The notes beneath the pieces are model-generated. The model did no database searches, was not told where the DNA came from, and worked only from the letters and a program-made list of their open reading frames with translations. From Calditrichota bacterium (GTDB lineage Bacteria; Zhuqueibacterota; JdFR-76; BMS3Abin05), in contig JAADHR010000047.1 in assembly GCA_013151735.1 (NCBI GenBank), positions 11,569-55,578 on the forward strand: a stretch of DNA of 44,010 nucleotides, read 5' to 3'. Below are positions 1 to 44,010 of the stretch, piece after piece. The position numbers and the translations under genes are program-made. Each line of letters begins with the position of its first letter. Positions within the stretch are counted from its first letter, which is position 1.

Positions 1-206
1 CGTACACCCTCCGTCATCGTTTTATCAAACAAATGGGATTAAGTGACATTGATATCCGCCTGAGCGGGCGGAATCTCAAACTTTGGACCAATTATTCCGG
101 CATCGACCCGGAAACGAATCTCAATATGACCGGAGCGAAAGGCATGGATTATTTTAATATGCCAAATACCCGATCCTATGTTTTATCGCTTCGTTTTAAT
201 TATTAG
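1..206 (+). CDS. SusC/RagA-type TonB-dependent outer-membrane receptor, C-terminal end only
   Basis: This is the last 67 codons of a gene that starts before the window; the frame begins at base 3 and stops with TAG at 204-206. The translation contains SGRNLKLWTNYSGIDPET and ends in LRFNY, an aromatic C-terminal strand. That is the usual ending of SusC/RagA receptors: a beta strand with a final aromatic residue, preceded by the 'R NL-WTNYSGxDPE' signature. Members import oligosaccharides or peptides across the outer membrane using TonB energy, with a SusD lipoprotein as the lid. The SusD-like gene follows after 18 bases, as expected for a SusCD pair. The plug and most of the barrel are outside the window, so substrate cannot be judged. 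Confidence 0.85.
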   Translation, partial: YTLRHRFIKQMGLSDIDIRLSGRNLKLWTNYSGIDPETNLNMTGAKGMDYFNMPNTRSYVLSLRFNY

Positions 207-224
207 AATGAAGGAGGGAATACA

Positions 225-1589
225 ATGACCAAGCGAGCGGTTTTACTCATACTGTTCTTATTTCTGGCAGGTCTGTTTATTGGCTGCGAGAAAAACCTTA
301 CCGGGGGGAAATTGAGCAACAATCCCAACATTGCAACCACGGTGCCCATGGAAAGCATGCTTTCGGCCATCGAGGTTAATTCTTTTCTCTATTATGAGAA
401 CTTCAATGCCTGGCTGGTGGCCATGTGGATGCAGCAAATGGCCGGTACCGCCCTGACATTTGAGAATTTTGGAGATTATCAGGTCACTGAAACCATCTTT
501 GGGCCGGAATGGCGGCGCGCCTACGATGGAGCCGGTTTGGTGGATATCCGGAAACTTCGGAAAGAGGCCGCGAAAAAGAAAAACAAGAAGATGGAAGGGG
601 TGGCCAAAGTCCTGGAAGCCTTCTACATGGGAACCACCGCCAGTTTGTGGGGCGATATTCCTTATTCCGAAGTGGAAACCTCCGATACGCCGAAACTGGA
701 TAAAATGTCCGATGTGTACGCTGCTCTTCAGAAATTGTTGGATTCGGCGATCGAAGACCTGCAGACCGGGAAGGGCTATTTTACACCGGCCGCCGACCAT
801 TACTACGGCGGTGATGCCAATAAATGGATAGCTTTGGCCCATTCGCTGAAAGCCCGTTTTTATCTGGAATGGGCCGAAGTGGATGCCGGTAATTATGCCA
901 AAGCCCTGACGGAAGCCCAACAGGGAATCGCCTCTGATGCCGATAATTTCAAATCGAAACATTCCGAGACGGCTAATGAAGAAAATTGCTGGTATCAATT
1001 GGAGGATGGCCGTTCGGGTTACGCACGCGCCGGGAAATTTCTGGTCGATCTTTTGAAAGAAAGAAATGATCCGCGCCTGGAAATCTATTTTGGAAAGGAT
1101 GCCAATGGCGGCTACAGCGGGTCCGACCCCGGCGAAGGAAATACCGGTGCCAGCTATTTGAATCCGGATACCTACGGTTCAAAAAGCTGGTCCTCCGAAT
1201 TTGTGACCTGGGAAGAGATGCAGTTTATCATCGCCGAGGCTCAGTATGCCTCTGGCGCTGAAAACGATGCCATCTCCACGCTGGATCATGTTTTATCCGG
1301 AATCGAAGGGAAATGGGGAATTACGCTACCCAAATATACGGGCACCGGAATTTCAGGCGAAAAACTCCTCGAAGCGATTATGACGGAAAAGTACATTGCC
1401 CTGTTTACCAATATGGTGGTTTGGAGCGACTGGAAACGAACCGGTTATCCCAAATTCAAAACCACGTACAACAATCAACCCATCCCCAGACGATTTTTGT
1501 ACCCGCTGGTTGAGCGCAATACCAACCCGAATATCCCCGATCCGGCGGCCTACGGGATTTACAAACACAACGAAAATGATCCCAATTGA
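225..1589 (+). CDS. SusD/RagB-like outer-membrane lipoprotein
   Basis: A 454-residue protein with a lipoprotein signal peptide ending in the lipobox FIGC (Cys21), so it is probably anchored in the outer membrane. The start has a GGAGG at 213-217 with 7-base spacing. The body has the all-helical SusD look: WYQLEDGRSGYARAG, then WEEMQFIIAEAQYASG near residue 330, then a C-terminal 'EKYIALFTNMVVWSDWKRTGYP' type segment (quoted in part) with the final RRFLYP. It resembles the SusD-like branch found beside peptide and glycan SusC receptors. It is expected to cap the preceding SusC receptor and help bind substrate. No glycoside hydrolase or sensor gene follows, so the substrate is unknown. A strong terminator closes the unit. 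Confidence 0.88.
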   Translation: MTKRAVLLILFLFLAGLFIGCEKNLTGGKLSNNPNIATTVPMESMLSAIEVNSFLYYENFNAWLVAMWMQQMAGTALTFENFGDYQVTETIFGPEWRRAYDGAGLVDIRKLRKEAAKKKNKKMEGVAKVLEAFYMGTTASLWGDIPYSEVETSDTPKLDKMSDVYAALQKLLDSAIEDLQTGKGYFTPAADHYYGGDANKWIALAHSLKARFYLEWAEVDAGNYAKALTEAQQGIASDADNFKSKHSETANEENCWYQLEDGRSGYARAGKFLVDLLKERNDPRLEIYFGKDANGGYSGSDPGEGNTGASYLNPDTYGSKSWSSEFVTWEEMQFIIAEAQYASGAENDAISTLDHVLSGIEGKWGITLPKYTGTGISGEKLLEAIMTEKYIALFTNMVVWSDWKRTGYPKFKTTYNNQPIPRRFLYPLVERNTNPNIPDPAAYGIYKHNENDPN

Positions 1590-1905
1590 TTCGGACGGAA
1601 TGAAAACGCAAAAGAACAGGAGAGGGCTTCCCTCTCCTGTTTTTTTATTCGTAAATAAAATTGGTAATATTTTGCAAATTGAATTATATTTTATATCATC
1701 CGAGTAAATTAGTCCGATCGTTTTTACGTCTTTTCCGGTTTTGATCTTCACAAAAGCACGGGACCCTTTTTGAAAGGGGTGCTTCCCATGTCAAAAGAAC
1801 AAACAGCCCGCAGATCAATACGGATTTTCAGGGATTAGGGACAACGTTTGTGGGTTTTGCCGGTCGTAAATGCGGTTTCATTCATCAAAAAATGGAGGAA
1901 CACCC
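1590..1905 (+). other. Intergenic region between SusD and the YciO-type gene
   Basis: This 316-base gap holds the terminator at 1615-1647 and an AT-rich stretch at about 1650-1705 that could contain the promoter of the next gene, though I see no box pair I would commit to. It also holds an imperfect hairpin at 1755-1783. That hairpin has arms AGCAC/GTGCT plus an inner CCCTTT/AAAGGG stem, with a 4-base bulge on the left arm. No T run follows it, so it is not a standard terminator; a leader RNA structure is possible. I see no convincing gene in the gap. Confidence 0.5.
1615..1647 (+). terminator. Rho-independent terminator after the SusCD pair
   Basis: A perfect 12-bp stem (1615-1626 with 1630-1641) has a 3-base loop CTT and runs directly into a T tract (1640-1646). 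It lies 26 bases after the SusD stop codon and separates the SusCD unit from the following genes. Confidence 0.9.
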
Positions 1906-2523
1906 ATGGTACGTCGACTTCATCTGGATCCCGACCATCCAAAAGATCGCCTGATTCGGCAAGCAGCCGACGTCCTGAAAGAAGGCGGTGTTATTATTTA
2001 TCCCACCGATACCGTTTACGGATTGGGATGTGACATTTATAACAAGAGTGCCATTGATCGAATTTACCAGATCAAAGGCATAAGCAAACGCCAGCCGTTG
2101 AGTTTTATTTGCCCGAATTTAAAGGAGATCAGCAAGTATGCCCACGTCTCCAACCGGGCGTACAAGGCCATGCGTCGTCTCCTGCCGGGGCCGTACACGT
2201 TTGTTCTGGAAGCCACGAAGTTTGTCCCCCGTAAACTGCTGACGACCAACAAAAAAACAGTTGGGATTCGGGTCCCCGATCATCCGATTTGCCTGCGGCT
2301 TCTGGAGCTGTTTGGCAACCCGATTATCAGTACCAGCGTTTCGGATACGGACGGGAGAATTTTGACGGATCCTACTGAAATAGAAGCGATCTACGGACAC
2401 AAGGTAGATTTGATTCTGGATGTGGGTATTCTTGCATCGGAGCCGTCGACGGTTATCGATTATATTGAAGATGAGCCGGAAGTTCTGCGCGCCGGAAAAG
2501 GGGAGATTTCGTATTTTATGTAA
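1906..2523 (+). CDS. Sua5/YciO/YrdC-family protein, YciO type
   Basis: A 205-residue protein of the fold that binds RNA and makes threonylcarbamoyl-AMP (TsaC/Sua5), here closest to the YciO branch. Features are the N-terminal GGVIIYPTDTVYGLGCD motif, KGISKRQPLSF (KxR near the nucleotide site), LLPGPYTFVL, GIRVPDHP, and STVIDYIEDEPEVLRAGKG at the end. I chose ATG 1906 because GGAGG at 1894-1898 sits 7 bases upstream; the frame stays open back to 1870 but without a ribosome site. The length matches YciO (about 205 residues). YciO proteins are paralogues whose tRNA t6A role is weaker or uncertain, so I do not call it tsaC. It stands alone between two terminators. Confidence 0.85.
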   Translation: MVRRLHLDPDHPKDRLIRQAADVLKEGGVIIYPTDTVYGLGCDIYNKSAIDRIYQIKGISKRQPLSFICPNLKEISKYAHVSNRAYKAMRRLLPGPYTFVLEATKFVPRKLLTTNKKTVGIRVPDHPICLRLLELFGNPIISTSVSDTDGRILTDPTEIEAIYGHKVDLILDVGILASEPSTVIDYIEDEPEVLRAGKGEISYFM

Positions 2524-2531
2524 TGAAAAGT

Positions 2532-2562
2532 CCCCGGCACGTCCGGCGTGTCGGGGATGTTT
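2532..2562 (+). terminator. Probable Rho-independent terminator after the YciO-type gene
   Basis: A GC-rich hairpin of about 10 pairs (2532-2541 with 2547-2556, one G-T pair) has a 5-base loop and starts 9 bases after the stop codon. The T run after it is short and interrupted (ATGTTTTATC), so termination may be only partial. Confidence 0.65.
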
Positions 2563-2656
2563 TATCTTCTGAGGATAAAAAAACGGGCACGGCGCAAACC
2601 TCCTTAACCTCTTTCTTTTACTTGATTCTTACCGTTTATTTTGATATATTGCTTTC

Positions 2657-3031
2657 ATGAATTCTAACGAGCCCGAATTGGATGTGATTCGCATTACCGG
2701 TATGGTTTTTTACGCCTATCATGGCGTGGAATCGGAAGAGAAAAAACTCGGCCAGCGTTTTGAAGTTGACGTGGAGGTTTTTCTGGACACCCGCCGGGCC
2801 GGCAATACGGATGATCTGGTTGATACGGTAAATTATGTCACGATATATGAGATTGTAGAGGAAATTGTTATTGAAGGTGAATACAATCTGATCGAAGCGA
2901 TCGCCGAGGATATTGCCCGCCTGATTTTGGAACGGCTCCCGGTAGAAAAAACCCTTGTACGCGTTCGCAAACCCCATGTGTCTTTGCCGGGCATTGTTCG
3001 CGGGGTGGAGGTGGAGATTGTGAGGGGCTGA
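2657..3031 (+). CDS. folB: Dihydroneopterin aldolase
   Basis: A 124-residue cytoplasmic enzyme converting 7,8-dihydroneopterin to 6-hydroxymethyl-dihydropterin and glycolaldehyde in folate synthesis. The family signature is clear: IRITGMVFYAYHGVESEEK near the N terminus (substrate-binding Tyr/His and Glu), then GQRFEVDVEV. Near the C terminus VRVRKPHVSLPG carries the catalytic Lys. The length is typical (about 120). It is followed after one base by folK, the next pathway step. No strong ribosome site is visible before the ATG at 2657. Confidence 0.93.
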   Translation: MNSNEPELDVIRITGMVFYAYHGVESEEKKLGQRFEVDVEVFLDTRRAGNTDDLVDTVNYVTIYEIVEEIVIEGEYNLIEAIAEDIARLILERLPVEKTLVRVRKPHVSLPGIVRGVEVEIVRG

Positions 3032-3032
3032 C

Positions 3033-3557
3033 ATGGAAAAAGCGTATTTGAGTCTGGGAACCAACGTGGGGCAGCGGGAAGAGTTTCTTGAAAGAGCGAT
3101 TCGCATTCTTTCTCTCAATTCGGCCCTTGAAATAGTAAATATTTCAAGTGTTTACGAGACCGAACCTTATGGGGTCAAAGACCAGCCTGATTTTTTGAAT
3201 CTGGTCGTGGAGGTGGAAACATCCCTTACGCCTCGGCGGCTGTTGATTGTAGCCAAATCGATTGAAGAGCAAATGGGGCGCAAACCCCGCCGGCGCTGGG
3301 GCCCCCGCGAGATCGACGTGGATATTCTGGCCTATGAAAAGTCCGTGACACACGAAGATTTTCTCCAGGTTCCCCACAAGGAGCTTGCAGAGAGACGGTT
3401 TGTTTTGGTTCCATTTGCAGAAATAGCGCCCGGATTTATTCTGCCGGACCGGAACAAATCGATTCAGGAAATGTTAACTGAATGTCCGGATACGGGACGC
3501 GTTCAGGTTTACAAGCGCCTGCCCGTTGGAAAAAGGATCACAGAGGAAACGTCATGA
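3033..3557 (+). CDS. folK: 2-amino-4-hydroxy-6-hydroxymethyldihydropteridine pyrophosphokinase (HPPK)
   Basis: A 174-residue enzyme transferring pyrophosphate from ATP to 6-hydroxymethyl-dihydropterin, directly after FolB in folate synthesis. It shows the N-terminal YLSLGTNVGQREEFL, the SSVYETEPYGVKDQPDFLN pterin-binding segment, the ATP/Mg motif RRRWGPREIDVDILAY and VPHKELAERRFVLVPFAEIAP. It starts one base after folB and its stop overlaps the start of the deoxynucleoside kinase by four bases. Translational coupling of the three is therefore likely. Length and motifs are normal. Confidence 0.95.
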   Translation: MEKAYLSLGTNVGQREEFLERAIRILSLNSALEIVNISSVYETEPYGVKDQPDFLNLVVEVETSLTPRRLLIVAKSIEEQMGRKPRRRWGPREIDVDILAYEKSVTHEDFLQVPHKELAERRFVLVPFAEIAPGFILPDRNKSIQEMLTECPDTGRVQVYKRLPVGKRITEETS

Positions 3558-4207
3558 AGACGCTTAGCTATATTGCCATTGAAGGCGTTATTGGCGCCGG
3601 GAAAACCAGTTTGGCTCACCTTTTGGCCAGGCGCTTAAACGGACGGTTGGTTCTGGAAAAACATGACGAAAATCCCTTTTTGGTTGATTTTTACAAGGAC
3701 CCGGCCCGATTTGCTTTCCAGACGCAGATGTTTTTTCTGCTGAGCCGGTATCGCCAGCAGCTGGATTTGCAGCAGCAGGATTTGTTCCAGCGTGTGATTA
3801 TCTCGGATTACATCTTTCAAAAGGATCGCATTTTTGCCAGTCTCACACTGGAAGACCGGGAATTTGTTCTGTACGAAAAAGTGGCCACCCTGTTGGAACG
3901 GGAAATCGTGGCACCGGATCTGGTCATCTACCTCCAGGCAAATACCAAACGGTTGATGATGAATATTAAACGGCGGGGTCGGTCGTACGAAAAAAATATT
4001 TCTGAAGATTATATCCGGGCATTGGTGGAAGCCTATAACCGCTTTTTCTTTCACTATACCGATACGCCGCTTCTGGTTGTTAATATGGATGGAATTGACT
4101 TTGTTCACGATGAGGGTCAGCTTGAAAATCTCATTCAGCAAATTCTGCTGCCCCTGGGTGGAACCAAATATTACAACCCAATGAAAGAGCAAGGAGTAAA
4201 AAAATGA
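3554..4207 (+). CDS. Deoxynucleoside kinase (dAK/dGK-like)
   Basis: A 217-residue P-loop kinase that phosphorylates deoxynucleosides in the salvage pathway. It starts at ATG 3554, overlapping the folK stop, with an AGGAA 5 bases upstream. Visible motifs: Walker A GVIGAGKTSLA at about residues 11-21, the EKHDENPFL segment, a Gln-rich helix FQTQMFFLLSRYRQQ, the DYIFQKDRIF segment in place of the classical ERS region, and an Arg-rich lid KRLMMNIKRRGRSYEKNIS. This is the bacterial deoxyadenosine/deoxyguanosine kinase type. Linkage of this kinase to folK recurs in FCB bacteria as far as I recall. Exact base preference cannot be read from sequence. Confidence 0.88.
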   Translation: MKTLSYIAIEGVIGAGKTSLAHLLARRLNGRLVLEKHDENPFLVDFYKDPARFAFQTQMFFLLSRYRQQLDLQQQDLFQRVIISDYIFQKDRIFASLTLEDREFVLYEKVATLLEREIVAPDLVIYLQANTKRLMMNIKRRGRSYEKNISEDYIRALVEAYNRFFFHYTDTPLLVVNMDGIDFVHDEGQLENLIQQILLPLGGTKYYNPMKEQGVKK

Positions 4208-4407
4208 GTTTGATTCGATTATTATTTTGGGGGATTATCCTGTATTTCGGCTATAAACTGTTTAAAAACATAACAAACCCCTCCGGAAAAGACACAAAAG
4301 TGAAGGGAAAACCGAAATCAAAGCCCCTCGATATCGATGAATCTGAAATTGAAGATGCCGAATTCAAGGAGATTAAGGACGATAAAAAGAAAGAAGACAA
4401 CCACTGA
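4204..4407 (+). CDS. Small single-pass membrane protein of unknown function
   Basis: A 67-residue protein with one N-terminal membrane segment (about residues 3-20, LIRLLFWGIILYFGYKLF). A strongly charged Lys/Glu/Asp-rich tail follows, ending DDKKKEDNH. The ATG overlaps the kinase stop by four bases and an AAGGAG lies at 4190-4195, so it is very probably translated. It resembles the DUF4834-like small membrane proteins of FCB bacteria in layout, but I cannot assign a family with certainty. It lies just before the ABC exporter. No function can be inferred. Confidence 0.7.
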   Translation: MSLIRLLFWGIILYFGYKLFKNITNPSGKDTKVKGKPKSKPLDIDESEIEDAEFKEIKDDKKKEDNH

Positions 4408-4430
4408 GACAAACGGTAACCAAATAATAT

Positions 4431-6329
4431 ATGAATGTTTATCTTAGAATAATAAAATACGTCAAGCCCTATTGGGTCTATCTGACCGGTTCTCTAATTG
4501 CCATTCTCTTTTTTACGGTATTCAGCAGTGCAACCCTTGTGTCGGTTATCCCCTTTTTGCGCACCATTTTTCAGGTTGAACAAACCCAGACCGTTTCATC
4601 GGCGCCTGCCACTCAATCGGCCACTGTGTCGGCGCCCGGCAGGGTGGGAGGAATTGAATCAAAACTAACATCAACCAAAAAGAAATTTGAAAAGAAACTC
4701 AATGATTTTTTTGTCGGTAAGGATCGCCACAAGGCTCTGGGGCGAATTTGTGTTCTGATTCTGATTATTACATTTTTTAAGAATTTTTTTGATTACGTTC
4801 AGGCCTATCTCATGGCGTACGTAGAACAGGGCGTGATGAAGGATATCCGCAATGATCTCTACCGAAAAATTATCACCATGCCGATCGGGTTTTTTGCGCG
4901 AACCAAAACCGGCACCCTGATTTCCCGGGTGACGAACGACGTGAACCTCGTGAACGGCGGTGTTTCGGCCAGTTTTGTTACGGTTATCAAAAATCCCCTT
5001 TTAATTATCATCTATTTGATTCTGGCCATTTATTTGAGCTGGCAGCTCACCCTGATTGCCCTCACCGTACTGCCGTTCAGTTTGCTGATTATTGCAAATA
5101 TCGGGCTGCGCCTGCGGAAACAGAGCACGGAATCGCAGGAGAAAATGGCGGATGTCACATCGATTCTTCAGGAAACCATTGCCGGTTCCCGGGCCGTTAA
5201 GGCCTTTGCCATGGAAGAATTTGAGATCGGAAAATTCAAGCAGAAAACCCTGGAGTATTTCCGAACCCTTCTTAAAATTACACGAACCCGCCGGCTGGCC
5301 TCTCCGCTTACCGAGTTTCTGGGCGCCGGTGTGGCCGTATTTATTCTGTGGTTTGGCGGTCAAAAGGTGTTAAGCGGAAATATGCTGCCGCCGGAGAATT
5401 TTCTAGGGTTCCTGTTTGTGATTTTTTCACTGATGCAGCCCGTAAAGGAACTGGGGAGCGTAAACAACCGGATTCAGGAGGCCATCTCTGCGGGAACCCG
5501 GATTTTCAGAATTCTGGACATGCAGGGGGAGATCGTCAATGCACCCAACCCCATCGCAGTGTCTGATTTTGAAGATGCGGTTGTTTTTGACCACGTGTTT
5601 TTTAAGTACAATGAGAGAGAAGAATTTGTCCTGAAAGACGTTTCTCTGACGGTGCGAAAGGGAGACATCCTGGCCATTGTGGGGCCGAGCGGTGTGGGCA
5701 AATCCACGTTGGTGGACCTGGTTCCCCGTTTTTATGATCCCACGCGGGGTCGCATAACGCTGGATGGCCATGACCTGCGCGAACTGGATTTGAAATCGCT
5801 GCGGCAGCTGATGGGGATTGTGACCCAGGAAACCATTTTATTTCACGAGACCGTTCGGAACAACATTGCTTATGGAATGGCCTACGTTCCGTTGGAGGAG
5901 GTAATTGAGGCAGCAAAAGCGGCCAATGCCCACTCTTTTATTGAAAAGCTCCCCCAGGGTTACGACACCCTTATTGGCGAGCGGGGCATCAAACTATCCG
6001 GCGGCCAGCGACAGCGTATTGCCATTGCCCGGGCCCTTTTGAAAAATCCGCCGATTCTCATTCTGGACGAAGCGACCTCGGCCCTGGACACGGAATCGGA
6101 GTTTTTGGTGCAGGAAGCCATCGAACGGCTCATGACCAACCGGACGGTTTTTGTCATTGCCCATCGGTTGTCCACCATTCAAAACGCCTCAACCATTATT
6201 GTGCTGGAAAAGGGAGAAATTGCTCAGCAGGGGACGCACCGGCAGCTCTTGAAGCAAAAGGGACCCTACCAGCGCCTGTACAATATGCAGTTTCGTCTTC
6301 AGGACCGGGAGGTGCCGGAAGATGTCTGA
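4431..6329 (+). CDS. MsbA-like lipid/multidrug ABC exporter (fused permease-ATPase)
   Basis: A 632-residue half-transporter that should work as a homodimer in the inner membrane. Residues 1-340 form the six-helix permease (first helix about 15-40). A Ser/Thr/Ala-rich insert (about 48-75) enlarges the first periplasmic loop. The ATPase half has Walker A GPSGVGKST, Q-loop VTQETILFHETVRNNIAYG, signature LSGGQRQRIAIARALL, Walker B ILILDEATSALD and the switch His in VIAHRLST. The fold and length match MsbA/LmrA-type flippases, which move lipid A precursors, other lipids or drugs. Nearby lipid genes make a lipid role reasonable, but substrate is inference. No clear ribosome site precedes the ATG. 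Confidence 0.88.
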   Translation: MNVYLRIIKYVKPYWVYLTGSLIAILFFTVFSSATLVSVIPFLRTIFQVEQTQTVSSAPATQSATVSAPGRVGGIESKLTSTKKKFEKKLNDFFVGKDRHKALGRICVLILIITFFKNFFDYVQAYLMAYVEQGVMKDIRNDLYRKIITMPIGFFARTKTGTLISRVTNDVNLVNGGVSASFVTVIKNPLLIIIYLILAIYLSWQLTLIALTVLPFSLLIIANIGLRLRKQSTESQEKMADVTSILQETIAGSRAVKAFAMEEFEIGKFKQKTLEYFRTLLKITRTRRLASPLTEFLGAGVAVFILWFGGQKVLSGNMLPPENFLGFLFVIFSLMQPVKELGSVNNRIQEAISAGTRIFRILDMQGEIVNAPNPIAVSDFEDAVVFDHVFFKYNEREEFVLKDVSLTVRKGDILAIVGPSGVGKSTLVDLVPRFYDPTRGRITLDGHDLRELDLKSLRQLMGIVTQETILFHETVRNNIAYGMAYVPLEEVIEAAKAANAHSFIEKLPQGYDTLIGERGIKLSGGQRQRIAIARALLKNPPILILDEATSALDTESEFLVQEAIERLMTNRTVFVIAHRLSTIQNASTIIVLEKGEIAQQGTHRQLLKQKGPYQRLYNMQFRLQDREVPEDV

Positions 6330-7863
6330 ACGGCTCCCGCCAGTCCGGGTTTCCAGTGAATTTCAGGGGCCGATCGACGAGAATACCGCTTCCCGGCAGG
6401 AACTGCTGGCGCGCTACCGGAGCGAGCACGAGCGGCTTCAGATGCTGCTGAAAATCACGAGAACCATTGCCAACGAATTGAAATTGGATCGCCTGCTTAA
6501 GTTGGTCATGGATGAGGTTCGTGATGCCCTTCAGGCGGATCGCTGTACGGTTTTTTTAATCGATGAAAAACGAAAAGAATTGTGGTCGAAGGTGGCTCAT
6601 GGAATTGAACCGGGCGAAATCCGGTTCCCTTTGGAAAAAGGCATTGCCGGCTATGTGGCCACGACGGGGAATGTTCTGAACATTCCCGATTGCTACAAGG
6701 ATTCGCGTTTCAATCCGGAAATTGACCGGCAAACAGGTTACCGCACACGCAGCATGTTAACCTTCCCGATGCGGAATAAAAAGGGGGAAATTATCGGTGT
6801 TTTTCAAATCCTGAATAAATTGAACGGGGTGTTTACGCGGGAAGACGAAGAAATGCTGGATGCCATCTCAATTATTGCATCGTCCCAGATTGAGAACGCC
6901 CAGTTGTACGAAGAGCAGGAAAAAACATTCGACAGCTTTGTGGAAACCCTGGCATCCACAATTGATGCCCGGGATCCCCTCACGGCAGGTCATTCCCGGC
7001 GGATTATGCTTTATGCGGACGAGATTGCCCGGCTGGCGGGTTTAACCCCGGATGAGCGAAAAATTCTCCGCACCTCGGCTCTTCTGCACGATATGGGCAA
7101 AATCGGTGTTCGGGAGAGTGTTTTGACCAAAAGCTCCCGGCTAACCCGGGAGGAATACGAACATATCAAGCAGCACGTGGTGATTACGCGGACTATTTTA
7201 AGCAAAATCCATTTTACGCGGGACAATCAGGCCATTCCGCAAATTGCCTCCACCCATCACGAAAAGTTGGACGGCTCCGGTTATCCCGACGGTCTGAAAG
7301 GGGATCAGATCCCCGTTGGCGGCCGGATTCTGGCCATTGCCGATGTGTTCGATGCCCTGACCTCTTTTCGCCACTATCGGGACCGGATGGATTTTACCCG
7401 GGTTTTGGATCATCTGGAATCCGGCAGGGGAACAAAGTACGATGCCTTTCTCATTGAAAATTTTAAAAAGATTCCGTTGTACCGCCTGGTTGATATCATG
7501 GAGGACGGCCGCCTGAACGACCTGACGCCGGAGGAATCCGAAATCCTTCGCAGACACTCGTTGAAGGATCTGGAAGCCGCGCTAAAAGAAAAGTCGGGCC
7601 ACCAACAGGAATGTGCCCGGATCTTTGAGAGATTTTATTATCGGCAAAATAATCGATCACAGAAGGAGGATCTGACCATGGATCAAAAAGAGCAAATTGT
7701 TCTGGAAGCGATGAAAAAATCCGGGAAACCCGTAAAAACCGGGGAGATTGCGGAGATGACAGGTTTGGGGAAGGACGAGGTTGCAAAGGCGATTAAGATG
7801 TTGAAGAAAGAAGGCGAGATCATTTCTCCGAAACGCTGTTTTTATGCACCGGCGAAAGAATAG
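6322..7863 (+). CDS. GAF-HD-GYP phosphodiesterase with C-terminal winged-helix domain
   Basis: A 513-residue predicted cyclic-di-GMP phosphodiesterase. Residues about 33-195 are a GAF sensor (ADRCTVFLIDEKRKELWS, GIAGYVATTGNVLNIPDCY). Residues about 205-400 are HD-GYP, with HD in LLHDMGKIG (about 256-257), HHEKLDGSGYPDGL at about 312, and ADVFDALTSFRHYR, so it should be active. Residues 453-513 are a small winged-helix domain. The gene starts 8 bases inside the exporter end, with GGAGG at 6307-6311. Oddly, the codons just before the winged-helix domain contain a perfect AAGGAGG followed by ATG at 7678. The last 61 residues may therefore also be made as a separate protein, or two genes may have fused. 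Confidence 0.88.
   Translation: MSERLPPVRVSSEFQGPIDENTASRQELLARYRSEHERLQMLLKITRTIANELKLDRLLKLVMDEVRDALQADRCTVFLIDEKRKELWSKVAHGIEPGEIRFPLEKGIAGYVATTGNVLNIPDCYKDSRFNPEIDRQTGYRTRSMLTFPMRNKKGEIIGVFQILNKLNGVFTREDEEMLDAISIIASSQIENAQLYEEQEKTFDSFVETLASTIDARDPLTAGHSRRIMLYADEIARLAGLTPDERKILRTSALLHDMGKIGVRESVLTKSSRLTREEYEHIKQHVVITRTILSKIHFTRDNQAIPQIASTHHEKLDGSGYPDGLKGDQIPVGGRILAIADVFDALTSFRHYRDRMDFTRVLDHLESGRGTKYDAFLIENFKKIPLYRLVDIMEDGRLNDLTPEESEILRRHSLKDLEAALKEKSGHQQECARIFERFYYRQNNRSQKEDLTMDQKEQIVLEAMKKSGKPVKTGEIAEMTGLGKDEVAKAIKMLKKEGEIISPKRCFYAPAKE
7663..7680 (+). promoter_or_regulatory. Internal ribosome binding site and in-frame ATG before the winged-helix domain
   Basis: AAGGAGG at 7663-7669 lies 8 bases before ATG 7678-7680, which is in frame with the HD-GYP gene. 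The product would be a 61-residue winged-helix protein (7678-7863). This is among the best ribosome sites in the window and far better than chance sites inside other genes here. Confidence 0.55.
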
Positions 7864-7875
7864 GAGGACGTACCG

Positions 7876-8259
7876 ATGAACAGGCACATCATTTCAACCG
7901 ATCAGGCTCCGGCGGCCATCGGCCCCTACAGCCAGGGCGTTTCAGCAGAAGGATCGTTCATCTTTACAGCCGGGCAAATTCCAATCAATCCGAAAACCGG
8001 AGAACTCCTTTCGGGTGATATCCAAACCCAAACGCGGCAGGTTTTGGAGAATGTAAAGGCCGTTCTGAAGGCTGCGGGTGCTGGACTGGAAAATGTGGTT
8101 AAAACCACCGTATTTCTGTTGGATATGAACGATTTTGCAGCGATGAATGAAGTTTATGCCCAATATTTTCCTCAAAATCCTCCGGCCCGGTCGGCTGTTC
8201 AGGTGGCCCGATTGCCCAAAGACGTCAAAATTGAAATCGAATGCATAGCGGTTGTGTGA
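7876..8259 (+). CDS. ridA: RidA-family 2-iminobutanoate/2-iminopropanoate deaminase
   Basis: A 127-residue cytoplasmic protein that hydrolyses reactive enamine/imine intermediates from PLP enzymes, protecting other enzymes from damage. Family features: [12 protein letters not shown] at the N terminus, [15 protein letters not shown], and the C-terminal signature [23 protein letters not shown] with the catalytic Arg and terminal Glu. GGAGG at 7863-7867 is ideally placed for the ATG. It sits 12 bases after the HD-GYP gene and is followed almost immediately by a lipid kinase. Its position seems to be housekeeping rather than pathway-specific. Confidence 0.95.
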
Positions 8260-8261
8260 AC

Positions 8262-9167
8262 ATGGCTGAGCAATCGGATAAACGCTACTTCGTTATTCTC
8301 AATCCTCACTCGGGACGGGGCAAAGCCGCGAAACTGCGGCCCAAAATCGAAGAGACCCTGCGCCGGAAAAATCTGGATTTTGTTCTTGTAGAAACCCAAG
8401 GGCAGGGGCATGCCGAAAAGCTGGCCCGGGAGGCTCCTCCGGACTTTGACGTGATTGTGGCGGCCGGGGGAGATGGCACGGCCAATGAGGTGGTGAACGG
8501 TCTCATGAAAAATCCACGCCCCATGGGGTTGATTCCCACGGGCTCCGGGAACGATTTTGCGCGGGCCATGGCCATCCCGTTTCAGTGGCAAAAGGCGATT
8601 GACGTTCTGATTCAAAATCAGGAAAAGCGAATTGACGTGGGTTGGGTGAACGGACGCTACTTCCCCAACGGATTTGGCGTGGGGTTCGACGCCCTTGTTG
8701 TTCTGGAAAGCTCAAAAGTCACCCGCCTGCGGGGATTTTTAATCTACCTCTATTCGGTTTTGAAAAGCATCTTCTTCTATTCCAGCCCCCATTTGACCAT
8801 TCATCTGGACAATCGGCACAAAATTGAGGGACGTATTTTTATGCTGACCGTCGGGAACGGGGTTTCGCTGGGAGGCGGCTTTTTGCTGACCCCGAATGCC
8901 CAAAACAACGACGGAATTTTCGATGTTTGCGTGATCCACCACTTGAGTAAACCCCAGATTTTTTGGCATTTGCCAAAGGTTTTCTGGGGCGGGCACGTCA
9001 AAATCAAACCGGTTGAAATGCTGCAGGCCAAGGAACTCGTTGTGAAATCGACGGGGCCGGTGGGCGGGCATGTGGATGGTGAGATCGTTGAGATGGATCG
9101 TCAGGAATTCCGGGTGAAGATTTTTCCGAAAGCCCTTTCCGTGATCGGAGGAAGCCCCGGTGAGTAG
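8262..9167 (+). CDS. Diacylglycerol kinase-family lipid kinase (DagK/YegS type)
   Basis: A 301-residue soluble lipid kinase of the DagK/YegS/sphingosine-kinase fold, expected to phosphorylate diacylglycerol or a related lipid at the inner membrane. Motifs: YFVILNPHSGRGKA (N-terminal nucleotide motif), AAGGDGTANEVVNGLM (the GGDGT ATP site), LIPTGSGNDFARAM and, near the C terminus, GGHVDGEIVEMD. ATG 8262 is preferred; the frame is open back to 8241 but that start would lie inside ridA. The length is typical. The neighbouring lipid genes (exporter, UbiA, GGR, CDP-alcohol transferase) make a membrane-lipid role plausible; the substrate is not determined. Confidence 0.88.
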   Translation: MAEQSDKRYFVILNPHSGRGKAAKLRPKIEETLRRKNLDFVLVETQGQGHAEKLAREAPPDFDVIVAAGGDGTANEVVNGLMKNPRPMGLIPTGSGNDFARAMAIPFQWQKAIDVLIQNQEKRIDVGWVNGRYFPNGFGVGFDALVVLESSKVTRLRGFLIYLYSVLKSIFFYSSPHLTIHLDNRHKIEGRIFMLTVGNGVSLGGGFLLTPNAQNNDGIFDVCVIHHLSKPQIFWHLPKVFWGGHVKIKPVEMLQAKELVVKSTGPVGGHVDGEIVEMDRQEFRVKIFPKALSVIGGSPGE

Positions 9168-9666
9168 TCGTTTTTGGGCGGGAATACTGATTGGTGTTGT
9201 GTGGCTGACCGCTGCCGGTGGGCTCAGGGCTCAAAATCAATTTAACCGGAATCTTTTAATGATTGGAAATTCGCAGACAACGCCGGATACCGCGAAACAC
9301 AAATCCTTAATCCGTTCCCCCCGGGGGGCCTTGTGGCGGGCCCTTGCTTTTCCGGGTTGGGGTCAGTGGTACAATGGAAAAAAAGCAAAGGCGGTTCTGG
9401 TTTTTACGGCGGAAACCGGATTAATTGCCACGGCGATTTATTGGAACCAAAAGGTGCAGTCGGCGCCCACCGATTACGATCGTGCATTTTACGAGAACAA
9501 TCGAAACCTGTCCAATTGGTGGCTTCTGTTTACCATTTTTATGAGCGCAACGGACGCTTACGTGGATGCCCAGCTTTCCAATTTTGATGTGAGTCCGAAC
9601 CTTTCCTTTTCGGAGAGTCACAAAGCCCTTCCGATTGGCATTTCACTGCGGATTCATTTTAACTAA
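9160..9666 (+). CDS. DUF5683-like envelope protein
   Basis: A 168-residue protein starting at GTG 9160, overlapping the lipid kinase end by 8 bases, with GGAGG at 9147-9151. It has a hydrophobic N terminus that looks like a signal peptide ending near GLRAQ. The conserved ALWRALAFPGWGQWYNGKKAKA motif then leads into a membrane segment (quoted in part). A second hydrophobic segment is NWWLLFTIFMSATDAYVDAQL. The 'FPGxGQxYN' motif followed by 'DAYVDAxL' is typical of DUF5683 proteins of FCB bacteria. Their function is unknown. The C terminus (GISLRIHFN) has a beta-strand-like aromatic ending. It probably belongs to the operon of the lipid kinase. Confidence 0.75.
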   Translation: MSSRFWAGILIGVVWLTAAGGLRAQNQFNRNLLMIGNSQTTPDTAKHKSLIRSPRGALWRALAFPGWGQWYNGKKAKAVLVFTAETGLIATAIYWNQKVQSAPTDYDRAFYENNRNLSNWWLLFTIFMSATDAYVDAQLSNFDVSPNLSFSESHKALPIGISLRIHFN

Positions 9667-9827
9667 CCGGTACCAAAAACGGTTCGGCAAAAAAACTGAA
9701 CCCGCCCGTCAACAAAATGTAACGGCTTTCACGAATCGTTTGTCAGGAATGTGAGTTTCTCCCAAGACTATTTTTAGTTTGTAAAAGGCGCGGAAATTCA
9801 TTATATTTTTAAGGAAAAACAACGGGA

Positions 9828-10337
9828 TTGTTTGAGGCCGTGCGTAAAAATCAACCTGTAAATGGGGGGCGGTTTTCAGGATTTGGAAGATCGTCGTGGA
9901 AAAACAGCGGCAGGGCAAGGGCTGTTCATCAGAGCCTTTTCTTGCTGATCATTTTTTGGATACTGGTGCCTGCAAGCGGACTGGCGCAATTTCGCAGTCC
10001 GGCCGGAACATCCCCTCCGCGTGTGAATGCGTTCCCACGGGATTTTTTCCCGGGGTGCTCGGGAGACAAATGGATCGCCAATGATAAGTATCGCCATTTC
10101 GTGGGCAGTGCGTTTGCGGCCGCATCCGGGTATTGGATGATGCGGTACAATCTGCGCCGGCCCAAAAAAGAGGCGATTTTATTTGGAGGGGGGTTTTCGT
10201 TTTCCCTGGGTCTTGGCAAGGAACTGCGCGACAAATATTTTCACGCGGGCTGTGCCAGCTGGAAGGACCTCACGGCAGACCTTTTGGGCATCGCTTTTGG
10301 CCTGATTTTCTACACGGAAACCATTCGGTGGCAGTAG
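9828..10337 (+). CDS. DUF2279/YfiM-like envelope protein
   Basis: A protein of up to 169 residues. A hydrophobic signal-like segment (LFLLIIFWILVPASGLAQ) ends near residue 54. The C-terminal part, DKYRHFVGSAFAAASGYW then GLGKELRDKYF then WKDLTADLLGIAFG, fits the DUF2279/YfiM pattern: a 'DKxxHF' start, a 'GKExxD' middle and a 'DLxADxxG' end. Members are predicted periplasmic or membrane-associated proteins of unknown function. The true start is uncertain. The frame opens at TTG 9828, GTG 9840 is an alternative, and neither has a good ribosome site; about 30 residues before the hydrophobic segment may not be real. Confidence 0.65.
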   Translation: MFEAVRKNQPVNGGRFSGFGRSSWKNSGRARAVHQSLFLLIIFWILVPASGLAQFRSPAGTSPPRVNAFPRDFFPGCSGDKWIANDKYRHFVGSAFAAASGYWMMRYNLRRPKKEAILFGGGFSFSLGLGKELRDKYFHAGCASWKDLTADLLGIAFGLIFYTETIRWQ

Positions 10338-10413
10338 CGGTCGCCGTGCCCTGAGACGGGTGAAAAATCAAGGGAGCATCGCGCTAAAAGCAGTTTTACG
10401 GCAACACTGCCAT

Positions 10414-10431
10414 ACCACACTAAAGTGTGGT
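10414..10431. promoter_or_regulatory. Inverted repeat upstream of purF
   Basis: ACCACAC (10414-10420), loop TAAA, GTGTGGT (10425-10431) is a perfect 7-bp inverted repeat 38 bases before the purF ATG. No T run follows, so it is a candidate operator or leader hairpin rather than a terminator. It does not resemble a purine riboswitch. Confidence 0.4.
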
Positions 10432-10468
10432 GATTGTTCAAGGAACTACAATTTTAGGTTGAAATTTT

Positions 10469-11902
10469 ATGCAGCATTGTCAAATCGAATCGGATAAACC
10501 GAGAGAATATTGCGGAATTGTGGGGGTGTATGGGGCGCCGGCCGCTTCGGAATTGGCCTATATGGGATTGTATGCTCTTCAGCATCGGGGGCAGGAGAGT
10601 GCCGGTATTGTTTCCTCGAACGGGGAAAATGTGTTTCGGCATGTGGGGATGGGACTGGTAGCAGACGTGTTCCCGGACCGGTCGGTTCTCAAAAAACTAA
10701 AAGGGCACATTGCCATTGGCCACAATCGCTATTCCACCACCGGATCCAGCCAGTTGCTCAACAGTCAGCCTCTGTTGGTAAATTGCAAGGATGGTCCGCT
10801 GGCCATTGCCCACAATGGAAATCTGATTAATTACAAGGCCCTTCGGAGAGAGCTGGAAGCCCAGGGCTCCATTTTTCAGACAACGATGGACAGCGAAGTG
10901 ATTTTACATCTCACGGCGCGGTCGCAGAAACTGACATTGCCTGAGCGTCTTATTGAAGCCCTTCAGCGTGTGAAGGGTGCGTTTTCGCTTGTTTTTTTGA
11001 CCCGAAATAAATTGATTGTGGCACGCGATCCCCACGGTATTCGCCCCCTGGCACTCGGGAAAATGAGGGATGTTTACATCGCCGCCTCGGAATCCTGCGT
11101 AATGGATTTGATTGGCGCCGAGTACATTCGGGATGTGGCGCCCGGGGAGCTGCTGATCATCGATAAAAAGGGCGTGCAGTCGTATCGGATTGCCCCCCCG
11201 ATCAAACCGGCCCATTGTATTTTTGAATTTGTGTATTTTTCCCGGCCCGACAGCCGGATTTTTGGAGAGTATGTGGACAAGGCCCGGCGGAAAATGGGAA
11301 AAAATCTGGCCATGGAACATCCGGTTGATGCGGATATTGTGATCAGTGTTCCGGATTCCAGCAACACAGCGGCGATCGGATACTCCCGGCGGACGGGCAT
11401 TAAATTTGAGATCGGCCTGATTCGGAATCATTACATTGGTCGTACGTTCATTCAGCCCAGTCAGGCCATGCGAAATATCAATGTGCGAATCAAATTCAAT
11501 CCGGTAGGCGGCGTTCTAAAGGACCGGCGGGTTGTTATTGTGGAGGATTCCATTGTTCGGGGAACCACGCTGAAAAATCTGGTCAAAATGATTCGCAGGG
11601 CAGGGGCCCGGGAAATTCACATTCGCGTATCCTCGCCGCCAATTAAATATCCCTGTTTTTACGGAATGGATTTTCCCACTCAGGAAGAGGTCATTGCCTC
11701 CAGCCAATCCCTTGAAGATATTCGGGACTATCTGGAGGTTGACAGCCTGGAGTATTTATCATTGGAAGGCCTCCTGGCATCCGTTCCCAACAGCGATAAA
11801 GGGTATTGTACGGCCTGTTTCAGCGGTGTTTATCCCATCGCACGGGAAGAAAACGGAAGTAAACTCTCTCTGGATGAATCGTTAAAGACGGTTGAGATTT
11901 AA
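10469..11902 (+). CDS. purF: Amidophosphoribosyltransferase
   Basis: A 477-residue enzyme for the first committed step of purine synthesis: PRPP plus glutamine gives phosphoribosylamine. The N-terminal glutaminase begins at Cys15 in REYCGIVGVYG after a 14-residue propeptide that must be cleaved, as in the Bacillus-type enzyme. MGLYALQHRGQESAG and IGHNRYSTTG follow. The C-terminal PRPP domain carries VVIVEDSIVRGTT. Cysteines placed for an oxygen-sensitive [4Fe-4S] cluster are seen in AHCIFEFVYF, YPCFYGMDF and YCTACFSG. It is preceded by an inverted repeat and stands apart from the other pur genes in the window, so it probably has its own promoter. Confidence 0.96.
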   Translation: MQHCQIESDKPREYCGIVGVYGAPAASELAYMGLYALQHRGQESAGIVSSNGENVFRHVGMGLVADVFPDRSVLKKLKGHIAIGHNRYSTTGSSQLLNSQPLLVNCKDGPLAIAHNGNLINYKALRRELEAQGSIFQTTMDSEVILHLTARSQKLTLPERLIEALQRVKGAFSLVFLTRNKLIVARDPHGIRPLALGKMRDVYIAASESCVMDLIGAEYIRDVAPGELLIIDKKGVQSYRIAPPIKPAHCIFEFVYFSRPDSRIFGEYVDKARRKMGKNLAMEHPVDADIVISVPDSSNTAAIGYSRRTGIKFEIGLIRNHYIGRTFIQPSQAMRNINVRIKFNPVGGVLKDRRVVIVEDSIVRGTTLKNLVKMIRRAGAREIHIRVSSPPIKYPCFYGMDFPTQEEVIASSQSLEDIRDYLEVDSLEYLSLEGLLASVPNSDKGYCTACFSGVYPIAREENGSKLSLDESLKTVEI

Positions 11903-11949
11903 GGTTGTTCCGATTCATCCGCATTTTTTGATCGCGTTTTCAAAGGCCG

Positions 11950-11961
11950 TTTTGATCAAAA
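11950..11961. promoter_or_regulatory. 12-bp perfect palindrome upstream of the prenyltransferase gene
   Basis: TTTTGATCAAAA at 11950-11961 is perfectly symmetrical and lies 36 bases before the ATG at 11998. A second TTTTTTGATC half-copy lies at 11924-11933, so the two can also pair as an 8-bp inverted repeat across 20 bases. It is a candidate operator for the lipid cassette or part of a weak purF terminator. Confidence 0.35.
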
Positions 11962-11997
11962 TAAAATTGAATTTTCCCTTGGTTTGAGGGGGATTGA

Positions 11998-12978
11998 ATG
12001 AAATCGTTGGCAAAACCGTTTGATTACATTTTTATTCTGAGACCCGTATTATTCTATCCGGTTTGGACGGTTTTTCTGGCGGGTGCACTTTCCGTTGGGA
12101 TGGCGCCTCAGGGGCATGGCTGGCCTCTTTTCAAACTGGATGCTTTTCACGGGGCCTGGGGGGATCTTGGGTGGGCGTTGCTCAGTTATTCCCTGCTCAT
12201 GGGAACCGTTTTTATTTTAAATCAATTAACGGATGTTGGTTCGGACAAGCGCAATTCCAAACTGTTTCTTATTGCAGATGAGCACATTTCCGCCAAGGCC
12301 GCCGTTCGGGAAGGCATCCTTATTTTGGTGCTGGGACTGCTGGCGGGTTTGAAAACCTCGGGATGGTTCCTTGGAGTGTGGGTGTTGTCGCTGCTCATTT
12401 TAGGAGTAGGCTACAGCCTGCCGCCCTTTTTGTGGAAAGACCATCCCATCAGAGGCCTTGTGACCAATTTACTGGGCGGCTTGCTCACATTTTTTGCCGG
12501 CTGGCTGAGCGTGGGATCCCCTTCGGTCGCCATGGTTTTTCATGCGCTGCCGTATATTTTTGCGGTGGGCTCCGTCTATTTTCTGACAACCATTTTGGAT
12601 GCGAAAGGCGATCTGCATTCACATAAAATTACATTTGCCGTTCGATATGGAAAACAAACGACCATTCGAATGGCCATTTTATTCGACTCAATCGCCCTCG
12701 TTCTGGGATTTCTGACCCGCGACTGGATTGTTTTTATTCCGGCGCTTCTTTCATATTTTTTGTTTGTATTTTTGATCTTTAAAAACGATAATCTTTGGCT
12801 GAATCGAATAACCCGATTACCCATTTTGCTATTGAGCCTGATGGTGGCGGTTTATTTTCCAATTTATTTTGCCGGTATTCTGGGGATTTTTCTCGTTTCG
12901 AAATGGTATTATCACGTTCGGTTTGGTTTGAATTACCCTTCGCTGAATCCGTCCTATGGTGAGAAGGAGGTTTTATGA
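11998..12978 (+). CDS. UbiA-family membrane prenyltransferase
   Basis: A 326-residue polytopic inner-membrane protein. The two Asp-rich Mg-diphosphate motifs of the UbiA family are present: NQLTDVGSD (Asn75, Asp79, Asp83) and DAKGD (Asp201, Asp205). Each is followed by a hydrophilic loop (DKRNSK; LHSHKITFAVRYGKQ), and at least seven hydrophobic helices are visible. The family moves a polyprenyl chain onto aromatic rings (menaquinone, chlorophyll, heme O) or onto geranylgeranylglyceryl phosphate (archaeal DGGGP synthase). The usual RPxxxG after motif one is replaced by LFLIADEHIS, so substrate is open. It overlaps the ferredoxin by 4 bases, then the GGR gene follows. That favours a lipid or quinone whose prenyl chains are later reduced. 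No quinone-pathway genes are nearby. Confidence 0.85.
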   Translation: MKSLAKPFDYIFILRPVLFYPVWTVFLAGALSVGMAPQGHGWPLFKLDAFHGAWGDLGWALLSYSLLMGTVFILNQLTDVGSDKRNSKLFLIADEHISAKAAVREGILILVLGLLAGLKTSGWFLGVWVLSLLILGVGYSLPPFLWKDHPIRGLVTNLLGGLLTFFAGWLSVGSPSVAMVFHALPYIFAVGSVYFLTTILDAKGDLHSHKITFAVRYGKQTTIRMAILFDSIALVLGFLTRDWIVFIPALLSYFLFVFLIFKNDNLWLNRITRLPILLLSLMVAVYFPIYFAGILGIFLVSKWYYHVRFGLNYPSLNPSYGEKEVL

Positions 12979-13151
12979 TCAGGATCAAAGAAGATCGCTG
13001 TGATTTTTGTGGAACCTGCGTGTCTGTTTGTCCGGTGGATTGCATTGAATTGCGGGAAACAGTCATCAAAATAGATGAGAAAACCTGTACAGATTGCAAA
13101 TTGTGCGTGTACGTTTGTCCCATTGAAACCCTGGAGTTTGTCGATGAGTGA
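12975..13151 (+). CDS. Small 2[4Fe-4S] ferredoxin
   Basis: A 58-residue gene easily missed because of its size. It starts at ATG 12975, overlapping the prenyltransferase stop by 4 bases, with AAGGAGG at 12964-12970. It carries two full cluster motifs: CDFCGTCVSVCP and CTDCKLCVYVCP, the classical CxxCxxCxxxCP pairs of clostridial-type ferredoxins. Its end overlaps the next gene by 8 bases. It should be a low-potential electron carrier in the cytoplasm. Being wedged between a prenyltransferase and a geranylgeranyl-reductase-family flavoprotein, it very probably supplies electrons to that reductase. An adjacent ferredoxin plays this role for the Methanosarcina lipid reductase. Confidence 0.92.
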   Translation: MIRIKEDRCDFCGTCVSVCPVDCIELRETVIKIDEKTCTDCKLCVYVCPIETLEFVDE

Positions 13152-14349
13152 TCATTACGATGTCATTGTTATTGGTGCAGGGCCGGCCGGTTCAATGGCG
13201 GCCTGGCATGCCTCACTGGGCGGAGCAAAGGTATTGGTGCTGGAAAAGGACCGCGATATCGGCTTGCCGGTTCGCTGTGCCGAAGGAGTGGGAGCCGCCG
13301 GACTTCAGAGTCTTATTGAAGCCGACCCCCGGTGGATTGCGAATAAAATTGAGGGAATTAATCTGATTTCTCCACACGGAAAGCGGGTTCATCTGGCAAA
13401 CGAGGATTTCGGGTATGTCCTGAACCGCAAATTGTTCGACAATTTTTTGGCGGAAAAGGCCTCGAAAGCAGGAGCCGAAATCTTAACCAAGGCTTATGCG
13501 GAAGAGCTTCTTTTTGATGAAAAGGGTGACGTGAACGGTGTTGTTTTTTCACGCTTCGGAAAACGCCTGTCCCTGCGGGCAAAAATTGTTATGGGGGCCG
13601 ACGGGGTGGAGTCCCGTGTGGGGCGCTGGGCCGGTATCCGAACGCAATTAAAACTCAGGGATATTGAAACGTGCGTCCAGTTTACGATGGCCAATGTGGA
13701 TGTAACGCCGAGCGATTGTGATTTTTACTTTTCTCACGAACGTGCGCCCGGAGGTTACATCTGGGTGTTTCCCAAGGGGGATGGAATTGCCAATGTCGGT
13801 CTCGGAATTTCCGGTGAATACGCACAATACCAATCGCCGCTGCGCTATCTGGAGGATTTCGTACAGGAACATTTCCCGAAAGCCTCCGTTTTAACAACAA
13901 CCGTGGGCGGAGTCCCCGTTGCACCCACCAATAAGCAAATTGTAAAAAACGGCTTTATGTTGATCGGCGATGCCGCGCATCAGGCCAATCCCATTTCTGG
14001 CGGCGGCATTGTCCCGGCCATGGTTGCCGGAAAGCTGGCCGGACAGGTGGCGGCTGAGGCGGTTCAAACGGGAGATGTTTCCGCAGCGTTTCTCAAAAAA
14101 TATGAGCGTCAGTGGTATAAATCCGAGGGCAACACACACAAAATCACCTATCGGCTAAAGGAGGCCGTTTATAAACTGACGGACGATGATTTAAACAAAA
14201 CAGCCGATTCGATTCTTTCCCTTCCGGAAGGAAAGCGCACAATTGTGGCTGTCTTTAAAAAGGCGCTGTATAACAAGCCTTCACTTATCCTGGATGCATT
14301 GAAGGTTTTTAAGATGAGCATCAGTGAAGTCTTTGATCCGTTAAGCTAA
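13144..14349 (+). CDS. Geranylgeranyl reductase-family flavoprotein (archaeal lipid-reductase type)
   Basis: A 401-residue FAD enzyme of the GGR family. ATG 13144 begins MSDHYDVIVIGAGPAGS, placing the FAD GxGxxG motif at residues 10-15; an upstream extension to 13075 would lie within the ferredoxin and is rejected. Other motifs: VLEKDRDIGLPVRCAEGVG (the substrate-side Cys motif), MGADGVESRVGRWAG, YIWVFPKG at 205-212 (the YxWxFPK signature of archaeal-type GGRs), and MLIGDAAHQANPISGGGI for FAD. Such enzymes saturate double bonds of geranylgeranyl chains in lipids, chlorophyll or menaquinone. With the ferredoxin overlap and a UbiA enzyme upstream, reduction of prenylated membrane lipid is the best guess. 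There are no photosynthesis genes here. Confidence 0.87.
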   Translation: MSDHYDVIVIGAGPAGSMAAWHASLGGAKVLVLEKDRDIGLPVRCAEGVGAAGLQSLIEADPRWIANKIEGINLISPHGKRVHLANEDFGYVLNRKLFDNFLAEKASKAGAEILTKAYAEELLFDEKGDVNGVVFSRFGKRLSLRAKIVMGADGVESRVGRWAGIRTQLKLRDIETCVQFTMANVDVTPSDCDFYFSHERAPGGYIWVFPKGDGIANVGLGISGEYAQYQSPLRYLEDFVQEHFPKASVLTTTVGGVPVAPTNKQIVKNGFMLIGDAAHQANPISGGGIVPAMVAGKLAGQVAAEAVQTGDVSAAFLKKYERQWYKSEGNTHKITYRLKEAVYKLTDDDLNKTADSILSLPEGKRTIVAVFKKALYNKPSLILDALKVFKMSISEVFDPLS

Positions 14350-14364
14350 TCCGCCTTTGGCGGG
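14350..14364. repeat. Short TCCGCC/GGCGG hairpin
   Basis: CCGCC TTT GGCGG (14351-14363) forms a tight 5-bp hairpin directly after the reductase stop. Similar TCCGC-type hairpins sit in gaps at 28144-28166 and 36642-36656, suggesting a dispersed intergenic repeat. Confidence 0.45.
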
Positions 14365-14400
14365 TTGGGAGACAGGAATGCAAATTCCCCCAAAAGGAGA

Positions 14401-15012
14401 ATGGTTTTGAGACAAAAAGTTCCTCGTGCCAAAAGGGATTCTCAGGTTAAAACGCTTCTCAAACCGGAGAGTAAAAATGAAATATGGACGATCTCGAATA
14501 TTTTAACGACCATTCGTATTTTATTGCTTCCCTGGATCATTTATTTTTTTGTGATGAATACGCGAAAATCCCAGCGTATTGCCCTGATTCTGATGATTAT
14601 TGCGGCGTTCACGGATTTGAGTGACGGCTTTCTGGCCCGGAAACTCAATCAGAAAACAAATCTTGGAAAAATCTTGGACCCCATTGCCGATAAGCTGGGA
14701 CTGTTTACCATTGGAATCTTGCTGGTCATTTACCGCAATCTCCCGGTCTGGCTTTTGGTAATATTGCTTGTCCGGGATTCGTTTTACGCCGTCTACGGAT
14801 ACACGCTTTTGCGCAAAGGGGTTGTTCCCGAGGCCAGGCTCCCGGGGAAACTCACAACCACATCGCTTGCCCTGACATTTTTATTTTATTTGTTGAAAAT
14901 ACGGCTGCTAAGCACTATATTTTTGTATATCAGTACAGTGATGATTGTGATTTCGGTGGTCGATTACGCACGGCGGTTTCTTAATGCCAAACAAGGGCTG
15001 GGATGGAAATAG
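14401..15012 (+). CDS. CDP-alcohol phosphatidyltransferase (PgsA-like)
   Basis: A membrane enzyme of about 203 residues. It transfers a phosphatidyl-type group from a CDP-activated lipid to an alcohol, for example glycerol-3-phosphate. The family motif DG..AR........G...D...D is complete in DLSDGFLARKL followed by GKILDPIADK. Four or five membrane helices follow a positively charged N terminus. The start is unclear: AGGAG at 14395-14399 is only 1 base from ATG 14401 but 7 bases from TTG 14407, which may be the real start; an upstream TTG at 14365 is also open. PgsA is the default call. Lying 51 bases after the GGR gene, it could instead act on an isoprenoid CDP-lipid; this is speculation. Confidence 0.85.
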   Translation: MVLRQKVPRAKRDSQVKTLLKPESKNEIWTISNILTTIRILLLPWIIYFFVMNTRKSQRIALILMIIAAFTDLSDGFLARKLNQKTNLGKILDPIADKLGLFTIGILLVIYRNLPVWLLVILLVRDSFYAVYGYTLLRKGVVPEARLPGKLTTTSLALTFLFYLLKIRLLSTIFLYISTVMIVISVVDYARRFLNAKQGLGWK

Positions 15013-15114
15013 ACGGGTTGCTTAGAAAGGGTAAGCAGGAGTGACTCATCGGGTGGATTGGACCTGCGGGAAGCACTCCCATCCGCAGATAAATTAATAG
15101 GAATTTGAGAAAAA

Positions 15115-16062
15115 ATGGCACTATTCGGAAAACTTCGCTCCGGGTTAACCCGGACACGCTCGGGTGTTTTGGGGCGAATTAAAGAGGCGGTTACCGGAAA
15201 GAAATCGCTGGATGACGACACACTGGACGACATCGAGGAAATCCTCATTTCCAGTGATATCGGGGTGGAAACGGTGATGGAACTGGTGGAACGCCTTCGG
15301 AAACAGGCGCGGGTAAAGCGGGATTACGAGCCGGAAGAGGTTCAGGAGATGATCCGCCGGGAGCTGAAATCCATTTTGTTTGATCAAATTCCGCAGGCAT
15401 CTGTTGATGAAGAGGCCTTTTTTCATCCCACGGAAAAACCCTTTGTGATTTTGGTGGTGGGGGTGAATGGAACAGGCAAAACCACAACCATCGGGAAACT
15501 GGCCACCCGCTTTCGGGAGGCCGGAAAGAGTGTGGTGATTGCCGCAGCAGACACGTTTCGGGCAGCCGCGTCCGAACAGTTGGGCATTTGGGCCGAACGT
15601 GCCGGTGCCGATCTGATCCGTCACCAGCCGGGTGCCGATCCGGGAGCCGTTGTGTTCGATGCACTCAATGCCGCCCTTGCCCGCAAAAAAGATGTGCTGA
15701 TTGTGGATACGGCCGGTCGTCTGCACACCAAGGTTAATCTGATGGAAGAATTGAAAAAGATCAAACGGGTCATGAACAAGCTTCTTCCGGAGGCTCCCCA
15801 TGAAACCCTCTTGGTGCTGGATGCGACAACCGGACAAAATAGTATCCGCCAGGCGGAGCAATTTCGCCAGGCTGTGGATGTCACCGGGATTGTGCTTACC
15901 AAACTGGATGGAACGGCCAAAGGAGGGGTGGTTTTAAGCATTATGAAGGAATTGGGAATTCCGGTAAAATTCGTAGGGTTGGGGGAGCAGATTGACGACC
16001 TGGCCGCGTTCGATCTGGATCGCTTTATCGATGCCATTTTTTCGGAGAACAATCAGGCGTGA
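15115..16062 (+). CDS. ftsY: Signal recognition particle receptor FtsY
   Basis: A 315-residue SRP-GTPase that docks ribosome-SRP complexes at the inner membrane. It has a short N-terminal A region, an N-domain (LDDIEEILISSDIGVETVMEL) and a G-domain. The G-domain has the P loop GVNGTGKTTTIGKLA, the DTFRAAASEQL insertion box, VDTAGRLHTKVNLMEEL, TKLDGTAKGG and the closing FVGLGEQIDDLAAFD. The short A domain means membrane attachment relies on the amphipathic N terminus. It overlaps rimO by four bases. Confidence 0.96.
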   Translation: MALFGKLRSGLTRTRSGVLGRIKEAVTGKKSLDDDTLDDIEEILISSDIGVETVMELVERLRKQARVKRDYEPEEVQEMIRRELKSILFDQIPQASVDEEAFFHPTEKPFVILVVGVNGTGKTTTIGKLATRFREAGKSVVIAAADTFRAAASEQLGIWAERAGADLIRHQPGADPGAVVFDALNAALARKKDVLIVDTAGRLHTKVNLMEELKKIKRVMNKLLPEAPHETLLVLDATTGQNSIRQAEQFRQAVDVTGIVLTKLDGTAKGGVVLSIMKELGIPVKFVGLGEQIDDLAAFDLDRFIDAIFSENNQA

Positions 16063-17369
16063 CTCGACCCCGTGTTTTTTTCATAAATTTGGGATGTCCC
16101 AAGAATTTGGTGGATTCCGAGATCCTGATGGGGCACCTTCAGGCACGAGGAGCCCAAATTGTGGAGGATGCAGCTGAAGCATCCGATATCGTGGTCAATA
16201 CATGCGGGTTTATTGAAGATGCCAAACGGGAATCCATTGAAACGATTTTGGAAGCTGTTCAGTTTAAGAAAACAGGGAACAGGCGGGTTTTCGTAACGGG
16301 GTGTCTGTCTCAACGATACAAGTCGGACCTGCAGAAAGAAATTCCGGAGGTGGACGGATATTTCGGCGCGCGAAACATTCCGCAGGTAGCGGATGAACTT
16401 TCGCAGCAATTGGGATTGAAACCCCTGAAAAGCAGCTGTGAAGAGCGCCTGGTGAGTACCGGGCTCAGTTATGCCTATTTGAAGATTGCCGAAGGGTGCG
16501 ATAATACGTGTAGTTTTTGCGCCATTCCGCTGATTCGCGGCGGGCATGTGAGCCGTCCCGAACCGGAAATCCTGCAAGAAGCCCGGCGGTTAACCGAAGC
16601 GGGAGTGCAGGAACTGGTAATCGTGTCGCAGGACACAACCTACTACGGCAAGGATTTGCATAACGGATCGTCTCTGGTTCATTTGCTCAGGGAGTTGTCC
16701 GACATTCCCACGGTCCGGTGGCTGCGGCTGCTTTACACCTATCCGGATCGGATTTCTGATGATTTGATTGATTTAATGGCAGAGCGGGAAGCTATTTGTC
16801 CGTACATCGACGTACCCATTCAGCACATTTCCGATGGGGTTTTGTCCAGGATGCGCCGGGGATCCCGGCGGTCAAAAATTGAGCGGTTGATTGACCGGCT
16901 CCGTACAAAGATCCCCGAAATAGCCATTCGAACCAGCGTGATGGTGGGGTTCCCCGGCGAGACCGACGCGGATTTTCAGGAGCTGCTGGAATTTGTTGAA
17001 GACGTTCAATTCGATCATCTGGGTATTTTTCAGTTCTCCCGTGAGGAGAATACGGGTTCCTTCGATTTACCGGATCAGGTACCTGCATCTGTTAAACGAG
17101 AACGGTTCGAGCTGCTCCAATCCATTCAGCAAGAAATTGCCCTGCAAAAAAACCAAAATTTTGTGGGAAAGACGGTAGATGTTCTGGTAGATCAATTTGA
17201 TTTGGAGCGAAAAGTGTATCTGGGACGCACCCCATGGGATGCCCCGGAAATTGACACACAGGTGGTTTTGCAGGGGGATTACGTGATCGGAGGCATCTCC
17301 CCGGTTACGATTGTATCGGCGTCAGAAGCAGAACTCATCGGCCGGGCGCCGGAGACGATCGAAAAATAA
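16059..17369 (+). CDS. rimO: Ribosomal protein S12 methylthiotransferase RimO
   Basis: A 436-residue radical-SAM enzyme that adds a methylthio group to the conserved Asp of ribosomal protein S12. The N-terminal MTTase domain has FFINLGCPKNLVDSE, VVNTCGFI and VTGCLSQRY, giving the three Cys of the auxiliary cluster. The radical-SAM centre is CDNTCSFCAIP, followed by a C-terminal TRAM domain (VGKTVDVLVDQF). 'CPKN(L)VDSE' and 'CDNTCSFC' separate RimO from MiaB. Translation begins at GTG 16059, overlapping the ftsY stop. Full length and intact. Confidence 0.96.
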   Translation: MTRPRVFFINLGCPKNLVDSEILMGHLQARGAQIVEDAAEASDIVVNTCGFIEDAKRESIETILEAVQFKKTGNRRVFVTGCLSQRYKSDLQKEIPEVDGYFGARNIPQVADELSQQLGLKPLKSSCEERLVSTGLSYAYLKIAEGCDNTCSFCAIPLIRGGHVSRPEPEILQEARRLTEAGVQELVIVSQDTTYYGKDLHNGSSLVHLLRELSDIPTVRWLRLLYTYPDRISDDLIDLMAEREAICPYIDVPIQHISDGVLSRMRRGSRRSKIERLIDRLRTKIPEIAIRTSVMVGFPGETDADFQELLEFVEDVQFDHLGIFQFSREENTGSFDLPDQVPASVKRERFELLQSIQQEIALQKNQNFVGKTVDVLVDQFDLERKVYLGRTPWDAPEIDTQVVLQGDYVIGGISPVTIVSASEAELIGRAPETIEK

Positions 17370-17408
17370 TTTTCTGATCCGCTTCGTGGGGATCAGGAGG
17401 AGGTTTCA

Positions 17409-18713
17409 ATGAAAAGGTTTTTTTTAAGAGGAATTTGGGTCGCTTTTCTGATCATAGGGTTGGGCGGGACGTCTGCATTTGCTCAGCCTGAATTCCTTTA
17501 CAAGCAGGATGCCGGTGTGCCGGTATTCTATTACGATATTTCAAATTTTGCAGCCGACTCGTCCGGCTTGTCTCGAATGTACATCACCATGCAGGTTTCA
17601 AATGATGTCCTTCAATTTCTGAAAGTAGACAACGGCTTTGAGGCGGAGTACGAATTTTCGGTGGTTATTTTAGACAAAGATGGAAATCAGGTGGAGGGGA
17701 AAAGCTTTCGTCGAAAGGCGTTCGTTCAAAAATATGAGGAGACCAACTCCAACCAGATTTACCAGTACCAGCACCTGCAGTTTGATCTGAATCCCGGAAA
17801 ATATAAGGTCATTCTTGCATTGACGGATATGGACACCAAACGGGCAAGTCAACGGAAGGAAAAGGTAGAATTAAGGAATTTCTGGAAAAAGAAGCTGTCC
17901 GTCAGTGATGTGCTGTTTGTGGATCGAAAGAATATAGGCGCCATGAGTCTTCCGGATTTGTCACCTCAGGTAAAGGAAAGCATCAGCGATACAACCAAAC
18001 GGATGTTTGCCTATTTTGAACTTTATTCTCCCGGAACGTTCGATGCGTACCAATTGTCCTATTCTATCCTGAATTTTCGAAAAAAACATCTTCTGGATAA
18101 GTCTCTGCTTGTTCCCAAAACAGGCTGGCGAACCAAAGTATTTCTCCCAATCGATATTCATAATTTGGCCATGGCACGTTACCGCCTTTTATTGGATGTG
18201 AAGGGCGGCAAAAAACGGCAAAAAATTGAACGAATCTTTCAGGTACGGAATTTCCGGGTCCCGATGGCTATCACAAATCTGGATGAGGCTATTGAGCAGC
18301 TTCAATACATTGCGACCAAGAAGGAGCTGGATAAACTCCGCCATGCGCCAAAGGATAAAAAGCAGGCGTATTTTGAGGCCTTTTGGAAAGCCAAAGACCC
18401 CACACCGGGAACGCCCACAAATGAGCTGATGGACGAATACTACCGGCGGGTGGATTTTGCGAATCAGCATTTTTCGGGATTTCGTGAGGGCTGGCGGACC
18501 GATATGGGAATGGTCTACATCCTGTTTGGCCCCCCCAACGATGTGGAACGCCAGCCGTTCAATGTGGTGGCCAATCCCTATTATGAAACGGAGATTTACG
18601 CCTATCAAATCTGGTACTATTACGACATCAACCGACGGTTCATTTTTGCGGATCACCATGGCTTCGGAGACTATCGATTGGAAAACCCAATGGCGATTTA
18701 CGAACCCTATTAA
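17409..18713 (+). CDS. GWxTD domain-containing secreted protein
   Basis: A 434-residue protein with a signal peptide (cleavage near AFAQ, residue 26). Residues about 30-280 are beta-rich, with strands like VSNDVLQFLKVDNG and LQFDLNPGKYKVILALTD. The C-terminal GWxTD domain (about 300-430) has EGWRTDMGMVYILFGPPNDVE and a Tyr/Trp-rich block IYAYQIWYYYDINRRFIFADHHGFGDY. This domain occurs in FCB and Acidobacteria proteins of unknown function, often with an N-terminal peptidase or beta domain; no protease domain is seen here. GGAGGAGG precedes the start. It lies between rimO and an LD-carboxypeptidase, which does not reveal its task. Confidence 0.85.
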   Translation: MKRFFLRGIWVAFLIIGLGGTSAFAQPEFLYKQDAGVPVFYYDISNFAADSSGLSRMYITMQVSNDVLQFLKVDNGFEAEYEFSVVILDKDGNQVEGKSFRRKAFVQKYEETNSNQIYQYQHLQFDLNPGKYKVILALTDMDTKRASQRKEKVELRNFWKKKLSVSDVLFVDRKNIGAMSLPDLSPQVKESISDTTKRMFAYFELYSPGTFDAYQLSYSILNFRKKHLLDKSLLVPKTGWRTKVFLPIDIHNLAMARYRLLLDVKGGKKRQKIERIFQVRNFRVPMAITNLDEAIEQLQYIATKKELDKLRHAPKDKKQAYFEAFWKAKDPTPGTPTNELMDEYYRRVDFANQHFSGFREGWRTDMGMVYILFGPPNDVERQPFNVVANPYYETEIYAYQIWYYYDINRRFIFADHHGFGDYRLENPMAIYEPY

Positions 18714-18738
18714 TCAAACCTGAGCGTGAAAGGCTTTT

Positions 18739-19683
18739 ATGACGGAACCGATTTATCCACCGGCACTTCGAGAGGGAGACACCATCGGAATTATTTCTCC
18801 GGCCAGCCCTATGATTCGGGAGCGGTTGGAGAAAGGCGTGGCCTATTTAAAAGACAGGGGGTTTTCGGTAGTGCTTGGCAGGCACGTATACGATCAACAC
18901 GGCTACCTTGCAGGAACGGATGAAGCGCGTCTCGAGGACATACACGCCATGTTTGCCAACCCGGAGGTTAAGGCCATTATCAGCAGCCGGGGCGGCTACG
19001 GCACACCGCGGCTGGTACCTTTTCTGGATTACGCGCTCATTCGCAAACACCCGAAAATTTTGGTGGGATACAGTGATTTAACCTCGCTGCAACTGGCAAT
19101 CTATTCCCAAACGGGACTGGTAACCTACTCGGGCCCAATGGCGGCCGTAGAAATGGGAAAGGGAATCGACCCGTTTACGGAAGAGCATTTCTGGCCGCAT
19201 CTGCTGGCGGGACAATTCTATTCGGAATACCCGGCGGTTCCGGAGTCTCCGCTGGTGCGGGTGCACCCCGGAAAGGCAAGGGGGACACTGCTTGGCGGAT
19301 GTCTCTCCATGATCAACCCCATTTTGGGAACGCCCTACCAACCGGATTTCAGAGGAGCGATTTTGATTCTGGAAGACGTGGGCGAAGAGCCCTATCGGGT
19401 AGACCGCTATCTGAGCCACTATCGTTCAGCCGGAATTCTTCAGCAAGTGGCCGGGATTATCTTTTCCCAATTTGTGGATTGCAATCCGGGAGATGATCCG
19501 AGTTTAACCATTGACGAGGTGATTGAAGATTACACGGCCGGCCTGGAGATCCCCGTTGTGAAAAATTTTTTGTACGGACATCTCGATCGTAAATTCACCG
19601 TCCCGATCGGGGCAACGGTTGAATTGGATGCGGATGCCCTGAGTATTCGATTTATCCGTCCAAAAGCCAACGGAATGGTGTAA
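18739..19683 (+). CDS. LD-carboxypeptidase (peptidase family S66, LdcA/MccF fold)
   Basis: A 314-residue cytoplasmic serine peptidase expected to trim the terminal D-Ala from tetrapeptides of recycled peptidoglycan. It has the N-terminal DTIGIISPASPM, SSRGGYGTPRLVPFLD, the nucleophile Ser in VGYSDLTSLQLA, Glu in LILEDVGEEPYRVDRYL and His in FLYGHLDRKFTVPIG, the S66 Ser-Glu-His set. The length fits LdcA. MccF-type enzymes that cleave microcin C share the fold, so the alternative is a detoxifying role. The D-Ala-D-Ala dipeptidase gene 700 bases on supports cell-wall recycling. Confidence 0.9.
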   Translation: MTEPIYPPALREGDTIGIISPASPMIRERLEKGVAYLKDRGFSVVLGRHVYDQHGYLAGTDEARLEDIHAMFANPEVKAIISSRGGYGTPRLVPFLDYALIRKHPKILVGYSDLTSLQLAIYSQTGLVTYSGPMAAVEMGKGIDPFTEEHFWPHLLAGQFYSEYPAVPESPLVRVHPGKARGTLLGGCLSMINPILGTPYQPDFRGAILILEDVGEEPYRVDRYLSHYRSAGILQQVAGIIFSQFVDCNPGDDPSLTIDEVIEDYTAGLEIPVVKNFLYGHLDRKFTVPIGATVELDADALSIRFIRPKANGMV

Positions 19684-19730
19684 CTGATGAGGGTACTAAT
19701 CGTGCCGCGCGAAAAGGGTGTGTGGTGAGA

Positions 19731-20360
19731 ATGAAACGATTGCAACTGGGTGTTCTGGCCTCGGGAAGAGGTTCAAATTTTGAAGCAATTTTGGATCATA
19801 TCAAGACGGGAGCTTTGTCAGCGGACGTGCGTGCGCTGGTCAGCAATCGAAAATCAGCTGGCGCTCTGGACATTGCGAAACATCACAACATTCCCCGGCT
19901 TGCGCTTTCACGAAAAGATTTTTCGTCAGACGAAGCGTTCGACCAAAGAGTACTGGATTTTTTCCGGGAGAATGAAGTCAATTTTGTGGTACTTGCGGGC
20001 TATTTGCGTCTGCTCACACCGGTGCTGATTCACCCCTACAGAAACCGCATTCTCAATATTCACCCCGCTCTTTTGCCGTCTTTTGGCGGCAAGGGCATGT
20101 TTGGCCACCATGTGCATGAGGCGGTTTTGGAGTACGGCTGCAAGGTTTCCGGAGTAACAGTTCATTTGGTGGATGAAGTCTACGATTCCGGCCCGATTGT
20201 ACTGCAACGGTGTGTTCCGGTTGAGAATAACGATACCCCGGATACCCTGGCAGCCCGCATTTTGAAACAGGAACACCGTATCTTCTCGGAAGCCCTTCAG
20301 CTGTTCGCCGAGGAAAAGATTGTTATTAAAGGAAGACGGGTCTATGTTCAATCGAACTGA
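19731..20360 (+). CDS. purN: Phosphoribosylglycinamide formyltransferase
   Basis: A 209-residue enzyme that formylates GAR with 10-formyl-tetrahydrofolate, the third step of purine synthesis. The motifs are LGVLASGRGSNFEAI at the N terminus (phosphate site), FVVLAGYLRLLTP, NIHPALLPSFGGKGMFG (catalytic Asn and His) and VTVHLVDEVYDSGPIVLQ with the catalytic Asp. The GGKGM version of the loop instead of PGLHT is the variant I associate with FCB bacteria. GTG 19722 and 19725 are alternative starts 6-9 bases upstream of the chosen ATG. The gene overlaps the following dipeptidase gene by 17 bases. Confidence 0.94.
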   Translation: MKRLQLGVLASGRGSNFEAILDHIKTGALSADVRALVSNRKSAGALDIAKHHNIPRLALSRKDFSSDEAFDQRVLDFFRENEVNFVVLAGYLRLLTPVLIHPYRNRILNIHPALLPSFGGKGMFGHHVHEAVLEYGCKVSGVTVHLVDEVYDSGPIVLQRCVPVENNDTPDTLAARILKQEHRIFSEALQLFAEEKIVIKGRRVYVQSN

Positions 20361-21015
20361 AGCTAATTTTGAAAGAGTGGTTACGGCCGCAATTTTGCTG
20401 CTTGCGGCGGCGTTTTTCCTGTTTTATGTGGGGTGTTCCCATCAGAAAACCGAACCATTTGTCGAGGTGCGTTCTGTCGATTCCACCATTGTTATTGATC
20501 TTCGGTACGCCACCGCGAACAATTTTACCGGGCAGGTTTTGTACGATACGCCCCGATGTTTTTTGCGAAAATCGGTTGCCGAGCGGCTGGCACGCGTGCA
20601 GAAAAAGCTGCAAAAACAAGGCCTGGGACTGAAAATCTGGGATGGCTACCGTCCCCTTTCGGTTCAAAAAAAGATGTGGGCACTGGTTCCCGATTCCCGC
20701 TACGTGGCGAATCCGAAGCACGGGTCCCGTCACAATCGCGGAGCAGCCGTGGATGTTACACTTGTGGATTCCACGGGACGGGAACGGCACATGCCCACCG
20801 GATTTGACGATTTTACACCGAAAGCCCACCGTAATTGGACAGGCAACGATACGCTGGCCATTCGCAATCGGCAAATTTTGGAAGACGCCATGACCTCTGA
20901 GGGGTTCATTCCGCTTTCCACGGAGTGGTGGCATTTTGATGCCCCCAACTGGAAGGATTATCCCGTCGAAACTATTTCAATAAAAGAATTACTTAAAAAA
21001 AATCGGAAGGAATAA
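20344..21015 (+). CDS. VanX-type D-alanyl-D-alanine dipeptidase, lipoprotein
   Basis: A 223-residue zinc peptidase of family M15D that hydrolyses D-Ala-D-Ala. It begins inside the end of purN at ATG 20344, preceded by AAAGGAAG. The N terminus is hydrophobic and ends in the lipobox FYVGC (about residue 31), so it should be a lipoprotein in the periplasm. Catalytic features are [25 protein letters not shown], the zinc motif [13 protein letters not shown] (SxHxxGxAxD) and the C-terminal EWWHFD with the second His. A periplasmic form, unlike the cytoplasmic vancomycin-resistance VanX, points to wall-fragment recycling, like DdpX. It stands just before purH with 2 bases between. Confidence 0.92.
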
Positions 21016-21017
21016 AA

Positions 21018-21509
21018 ATGCCAAAGATTCGCCGTGCGTTAGTAAGTGTTTTCGATAAGGAAGGATTGGTCCCGTTTGTTCAGGAACTGGTGGCTTTCGA
21101 TATTGAAATTCTGTCCACCGGCGGAACAGCCAATCTGCTGCGTGAAAACAACCTGCCGGTTGTGCAGGTATCCGATTATACCGGCTTTCCTGAAATCCTG
21201 GATGGCCGCGTTAAAACACTGCATCCCAAAATTCACGGGGGGATTTTGGCGCTGCGGGATCTAACCAACCAGATGGACGAACTGGAATCTTTCGATATCG
21301 AGCCCATCGATATGGTTGTAGTGAATCTTTATCCCTTTCTAAAGGTTATTCAGAAATCGGATGTGGATGAGAGGGAACTGCTGGAAAACATCGATATTGG
21401 CGGGCCAACCATGATTCGCTCGGCGGCGAAAAACTATCCCCATGTGGCCGTTGTAACGGACCCCTCACGACCCCTCACAATATACCTTGATTTTAAAGGA
21501 ATTGCATGA
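21018..21509 (+). CDS. purH: PurH N-terminal part (IMP cyclohydrolase), cut by a frameshift
   Basis: The first 148 residues are the MGS-like IMP cyclohydrolase domain of bifunctional Pur[48 protein letters not shown] (catalytic Lys region), VVVNLYPF and [17 protein letters not shown]. After VVTDPS the frame leaves the family pattern and runs into a stop at 21507-21509. The cause is visible: a 10-bp tandem duplication at 21459-21478. Removing one copy restores [18 protein letters not shown], which joins this part smoothly to the rest of PurH. A real mutation, a reversible slippage site or a sequence error are all possible. Confidence 0.93.
21459..21478 (+). repeat. 10-bp tandem duplication breaking purH
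   Basis: GACCCCTCAC occurs twice in direct tandem (21459-21468 and 21469-21478). Ten bases shift the frame by one. Deleting either copy joins the frames of the N-terminal and C-terminal parts of purH with a normal protein sequence across the joint. Confidence 0.9.
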
Positions 21510-22587
21510 AAATAATGCGGAGGTTTCACTGGAAACATCCCGAAAACTGGCTGTGGAGGCCTTTCGTAAAACCGCCCATTATGATGGAATGATTGCACAG
21601 TATCTGGGAAAAAGATTTCAGGTACCTGCCGAAACCATTCCGGAAAATCTGGCACTGGCTTTTTCACAAACGTACCAGTTGAGATACGGCGAAAATCCCC
21701 ATCAAAAAGCGGGCTATTTTCAGGACGATCTGAGTACGGAAATGACCGGCCTGGAAAAATTGCACGGCATTGCCCTTTCTTACAACAACATCGTGGACAT
21801 GGATGCCGCCATTCGTTTGATTCAGGAATTTACGGAAAAGCCGACGGTTGCCATCATTAAACACACGAATCCTTGTGGCGTGGGCACAGGCGACACCCTG
21901 CTGGAGGCCTACCAGCGGGCAAAAGCGACGGATCCCCTTTCTTCTTTTGGGAGCATTATCTGTACCAATCGGAAAGTAGATATGCCGCTGGCCGAAAAAT
22001 TACGGACGCATTTTGTAGAGGTACTGGTAGCGCCCGATTTTGCCCCGGAGGCACTGGAACTTCTTCAGCAAAAAAAGAAGTTGAGAATTCTGAAATTTCA
22101 GCCGAAATTAGTAAAAGGACTGTCCGCCACCTTAAAATCGGCTTTGAATGGGGTGCTTTTGCAGGAAGTCGATTCAATCGATCTGGATGAATCTGCTCTA
22201 AAGGTTGTAACCAAACGGGAACCCACCGATGAAGAATGGGAAGCGCTTCGATTTGCATGGAAAGTGGCCAAGCATGTGAAATCCAATGCCATTGTTTTTA
22301 CCAATGATTCCATGACACTCGGCGTGGGTGCCGGGCAAATGTCGCGTGTGGATTCCGTCGAATTGGCGGTGAAAAAGGCCAAACAAGCGCAATTGGATTT
22401 AAAGGGATCAGTCGTGGCGTCCGATGCCTTTTTCCCGTTTCGCGACGGTCTGGATGCGGCAATTTCGGCGGGGGCAACAGCCGTCATTCAGCCCGGTGGT
22501 TCCATTCGGGATGAAGAGGTGATTCAGGCGGCAAACGAGCGAAACGCGGCGATGGTTTTTACGGGAATTCGTCATTTTCGGCATTAG
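21487..22587 (+). CDS. purH: PurH C-terminal part (AICAR transformylase), downstream of a frameshift
   Basis: This 366-codon frame is the AICAR formyltransferase domain of PurH, which formylates AICAR before ring closure to IMP. It opens with [24 protein letters not shown], the normal linker after the cyclohydrolase domain. It then has [25 protein letters not shown] with the catalytic Lys-His pair, [33 protein letters not shown] and the C-terminal FTGIRHFRH. The only possible start nearby is TTG 21487, with no ribosome site, so it is unlikely to be translated on its own. It ends as an intact family member; together both parts would give a PurH of about 515 residues. Confidence 0.92.
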
Positions 22588-22679
22588 CCAGGCGAAAGGA
22601 TAAATTTCATCCGGTGCGGAGGATGGCATACAGCCCTTCTTTTTGGGTAAAACTGTCCGTGCGAAAAAGAGTAATTTGA

Positions 22680-23729
<1,050 letters not shown>

Positions 23730-23746
23730 GTTTGTCTGGAAGGTCT

Positions 23747-24541
23747 ATGCTTCGCTGGGAAACGCATTTACATCAAGTAAGAGATTATGTTCTGCTCTTT
23801 TTCCTCCTAAGTATTTCTCTGATTGTGATGAATTCCAATTCGAATTCTCAGATGCGCTGGCTTCACGGGGTTTCAATTAATGTCATTGGCAGTCTTCAGC
23901 ATCGTTTACGAGCCTGGCAGGAGCTTCGGCGTGTGGAAAAAGAAAACGAAATGCTTCGTTCCCGGATAGCCAACCTGGCCTTTGAGAACAGCATGATGAA
24001 AGAGGCCTACCTGTCCAATATTCGTTTGAAAAAACTGCTGAATTATAAAAAAACAACCTCCTACAAATTGGTTGCGGCGGTGGTGACGGGACAGAATTAC
24101 CAGGGCTTTTCTCACGCACTTATTATCAGCGGCGGGAAGAAAGAAAATCTTCGCGAAAAACTTCCGGTCGTAACAGCGGAAGGTCTGGTCGGAAAAATTG
24201 CCCTTTTGGGAGCGGATTACGCGGTGGTTCAGCCTCTGGACGATGTGAATTTCCGGGTCAGTGCCATGGTTCAGAGGAGCCGGGTGGTAGGAATTTTTTC
24301 CCCGGGGAAAAAGGGAACCTACCTTTTAAAAAATGTGCCGAGTCAGGCAGATGTAAAAAAGGGGGACGTAATTATTACGTCGGGATACAGCGATATTTTC
24401 CCAAAGGGTCTTAAAATCGGCGTTGTGAGCCGGGTGGAATCCCGGAAGGGGAATCTTTTCAAAACGGTGGAGGTGGTTCCTGCTGTTCGTACAGGAAATG
24501 TGGAAGATGTTTTTGTGATCCTAAAAAAAGCGCAAAAATGA
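23747..24541 (+). CDS. mreC: Rod shape-determining protein MreC
   Basis: A 264-residue bitopic membrane protein. One membrane helix (about residues 15-33) is followed by a coiled coil (about 48-85, RRVEKENEMLRSRIANLAFEN) and the two-barrel periplasmic domain with ISGGKKENLREKLPVVTAEGLVGKI, QPLDDVNFRVSAM, VKKGDVIITSGYSDIFPKGLKIG and the final VEVVPAVRTGNVEDVFVIL. It activates the PBP2-RodA pair. ATG 23747 is chosen with GGAAGG 3 bases before; an upstream TTG at 23732 is an alternative. It overlaps mreD by four bases. Confidence 0.94.
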   Translation: MLRWETHLHQVRDYVLLFFLLSISLIVMNSNSNSQMRWLHGVSINVIGSLQHRLRAWQELRRVEKENEMLRSRIANLAFENSMMKEAYLSNIRLKKLLNYKKTTSYKLVAAVVTGQNYQGFSHALIISGGKKENLREKLPVVTAEGLVGKIALLGADYAVVQPLDDVNFRVSAMVQRSRVVGIFSPGKKGTYLLKNVPSQADVKKGDVIITSGYSDIFPKGLKIGVVSRVESRKGNLFKTVEVVPAVRTGNVEDVFVILKKAQK

Positions 24542-25023
24542 CAAATTCTGGCTTTTTAATCTTTTTTATCCTATCATTTCTTTTGCAGATTGGTCTTGTT
24601 CCCTTTCTTGAAATAAAGGGCATAAAGCCGGACTTATTGTTAATTTTTGTGATTATTTTTTCTTTGCAGCGGGAACGTTTCTGGGGAACATTGGTTGGAT
24701 TTTTTGTAGGGCTGATTCAAGATTTCTTCTCCACCGGTTTTTTGGGCGTTTTTGCGCTGGCAAAAACATTTTCCGCCTTTTTGGTTCAGACCATTTCTGA
24801 GGGATCATTTGAAAAGGGCGGAGCCTATTTCGGGGGTCTTGTTTTTACGATTAGTTTGTTTCACGATTTTCTGGTGAACTGGATTTCCGTGTGGGGAACC
24901 GGGACATCATTAGTGAGTGTCATTATTCGTTCCGTAATTCCGGGAGCGGTGTACACAACCGTGGTGGCCGTTATTGTGTACGAACTTCTTCCGAAGGGCT
25001 TTTTTAGGCAGCATGATTACTGA
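24538..25023 (+). CDS. mreD: Rod shape-determining protein MreD
   Basis: A 161-residue, almost entirely hydrophobic protein with five or six predicted membrane helices. It shows the MreD pattern: an N-terminal helix with FLEIKGIKPDLLLIFVIIFSL, the GTLVGFFVGLIQDFFSTGFLGVFALAKTF segment (quoted here in part) and a polar end. It overlaps mreC at its start and mrdA at its end. MreD links MreC and RodA in the elongation complex. Sequence identity in this family is always low, so position in the cluster is a large part of the evidence. Confidence 0.9.
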   Translation: MTNSGFLIFFILSFLLQIGLVPFLEIKGIKPDLLLIFVIIFSLQRERFWGTLVGFFVGLIQDFFSTGFLGVFALAKTFSAFLVQTISEGSFEKGGAYFGGLVFTISLFHDFLVNWISVWGTGTSLVSVIIRSVIPGAVYTTVVAVIVYELLPKGFFRQHDY

Positions 25024-26854
25024 TCAAAATGAAAATAGACTGTTCTCCATTCCCAAAAAATATATCTATTTTGGATTAACAGCCGGCTTGTTTGTGCTTT
25101 TGATTTGGCGGCTCTTTTACCTGCAAATTTACGCCACCCAGAAATATTACCTTCAATCTCAAAAGAATCACATTCGGGAAGTGACACGCGAACCGTTACG
25201 GGGCTTGATTTATGATCGGGAAGGCCGAGTTTTGGTGGAAAATCACCCGGCTTATTCGGTCTACATCACGCCCTACGAATTGTCTCACACGCCCCATTTG
25301 CTGGATCGGCTGAGTAAAATTCTGGAACTGTCTCCCTCCCAGATTAAGGCGAATATGAAGAGACGGCAGAACGGCCGGTTTAAGCCGGTGCGCCTGAAAC
25401 GGCAGGTTAGTTTTAAGGAGATTTCTCTTTTGGAAGAGAACAAACTCTCGCTTCCCGGGGTTGGATTGTGGGTGGAACCCAAGCGGTTTTATCCGTCGTC
25501 GGCGCACGCCACACACGTGCTGGGCTACATTGGTGAAATTTCCACTGGCGAATTGAAGAAACTGGCCAAAAAGGGCTACAAACGGGGGGATATCATTGGC
25601 AAGCGCGGTCTGGAAGCAGAATATGATCAGGAATTGAGGGGGAAAGAGGGCCTGGAATATGTGGAAGTAGATGCACAGGGAAGGCAGGTACGGAAACTCA
25701 AATCGGAAAAATCCATTCCTCCCGTTCCCGGGAAAAACCTGATTTTGGGGCTGGATATTGACTTGCAGTCACTTGCGGAAGACCGGCTAAAAGGAAAACG
25801 GGGAAGCGTGGTTCTGCTGGATGCCAGAGATGGGTCTGTTCTGGCGCTTGCCAGTATGCCCGACTATGACTTAAAAGAGTTTTCCGGGGTCATTACAAAT
25901 AAAATCTGGGAGAAATATTTTCTAAATCCCGAAAATCCGATGTACAATCGGGCGGTTCAAAGCTCTTATCCCCCCGGCTCCACGTACAAGCCCATTACAG
26001 CGGTTGCGGGGTTGGATTCAAAAATCATAACAGAGCACTTTTCCGTAACCTGTCGGGGGTATCTTCGGCTGGGCCGCCGAAATTATTACTGCTGGTACCG
26101 GAAAGGGCACGGGACGCTGGATTTGATTCACGGAATCGAAAACTCCTGCAATGTCTATTTTTACACCCTGGGTGCCAAAATCGGGGTGGATGTTTGGGCG
26201 GATTATTCGCGCCGGTTTCATTTCGGGGAAAAAACCGGAATCGATTTGCCCTCCGAGAATGCGGGACTGGTTCCGGATCGGAACTATCTGGATAAAAAAT
26301 TCGGAAAGGATAAATGGTCGAAAGGGCTCATGTTGAACATGGCCATCGGACAGGGAGATCTGCTTGTCACCCCTCTTCAAATGGCACAATTGGCCATGAT
26401 TCTGGCAAATGATGGGCTGGGATATCGTCCCCACCTGGTGATTGGCATTCAGGATCCATTTACGCTTAAAGTAACGTCGGTCAAAATCGATTCCTTTCGT
26501 GTAAACGCGGATCCCCGGAACATACAGATCGTTAGAGAAGGGATGCGTCTGGTGGTAAACGGTCCAACCGGCACGGGGCGCCGGGCACGACTGCCGGATA
26601 TTGTGGTGGCCGGGAAGACGGGAACCACGCAAAATCCGCATGGTAAGGATCATGCCTGGTTTATTGGCTTTGCTCCGTTCGATCATCCGGAAGTAGCCAT
26701 TGCGGTGATGATTGAAAATGGCGGGTATGGAGGCCATGTTGCCGCACCGATTGCTCACGACCTGTTTCAACTCTATTTTCAAAAACACCCGATACAACCG
26801 ACTGTATCAGGGAAAGTTGCCATGAATCCGAAACGTACGGTTCACAACCCGTGA
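25013..26854 (+). CDS. mrdA: Peptidoglycan transpeptidase PBP2
   Basis: A 613-residue class B penicillin-binding protein that cross-links new peptidoglycan during elongation. It starts at ATG 25013 inside the mreD end. There is one membrane helix (about 18-37). The pedestal domain includes REPLRGLIYDREGRVLVEN and the GRxGLExxYD-type KRGLEAEYDQELRGKEG. The transpeptidase domain has the active-site SxxK in PPGSTYKPITAV, SxN in ENSCNVYFYTLG and KTG in VAGKTGTTQNPHGKDHAWF. All catalytic residues are present. It overlaps rodA by one base. Confidence 0.96.
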   Translation: MITDQNENRLFSIPKKYIYFGLTAGLFVLLIWRLFYLQIYATQKYYLQSQKNHIREVTREPLRGLIYDREGRVLVENHPAYSVYITPYELSHTPHLLDRLSKILELSPSQIKANMKRRQNGRFKPVRLKRQVSFKEISLLEENKLSLPGVGLWVEPKRFYPSSAHATHVLGYIGEISTGELKKLAKKGYKRGDIIGKRGLEAEYDQELRGKEGLEYVEVDAQGRQVRKLKSEKSIPPVPGKNLILGLDIDLQSLAEDRLKGKRGSVVLLDARDGSVLALASMPDYDLKEFSGVITNKIWEKYFLNPENPMYNRAVQSSYPPGSTYKPITAVAGLDSKIITEHFSVTCRGYLRLGRRNYYCWYRKGHGTLDLIHGIENSCNVYFYTLGAKIGVDVWADYSRRFHFGEKTGIDLPSENAGLVPDRNYLDKKFGKDKWSKGLMLNMAIGQGDLLVTPLQMAQLAMILANDGLGYRPHLVIGIQDPFTLKVTSVKIDSFRVNADPRNIQIVREGMRLVVNGPTGTGRRARLPDIVVAGKTGTTQNPHGKDHAWFIGFAPFDHPEVAIAVMIENGGYGGHVAAPIAHDLFQLYFQKHPIQPTVSGKVAMNPKRTVHNP

Positions 26855-28086
26855 TGGAAAATATCTCGACAAAAACGGTGAAGCATTTTGATTGGATTCT
26901 GCTTCTGGGGATGCTGGCCTTGCTGGCCATCGGCGTACTGGCTATTTACAGTGCCACGTACAATTCCGGTTCATCCTACCTTAAACAGAATTACGAACGA
27001 CAGCTTATTTGGATCGCGATCGGAAGCATTCTTTTCTTAACGATGGCGCTCATCCATTTTAAGTATTATCAGGCCTTTGCGTATGTCCTTTACGGATTTG
27101 CAATTGTCCTTTTGCTTTTTGTTTTGATTCTGGGGAAAATGGGGGGCGGTGCCGCCCGGTGGATTTCAATCGGAGGGATTAAATTTCAGCCCTCGGAATG
27201 GGCCAAACTGTTTACAATCTTTGCGCTTGCCAGGTATTTGTCGGACAACCTGAATCAGATCAGAAGCACCAAGGTCCTGATTACGGCATTTGCCATCGGA
27301 CTCTTGCCCATGATTTTGATTTTTGAAGAACCCGACCTCGGCACCTCACTGGTTTTTGCTGCCATTATTCCGTCTATTCTGTTTTGGGCAGATGTGTCGC
27401 CCCTGGCCTTGTTTTTGATTGCCGCGCCGTTTTTGACCATGCTGGCATCGTTTAATTTCTACACATTTTTTGCGGATATGATATTACTGGTGGGCGTTCT
27501 TTATTTTGTGAAACGCCCCTTAATATTCAGTGTGGCCAACGTGCTTTTAAATCTTTTTGTGGGAATTATGACGCCCTTTTTCTGGAATTCCCTCCACGCC
27601 TATCAGCAAAAGCGAATTCTGACATTTCTGGGACTGGTTTCCGATCCGAAGGGAATGAGCTACCAGATCATTCAGTCCAAAGTAGCCATTGGCTCCGGCG
27701 GATTATGGGGGAAGGGATTCCTCCACGGAACCCAAACTCAGCTTCGGTTCTTACCGGCTCAACACACCGATTTTATCTTTTCCGTAATTGGTGAAGAATT
27801 TGGCTTCATCGGCGCGATGGTCGTTTTGTTTTTGTTTGCTCTTATTCTGTATCGTGGTTTTAAGATTTCCGCCGCTTCCAAAAACCATTTTGCGGGATTG
27901 GTAGGAATCGGCGTGACGACCCTGTTTCTCTATCACACCGTGGTTAATATTGGAATGGCTACGGGGATCATGCCCGTAACGGGGCTTCCGCTTCCGTTCG
28001 TCAGTTACGGCGGGTCCTTTTTGCTGGTCAGTATGGCTTCGATGGGGGTGTTGGCCAATATCTCTATGCGGAAATACGACTATTAA
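26854..28086 (+). CDS. rodA: Peptidoglycan glycosyltransferase RodA (SEDS family)
   Basis: A 410-residue polytopic protein with about ten membrane helices that polymerises glycan strands from lipid II together with PBP2. SEDS hallmarks: GGAARWISIGGIKFQPSEWAKL, FEEPDLGTSLVF with the essential Asp, YQIIQSKVAIGSGGLWGKGF, LPAQHTDFIFSVIGEEFGFIG and GLPLPFVSYGGSFLL (each shown in part). The start at ATG 26854 overlaps the mrdA stop. It is the last gene of the elongation block; 125 bases follow before lgt. Confidence 0.96.
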   Translation: MENISTKTVKHFDWILLLGMLALLAIGVLAIYSATYNSGSSYLKQNYERQLIWIAIGSILFLTMALIHFKYYQAFAYVLYGFAIVLLLFVLILGKMGGGAARWISIGGIKFQPSEWAKLFTIFALARYLSDNLNQIRSTKVLITAFAIGLLPMILIFEEPDLGTSLVFAAIIPSILFWADVSPLALFLIAAPFLTMLASFNFYTFFADMILLVGVLYFVKRPLIFSVANVLLNLFVGIMTPFFWNSLHAYQQKRILTFLGLVSDPKGMSYQIIQSKVAIGSGGLWGKGFLHGTQTQLRFLPAQHTDFIFSVIGEEFGFIGAMVVLFLFALILYRGFKISAASKNHFAGLVGIGVTTLFLYHTVVNIGMATGIMPVTGLPLPFVSYGGSFLLVSMASMGVLANISMRKYDY

Positions 28087-28143
28087 ACACGATCATCGGT
28101 AAGATAGAGTAAGCAGCCGGAAGACTGAAAACAGTGTGAAAAA

Positions 28144-28166
28144 TCCGCCGCTCGCGGTTTAGGCGG
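28144..28166. repeat. TCCGCC...GGCGG hairpin between rodA and lgt
   Basis: TCCGCC at 28144-28149 pairs with GGCGG at 28162-28166, and an inner CCGC-TC-GCGG (28148-28157) offers a competing hairpin. It lies in the 125-base gap and belongs to the same type as 14351-14363 and 36642-36656. Confidence 0.45.
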
Positions 28167-28211
28167 CATAAACATGGAAGAATCAACTTACTAAAAATTG
28201 GGACGAAGAAA

Positions 28212-29033
28212 ATGCATCCGGTATTGGTTAAAATTGGCTGGTTTGAAGTACACAGCTATGGCGTAATGCTTGCACTGGCATTTGTACTGGGTATTTGGAT
28301 TACGGTAGTTCGGGCAAAAAAGATGGGATTGGATCCAAACAAAATAATGGATCTGTCCGTTCTGATTATTCTGGCAGGAATCATCGGTTCCAGAATTGCC
28401 TACGTTTTGCCTCACATGGACGAGTTTCGGGGACACTGGCTGGATACGATTAATCCAATCCAGAGTAACGGCCAGATTGGCATTGCCGGCTTGACGATTT
28501 TGGGCGGTGTTTTGCTGGCGATTCTTGTGACGTTGGTGTACCTGTGGTGGAAGAAATTACCCGTGTGGAAGATTGCCGATGCGTTTGCGCCGGCAGTGGC
28601 CCTTGGAATATTTGTGGGCCGCATCGGATGTTTTTTAAATGGATGCTGTTTTGGTGTTCCTACAAATTCCCCAATCGGAATGGTTTTTCCTCCCAACAGC
28701 CCGGCAGGGTCCGTATTTCCGAACCAGCCTATTTATCCCACAGAGTTGTTTTCATCCTTTTACGGTCTCCTGATTTTTTTGATTCTTCTTTGGGCGGAGA
28801 AAAAATATAAAACATTCGATGGGTTTACGTTTTTTCTTCTTTGGGCCCTGTACGGTGCCGCCCGGTTTACGGTTGACTTTTTCAGATATTATGAGAACAG
28901 TATGGTTTTGGTTCGTATTCACGGAGTGGCGATCTCACTGAATCAGGGTGTCAGCGTACTCCTGATACTGGTTTCCGTATTTCTTTTATTCTATTTTGGA
29001 AAACGTGCGCGGAGAGAATTAAAAAAGGCTTGA
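28212..29033 (+). CDS. lgt: Phosphatidylglycerol-prolipoprotein diacylglyceryl transferase
   Basis: A 273-residue inner-membrane enzyme that moves diacylglycerol from phosphatidylglycerol to the lipobox Cys of prolipoproteins, several of which are encoded in this window. It has the N-terminal YGVMLALAFVLGI, the Lgt signature in the form GRIGCFLNGCCFG with the essential Arg, PTELFSSFYG and GAARFTVDFFR. Seven membrane helices are expected. It is of the Cys-rich 'GCFLNGCCFG' branch. The usual HGGL or YGGL motif before it is ILGGVLL, lacking the His/Tyr. The function is still the best call. Confidence 0.9.
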   Translation: MHPVLVKIGWFEVHSYGVMLALAFVLGIWITVVRAKKMGLDPNKIMDLSVLIILAGIIGSRIAYVLPHMDEFRGHWLDTINPIQSNGQIGIAGLTILGGVLLAILVTLVYLWWKKLPVWKIADAFAPAVALGIFVGRIGCFLNGCCFGVPTNSPIGMVFPPNSPAGSVFPNQPIYPTELFSSFYGLLIFLILLWAEKKYKTFDGFTFFLLWALYGAARFTVDFFRYYENSMVLVRIHGVAISLNQGVSVLLILVSVFLLFYFGKRARRELKKA

Positions 29034-29058
29034 CTTTTTAAGCTAAGTTTCATAAATT
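29030..29058 (+). promoter_or_regulatory. Possible promoter for the CpoB-like lipoprotein gene
   Basis: TTGACT (29030-29035) lies 17 bases before TAAATT (29053-29058) at the edge of a 228-base gap. The -35 fit is good and the -10 fit only fair (4 of 6). FCB bacteria often use other promoter sequences, so this is weak. Confidence 0.25.
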
Positions 29059-29176
29059 CAATAAATAAGATTTAATTAATTGTGAATCAAGTGTGTTTAA
29101 CTATCTGTTTTAAGTACGGTTTAATCATTTGTTGTGATGAACAATCGTCTGAAACAGTATTGATAAAGTGAGATGA

Positions 29177-29188
29177 GTCACGAGTGAC
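29177..29188. promoter_or_regulatory. Small palindrome in the gap before the CpoB-like gene
   Basis: GTCAC-GA-GTGAC (29177-29188) is a perfect inverted repeat 74 bases before the start at 29262, with a CTTTTT run 9 bases after it. It could be an operator or a weak terminator for lgt. The rest of the gap is AT-rich with no other clear feature. Confidence 0.3.
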
Positions 29189-29261
29189 GGCCTGTCTTTT
29201 TACCCTACCCAGCGATTTAAATTATATGGTATGATTATTAACCGGATTGAGGGAGGATATG

Positions 29262-30089
29262 ATGAAAAAATTTTTATTGGTAAGTGCGGCTGTTTTACTG
29301 GGGGTCTATTTTGTCGGTTGTGCCGGCACAAAACCCAAAGCCTCTGAGAAAACAACAAAAGGCGGCGTAAATGAAGTAATGGATGTTCAGGCCAAGGGTA
29401 AAACCGCAGAGGCCAAAACAGCACCAGAGGAAGACGAGGTGTTAAAGCTTCTGGGAATTACACCTGAAGAAAAAAAGAAGGCCGAAACGCCTGAATCGAC
29501 AAATGTGATTGAACAGGAAAAACAATTGAAGGCCAAAATTGCCCAACTGGAACAGAATCTGAATCAGAAAGATTCTGAAGTAAACCAGTTGCAATCAGAA
29601 GTGAAAGCAAAAGAGAGAAAACTCAAAGAGTTGCAAGAGATGCTGACAACCCTTAAATCGAGTCAGGGTACTGCCTCCTCATCTCCGGGTTATTCCACCA
29701 AATCGAGCACAAATCTTACATCCTTCAAGGCCAGATACGAGGATGCCCTTCAAACCTATAACAGACGTCATTACAAGGAAGCCATCCGAAAATTCAGGGA
29801 ATTGCTTCAGGAAAATCCCAACACGTCCCTATCGGACAACTGCCAGTACTGGATTGGCGAATGCTATTATTCCCTTGGAAAATATGATCAGGCGGTTGTG
29901 GAATTTGAAAAAGTGTTTACCTTTCCAAATTCCAATAAGGAAGATGATGCCCAGTTAAAAATTGGCATGAGTTATATGAAACTCGGGGATAAACAGCGAG
30001 CGAAAAATGCCTTTAAAACCTTGATTGAAAAATATCCGAAGAGCGAATATGTTCCCCTGGCCAGGCGTTTTTTGAATCAGCTTCAGTAG
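29262..30089 (+). CDS. CpoB/YbgF-like tetratricopeptide lipoprotein
   Basis: A 275-residue lipoprotein: signal MKKFLLVSAAVLLGVYFVGC with lipobox FVGC (Cys20). A Lys/Glu/Thr-rich linker and a coiled coil (about residues 80-135, EKQLKAKIAQLEQNLNQ and on) follow. Then come three tetratricopeptide repeats (about 155-275), with ARYEDALQTYNRRHYKEAI, YWIGECYYSLGKYDQAV and QLKIGMSYMKLGDKQRA. Coiled coil plus three C-terminal repeats matches CpoB/YbgF, which coordinates wall synthesis with outer-membrane constriction together with Tol-Pal. No tol genes are here. GGGAGG at 29251-29256 favours ATG 29262 over ATG 29259. Confidence 0.85.
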   Translation: MKKFLLVSAAVLLGVYFVGCAGTKPKASEKTTKGGVNEVMDVQAKGKTAEAKTAPEEDEVLKLLGITPEEKKKAETPESTNVIEQEKQLKAKIAQLEQNLNQKDSEVNQLQSEVKAKERKLKELQEMLTTLKSSQGTASSSPGYSTKSSTNLTSFKARYEDALQTYNRRHYKEAIRKFRELLQENPNTSLSDNCQYWIGECYYSLGKYDQAVVEFEKVFTFPNSNKEDDAQLKIGMSYMKLGDKQRAKNAFKTLIEKYPKSEYVPLARRFLNQLQ

Positions 30090-30106
30090 CAAAGGAAAAA
30101 TAAGCC

Positions 30107-31114
30107 ATGCCAGAATTACGCAAGGATCCGATTATCGGACGGTGGGTTATTATTTCCACGGAAAGGGGAAAGCGTCCATCCGATTTTGTTATTGAACCGG
30201 AAAAGAAAAAAGGGGGATTTTGTCCGTTTTGCGAGGGAAATGAAGACAAAACGCCGCCGGAAGTTCTTGCCTATCGGAAACCGGGGACAAAACCCAATAA
30301 GCCCGGTTGGTGGGTGAGGGTGGTTTCAAATAAATATCCGGCGTTGAAGGTTGAGGGGGAATTGTTCCGCCGCGGTGAGGGTATTTTCGATCTCATGAAT
30401 GGAATTGGCGCACACGAGGTGGTCATTGAAACGCCCGAACACGATAAAGATTTGGTTGATCTGAGTGTGGAGCGCATTGAAGATGTTCTCTGGGCCTTCC
30501 ATGACCGAATCATTGATTTGAAAAATGATACCCGGTTGAAATACATTCTTATCTTTAAAAACCACGGAGCCGCAGCGGGAGCATCCTTGGAACACACCCA
30601 TTCGCAACTTATCGCTACCCCCATCATTCCGAAACGGGTGGCCGAGGAAATTGAAGGGGCCAGACGCTATTACGAGTACAAAGAACGGTGCATTTATTGT
30701 GACATTATTCGTCAGGAACGGGAAGCCGACAAACGGCTGGTGATTGAAAATGAAGCCTATATTTCATGGGAACCGTTCGCCCCGCGCTTTCCGTTTGAAA
30801 CCTGGATCCTACCCAAAAGGCATGCTCTGCACTTTGAGGAACCCAAAAAAGACGAATATTTTTTCTTTGCCAAAATTCTAAAGGAAACGCTTCAACGCCT
30901 GAACAAAGCCCTGTCCAATCCTCCGTATAATTTTATCATTCACAATTCTCCCGTTCAGGATGATGAGCATGGAGAACTCCACTGGCATATGGAAATCATT
31001 CCAAAACTAACAAAAGTTGCTGGTTTTGAATGGGGTTCCGGTTTTTATATCAACCCTACCCCTCCGGAAGATGCGGCTAAGTTCTTGCGCGAATTAGATA
31101 TTTCTGACATATAA
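30107..31114 (+). CDS. galT: Galactose-1-phosphate uridylyltransferase
   Basis: A 335-residue enzyme of the HIT superfamily that exchanges UMP between UDP-glucose and galactose-1-phosphate. It has the N-terminal ELRKDPIIGRWVIISTERGKRP, the zinc-site CPFCEGNEDKTP, NKYPAL, the catalytic region LEHTHSQLIATP (HxHxQ with Thr in place of the usual Pro) and the second zinc or metal area CIYCDII, HGELHWHMEIIPKL. The length is typical for the bacterial dimeric enzyme. Related ADP-sugar phosphorylases share this fold, so the exact sugar is not certain. It pairs with glgA 27 bases downstream in sugar-nucleotide metabolism. Confidence 0.88.
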   Translation: MPELRKDPIIGRWVIISTERGKRPSDFVIEPEKKKGGFCPFCEGNEDKTPPEVLAYRKPGTKPNKPGWWVRVVSNKYPALKVEGELFRRGEGIFDLMNGIGAHEVVIETPEHDKDLVDLSVERIEDVLWAFHDRIIDLKNDTRLKYILIFKNHGAAAGASLEHTHSQLIATPIIPKRVAEEIEGARRYYEYKERCIYCDIIRQEREADKRLVIENEAYISWEPFAPRFPFETWILPKRHALHFEEPKKDEYFFFAKILKETLQRLNKALSNPPYNFIIHNSPVQDDEHGELHWHMEIIPKLTKVAGFEWGSGFYINPTPPEDAAKFLRELDISDI

Positions 31115-31141
31115 TCATGTTGGAAGAAAGGGATGAACAAA

Positions 31142-32626
31142 ATGGCCTCGAAATTCAACATACTGTTTGTAGCATCTGAAGTTGCCCCTTTTGCAAAAAC
31201 GGGCGGTTTGGCCGATGTGGCAAACTCTCTTCCAAAGGCCCTGAAGAATTTAAGGCATGATGTTCGAATTTTTATGCCCCGGTACCGTCAAATCAGCGAT
31301 CGAAAATTTGTGTTGAGAGAGGTCATTCGTCTTCAAGATATCACGCTGTCTGTTGGGGGAAAAGAAATCTCATTCGATATCAAATCCGCCTTTTTGCCCG
31401 GCACAAAAATTCAGGTCTATTTTTTGGATTACAAACCCTATTTCGATCGCGATGGGCTGTATGTGGATCCGGAAACCGGACAGGATTACCCGGATAATGA
31501 TGAACGATTCATCCTGTTTAATAAGGCCGCTATCGAGATATTGAAAATCTTGCATTGGCAGGCAGATGTGATCCATTGTAACGACTGGCAGTCGGCTCTT
31601 ATTCCGGCGTACATCAAAACGGTTCATGCAAACGATCCGTTCTTCAGTAAGATGCACACCTTGTTGACGATCCACAACATTGGCTATCAGGGAAATTTCT
31701 CGGCCGAATCGTTTGCTAAAACAGGGTTGCCAAACGATCTGTTTTACCCTACCGGTCCCGTTGAATTTTATGGAAAGTTCAGCTTTTTAAAAGCCGGTAT
31801 CTATTTTTCGGATAAAATCAACACGGTCAGTCCAACATACGCCCGGGAAATTCAGCAGTCTTCCGAATACGGATTTGGACTGGAAGGACTTCTTCGGGAG
31901 CGGTCAAAGGATGTGCACGGTATTTTAAATGGAGTGGATTATACCGATTGGGACCCTTCGGTTGATACGCATATTGCCGTGAATTACGATAGTAAAACCC
32001 TCAGCCAAAAGGTTGAAAACAAAAAGGCGCTGCTTGAGGAAGTGGCATTGCCATTTGACGAAAACACTCCCCTGATAGGTACGGTTTCCCGTTTGGCCGA
32101 TCAGAAAGGATTTGATATTTTGGCAGAGGCCATGGATGACCTGATGAAACTGGATTTGGAATATGTTCTGCTTGGGACGGGTGAACCCCAATATCACAAA
32201 TTATTTGAAATCTTCCAGAAAAAATATCCCCGCAAAATAAGCGCCCAGTTGAAATTTGATAACCGACTGGCGCACCTGATCGAAGCAGGAAGTGATATGT
32301 TTTTGATGCCGTCAAAATATGAGCCCTGCGGTCTGAATCAAATGTACAGCCTTCGGTACGGGACAATTCCAATTGTACGAAAAACGGGTGGATTGGCCGA
32401 TACGGTGGTCAATTTTAATCCAGAAACACATTCCGGTACAGGGTTTGTTTTTGAAGAGTATTCTGCGTCAGCGCTTATTGAAGCCGTCAAACGAGCGGTA
32501 GAAACGTTTCAGAATAAAAAAATATGGGTGCAATTGCAAAAACAGGCGATGAAACAGGACTTCTCCTGGGATGCATCCGCAAAGGAGTATCTAAAATTAT
32601 ATGCCCAATTACGGGGTGCTAAATAA
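31142..32626 (+). CDS. glgA: Glycogen synthase (GT5)
   Basis: A 494-residue glycosyltransferase that extends alpha-1,4-glucan from ADP- or UDP-glucose. Motifs: FVASEVAPFAKTGGLADV (the KTGGL nucleotide-sugar motif), WQADVIHCNDWQSALIPAYIK, LLTIHNIGYQG, INTVSPTYAREI, IGTVSRLADQKGFDILAEA, and the C-terminal MPSKYEPCGLNQMYSLRYG then RKTGGLADTV. Start 31142 is preferred since AAAGGG at 31127-31132 is 9 bases upstream; ATG 31133 touches it. No terminator is evident, so read-through into the polysaccharide locus is possible. Confidence 0.94.
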   Translation: MASKFNILFVASEVAPFAKTGGLADVANSLPKALKNLRHDVRIFMPRYRQISDRKFVLREVIRLQDITLSVGGKEISFDIKSAFLPGTKIQVYFLDYKPYFDRDGLYVDPETGQDYPDNDERFILFNKAAIEILKILHWQADVIHCNDWQSALIPAYIKTVHANDPFFSKMHTLLTIHNIGYQGNFSAESFAKTGLPNDLFYPTGPVEFYGKFSFLKAGIYFSDKINTVSPTYAREIQQSSEYGFGLEGLLRERSKDVHGILNGVDYTDWDPSVDTHIAVNYDSKTLSQKVENKKALLEEVALPFDENTPLIGTVSRLADQKGFDILAEAMDDLMKLDLEYVLLGTGEPQYHKLFEIFQKKYPRKISAQLKFDNRLAHLIEAGSDMFLMPSKYEPCGLNQMYSLRYGTIPIVRKTGGLADTVVNFNPETHSGTGFVFEEYSASALIEAVKRAVETFQNKKIWVQLQKQAMKQDFSWDASAKEYLKLYAQLRGAK

Positions 32627-32712
32627 AAGCTATTTTTTTGAGGAGGGTTGTTCCGTATCGATACAATGTTTCAGCCAACAACGGCGGAAAACGCTGTAAC
32701 CTATAGTATTAT

Positions 32713-32727
32713 AAGCAAATCTTGCTT
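32713..32727. promoter_or_regulatory. Inverted repeat in the gap before the STAS-HTH gene
   Basis: AAGCAA (32713-32718), ATC, TTGCTT (32722-32727) is a perfect 6-bp inverted repeat. It lies directly after TATAGTATTATA (32702-32713), which could be a -10 region, in the AT-rich 207-base gap 32627-32833. The position fits an operator controlling the polysaccharide locus; no other feature is clear in the gap. Confidence 0.3.
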
Positions 32728-32833
32728 CCTGCCTTAATTCAATAAAAAATAATTGATCATTCCATGGCATACAAATTGCAATAACTAAGCGAGATTATGA
32801 ATAAATGGATTTATTGAGATAAAAGGACTTTTG

Positions 32834-33553
32834 ATGGAAGGTATTCGAATACTTGATCGGTATGTGGGTTTATACGAAGATATCGTGTATATTCGGATTA
32901 TTGGTTATATCGACACAACAACATCTTTGGAATTGGTTCAGCATTTTAAGGATTTAATGAAAAAGGGGAACTATCAATTTGTTGTGGATATGAGTGGGGT
33001 CAATTATGTAAGCAGTGCGGGTTGGGGTGTTTTCGTTGGGGAGATCAAAGATATTCGGGACAATGGGGGCGATATAAAGATTGTACATATGACCCCTGAA
33101 GTATATGATGTATTTGAGATGCTTGAGTTTAATAGGATTTTAAAAGTCTATGATTCTGTTCCTGAAGCCATTAATGAATTCGATTTTATACGGGGATTTG
33201 ACCTGACTCAAACACCGGTAAAAGAATTACCTCCCGAAGAGCGAACCGTTCATAAAGAAAAGATGCATGTGGCTGTCGGAGAACCCATGTTGGAAGTGCC
33301 TGTAATGCGGTCCGGCACGCACGAACGAAAATGGGACATGCAGCAGTCAAATCCGAAATACCTTCCATTGGCGGAAAAAATTAAACAGGTCATTATAGAA
33401 AACCCGCTGTCCAGTTTTTGGCAGATAAAAAAACAACTTAAATCAGAAAAATACGGGCATGTCAAAATTAGTCCCTGGAAATTGCACAACCTGTTAAAAG
33501 AACTGAATTTAGACTCCAAAGAACGCCGAATGCGGTTTTATCGTTCACGCTAA
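32834..33553 (+). CDS. STAS-domain protein with C-terminal helix-turn-helix-like domain
   Basis: A 239-residue protein with two parts. Residues 5-112 are a STAS (anti-sigma-antagonist) domain, with strand VYIRIIGYIDTTTSLELV and the helix-start motif VVDMSGVNYVSSAGWGVFVGE. Ser60 or Ser61 is in the position phosphorylated in SpoIIAA. After a charged linker (115-175), residues about 178-235 form several basic helices: LAEKIKQVIIENP, SFWQIKKQLKSEKYG, SPWKLHNLLKELNL and SKERRMRFYRSR. These look like a winged or homeodomain-type helix-turn-helix. AAAAGGA 7 bases upstream supports ATG 32834. At the head of the polysaccharide genes it is a likely regulator controlled by partner-switching phosphorylation; DNA binding is inference. 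Confidence 0.78.
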   Translation: MEGIRILDRYVGLYEDIVYIRIIGYIDTTTSLELVQHFKDLMKKGNYQFVVDMSGVNYVSSAGWGVFVGEIKDIRDNGGDIKIVHMTPEVYDVFEMLEFNRILKVYDSVPEAINEFDFIRGFDLTQTPVKELPPEERTVHKEKMHVAVGEPMLEVPVMRSGTHERKWDMQQSNPKYLPLAEKIKQVIIENPLSSFWQIKKQLKSEKYGHVKISPWKLHNLLKELNLDSKERRMRFYRSR

Positions 33554-33567
33554 ATCGGGAGGGAAAG

Positions 33568-34224
33568 ATGAGAAAATCATTTTCTTCTTTTTTGATAATG
33601 GGTTTATTCTTATTTGGATTGGTATCAACCGTAAGGGCACAGGAATTACAGGGCCCTCTGGCGGTGGGCGATGCCATTCAATTAAAAATATGGCAATTGA
33701 GTGATCGGTCACAGGCGCTGATTAAAAGCCTGAATGGGGAATATACCATTGATGGATATGGGTACATTCTTTTGCCCATTGTGGGGTATCAAAAGATTGA
33801 AGGTTTGACTCCAAAAGAAGTTGAGATGGTGATTAAAAGCAAGTTTTCTTCCTATTTGGATGAACCGTTTATTGTCGTTACGCCGCTCATTCGCGTGGTT
33901 CTTATGGGTGAGTTTATCCGGCCGGGTTCCTATCGAATTAATCCGAATCAATCGTTGTGGGAACTGATTGAAATGGCGGACGGACCAACCAGCAAATGCG
34001 ATTTGAACAAGATGAAGGTCTATCGCGGAGGAAAACCGATCATTAAAAATTTATTATCTTCTTTTGAAAAAGGATTTTCGTTAAAAGAAATTGGTGTAAA
34101 ATCGGGTGATCAAATATTGGCGCCTGCAAAGAAAACATGGGGTATCCAGGAAGTGTTAACATTTTCCAATATGATGGTTTCTTTTGCCTTGCTGTATTTG
34201 CGATTAAAGGAAAAATGGTGGTAA
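33568..34224 (+). CDS. Wza-like polysaccharide export protein
   Basis: A 218-residue protein with a cleavable signal peptide (STVRAQ, about residue 24). The polysaccharide-export domain follows, with LAVGDAIQLKIWQLSD, YTIDGYGYILLPIVG and LTPKEVEMVIKSKF. One SLBB-type domain then has VVLMGEFIRPGSYRINPNQSL (in part). The C terminus ends in a hydrophobic helix (VSFALLYLRLKEKWW), comparable to the outer-membrane helix of Wza. There is no lipobox Cys and only one SLBB unit, so it is a short version. It would form the outer-membrane export channel together with the next gene's product. Confidence 0.88.
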   Translation: MRKSFSSFLIMGLFLFGLVSTVRAQELQGPLAVGDAIQLKIWQLSDRSQALIKSLNGEYTIDGYGYILLPIVGYQKIEGLTPKEVEMVIKSKFSSYLDEPFIVVTPLIRVVLMGEFIRPGSYRINPNQSLWELIEMADGPTSKCDLNKMKVYRGGKPIIKNLLSSFEKGFSLKEIGVKSGDQILAPAKKTWGIQEVLTFSNMMVSFALLYLRLKEKWW

Positions 34225-34249
34225 ACACGTTTTTTGGGAGATAGATTAG

Positions 34250-36574
34250 ATGGATTTGGATCAGTTCTTCATTGAAGAAGAAACGAATGATGGACAGAAT
34301 TTTGATATCAAAAAATATATTAAGGGTATTTATAAGCGGAAGTGGCTGGTAATTGCAGTATTTTTGGTTGTCTTAATTCCATGGGTTCTTTATGTAAAAA
34401 GCCAGCCCCCGCAATACGAAGCCTTTGCCCTTATCCGATTTAAGAATTACGAATCGAAAAATCTTCGTGCCTTAAATGAAGGGCGAATTACCGAATTAAG
34501 AAGCCGGACCTTCGCGGAACGGGTTGTTGCGCAATTGGGATTAACGCTGGAAATTATTCACCCCAAAAATGAAAAACACCCCTTGCAAAGGGATGATATT
34601 TTTTACGAATTCTATACCGATAAAAACCCGGTTTCAGGAAACTATAAGCTGGTGTTTGATAAAAAATTAAAAGAATACAGGCTGTATTATATTACACTCG
34701 AAAAGCGCGAAAAACTAATTTCTCAGGGAGATTTTTCCAAAATAGTGGACAGCGACTTAACGCTGAACGGTTTCACGTTTCGAATTAAACCTTCGATAGT
34801 GGATAAAATTTCTGTTGTGAATTTTGCTGTAAAGGATTTCTTCTCAACGGTCAATTCTTTTCGTGCTCATGTTTCAGTGGACATGAATCGGGCGGGAACA
34901 CTCATGCGGTTGAGTATCGTTGACAAAAATCCCTATCTTGTTGCAAATATGGTCAATGAGCTGGCCGATCTTTTTGTTCAAGAAAGTGTTTCGTCTCAAC
35001 GAAAGAGATCAAAAAACTATAAAGACATTCTTGAACAGAAGCTGATGGTTTCAAAAGAGAATTTGGATAAAGCCAATGCAGAACTGAAAGCTTTTAAGCA
35101 GACCCATTATATCAATCTTGACAATGAAGTCAATTCAAAAATTGCAGAAATATCCTCCCTTCAGGCAAAGGTTAGCAATCTTAAAGAGACAGCCAGCAGT
35201 CTTTCAATGTTGTTGGCGAAATTGAAATCAGTGGATAAAAATTCAAATAAGCTTTCCTATATCTACCGGGAAATTGCAAATAACATGGCTTTTAAGAATG
35301 ACCCCTCCATGGGAATCCTTAAACAGCAACTCCTGGATCTTGAAAGCAAACGGGCCGAGCTCATTAAACAGGTAAATGTGACCCATCCGGATGTGATTAA
35401 GCTGGATCAACAGATTCAGACGATTTACTCCGAAATTCAAACCATTGCGGAAAATCGATTGAATGAGATTTATCGGGAAGTCAATTCGTTAGCCACTTCG
35501 GAAAAGGATATCCGGCAGAATTTGAGAGTTCTTCCTGCGGAAGAGCTTCGATTGGCAGAGCTGACCCAGAATGTGAAAGTGGCCAACACCATTTATTCTG
35601 ATTTGCTTGCGAAATATCAGGAGGCTCAGATTACCGAGTCCGTTGAAACGCAGGATATTGATATTCTTGATCCGGCCATTCCGCCTCAATATCCCGTAAA
35701 TCGTGATAAGAAAAAGAAGGCGGCAATGGGAGGATTTCTGGCGCTTTTTCTTTCATTGGGAACCGCCATTACACTGGAATTCATGGACAAAACAATCAAA
35801 ACACCTGAAGATGTAAAAAAATATTTGAAATTGTCTGTGATCGGCACCATTCCCAATGTGAAATTTGATGAAGAAATCGAATTGAATGATGCGGATAAAA
35901 TCAAGAAAATAGATTCACAATTGGTGACATACGATTATTCCCCCACGCCAGTAGGCGAAGCCTACCGTGCGCTCCGTACAAAAATCATGTTTTCCAAAAA
36001 CACCGGCCGGATAAAAACACTGGTCGTCACCAGTTTTGCGCCGGGTGATGGAAAATCCTTTACCTGTTCCAATTTGGCCATTACGCTTGCCCAGCACAAA
36101 ACCAATGTTCTGTTGGTGGATGCCGACCTGCGGCGGGGCGTGCAGCATAATACGTTCTCTGTGGCAAAGGAACCCGGATTAACGAATTACCTGATGGGAG
36201 TAGCCACGTTCAATGAAGTGACTCAGGAAACCCACGTGCCCAATTTATACATGGTGAGTTGCGGTTCAATGGTTCCCAATCCGTCGGAGCTGCTGGGGTC
36301 GATGCGATTGAAACGATTTATCGACGAAGCCAAACGCCGATTCGATTTTATCATGTTTGATACCCCCCCGCTCAATGCCGCCACCGATTCGGTTGTTTTG
36401 GGCACGCAGGTGGATGGTCTGCTAATAATTGCGCGGGCGGAGGTTACCAACAGAAATGTTGCCAAACAAAAATTGGATTTATTTGAAAATGTTCCGGTAA
36501 ATATTATTGGTGCCGTTTTGAATGGATCTGAACAGGATTTGGCGCACGAGGGGTACAGCTATTATCATTATTAG
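34250..36574 (+). CDS. Wzz-type chain-length protein fused to BY tyrosine kinase (Wzc-like)
   Basis: A 774-residue inner-membrane protein. A Wzz domain has the first membrane helix at about 30-48 (WLVIAVFLVVLIPWVLYV) and a long coiled-coil periplasmic region (about 250-430). The second membrane helix (about 490-510) is preceded by DPAIPPQYPVNRDKKKK. The cytoplasmic kinase has Walker A APGDGKS (about 597-603), A' VLLVDADLRRG and B FIMFDTPPLNAATD. The C terminus is a Tyr cluster, GYSYYHY, for autophosphorylation. It controls polymer length and drives export with the Wza-like protein encoded 25 bases upstream. Confidence 0.93.
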   Translation: MDLDQFFIEEETNDGQNFDIKKYIKGIYKRKWLVIAVFLVVLIPWVLYVKSQPPQYEAFALIRFKNYESKNLRALNEGRITELRSRTFAERVVAQLGLTLEIIHPKNEKHPLQRDDIFYEFYTDKNPVSGNYKLVFDKKLKEYRLYYITLEKREKLISQGDFSKIVDSDLTLNGFTFRIKPSIVDKISVVNFAVKDFFSTVNSFRAHVSVDMNRAGTLMRLSIVDKNPYLVANMVNELADLFVQESVSSQRKRSKNYKDILEQKLMVSKENLDKANAELKAFKQTHYINLDNEVNSKIAEISSLQAKVSNLKETASSLSMLLAKLKSVDKNSNKLSYIYREIANNMAFKNDPSMGILKQQLLDLESKRAELIKQVNVTHPDVIKLDQQIQTIYSEIQTIAENRLNEIYREVNSLATSEKDIRQNLRVLPAEELRLAELTQNVKVANTIYSDLLAKYQEAQITESVETQDIDILDPAIPPQYPVNRDKKKKAAMGGFLALFLSLGTAITLEFMDKTIKTPEDVKKYLKLSVIGTIPNVKFDEEIELNDADKIKKIDSQLVTYDYSPTPVGEAYRALRTKIMFSKNTGRIKTLVVTSFAPGDGKSFTCSNLAITLAQHKTNVLLVDADLRRGVQHNTFSVAKEPGLTNYLMGVATFNEVTQETHVPNLYMVSCGSMVPNPSELLGSMRLKRFIDEAKRRFDFIMFDTPPLNAATDSVVLGTQVDGLLIIARAEVTNRNVAKQKLDLFENVPVNIIGAVLNGSEQDLAHEGYSYYHY

Positions 36575-36641
36575 GCCTTAATTTATGCATGAGAAGATTT
36601 GGATATAAAAGATCAAAATCGCAGAGATGGTTGTAGTGAAA

Positions 36642-36656
36642 TCCGCTACCGGCGGA
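36642..36656. repeat. TCCGC/GCGGA hairpin
   Basis: TCCGC (36642-36646) and GCGGA (36652-36656) form a 5-bp hairpin in the 107-base gap between the kinase and epimerase genes. It is similar to the hairpins at 14351-14363 and 28144-28166. Confidence 0.4.
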
Positions 36657-36681
36657 GTAAAGGATTGGTTCTGGAGATCGA

Positions 36682-37641
36682 ATGCAGATTTTAGTTACAG
36701 GCAGTGCCGGTTTTATTGGTTCACATCTCACTGAAAAACTACTGAGCAGGGGGGATTTTGTTGCAGGTATTGATAATTTCAATGATTATTATGACCCGCG
36801 CATCAAACGAGACAATCTGAAAAGTGCCTTAAAACATCCGAATTTTTCCCTTTTTGAAATGGACATCCGGGACAAAAAGGGATTGGAATCAATCGCGAAG
36901 GATTTCTCTTTTGATGTTATTGTCCATTTGGCCGCGCGGGCCGGTGTACGTCCTTCACTCAAAGATCCGCTTCTCTATCAGGATGTTAATATCAGGGGGA
37001 CGATGAATCTTTTGGAGGTAGCCCGGGACCAAGATATTCCCAAGTTTGTCTTTGCTTCGTCTTCCTCGGTTTATGGCAGCAACAAAAAAGTGCCCTTTAG
37101 TGAGACCGATAATGTGGATCATCCCGTATCGCCCTATGCTGCTACAAAAAAGGCAGGAGAATTGATCGGATATACCTACCATCATTTGTACGGTTTCTCT
37201 TTTACGGGTATTCGGTTCTTTACGGTTTATGGACCACGACAGCGCCCGGACATGGCCATTCACAAATTTACCGCATTAATCGACCAAGGAATGGAAATCC
37301 CTGTTTTTGGAGATGGTCTTTCCAGGCGGGATTACACGTATGTGGATGACATCGTGGATGGAATCATTCGAATTATTGATAAAAGCACCGGTTATGCTCT
37401 TTACAATTTAGGCGATTCCCGAACAATTGGCCTGATGGAAATGATTCAAACCATCGAAAAATATCTTGGAAAGAAAGCAAAAATAAAAAAACTGCCCTTT
37501 CAACCCGGTGATGTTCCCATTACCTACGCCGATATTACAAAAGCACAAGCTGAATTGGGTTATGAACCCAAAGTGCTTTTTGATGAGGGTATTCAGAAAT
37601 TTATTCACTGGTATCTGGAAAAATCCAATCGATTTGTTTAA
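36682..37641 (+). CDS. NAD-dependent UDP-sugar 4-epimerase (UDP-glucuronate type)
   Basis: A 319-residue extended short-chain dehydrogenase. It has an N-terminal ILVTGSAGFIGSHL (NAD site), GIDNFNDYYDPRIKRDNL, the catalytic SSSSVYG and YAATKKAGE (YxxxK), and GIRFFTVYGPRQRPDMAI. 'DNFNDYYDxxIKRxNL' and 'YGPxxRPDMA' are typical of UDP-glucuronate 4-epimerases, which turn UDP-GlcA into UDP-GalA. That fits the UDP-glucose dehydrogenase encoded downstream. Other 4-epimerase substrates remain possible. Confidence 0.88.
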   Translation: MQILVTGSAGFIGSHLTEKLLSRGDFVAGIDNFNDYYDPRIKRDNLKSALKHPNFSLFEMDIRDKKGLESIAKDFSFDVIVHLAARAGVRPSLKDPLLYQDVNIRGTMNLLEVARDQDIPKFVFASSSSVYGSNKKVPFSETDNVDHPVSPYAATKKAGELIGYTYHHLYGFSFTGIRFFTVYGPRQRPDMAIHKFTALIDQGMEIPVFGDGLSRRDYTYVDDIVDGIIRIIDKSTGYALYNLGDSRTIGLMEMIQTIEKYLGKKAKIKKLPFQPGDVPITYADITKAQAELGYEPKVLFDEGIQKFIHWYLEKSNRFV

Positions 37642-37653
37642 AAAGGCTGTTTC

Positions 37654-39111
37654 ATGGTTCACGAAAAGGAAGCGTTCCTTAAAAATATATTGCAGATTTT
37701 TGATGCCATTACAGTTAGTTTGGCTTTTTTTGTGTCATTTTTTATCATTGGGTATATTCGAACACTGTACAATTTGGGCGAAATGGCCTATGCTCCGTCC
37801 TTTGATTTGAACGGGGCCATTTATTTTTTTGAATATAATATTTCCATTTTTATTAGTGCCATCGTATTCTGGTTGATTTTTCTCTCTTATTTTGGGGTGT
37901 ACACCGATTTCCGAACGCGCAGTTTCTGGGAGATCGTTTGGATAACCCTGAAATCCAGTTTTTTTGTCACATTAGCCCTGGGAAGCGTTGTTTTTCTGAC
38001 GAAAATGACGTTAACAAGCCGCCTCTTTATTCTCACGTTTACGGGTATGTCAATCGTCTTTATTTTGCTTGAGAAGAAGACGGTGAATTTTCTTCTGGAA
38101 ATTCTTCGGAAAAGCGGCTACAACAGCATCAATTTACTCATTGTCGGAACAGGGCCGCGTGCCCAAAAGTTTATTGATAGTGTCCAAAAACATTCCAAGT
38201 GGGGGCTCAAAATCATTGGTCTTGTTGACGATGAACCCGGAAAAGTGGGCACTCGCGTAAGAGGGTTTAAGGTGCTGGGACGCTTACGGGATATTCCTCC
38301 GATCCTGCATGATTATGTGGTTGATAATGTTGTTTTTGTTGTTCCCCGAAATTGGCTGAGCAAAATTGAGAATGCGATTATTGCCTGTGAAAATGAAGGC
38401 GTCGGCGCATACATCTCGATTGATTTATACAATACGAAAATATCCAAACTCAAACAGAGCAAACTGGGGAATATTCCCCTGCTGGAATTTGATACGGTTC
38501 CTGCAAATGAGTGGCAGCTTTTTATTAAACGAAGCCTGGACATTATTTTGTCGCTGGTTGGAATTGTTGTGGCAGCGCCATTATTCCTAATAATTGCTGT
38601 CGGGATCAAATTGTCGTCACCGGGACCGATTTTATTCAAACAAGAGCGTGTGGGGGTTAACGGCAGGCGCTTTACGCTCTACAAATTCAGGACGATGCGG
38701 GTAGGAGCCGATATAAAAAAGAAGGAGCTTGAGCGGCAGAATGAAATGAAGGGGCCGGTTTTCAAGATCAAACATGATCCCCGTGTGTATCCTTTTGGGC
38801 GTTTTTTGCGGAAAACCAGTATGGATGAATTGCCCCAGCTCTTTAATGTTTTAAAAGGGGATATGAGTATCGTTGGTCCGCGTCCGCCGCTGCCGGTTGA
38901 GGTTGAAATGTATGAAATCTGGCAGCGCCGCCGCCTGAGCCTCAAGCCCGGATTAACATGCATTTGGCAGGTGAGCGGAAGAAACGAAGTCGATTTCGAC
39001 GAATGGATGCAAATGGATCTGGATTATATTGATAATTGGTCCCTATTTCTGGATTTTAAGATTATGTTTAAAACCATTTTTGTGGTCCTTTTTGGCTACG
39101 GTGCCTACTAA
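37654..39111 (+). CDS. Polyprenyl-phosphate sugar-phosphotransferase (initiating enzyme, WbaP-like)
   Basis: A 485-residue membrane protein that starts repeat-unit assembly by transferring a sugar phosphate to undecaprenyl phosphate. The N-terminal half has four membrane helices, then a nucleotide-fold domain (LLIVGTGPRAQKFIDSV). The catalytic C-terminal bacterial sugar transferase domain has KRSLDIILSLVGIVVAAPL, PGPILFKQERVG, FTLYKFRTMR, RKTSMDELPQLFNVLKGDMS, IVGPRPPLP and KPGLTCIWQVSGR. It starts 12 bases after the epimerase gene. The sugar (glucose or galactose type) cannot be told. Confidence 0.93.
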   Translation: MVHEKEAFLKNILQIFDAITVSLAFFVSFFIIGYIRTLYNLGEMAYAPSFDLNGAIYFFEYNISIFISAIVFWLIFLSYFGVYTDFRTRSFWEIVWITLKSSFFVTLALGSVVFLTKMTLTSRLFILTFTGMSIVFILLEKKTVNFLLEILRKSGYNSINLLIVGTGPRAQKFIDSVQKHSKWGLKIIGLVDDEPGKVGTRVRGFKVLGRLRDIPPILHDYVVDNVVFVVPRNWLSKIENAIIACENEGVGAYISIDLYNTKISKLKQSKLGNIPLLEFDTVPANEWQLFIKRSLDIILSLVGIVVAAPLFLIIAVGIKLSSPGPILFKQERVGVNGRRFTLYKFRTMRVGADIKKKELERQNEMKGPVFKIKHDPRVYPFGRFLRKTSMDELPQLFNVLKGDMSIVGPRPPLPVEVEMYEIWQRRRLSLKPGLTCIWQVSGRNEVDFDEWMQMDLDYIDNWSLFLDFKIMFKTIFVVLFGYGAY

Positions 39112-39151
39112 TTTGATTGGAATGAAAAGCTAAGAACATGGAGGTTTAAAT

Positions 39152-40471
39152 ATGCATATTGCAATTGTTGGAACGGGTTACGTTGGTCTGGTTACAGGGA
39201 CATGTTTTGCGGAATTTGGAAATGAAGTAACGTGCGTCGATATGGATAAGTCAAAAATCGACAAACTGAATAATGGTGAAATTCCCATTTATGAACCGGG
39301 CCTGGATATTATGGTTGCCAAAAATGTAAAGGAAAATCGCCTTCACTTTACAACCGATATTAAAGAGGCTATTGAAAAAGCACTGGTCATTTTTATTGCC
39401 GTAGGAACGCCACCCAAACCGGATGGATCGGCTGATCTTCAGTATATTGAGGCCGTTGCAAAGGATATTGCAAAGTACAAGAATGGATACAAGGTTGTCG
39501 TCAACAAAAGCACGGCTCCCGTTGGTACGGGGAAATGGATTAAGCATGTAATTGAAAAAAATCAAAAGAATTCGATCCCGTTTGCCGTGGCATCCAATCC
39601 CGAATTTTTGCGGGAGGGTTCCGCTATCGATGATTTTATGCGTCCCGATCGGGTGGTCATTGGAGCAGAAACAGACGAATCCATTGCCATTATGAAAGAC
39701 CTTTATGCGCCGCTTTATTTAATTGAAACGCCGTTCGTCATTACAAATATTGAAAGCGCTGAACTCATCAAATATGCCGCCAATGCTTTCTTGGCAACGA
39801 AAATCTCCTATATTAATGAAATCGCCAATATCTGCGAAATTGTGGGAGCGGATGTTCATGACGTGGCAAAGGGCATGGGTTTGGACAACCGGATCGGACG
39901 CAAATTTTTGCACGCGGGCCCGGGCTATGGCGGATCCTGTTTCCCCAAAGATACATCGGCTATTTACCAATTGGCCAAACAAAGGGGATATGAGTTTAAG
40001 ATTGTGGGGTCTGCTATTGAAGTAAATTACAAGCAACGTGAGCGCATGTTTGAAAAAATCAAACAGGCTATGGGAGATTTAAAAGGCAAAAAAATTGCGG
40101 TCCTGGGCTTGGCGTTTAAACCCAACACGGACGATATGAGAGATGCGCCTTCCATCGATATCATCAAGAGCCTTTTGAGTGAGGGAGCAGAGGTGCATGC
40201 GTTTGACCCGGTTGCCACGGAAAATGCGCGCAAAATTTTGCCGAAGGTACACTATGCCAAGGATACATACGATACTCTTGAAGGGGCGGATGCTCTGGTT
40301 TTTATGACGGAATGGAATCAATTCCGCAGCCTGGATTTGGACAAGATTAAGTCTCTCATGCGGTCGAATTATGTTTTCGACTTGCGGAATATCTATGAAC
40401 CTGAAAAGATGCAGGAAAAAGGGTTTATTTATTACAGCGTGGGAAGAGCCAAGGATAAGGTCACTTCCTAA
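39152..40471 (+). CDS. ugd: UDP-glucose 6-dehydrogenase
   Basis: A 439-residue enzyme oxidising UDP-glucose to UDP-glucuronate with two NAD. It has N-terminal IVGTGYVGLVTGTCFAEFG (NAD site), VDMDKSKIDKLNNGEIPIYEPGL, GTPPKPDGSADL, NPEFLREGSAIDDF, the middle-domain AELIKYAANAFLATKISYIN, the catalytic Cys in GPGYGGSCFPKDT and the C-terminal GLAFKPNTDDMRDAPS. GGAGG lies 8 bases before the ATG. With the 4-epimerase gene it would supply UDP-GlcA and UDP-GalA for an acidic polysaccharide. Confidence 0.96.
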   Translation: MHIAIVGTGYVGLVTGTCFAEFGNEVTCVDMDKSKIDKLNNGEIPIYEPGLDIMVAKNVKENRLHFTTDIKEAIEKALVIFIAVGTPPKPDGSADLQYIEAVAKDIAKYKNGYKVVVNKSTAPVGTGKWIKHVIEKNQKNSIPFAVASNPEFLREGSAIDDFMRPDRVVIGAETDESIAIMKDLYAPLYLIETPFVITNIESAELIKYAANAFLATKISYINEIANICEIVGADVHDVAKGMGLDNRIGRKFLHAGPGYGGSCFPKDTSAIYQLAKQRGYEFKIVGSAIEVNYKQRERMFEKIKQAMGDLKGKKIAVLGLAFKPNTDDMRDAPSIDIIKSLLSEGAEVHAFDPVATENARKILPKVHYAKDTYDTLEGADALVFMTEWNQFRSLDLDKIKSLMRSNYVFDLRNIYEPEKMQEKGFIYYSVGRAKDKVTS

Positions 40472-40613
40472 AGATGAAGCTGTTTCATATTGGCATAAAG
40501 GGGTGTGGGCAGTAATCGATCAATGTTTCAAAATAGTACATCGTTTGCTCGCACCTTTTCTGTTTCTAACCAAAGGATTGGTATAACCTATTGAAAATTA
40601 ATAATAAAAAAAG

Positions 40614-40645
40614 AAATACCAAAGTTTTGCTTTGGTATTTTTTTT
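40614..40645 (+). terminator. Rho-independent terminator within the polysaccharide locus
   Basis: An 11-bp stem, A/T-rich at the base and including ATACCAAAG/CTTTGGTAT (40614-40624 with 40630-40640), has loop TTTTG and a T8-9 run. It lies about 145 bases after ugd and divides the locus, leaving 45 bases to the next start. The rest of the 218-base gap 40472-40689 shows no gene. Confidence 0.88.
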
Positions 40646-40689
40646 GCCTTAATCCAAAGTCGATCAAAAAATAAAAGAAAGGTCGACCT

Positions 40690-41859
40690 ATGAAGATATT
40701 GATGATTGCACCGCAACCCTTTTTCCAGCCCCGGGGTACACCCTTTAGCGTGCTCGGGAGACTGAAAGCACTGTCTGATCTGGGGCATTCGGTGGATCTG
40801 GTAACCTACCACGTCGGAGAAGATAAAGGGTTTCCCAATATTCAGATTTACCGGATTCCCAAACTGCCGATCAGAAAGGTGAAAGTCGGGCCGTCTCTGG
40901 CAAAAATACCCATGGATATCGCCCTATTTCTTAAAGCTTTTTCCCTATTAAGACGACATAAATATGAGGTGCTTCACACGCACGAGGAGGCCGGGTTTAT
41001 GGGGATTCTTCTGAAAAGGATTTTTAAAATCCCCCATATTTACGATATGCATTCAAGTTTGCCCCAACAATTACATAATTTTAGTTTTACGCATTCAAAT
41101 GTCATCCACAAAACGTTTGAATGGCTGGAAAAAAAGACACTTGAGAATGCGGAAGGAGTCATTACTATTTGTCCGGAACTTTATAATTATGTAGAATCAC
41201 TGGGAATTAAAACGTACCACACATTAATTGAAAATGTGGTGGATTACGCCAGCCTTTTCGAAAACACCAATGGAGAGATTAAAACACTGGTTCCCTGGGA
41301 TCAATTAAAGGGACGCGTGAAGGTTTTGTATTCCGGTACGTTTGAACCCTACCAGGGGCTGGATCTGTTGGTTGAGAGCGCTGCCCAGGTCATTCGGCGG
41401 CACCCGGAAGTGGTGTATCTGATGGTGGGGGGGAAACCGGAACAGGTGGAGCATTACAAAAATCAGGTTCAAAAATTGGGGCTGTCCGATCATTTCTATT
41501 TTACCGGGATGGTTTCTCCCGTAACAGCCGAAAAATTTGTGGAATATTCGGATGTCTTGTTGTCTCCCAGAACGCATGGGAACAACACGCCCCTGAAGAT
41601 TTACTCCTATTTGCGATCCGGTAAACCCATTGTGGCAACCAATCTCATAACGCACACCCAGGTTATGAACGATTCGGTGGCCATCTTAACCCATCCGTCC
41701 CCGGAGGATTTTGCACGGGGAACCAATCAGGTTCTGGAAAATAACGAGCTTTCGCGCCTGATTACAGAAAATGCCCGAAAACTGGCAGAAGAAAAGTACA
41801 CGTATTCCGTTTATTTAAAGAAATTAAATGATCTTTACGAACACGTGAGCAGGAATTAA
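40690..41859 (+). CDS. GT4-family glycosyltransferase
   Basis: A 389-residue GT-B glycosyltransferase. The N-terminal domain has ILMIAPQPFFQPRGTPFSVLGRL, in which the Gly-rich loop faces the acceptor, and EVLHTHEEAGFMGILL. The C-terminal donor domain has VKVLYSGTFEPYQGLDLLVESA, YLMVGGKPEQVEHYK, FTGMVSPVTAEKFVEYSDVLLSPR and NTPLKIYSYLRSGKPIVATN, the ExxE-like nucleotide-binding region with Lys. It would add a sugar to the lipid-linked repeat unit. GAAAGG precedes the start by 8 bases. Only two bases separate it from the amidotransferase gene. Substrates are unknown. Confidence 0.9.
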   Translation: MKILMIAPQPFFQPRGTPFSVLGRLKALSDLGHSVDLVTYHVGEDKGFPNIQIYRIPKLPIRKVKVGPSLAKIPMDIALFLKAFSLLRRHKYEVLHTHEEAGFMGILLKRIFKIPHIYDMHSSLPQQLHNFSFTHSNVIHKTFEWLEKKTLENAEGVITICPELYNYVESLGIKTYHTLIENVVDYASLFENTNGEIKTLVPWDQLKGRVKVLYSGTFEPYQGLDLLVESAAQVIRRHPEVVYLMVGGKPEQVEHYKNQVQKLGLSDHFYFTGMVSPVTAEKFVEYSDVLLSPRTHGNNTPLKIYSYLRSGKPIVATNLITHTQVMNDSVAILTHPSPEDFARGTNQVLENNELSRLITENARKLAEEKYTYSVYLKKLNDLYEHVSRN

Positions 41860-41861
41860 TT

Positions 41862-43742
41862 ATGTGCGGGATTTGCGGCGTTTCTTTCCACGATAAACAT
41901 GTTCCCGAGCCCCTGGTAAAAGCAATGTGCGACACCATCACGCATCGTGGCCCGGATGAAGCAGGTTATTTTGCTCACGATAATTTCGGGATGGGCATGC
42001 GCCGGCTGAGTATTATCGATTTAAGCACCGGCACGCAGCCCATTTACAACGAAGATCATTCCCTGGCCATTGTGTTTAACGGTGAGATTTACAATTTCAA
42101 GACCCTTCGCGACACGCTGCAGGCAAAGGGGCACAAATTCTACACCAATACCGACACGGAAGCGATCGTTCACGCGTACGAGGAATACGGAGAAGACAGT
42201 CCGGTCCATTTGAACGGCATGTTCGCCTATTCGATTTTTGATCAAAAGAAGAAGAAACTCTTCCTGGTTCGTGACCGGGTCGGGATTAAGCCGCTTTATT
42301 ATTACTGGGATGGAAAAACATTCGCGTACGGCTCGGAAATCAAGACGATTCTCGAAGTCCCCGGCATTGACCGTACCATTGATGTGGAGGCGCTCAATCA
42401 TTTTCTGACCTTTGAGTACATTTCCTCCCCCGAAAGCATCTTCAAAAAAATTCGCAAACTTCCGCCGGGACACTGGCTGGTTTTTGAAAACGGTCAGATT
42501 GCTGTTCAAAAGTACTGGGATATTCCCTTCACCGAAGAATTTTGCTCCGAAGAGGAAGCCAAAGAGGAACTCCGCTCGCTCATGTCCGATTCCGTCAACC
42601 TTCGGTTGATCAGCGATGTGCCGCTGGGAGCCTTTTTGAGCGGCGGCATCGATTCCAGCACCATTGTGGGGCTCATGGCGGGGCACATGAATCAACCCGT
42701 GAAATCCTTTTCCATCGGATTTGAGGATTCCTCGTACAACGAGCTGGAGTATGCCCGCACCGTGGCCAAAGCCTTTCAAACCGAACACAAAGAATTCATC
42801 ATTCAACCGGATGCCGTTTCAATGGTGGAAAAGCTCATCTACCATCTGGATGAGCCCTTCGGCGATTTCTCCATTTTCCCGACGTACCTGGTTTCCAAAA
42901 TGGCGCGGGAACACGTGACGGTCATTCTGTCGGGCGACGGCGGTGATGAGCTCTTCGGTGGGTACGACACCTACATCGCAGACAAGATGGCGCGCACGTA
43001 CCGGCAAATTCCCGGATTTATTCGAAAAGGATTGGTGGAACCCTTCGCACGGGCACTGCCTCCCACATCCCAGAAAAAGGGCCTCATCAACAAAATCAAG
43101 CGATTCACGGAAGGCGCGGCCTACCCGGATGACCTCCAGCACGTGCGCTGGATGATTTTTCTCTCCGATGTGGACCGGGCACGGCTGTTTTTGCCGGAAC
43201 ATGCGGAAAAATTCGGGGATGGTGCCACGTTTCAATTTATGCGCGATTATTTTTCACAGGCTGCAACCAGTGACCGGCTCAATCAGCAGAGCTTTGTGGA
43301 TGTGAAAACCTACCTCGTGGACGACATTCTGGTAAAAGTCGACCGCATGAGCATGGCCACATCTCTCGAAGCGCGTGTGCCGTTTCTGGATCACCGGATT
43401 GTGGAATTCGCGTTTCGGGTGCCCGGGTCGCTCAAAATCAAAAATGGGGAAACGAAATACATTCTCAAAGAGACCATGCGGGATTTGCTTCCGGAGAAAA
43501 TTTTGACCCGGGATAAACAGGGATTCAGTATCCCCATCAAAAACTGGATTCGCAACGAACTGAGAGACATGATGCTGGATATCCTCTCGCCGGAAAAGAT
43601 TCGCCGGGAGGGATTTTTCCAGGTTGACTACATAAATCGTCTTGTGGATGAGCATCTGCGGGGCAAAGAAAATCACAGTCACCGGCTGTGGGCATTGATG
43701 ATGTTTGAATGGTGGTACGATTTGTACGGAAGGCAATCATGA
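41862..43742 (+). CDS. Glutamine-dependent amidotransferase, asparagine synthase (AsnB) family
   Basis: A 626-residue, two-domain enzyme. The N-terminal glutaminase begins with the nucleophile Cys2 in MCGICGV, followed by THRGPDEAGYF, GMGMRRLSIIDL and IVFNGEIYNF. The synthase domain has the ATP motif FLSGGIDSSTIVGLM, SGDGGDELFGGYDTY and TKYILKETMRDLLP near the end. The family makes asparagine, but copies inside polysaccharide loci may amidate sugar acids. The pairing with UDP-glucuronate supply and a methyltransferase gene overlapping by four bases makes this possible. The family call is firm; the substrate is inference. Confidence 0.93.
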   Translation: MCGICGVSFHDKHVPEPLVKAMCDTITHRGPDEAGYFAHDNFGMGMRRLSIIDLSTGTQPIYNEDHSLAIVFNGEIYNFKTLRDTLQAKGHKFYTNTDTEAIVHAYEEYGEDSPVHLNGMFAYSIFDQKKKKLFLVRDRVGIKPLYYYWDGKTFAYGSEIKTILEVPGIDRTIDVEALNHFLTFEYISSPESIFKKIRKLPPGHWLVFENGQIAVQKYWDIPFTEEFCSEEEAKEELRSLMSDSVNLRLISDVPLGAFLSGGIDSSTIVGLMAGHMNQPVKSFSIGFEDSSYNELEYARTVAKAFQTEHKEFIIQPDAVSMVEKLIYHLDEPFGDFSIFPTYLVSKMAREHVTVILSGDGGDELFGGYDTYIADKMARTYRQIPGFIRKGLVEPFARALPPTSQKKGLINKIKRFTEGAAYPDDLQHVRWMIFLSDVDRARLFLPEHAEKFGDGATFQFMRDYFSQAATSDRLNQQSFVDVKTYLVDDILVKVDRMSMATSLEARVPFLDHRIVEFAFRVPGSLKIKNGETKYILKETMRDLLPEKILTRDKQGFSIPIKNWIRNELRDMMLDILSPEKIRREGFFQVDYINRLVDEHLRGKENHSHRLWALMMFEWWYDLYGRQS

Positions 43743-44010
43743 CAAAAGAAACCGATACATTGAAAGTGGACATCGAGTCCCTGTCGCCAAAATTGCAGGA
43801 AATTCATCACTACTGGAACGATCACATTCACGATCTGGCCATTGCCAAACATCCGGTGGGAACGCTGGGCTTTTTTGACGATCTGGACGAATATCGATTC
43901 GATAAACTGAATTACCTGCCGCGTGTGGTGGACTTTTCGGCCTACAAGGGCAAAAAGCTGCTGGAAATCGGCTGTGGTGTGGGGATCGATCTGGTGCATT
44001 TTGCCGAACA
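43739..44010 (+). CDS. SAM-dependent methyltransferase, N-terminal part
   Basis: The first 90 codons of a gene running off the window. The ATG overlaps the amidotransferase stop by four bases. The N-terminal region (KLQEIHHYWNDHIHDLAIAK, RFDKLNYLPRVVDF) leads into motif I of class I methyltransferases, LLEIGCGVGIDLVHFA at about residues 75-90, which binds S-adenosylmethionine. In this context O- or N-methylation of a sugar or lipid-linked intermediate is likely. The catalytic half is not visible. Confidence 0.85.
   Translation, partial: MTKETDTLKVDIESLSPKLQEIHHYWNDHIHDLAIAKHPVGTLGFFDDLDEYRFDKLNYLPRVVDFSAYKGKKLLEIGCGVGIDLVHFAE

Follow-up and report, generated by a model that had tools for sequence, protein, structure and literature searches.

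A UbiA, ferredoxin and geranylgeranyl reductase operon as a candidate part of an archaeal-type ether-lipid pathway in an uncultured bacterial phylum

The four-gene cassette

The window analysed here is a 44,010-nucleotide stretch of DNA from a Calditrichota bacterium, a member of an uncultured, deep-branching phylum (KSB1). Its forward strand carries four closely packed genes. The first (11998–12978, 326 aa; PF01040) encodes a putative UbiA-superfamily membrane prenyltransferase, here termed UbiA3. It is followed by genes for a 58-aa 2[4Fe-4S] ferredoxin (12975–13151; Fer4), the likely electron donor of the next enzyme, for an FAD-dependent geranylgeranyl reductase (GGR) of the archaeal DGGGPL-reductase type (13144–14349, 401 aa; GGR_cat) and for a PgsA-like CDP-alcohol phosphatidyltransferase (14401–15012, 203 aa; CDP-OH_P_transf). 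All four proteins score above the Pfam cut-offs (UbiA 63, Fer4 51.5, GGR_cat 93.8 and CDP-OH_P_transf 121 bits). The GGR start was taken as the ATG at 13144, the longest open reading frame beginning at 13075. UbiA3 and ferredoxin overlap by the four bases ATGA (12975–12978), ferredoxin and GGR overlap by eight (13144–13151), and 51 bases separate the GGR stop from the ATG at 14401. A Shine-Dalgarno-like AAGGAGG (12964–12970, forward strand) lies inside the 3′ end of UbiA3, 4 bases 5′ of the ferredoxin ATG, and together with the ATGA overlap it suggests that translation of the ferredoxin may be coupled to that of UbiA3. An initial annotation of this DNA had placed the same four genes and families at these positions, and its overlaps and gap were identical on re-measurement. 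The motifs it named were also recovered, namely both Asp-rich motifs of UbiA3 (NQLTDVGSD and DAKGD) and the YxWxFPK signature of GGR (YIWVFPK). The ferredoxin has two CxxCxxCxxxCP motifs (CDFCGTCVSVCP and CTDCKLCVYVCP).

GGR has both the FAD site GAGPAG and the signature GYIWVFPK, and its closest match is the digeranylgeranylglycerophospholipid reductase of T. acidophilum (PDB 3oz2, E=1.8e-75). It exceeds the cut-offs of PF22578 (93.8 bits against 27) and TIGR02032, GG-red-SF (239 bits against 158.8). Among all models the DGGGPL reductase NF041160 scored best, at 262.8 bits versus 73.7 for MenJ and 75 for ChlP; this lies below its equivalog cut-off of 780 bits, in a model whose cut-offs are set for archaeal genera. 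The enzyme thus appears to be of archaeal type and nearest to lipid reductases rather than to MenJ, and the genome has no other close GGR. A GGR–ferredoxin pairing is functional in Methanosarcina (M. acetivorans, Isobe et al. 2014, as cited in PMC9385802). The window likewise pairs GGR with a small 2[4Fe-4S] ferredoxin, but the ferredoxin gene lies downstream of GGR in M. acetivorans, whereas here it lies upstream, overlaps both neighbours and stands in a bacterial context. The fourth protein scores 102.6 bits against TIGR00560 (PgsA; cut-off 109.1), and its gene keeps a position beside GGR or UbiA3 across the phylum; it is predicted to be an ordinary head-group enzyme.

A third UbiA family

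Neither GGGP synthase (GGGPS) nor DGGGP synthase (DGGGPS) is encoded near the operon, and both were found elsewhere in the genome. GGGPS matches PF01884 (146.6 bits) and TIGR01769 (218.5 bits, cut-off 161.6). A DGGGPS-like UbiA matches the M. jannaschii enzyme (MjDGGGPS, PDB 6m31; E=1.1e-37), falls inside the DGGGPS clade and has all signature residues, at 235.6 bits against an NCBIfam equivalog cut-off of 296. With two trans-polyprenyl synthases and the archaeal-type GGR, an archaeal-type ether-lipid pathway is therefore encoded, as the initial annotation had supposed. Of the genes that it had listed for a search of the rest of the genome (GGGP synthase, CarS and GGPP synthase), CarS was absent from this genome and found in 1 of the 82 genomes of the phylum. 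For G1P dehydrogenase, PF13685 had no match in the genome; this model is unspecific, matching 13 of 14 controls including E. coli, and was used only as an absence here. The genome also encodes a MenA above the TIGR00751 cut-off. A gene for a CpsB/CapC-type phosphoesterase adjoins GGGPS in KSB1.

In the tree, UbiA3 forms a clade of its own (support 100/99), separate from the DGGGPS clade (96/98), which holds 6m31 and the DGGGPS of the same genome, and from the MenA clade (100/100). On this tree UbiA3 is neither a MenA nor a heme O synthase; the best score against MenA-type models was 20.5 bits (cut-off 277). UbiA3 carries N75, D79 and D83 in motif 1, Y139 and K147, and D201 and D205 in motif 2. 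N75/D79/D83 match N62-D66-D70 of DGGGPS in 26 of 26 active UbiA3 proteins, and MjDGGGPS (6m31, 7bpu), of the same superfamily and fold (TM 0.56/0.64; 14–15% identity), has equivalents in N62, D66, D70, Y125, D183 and D187. The two differ elsewhere. E176, K179 and D180 are invariant in 18 of 18 DGGGPS, as are R77 and P78, whereas UbiA3 has Y, F, S, A or T at position 176, T at 179 (26/26) and mostly T at 180 (24/26), with F/Y and L/F at positions 77 and 78. The RPxPSG of MjDGGGPS is likewise missing; the initial annotation was right that RPxxxG does not follow motif one, and this holds for the whole UbiA3 family. Its candidate role for the window UbiA as second-chain enzyme is not upheld, given the separate clade and the missing E176, K179, D180 and R77.

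Judged from alignment and tree, the window UbiA belongs to a third, distinct UbiA family beside the DGGGPS and MenA of the same genome. It retains a complete predicted prenyl-diphosphate/Mg site (N, D, D, Y, K, D, D) and differs at the predicted acceptor site, so that it probably prenylates an acceptor other than that of DGGGPS. Of the two options raised initially, a new acceptor or a quinone, the former agrees with this reading and the latter is a rival, discussed below; the grouping with MenA or heme O synthase in a genome lacking GGGPS, which would have spoken against a lipid role, was not what we found.

The nearest relative in the tree (97/95) is AfUbiA of A. fulgidus (PDB 4tq3–4tq6; PMC4106721), also the best profile match. 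The predicted UbiA3 structure (pLDDT 92.1) has the UbiA fold and matches 4tq4/4tq3 best (TM 0.66/0.75). Both proteins have the same Mg/diphosphate residues and the same T..D...D second motif, but they are only 20–21% identical, and UbiA3, unlike AfUbiA, has a longer C-terminal helix and an invariant YY..R....YP tail (YYxxRFxxxYP at 304–314); the likeness carries no assignment of function. In the model the sole break in the last helix is at P287, and we therefore do not claim a tenth transmembrane helix.

Gene neighbourhood and co-occurrence

UbiA3 is present in 80 of the 82 genomes of the phylum, GGGPS in 72 (49 of 49 good ones) and DGGGPS in 75 (48 of 49 good ones). The prevailing gene order is purF-UbiA3-Fd-GGR-(pgsA)-ftsY, with ferredoxin and GGR coming after UbiA3 in 58 of the 69 other genomes that are informative, an association that is not due to chance. 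Contamination of the MAG was considered and rejected, as this string and both synthases recur throughout the phylum. The trio is also found in Neomarinimicrobiota. In Poribacteria, seven loci hold the cluster UbiA3-DGGGPS-TrmH-(Fd-GGR)-GGGPS, in which UbiA3 directly adjoins DGGGPS and GGGPS, with Fd-GGR also there in two loci; the surroundings (lpxD, hrcA/grpE) are quite unlike the purF...ftsY string. Among 29 UbiA3-bearing genomes outside the phylum, 27 have GGGPS and 28 have DGGGPS. UbiA3 is thus kept together with the archaeal-type lipid pathway in four phyla, KSB1, Neomarinimicrobiota, Poribacteria and WOR-3. Since a single peptide pattern was used to scan named genomes, outside Cloacimonadota and Bacteroidota, this spread is a lower bound.

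That these genes merely sit in an old housekeeping string (purF ... ftsY, rimO) and share no function would fit the phylum-wide order of the flanking genes and one genome with Fd-GGR in the string and UbiA3 elsewhere. We regard such coincidence as very improbable, as Poribacteria group the same genes with GGGPS and DGGGPS in a different context and start and stop codons overlap in the window.

The Poribacteria arrangement could also be expected if UbiA3 were a second, divergent DGGGPS that replaces or duplicates the ordinary one. DGGGPS was not found in two genomes of one genus (83% and 96% complete) and in one further genome (94%), all of which keep GGGPS and UbiA3, and, conversely, UbiA3 is catalytically degenerate in a clade that retains DGGGPS. 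However, the missing genes may be MAG gaps, most genomes keep both, the clades are separate and the DGGGPS residues are replaced in UbiA3; members of the UbiA superfamily group according to the acceptor they use (Hemmi 2004, as cited in PMC9385802). A second DGGGPS is therefore unlikely in our view.

The degenerate clade spans four genera, in which UbiA3 lacks both Asp motifs while the gene is intact and in place. The four pseudoenzymes form one clade in the tree, are about 45% identical with saturated dS, and are encoded as full-length UbiA proteins between purF and Fd-GGR. This indicates that UbiA3 catalysis is not always needed. The tail is invariant in 106 of 106 UbiA3 proteins (R308 in 105), pseudoenzymes included. 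The conserved role of the protein could accordingly lie in part in structure: as a scaffold in the membrane or a partner in lipid handling, it would bind other pathway enzymes through its tail, with catalysis secondary. We give this reading little weight, as all catalytic residues are intact in 102 of the 106 proteins (among the other four, one is gapped by a split ORF) and the model does not settle the topology of the tail.

The product of the trio might instead be a tocopherol-like lipid or a quinone that is phytylated or partly saturated. GGR would then reduce either GGPP or the chain of a quinone, and UbiA3 would carry out the transfer to an aromatic acceptor. Homogentisate phytyltransferase and chlorophyll synthase are among the best NCBIfam matches of UbiA3, all far below cut-off, and GGR-family enzymes of A. 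fulgidus reduce menaquinone (PMC10821996). Against this, the genome already has MenA, GGR is nearest to lipid reductases, and in Poribacteria the genes are linked with GGGPS and DGGGPS. Fd-GGR is moreover missing beside a retained UbiA3 in 11 of the 69 genomes, about a dozen, which argues that UbiA3 is independent of the GGR product. A quinone role thus seems improbable.

Proposed pathway and published context

The activities of GGGPS and DGGGPS are known from homologues, and those in this organism we infer from sequence. We consider it probable that the operon serves saturation and finishing in an archaeal-type ether-lipid pathway of bacteria, with UbiA3 a further Mg-dependent prenyltransferase of that pathway. 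GGGPS would attach one geranylgeranyl chain to glycerol phosphate, and the second would be added by DGGGPS; the ferredoxin would reduce the FAD of GGR, which would hydrogenate the isoprenoid chains, and head groups may come from the PgsA-like protein and further CDP-alcohol enzymes. The acceptor of UbiA3 is probably a different one, either derived from GGGP or parallel to it. Against this reading weigh the distance of the operon from GGGPS and DGGGPS, the genomes without Fd-GGR beside UbiA3, the pseudoenzyme clade, the GGR score below the equivalog cut-off, and the absence of hits for CarS and G1P dehydrogenase in this genome. More tentatively, UbiA3 could be an unrecognised step of the pathway in the four phyla, using an acceptor unused by archaea (for example dephosphorylated geranylgeranylglycerol, in view of the phosphoesterase gene next to GGGPS) and persisting as a non-catalytic membrane partner in one clade; if so, its product would belong to a class of isoprenoid ether lipids not yet described.

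Whether living bacteria make mixed archaeal and bacterial membranes is a central question of the lipid divide. For whole phyla, a candidate saturating enzyme can now be named with its own likely electron donor. The pathway is accompanied by a second prenyltransferase family, to which AfUbiA has its closest known link, and the small size of the gene sets suits them to existing E. coli strains engineered to make archaeal lipids.

Archaeal lipids have already been published for FCB bacteria. A GGGPS, DGGGPS and GGR pathway was described in Ca. Cloacimonetes (Villanueva et al. 2021, PMC7852524), and KSB1 and Marinimicrobia were surveyed by Coleman et al. 2019 (PMC6431249). The present genome shares with the Cloacimonetes pathway GGGPS, DGGGPS, an archaeal-like GGR and bacterial head-group enzymes, and neither CarS nor G1P dehydrogenase was found in either; in Cloacimonetes CdsA can substitute for CarS (PMC7852524). 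It differs in the added UbiA3 and in the placing of GGR in an operon with ferredoxin and UbiA3. The UbiA3 family was not found in the literature searched, and no paper was found that treats UbiA and DGGGP together in Poribacteria. Co-localisation of GGGPS and DGGGPS among bacteria was described as restricted to Cloacimonetes (PMC7852524), and the Poribacteria loci extend it beyond that group.

The cassette and the lipid genes of its genome

The four genes that the initial annotation had read as an archaeal-like ether-lipid cassette in a bacterium were confirmed at their positions, each with a Pfam match: a UbiA prenyltransferase (11998-12978; with its relatives, UbiA3), a ferredoxin (Fd; 12975-13151), a geranylgeranyl reductase (GGR; start ATG 13144) and a CDP-alcohol transferase (start ATG 14401). 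UbiA and ferredoxin overlap in a common ATGA, an AAGGAGG site lies within the 3′ end of UbiA (12964-12970), the GGR ATG precedes the end of the ferredoxin frame by 8 bases, and 51 bases separate the GGR stop from the ATG of the CDP-alcohol transferase. Upstream in the same gene string lies a YegS/DAGK-type lipid kinase (8241-9167; PF00781, PF19279), and Marinimicrobia strings carry one too. The closest solved relative of the window GGR is the digeranylgeranylglycerophospholipid reductase of Thermoplasma acidophilum (1.8e-75). Against NCBIfam, archaeal lipid reductases rank top (262.8 bits, below their equivalog cut-offs), with MenJ (73.7) and ChlP (75) far lower.

The archaeal-type pathway extends beyond the cassette. 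The source genome, a 3.95-Mb draft in 225 contigs (95.4% complete), has a sole GGGP synthase (GGGPS) homologue, C199 (TIGR01769, 218.5 bits; cut-off 161.6), two trans-polyprenyl synthases and one close GGR, that of the window. It contains three UbiA proteins: the window UbiA, L002, which resembles the solved M. jannaschii DGGGP synthase (DGGGPS; 1.1e-37), and L003, which scores above the menA model's cut-off. Since GGGPS, a DGGGPS-like UbiA, polyprenyl synthases and GGR occur in one genome, the pathway is encoded. CarS was not found in this genome, nor was any match to the G1P dehydrogenase family; in the phylum, a strong match to that family (about 112 bits) was present only in G048 and G049 (L256 and L255). 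The gene set of the source genome is the one described in Ca. Cloacimonetes; when E. coli was given the GGGPS and DGGGPS of that group, it made archaeol lipids with unsaturated chains (PMC7852524).

UbiA3 as a separate UbiA family

Judged by its sequence, the window UbiA is a member of a third family, distinct from DGGGPS and MenA. In a 57-protein maximum-likelihood tree, several of whose reference branches are long, it forms a single clade with 29 relatives (100/99) adjoining A. fulgidus UbiA (AfUbiA; 97/95), apart from the DGGGPS clade (96/98, including L002 and the M. jannaschii structure 6m31) and the MenA clade (100/100). UbiA3 retains the AfUbiA prenyl-diphosphate/Mg residues (N, D, D, Y, K, D, D) and lacks E176, K179, D180 and R77-P78 of RPxPSG, which are present in all 18 DGGGPS examined. 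The AlphaFold model, of high confidence (pLDDT 92.1), matches AfUbiA best. The last helix is longer in UbiA3, whose tail reads YYxxRFxxxYP, with YY and YP invariant in 106/106 distinct proteins. AfUbiA, the nearest relative, is itself without a known acceptor (PMC4106721) and hence offers no guide to function. In L202 (G009) and L203 (G010), UbiA3 sits inside a far longer open frame of 628-634 aa, possibly an upstream fusion or a misread start.

Distribution and a proposed pathway

FCB bacteria were already known to carry genes for archaeal-type lipids; new here are a dedicated bacterial Fd-GGR operon, the linkage of the UbiA3 family to the pathway in four phyla, a Poribacteria UbiA3 cluster and a clade of UbiA3 pseudoenzymes. 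Among 82 genomes of the window's phylum, with named relatives recorded as KSB1, Calditrichota or Deferribacteres, UbiA3 was found in 80, GGGPS in 72 (49/49 good genomes) and DGGGPS in 75 (48/49 good genomes). The order purF-UbiA3-Fd-GGR-(pgsA)-ftsY-rimO is conserved across the phylum, and Fd and GGR lie 3′ of UbiA3 in 58 of 69 informative genomes (BLAST and motif evidence pooled). In G041 (L109, L244), UbiA3 has left the purF string, where purF-Fd-GGR-ftsY are still together. All 20 Neomarinimicrobiota-type loci examined carry UbiA3-Fd-GGR, flanked by purF or other genes. Outside the phylum, 29 UbiA3-bearing genomes have GGGPS in 27 cases and DGGGPS in 28.

Genes, families, clades, synteny and co-occurrence were observed, and from these we infer every activity in the following scheme. 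GGGPS and DGGGPS would produce digeranylgeranylglyceryl phosphate; electrons would pass from the cassette ferredoxin to the FAD of GGR, which would saturate the chains; and bacterial CDP-alcohol enzymes would supply head groups. In Methanosarcina, GGR activity is higher with an adjacent ferredoxin (PMC9385802). UbiA3 may transfer a prenyl group onto another acceptor of the same pathway. A CpsB/CapC-type phosphoesterase (PHP-type; PF19567, 181.3 bits) lies directly 3′ of GGGPS in 17 of 18 loci checked in the phylum (L001:2247-3050, L069-L083, L246, L247 and L249), the remaining locus lying at a contig end; among the Marinimicrobia and Poribacteria loci that were checked, none showed it next to GGGPS. 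Given this adjacency and the lack of DGGGPS-specific polar residues in UbiA3, one might speculate that dephosphorylated geranylgeranylglycerol is the acceptor.

Gene losses, pseudoenzymes and the Poribacteria cluster

In families f22 and f23, Fd-GGR has been lost as a unit in many genomes, leaving UbiA3 and pgsA adjacent (L115, L117, L210 and L234-L238, in G068, G077, G070, G069 and G073-G076). UbiA3 is thus kept where Fd-GGR is gone and is independent of GGR. Some of these genomes retain only GGR paralogues of about 30% identity. Three genomes with GGGPS and UbiA3 (G008, G070 and G071) gave no DGGGPS match, possibly owing to MAG gaps.

Both Asp motifs of UbiA3 are degenerate in four genera of family f12 (L106, L196, L197 and L198, in G026, G024, G025 and G027, respectively). 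Decay explains these pseudoenzymes poorly: synonymous divergence has reached saturation, yet the full-length frame stays uninterrupted and the tail conserved, which suggests a role for UbiA3 beyond catalysis within this clade. Their genomic position is conserved as well.

Bacterial co-localisation of GGGPS and DGGGPS was apparently confined to Cloacimonetes according to Villanueva et al. (PMC7852524), and the Poribacteria cluster widens it. At seven Poribacteria loci, UbiA3 and DGGGPS are 21-85 bases apart and GGGPS lies roughly 2-4 kb further on; two of the seven also carry Fd-GGR. The context differs from the phylum string, with bamA, skp and lpxD upstream and hrcA or grpE/dnaJ downstream. 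A TrmH/RlmB-type RNA methyltransferase lies between DGGGPS and GGGPS (L167:7948-9327, L183:7286-8581). An in-frame stop close to the GGR start breaks the GGR frame at L167:9677-10870, and the GGR of L173 is seen as two pieces.

Follow-up and report, generated by a model that had tools for sequence, protein, structure and literature searches.

A STAS-HTH fusion protein at the head of a conserved exopolysaccharide operon of Calditrichota, a candidate phosphorylation-switched regulator

The window, that is the whole stretch of 44,010 nucleotides analysed from a Calditrichota bacterium contig, carries an exopolysaccharide (EPS) operon whose first gene encodes a protein with a STAS domain, a linker and a helix-turn-helix (HTH) domain, here named STAS-A (Table 1). 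The open reading frame runs from an ATG at 32834 to a stop at 33553, with an AAAGGA ribosome-binding-like site 6 nt before the start. A first-pass annotation had placed this gene at the head of an exopolysaccharide locus, and the Poly_export/SLBB, Wzz-GNVR/AAA, epimerase and Bac_transf genes that follow bear this out. The survey of orthologous loci paints the same picture. After L085 and L093, which lack the focal STAS reading frame, had been dropped, STAS-A was found between glgA and a Wza-like gene, with glgA directly upstream in 28 of 29 loci and the Wza-like gene next in 28 of 29, and a Wzc-like gene followed within two genes in all 29. A gap of 190-418 bp precedes STAS-A in 24 of the 29 loci, and the Wza gene is usually close behind, which indicates that STAS-A normally heads the operon. 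On a wider scale, positions 23732-43742 of the window hold the EPS operon after a cell-shape/envelope block (MreC-, PBP2-, RodA-, Lgt- and YbgF-like, GalT and GlgA genes, with names taken partly from sequence reading), an arrangement seen phylum-wide with unusually stable gene order.

Table 1. Features of the STAS-A locus, with positions counted from the first letter of the window.
Feature	Position	Strand	Evidence or remark
Glycogen/starch synthase gene (GlgA), upstream of STAS-A	31133..32626	+	PF08323 E 6.5e-89
Conserved 17-bp dyad TGTTCCGTATCGATACA, TGT-N11-ACA, probable enhancer/operator	32649..32665	+	kept in orthologous gaps
Second, imperfect dyad TGTTTCAGCCAACAACG, 18 bp beyond the first one	32667..32683	+	tandem neighbour elsewhere too
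Inverted repeat AAGCAA-ATC-TTGCTT, not supported as target	32713..32727	.	present, not conserved
Sigma54-type -24/-12 promoter ATGGCATACAAATTGCA	32764..32780	+	matrix score, conserved in orthologous gaps
STAS-A (STAS-linker-HTH), 239 aa, first gene of EPS operon	32834..33553	+	ORF and profile matches
STAS domain, residues 15-112	32876..33169	+	PF01740 E 7.6e-19
Ser61 codon, equivalent of SpoIIAA Ser58 (predicted phosphorylation site)	33014..33016	+	profile alignment
Linker, residues 123-171, predicted disordered	33200..33346	+	AlphaFold pLDDT <50
C-terminal HTH domain, residues 174-239	33353..33550	+	AlphaFold; HMM/hhalign links to K and STAS-B
Near-invariant C-terminal tail RFYRSR, residues 234-239	33533..33550	+	mean column identity 0.96, 29 orthologues
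Wza-like polysaccharide export gene (Poly_export/SLBB), 14 bp 3' of STAS-A	33568..34224	+	PF02563 E 1.1e-11
Wzc/GNVR chain-length and AAA gene	34250..36574	+	PF02706, PF13807, PF13614
NAD-dependent sugar epimerase	36682..37641	+	PF01370 E 6.3e-61
Bac_transf polyprenyl glycosylphosphotransferase	37654..39111	+	PF02397 E 4.9e-70

Besides its Pfam match, the STAS domain is matched by TIGR00377 at E 8.5e-18, over the cut-off of the model, and its closest solved structures are SpoIIAA, RsbV and TM1442 (fold-match E 9e-9). Ser60 and Ser61 had both been assigned to the phosphorylation position of SpoIIAA. In the profile alignment this holds for Ser61, which pairs with Ser58, but not for Ser60, which pairs with Asp57; the alanine of 1TID, an S58A protein, aligns opposite Ser61. 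Both serines are invariant in 29/29 orthologues, and the motif SSAGW around them is near invariant. STAS-A has both the STAS fold and the phosphorylatable serine expected of an anti-sigma-factor antagonist. The linker that follows is poorly conserved (mean column identity 0.26 for residues 123-172 over 29 orthologues).

The C-terminal domain is predicted by AlphaFold as a separate, confident unit of four helices (residues 179-189, 195-202, 214-223 and 229-238; pLDDT about 90, and 89 for the domain alone), and together with the STAS profile matches this upholds the proposed STAS-HTH fusion. The last 66 residues carry a net charge of +10, ranging from +6 to +15 in 29/29 orthologues, whereas STAS-A outside this domain is neutral to acidic, so that the C-terminal half is indeed basic and helical, as the first-pass annotation had described it. 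A DNA-binding type of fold is supported, in that DNA-binding winged HTH (wHTH) proteins such as ArgR, PadR/LmrR and a transposase head the structural matches, although their scores are weak (Foldseek E 1.3 at best, Z up to 6.1). The recognition helix is not specially conserved. Over the 29 orthologues, the HTH helices show intermediate conservation (0.51-0.63), the putative recognition helix 214-223 is at 0.55 identity, not above the remainder of the HTH, and the most conserved portion of the domain is the tail RFYRSR. Such moderate conservation of the recognition helix counts against simple sequence-specific binding by STAS-A.

Neither residues 170-239 nor the isolated 66-aa segment matched a Pfam family, and PDB searches with the domain, by single sequence and by profile, returned nothing credible. 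With single STAS-type and K-type HTH sequences (K is introduced below), Pfam gave sub-threshold HTH_21/HTH_32 matches only, in 8 and 6 of 15 members, and a check of STAS-A for a MarR/ArsR-like wHTH likewise gave only weak HTH_21/HTH_32 and ArgR/PadR-like matches. From the sequence we infer that STAS-A may bind DNA and that Ser61 may be phosphorylated.

The same HTH is present on two other proteins of this genome. STAS-B is a paralogue of STAS-A with 41% identity, and K, a protein of ~1,250 residues, is encoded directly before STAS-B in 10/10 loci. Profile searches reveal in K an RsbW-type HATPase, HAMP, a SpoIIE phosphatase, the HTH region and TPRs, and by hydropathy 8 of 11 K proteins have at least two membrane-like segments, the remaining 3 having a single one. 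Being membrane-bound is odd for a DNA binder. The HTH profiles of STAS-A, STAS-B and K reciprocally detect one another in the genome by HMM, and hhalign connects the HTH of K with the STAS C-terminus (96.8%, E 2.6e-10), a second link within the family reaching E 7.8e-27. At E <= 0.003 these three are the only copies in this genome, with one further match at E 0.9. Across 82 genomes of the phylum, 57 have exactly three copies, 15 have four or five, and 10 have two or fewer; ten further HTH loci, read from eight genomes that carry four or five, comprise four STAS-long linker-HTH proteins and six K-type proteins. The genes for K and STAS-A stand apart in the genome, at two loci, so that their pairing is one that we infer. 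Overall, this suggests one dedicated wiring of a switch protein and a membrane enzyme, kept across the whole phylum. A gene of the PorV/TPR outer-membrane type and a large surface-protein gene precede K and STAS-B (L087:2-4783 and relatives), neighbours that suggest a tie between K and type IX-like secretion.

The origin of the domain is best seen in K, whose HTH matches the N-terminus of IS481 transposases (NF033577, E 3.7e-10, and 1.9e-16 for an out-of-phylum K, neither reaching the cut-off set for the whole protein, which a single domain is not expected to do). The out-of-phylum K also matches IS3 (E 4.1e-10). Judged by these matches, the HTH of K appears recognisably transposase-derived and of IS481 type. 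The HTH pair of K matches the IS481 model, and the STAS-A domain corresponds to its second half; since the latter has no Pfam match of its own, its tie to the transposase domain runs through K and the other family members. IS481/IS3 transposases have a catalytic domain, whereas the proteins described here are without it and are fused to signalling domains instead.

Of the 59 genomes searched in the phylum (Calditrichota/KSB1 group), its own included, 58 have a homologue of STAS-A over the full length (about residues 1-239). The exception is G006, where the match ends at residue 139, near a contig end. The nearest relative, from bacterium BMS3Bbin03, is 73% identical. Among 306 sampled genomes of other phyla, matches with E <= 1e-4 are found in 11 and are strong in five, and gene order was read at four loci in three of these genomes. 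STAS-A is followed by Wza and Wzc in G154 and G295. Furthermore, G295 has the set of surface protein, PorV-TPR and K, then STAS-B, and G217 has the same set with a STAS protein three ORFs later. In the plasmid collection, matches were to the STAS half only (5 records). Among the open-licence papers listed on STAS-HTH fusions, CapS/CapK, partner switching in relation to exopolysaccharide and to sigma54, hormogonium systems, or transposase with SpoIIE/HATPase, none describes this system, and the open-licence literature on Caldithrix/KSB1 yielded no STAS paper.

The gap upstream of STAS-A contains a sigma54-type promoter and a tandem of dyads. Scored with a matrix built on the sigma54 consensus with weights chosen by us, sites of at least 13.5 were found in 20 of 24 orthologous gaps (the set omits five of the 29 gaps, L071, L075, L079, L100 and L102, which lie outside 100-450 bp) and in 11 of 125 control gaps taken from these loci (Fisher P 2e-13, a value that overstates independence as the loci are related; focal gaps end at the STAS start motif and control gaps at the first start codon). 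In the whole genome there are 37 occurrences of the pattern, versus 5 in a reversed control. The TGT-N11-ACA dyad is present in 22/24 orthologous gaps and in 7/125 control gaps (P 3e-18, overstated for the same reason), each of nine other dyad spacings (N6 to N15) appears in 1-5 of the 24 gaps, and a second copy lies 18-21 bp from the first in most orthologous gaps. NtrC-type enhancers have the geometry TGC-N11-GCA, which equals that of the dyad, and about 34 genes of the genome strongly match the sigma54-activator domain. It is probably a sigma54 activator, and not necessarily STAS-A, that the dyad serves.

The association of these elements with STAS-A has exceptions. STAS-A retains its HTH at L071, L079, L100 and L102, where no dyad is close upstream, and at L071, L072, L074, L079 and L099 the stretch from STAS-A to the export gene behind it contains a sigma54-like site. 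The out-of-phylum STAS-A loci L195 and L196 have no sigma54 site scoring at least 14.5. Three of four STAS-C genes have no dyad within 500 bp upstream, and the fourth has a dyad without a sigma54 site. The 11 stretches upstream of K that were scanned for dyad and sigma54 site gave isolated matches only (L193, L194), and among the 30 sigma54-type sites that were read, out of 37, none of the 29 others has a clear TGTTTC-type tandem dyad. L072, L073, L074, L075 and L078 have more sigma54-like sites, away from the STAS-A promoter, each preceded at a distance of about 130 bp by TGT-N11-ACA dyads of TGTGTC type.

The inverted repeat in this gap, proposed in the first-pass annotation as a possible target, does exist but is at chance level: the gap has 3 six-base dyads versus 1.4 expected (P 0.19). 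It is also missing from the gaps of the four closest relatives, and the conserved cis-elements are elsewhere in the gap. A sigma70 scan for a vegetative promoter was uninformative, with 4 matches versus 3.3 expected.

STAS-A can be compared with several known systems. SiaA/SiaB/SiaC also has a HAMP-PP2C membrane phosphatase linked to biofilm control (compare an NCBIfam SiaA match), with separate kinase and phosphatase genes and a STAS-like protein that is not known to carry an HTH. The antagonists SpoIIAA and RsbV share the STAS fold and the serine of STAS-A, yet they are single-domain proteins acting via an anti-sigma factor, whereas STAS-A is multi-domain and has no adjacent anti-sigma or sigma genes. 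Transcription of syp is activated by SypG, a sigma54 activator, and SypE belongs to the response regulators and is not known as an HTH-bearing membrane protein like K. According to the report on Vibrio fischeri (PMC4517449), SypA is also a STAS protein in a polysaccharide locus, although single-domain where STAS-A has an added C-terminal HTH, and SypE unites kinase and phosphatase activities in one protein, as the domains of K would in its presumed pairing with STAS-A.

The other of the two nearest precedents, beside SypA/SypE, is CapS, a STAS-wHTH repressor whose DNA binding ends upon serine phosphorylation (PMC13373217, EMBO J 2026). In that account, CapS too has a STAS followed by an HTH-type domain, a conserved serine at the SpoIIAA Ser58 position, a gene at the promoter of the operon that it precedes, and a kinase partner, CapK, which also carries an HTH. 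The differences from this source (PMC13373217) are that the MarR/ArsR-like wHTH of CapS directly follows the STAS (residues 112-184), whereas STAS-A has a long disordered linker and an HTH that appears to be of transposase type; that CapS stands beside CapK, an HTH-STAS-GHKL kinase, at immune operons, whereas the upstream gene of STAS-A is glgA (28/29) and the operon is a polysaccharide one; and that CapK adjoins CapS, whereas K is a membrane kinase fused to a SpoIIE phosphatase, at a second locus. CapS is absent among the structural matches listed for the HTH domain, which excludes nothing.

A phosphoswitch like that of CapS, placed at a Syp-like polysaccharide operon, appears to be the best explanation of these likenesses. 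We propose, with a probability of roughly 45%, that the EPS operon has a partner-switching system of its own, whose output is STAS-A, the protein at its head, switched by phosphorylation. The domains, the shared HTH family, the gene order, its conservation, the sigma54-type promoter and the dyad come directly from the computation. K, with its RsbW-type kinase, a sensor region enclosed by membrane segments, HAMP, SpoIIE-type PP2C phosphatase, transposase-type HTH and TPRs, would set the phosphorylation state of Ser61 on STAS-A, and that of the same serine on STAS-B. Unphosphorylated, the STAS domains would dimerise and the basic HTH would bind DNA, for which the promoter region of the operon itself is the likeliest place. 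Phosphorylation would break the STAS dimer and release the DNA, as reported for CapS, and the sign of the regulation is presumed likewise. Sigma54 and an enhancer-binding protein would switch the operon on, and STAS-A would add a second, feedback layer on the promoter. Several observations count against this reading: the recognition helix is only moderately conserved although the dyad is conserved, so that STAS-A need not read the latter; STAS-A keeps its HTH at loci with no dyad nearby; K sits in the membrane and is encoded away from STAS-A; the C-terminal domain lacks a Pfam match and has weak fold matches; and the out-of-phylum STAS-A loci show no clear sigma54 site. The earlier suggestion that a direct fusion could let phosphorylation control DNA binding without a sigma factor needs care, since the operon itself has a sigma54-type promoter. 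It is somewhat unlikely, though conceivable, that all components of one partner switch acquired a captured DNA-binding domain of a transposase, which spread among them, with enzyme and substrate meeting via it, perhaps on the same operator, as a membrane-to-promoter phosphoswitch for the EPS coat across the phylum.

The main rival is a docking role. The HTH-type domain could be a protein docking module that brings K and its STAS substrates together, or that attaches STAS-A to the sigma54 activator or to the Wza/Wzc machinery, so that the output would be a protein contact and no DNA would be bound. We regard this as less likely than not, though a serious possibility. Wherever it was read, the domain was found solely on kinase-phosphatases and STAS proteins; K is anchored in the membrane; the tail RFYRSR, and not the recognition helix, is most conserved; and STAS-A keeps the domain where the dyad is not close upstream. 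According to PMC4517449, SypA acts on a target not yet known; for it, too, an output by protein contact is presumed. However, the fold and sequence relatives of the domain are DNA-binding, its positive charge stands against a neutral to acidic remainder of the protein, and CapS, a STAS-wHTH, binds DNA (PMC13373217).

Two other explanations have less in their favor. It is improbable that the TGT-N11-ACA dyad is read by STAS-A, STAS-B or K, making the enhancer this system's own and not that of a sigma54 activator. The tight linkage of the dyad to the STAS-A promoter region and an HTH of DNA-binding transposase type would fit such a role, but its geometry equals the NtrC-type consensus, its place ahead of a sigma54-type promoter is that of activator sites, there are about 34 candidate activators, and the STAS-C genes lack the combination of dyad and sigma54 site. 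Quite improbable, in our view, is that STAS-A acts as a conventional anti-sigma-factor antagonist, with the C-terminal domain adding specificity and with sigma release from an RsbW-like anti-sigma factor as the output. The canonical STAS with Ser61 and the six strong HATPase_c_2 genes in the genome agree with it. Against it, a neighbouring STAS gene accompanies each of four among the other five strong HATPase_c_2 genes, no SigB/F/G-type sigma was found above cut-off in the genome, the operon has a sigma54-type promoter, and the neighbours are glgA and the Wza-like gene in place of sigma/anti-sigma genes.

If STAS-A is a phosphorylation-switched regulator, its distribution, across the whole phylum and with strong matches in five outside genomes, points to a regulatory system in which a membrane kinase-phosphatase is linked to an EPS operon. 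The idea behind CapS, phosphorylation-controlled STAS transcription factors, would be extended from immunity to cell-surface biology, and STAS-A would offer a concrete test of how STAS proteins like SypA, for which there is no known sigma factor, exert their output. The signalling proteins also seem to have reused the DNA-binding domain of a transposase.

Partner-switching components occur elsewhere as well. At G000:C199:117795-122107 (L005, L146), genes for a single-domain STAS, an RsbW-type kinase and a SpoIIE phosphatase cluster with that of a sigma54 activator, which would make a second partner switch beside such an activator. Within the HTH family, L116, L117 and L119 encode K relatives of great length, about 1,840-1,990 aa, in which long acidic stretches of low complexity separate the HTH from the TPRs, and L114, L115, L118 and L123 carry a third STAS paralogue, in which the linkers between STAS and HTH span roughly 200 to 600 residues.
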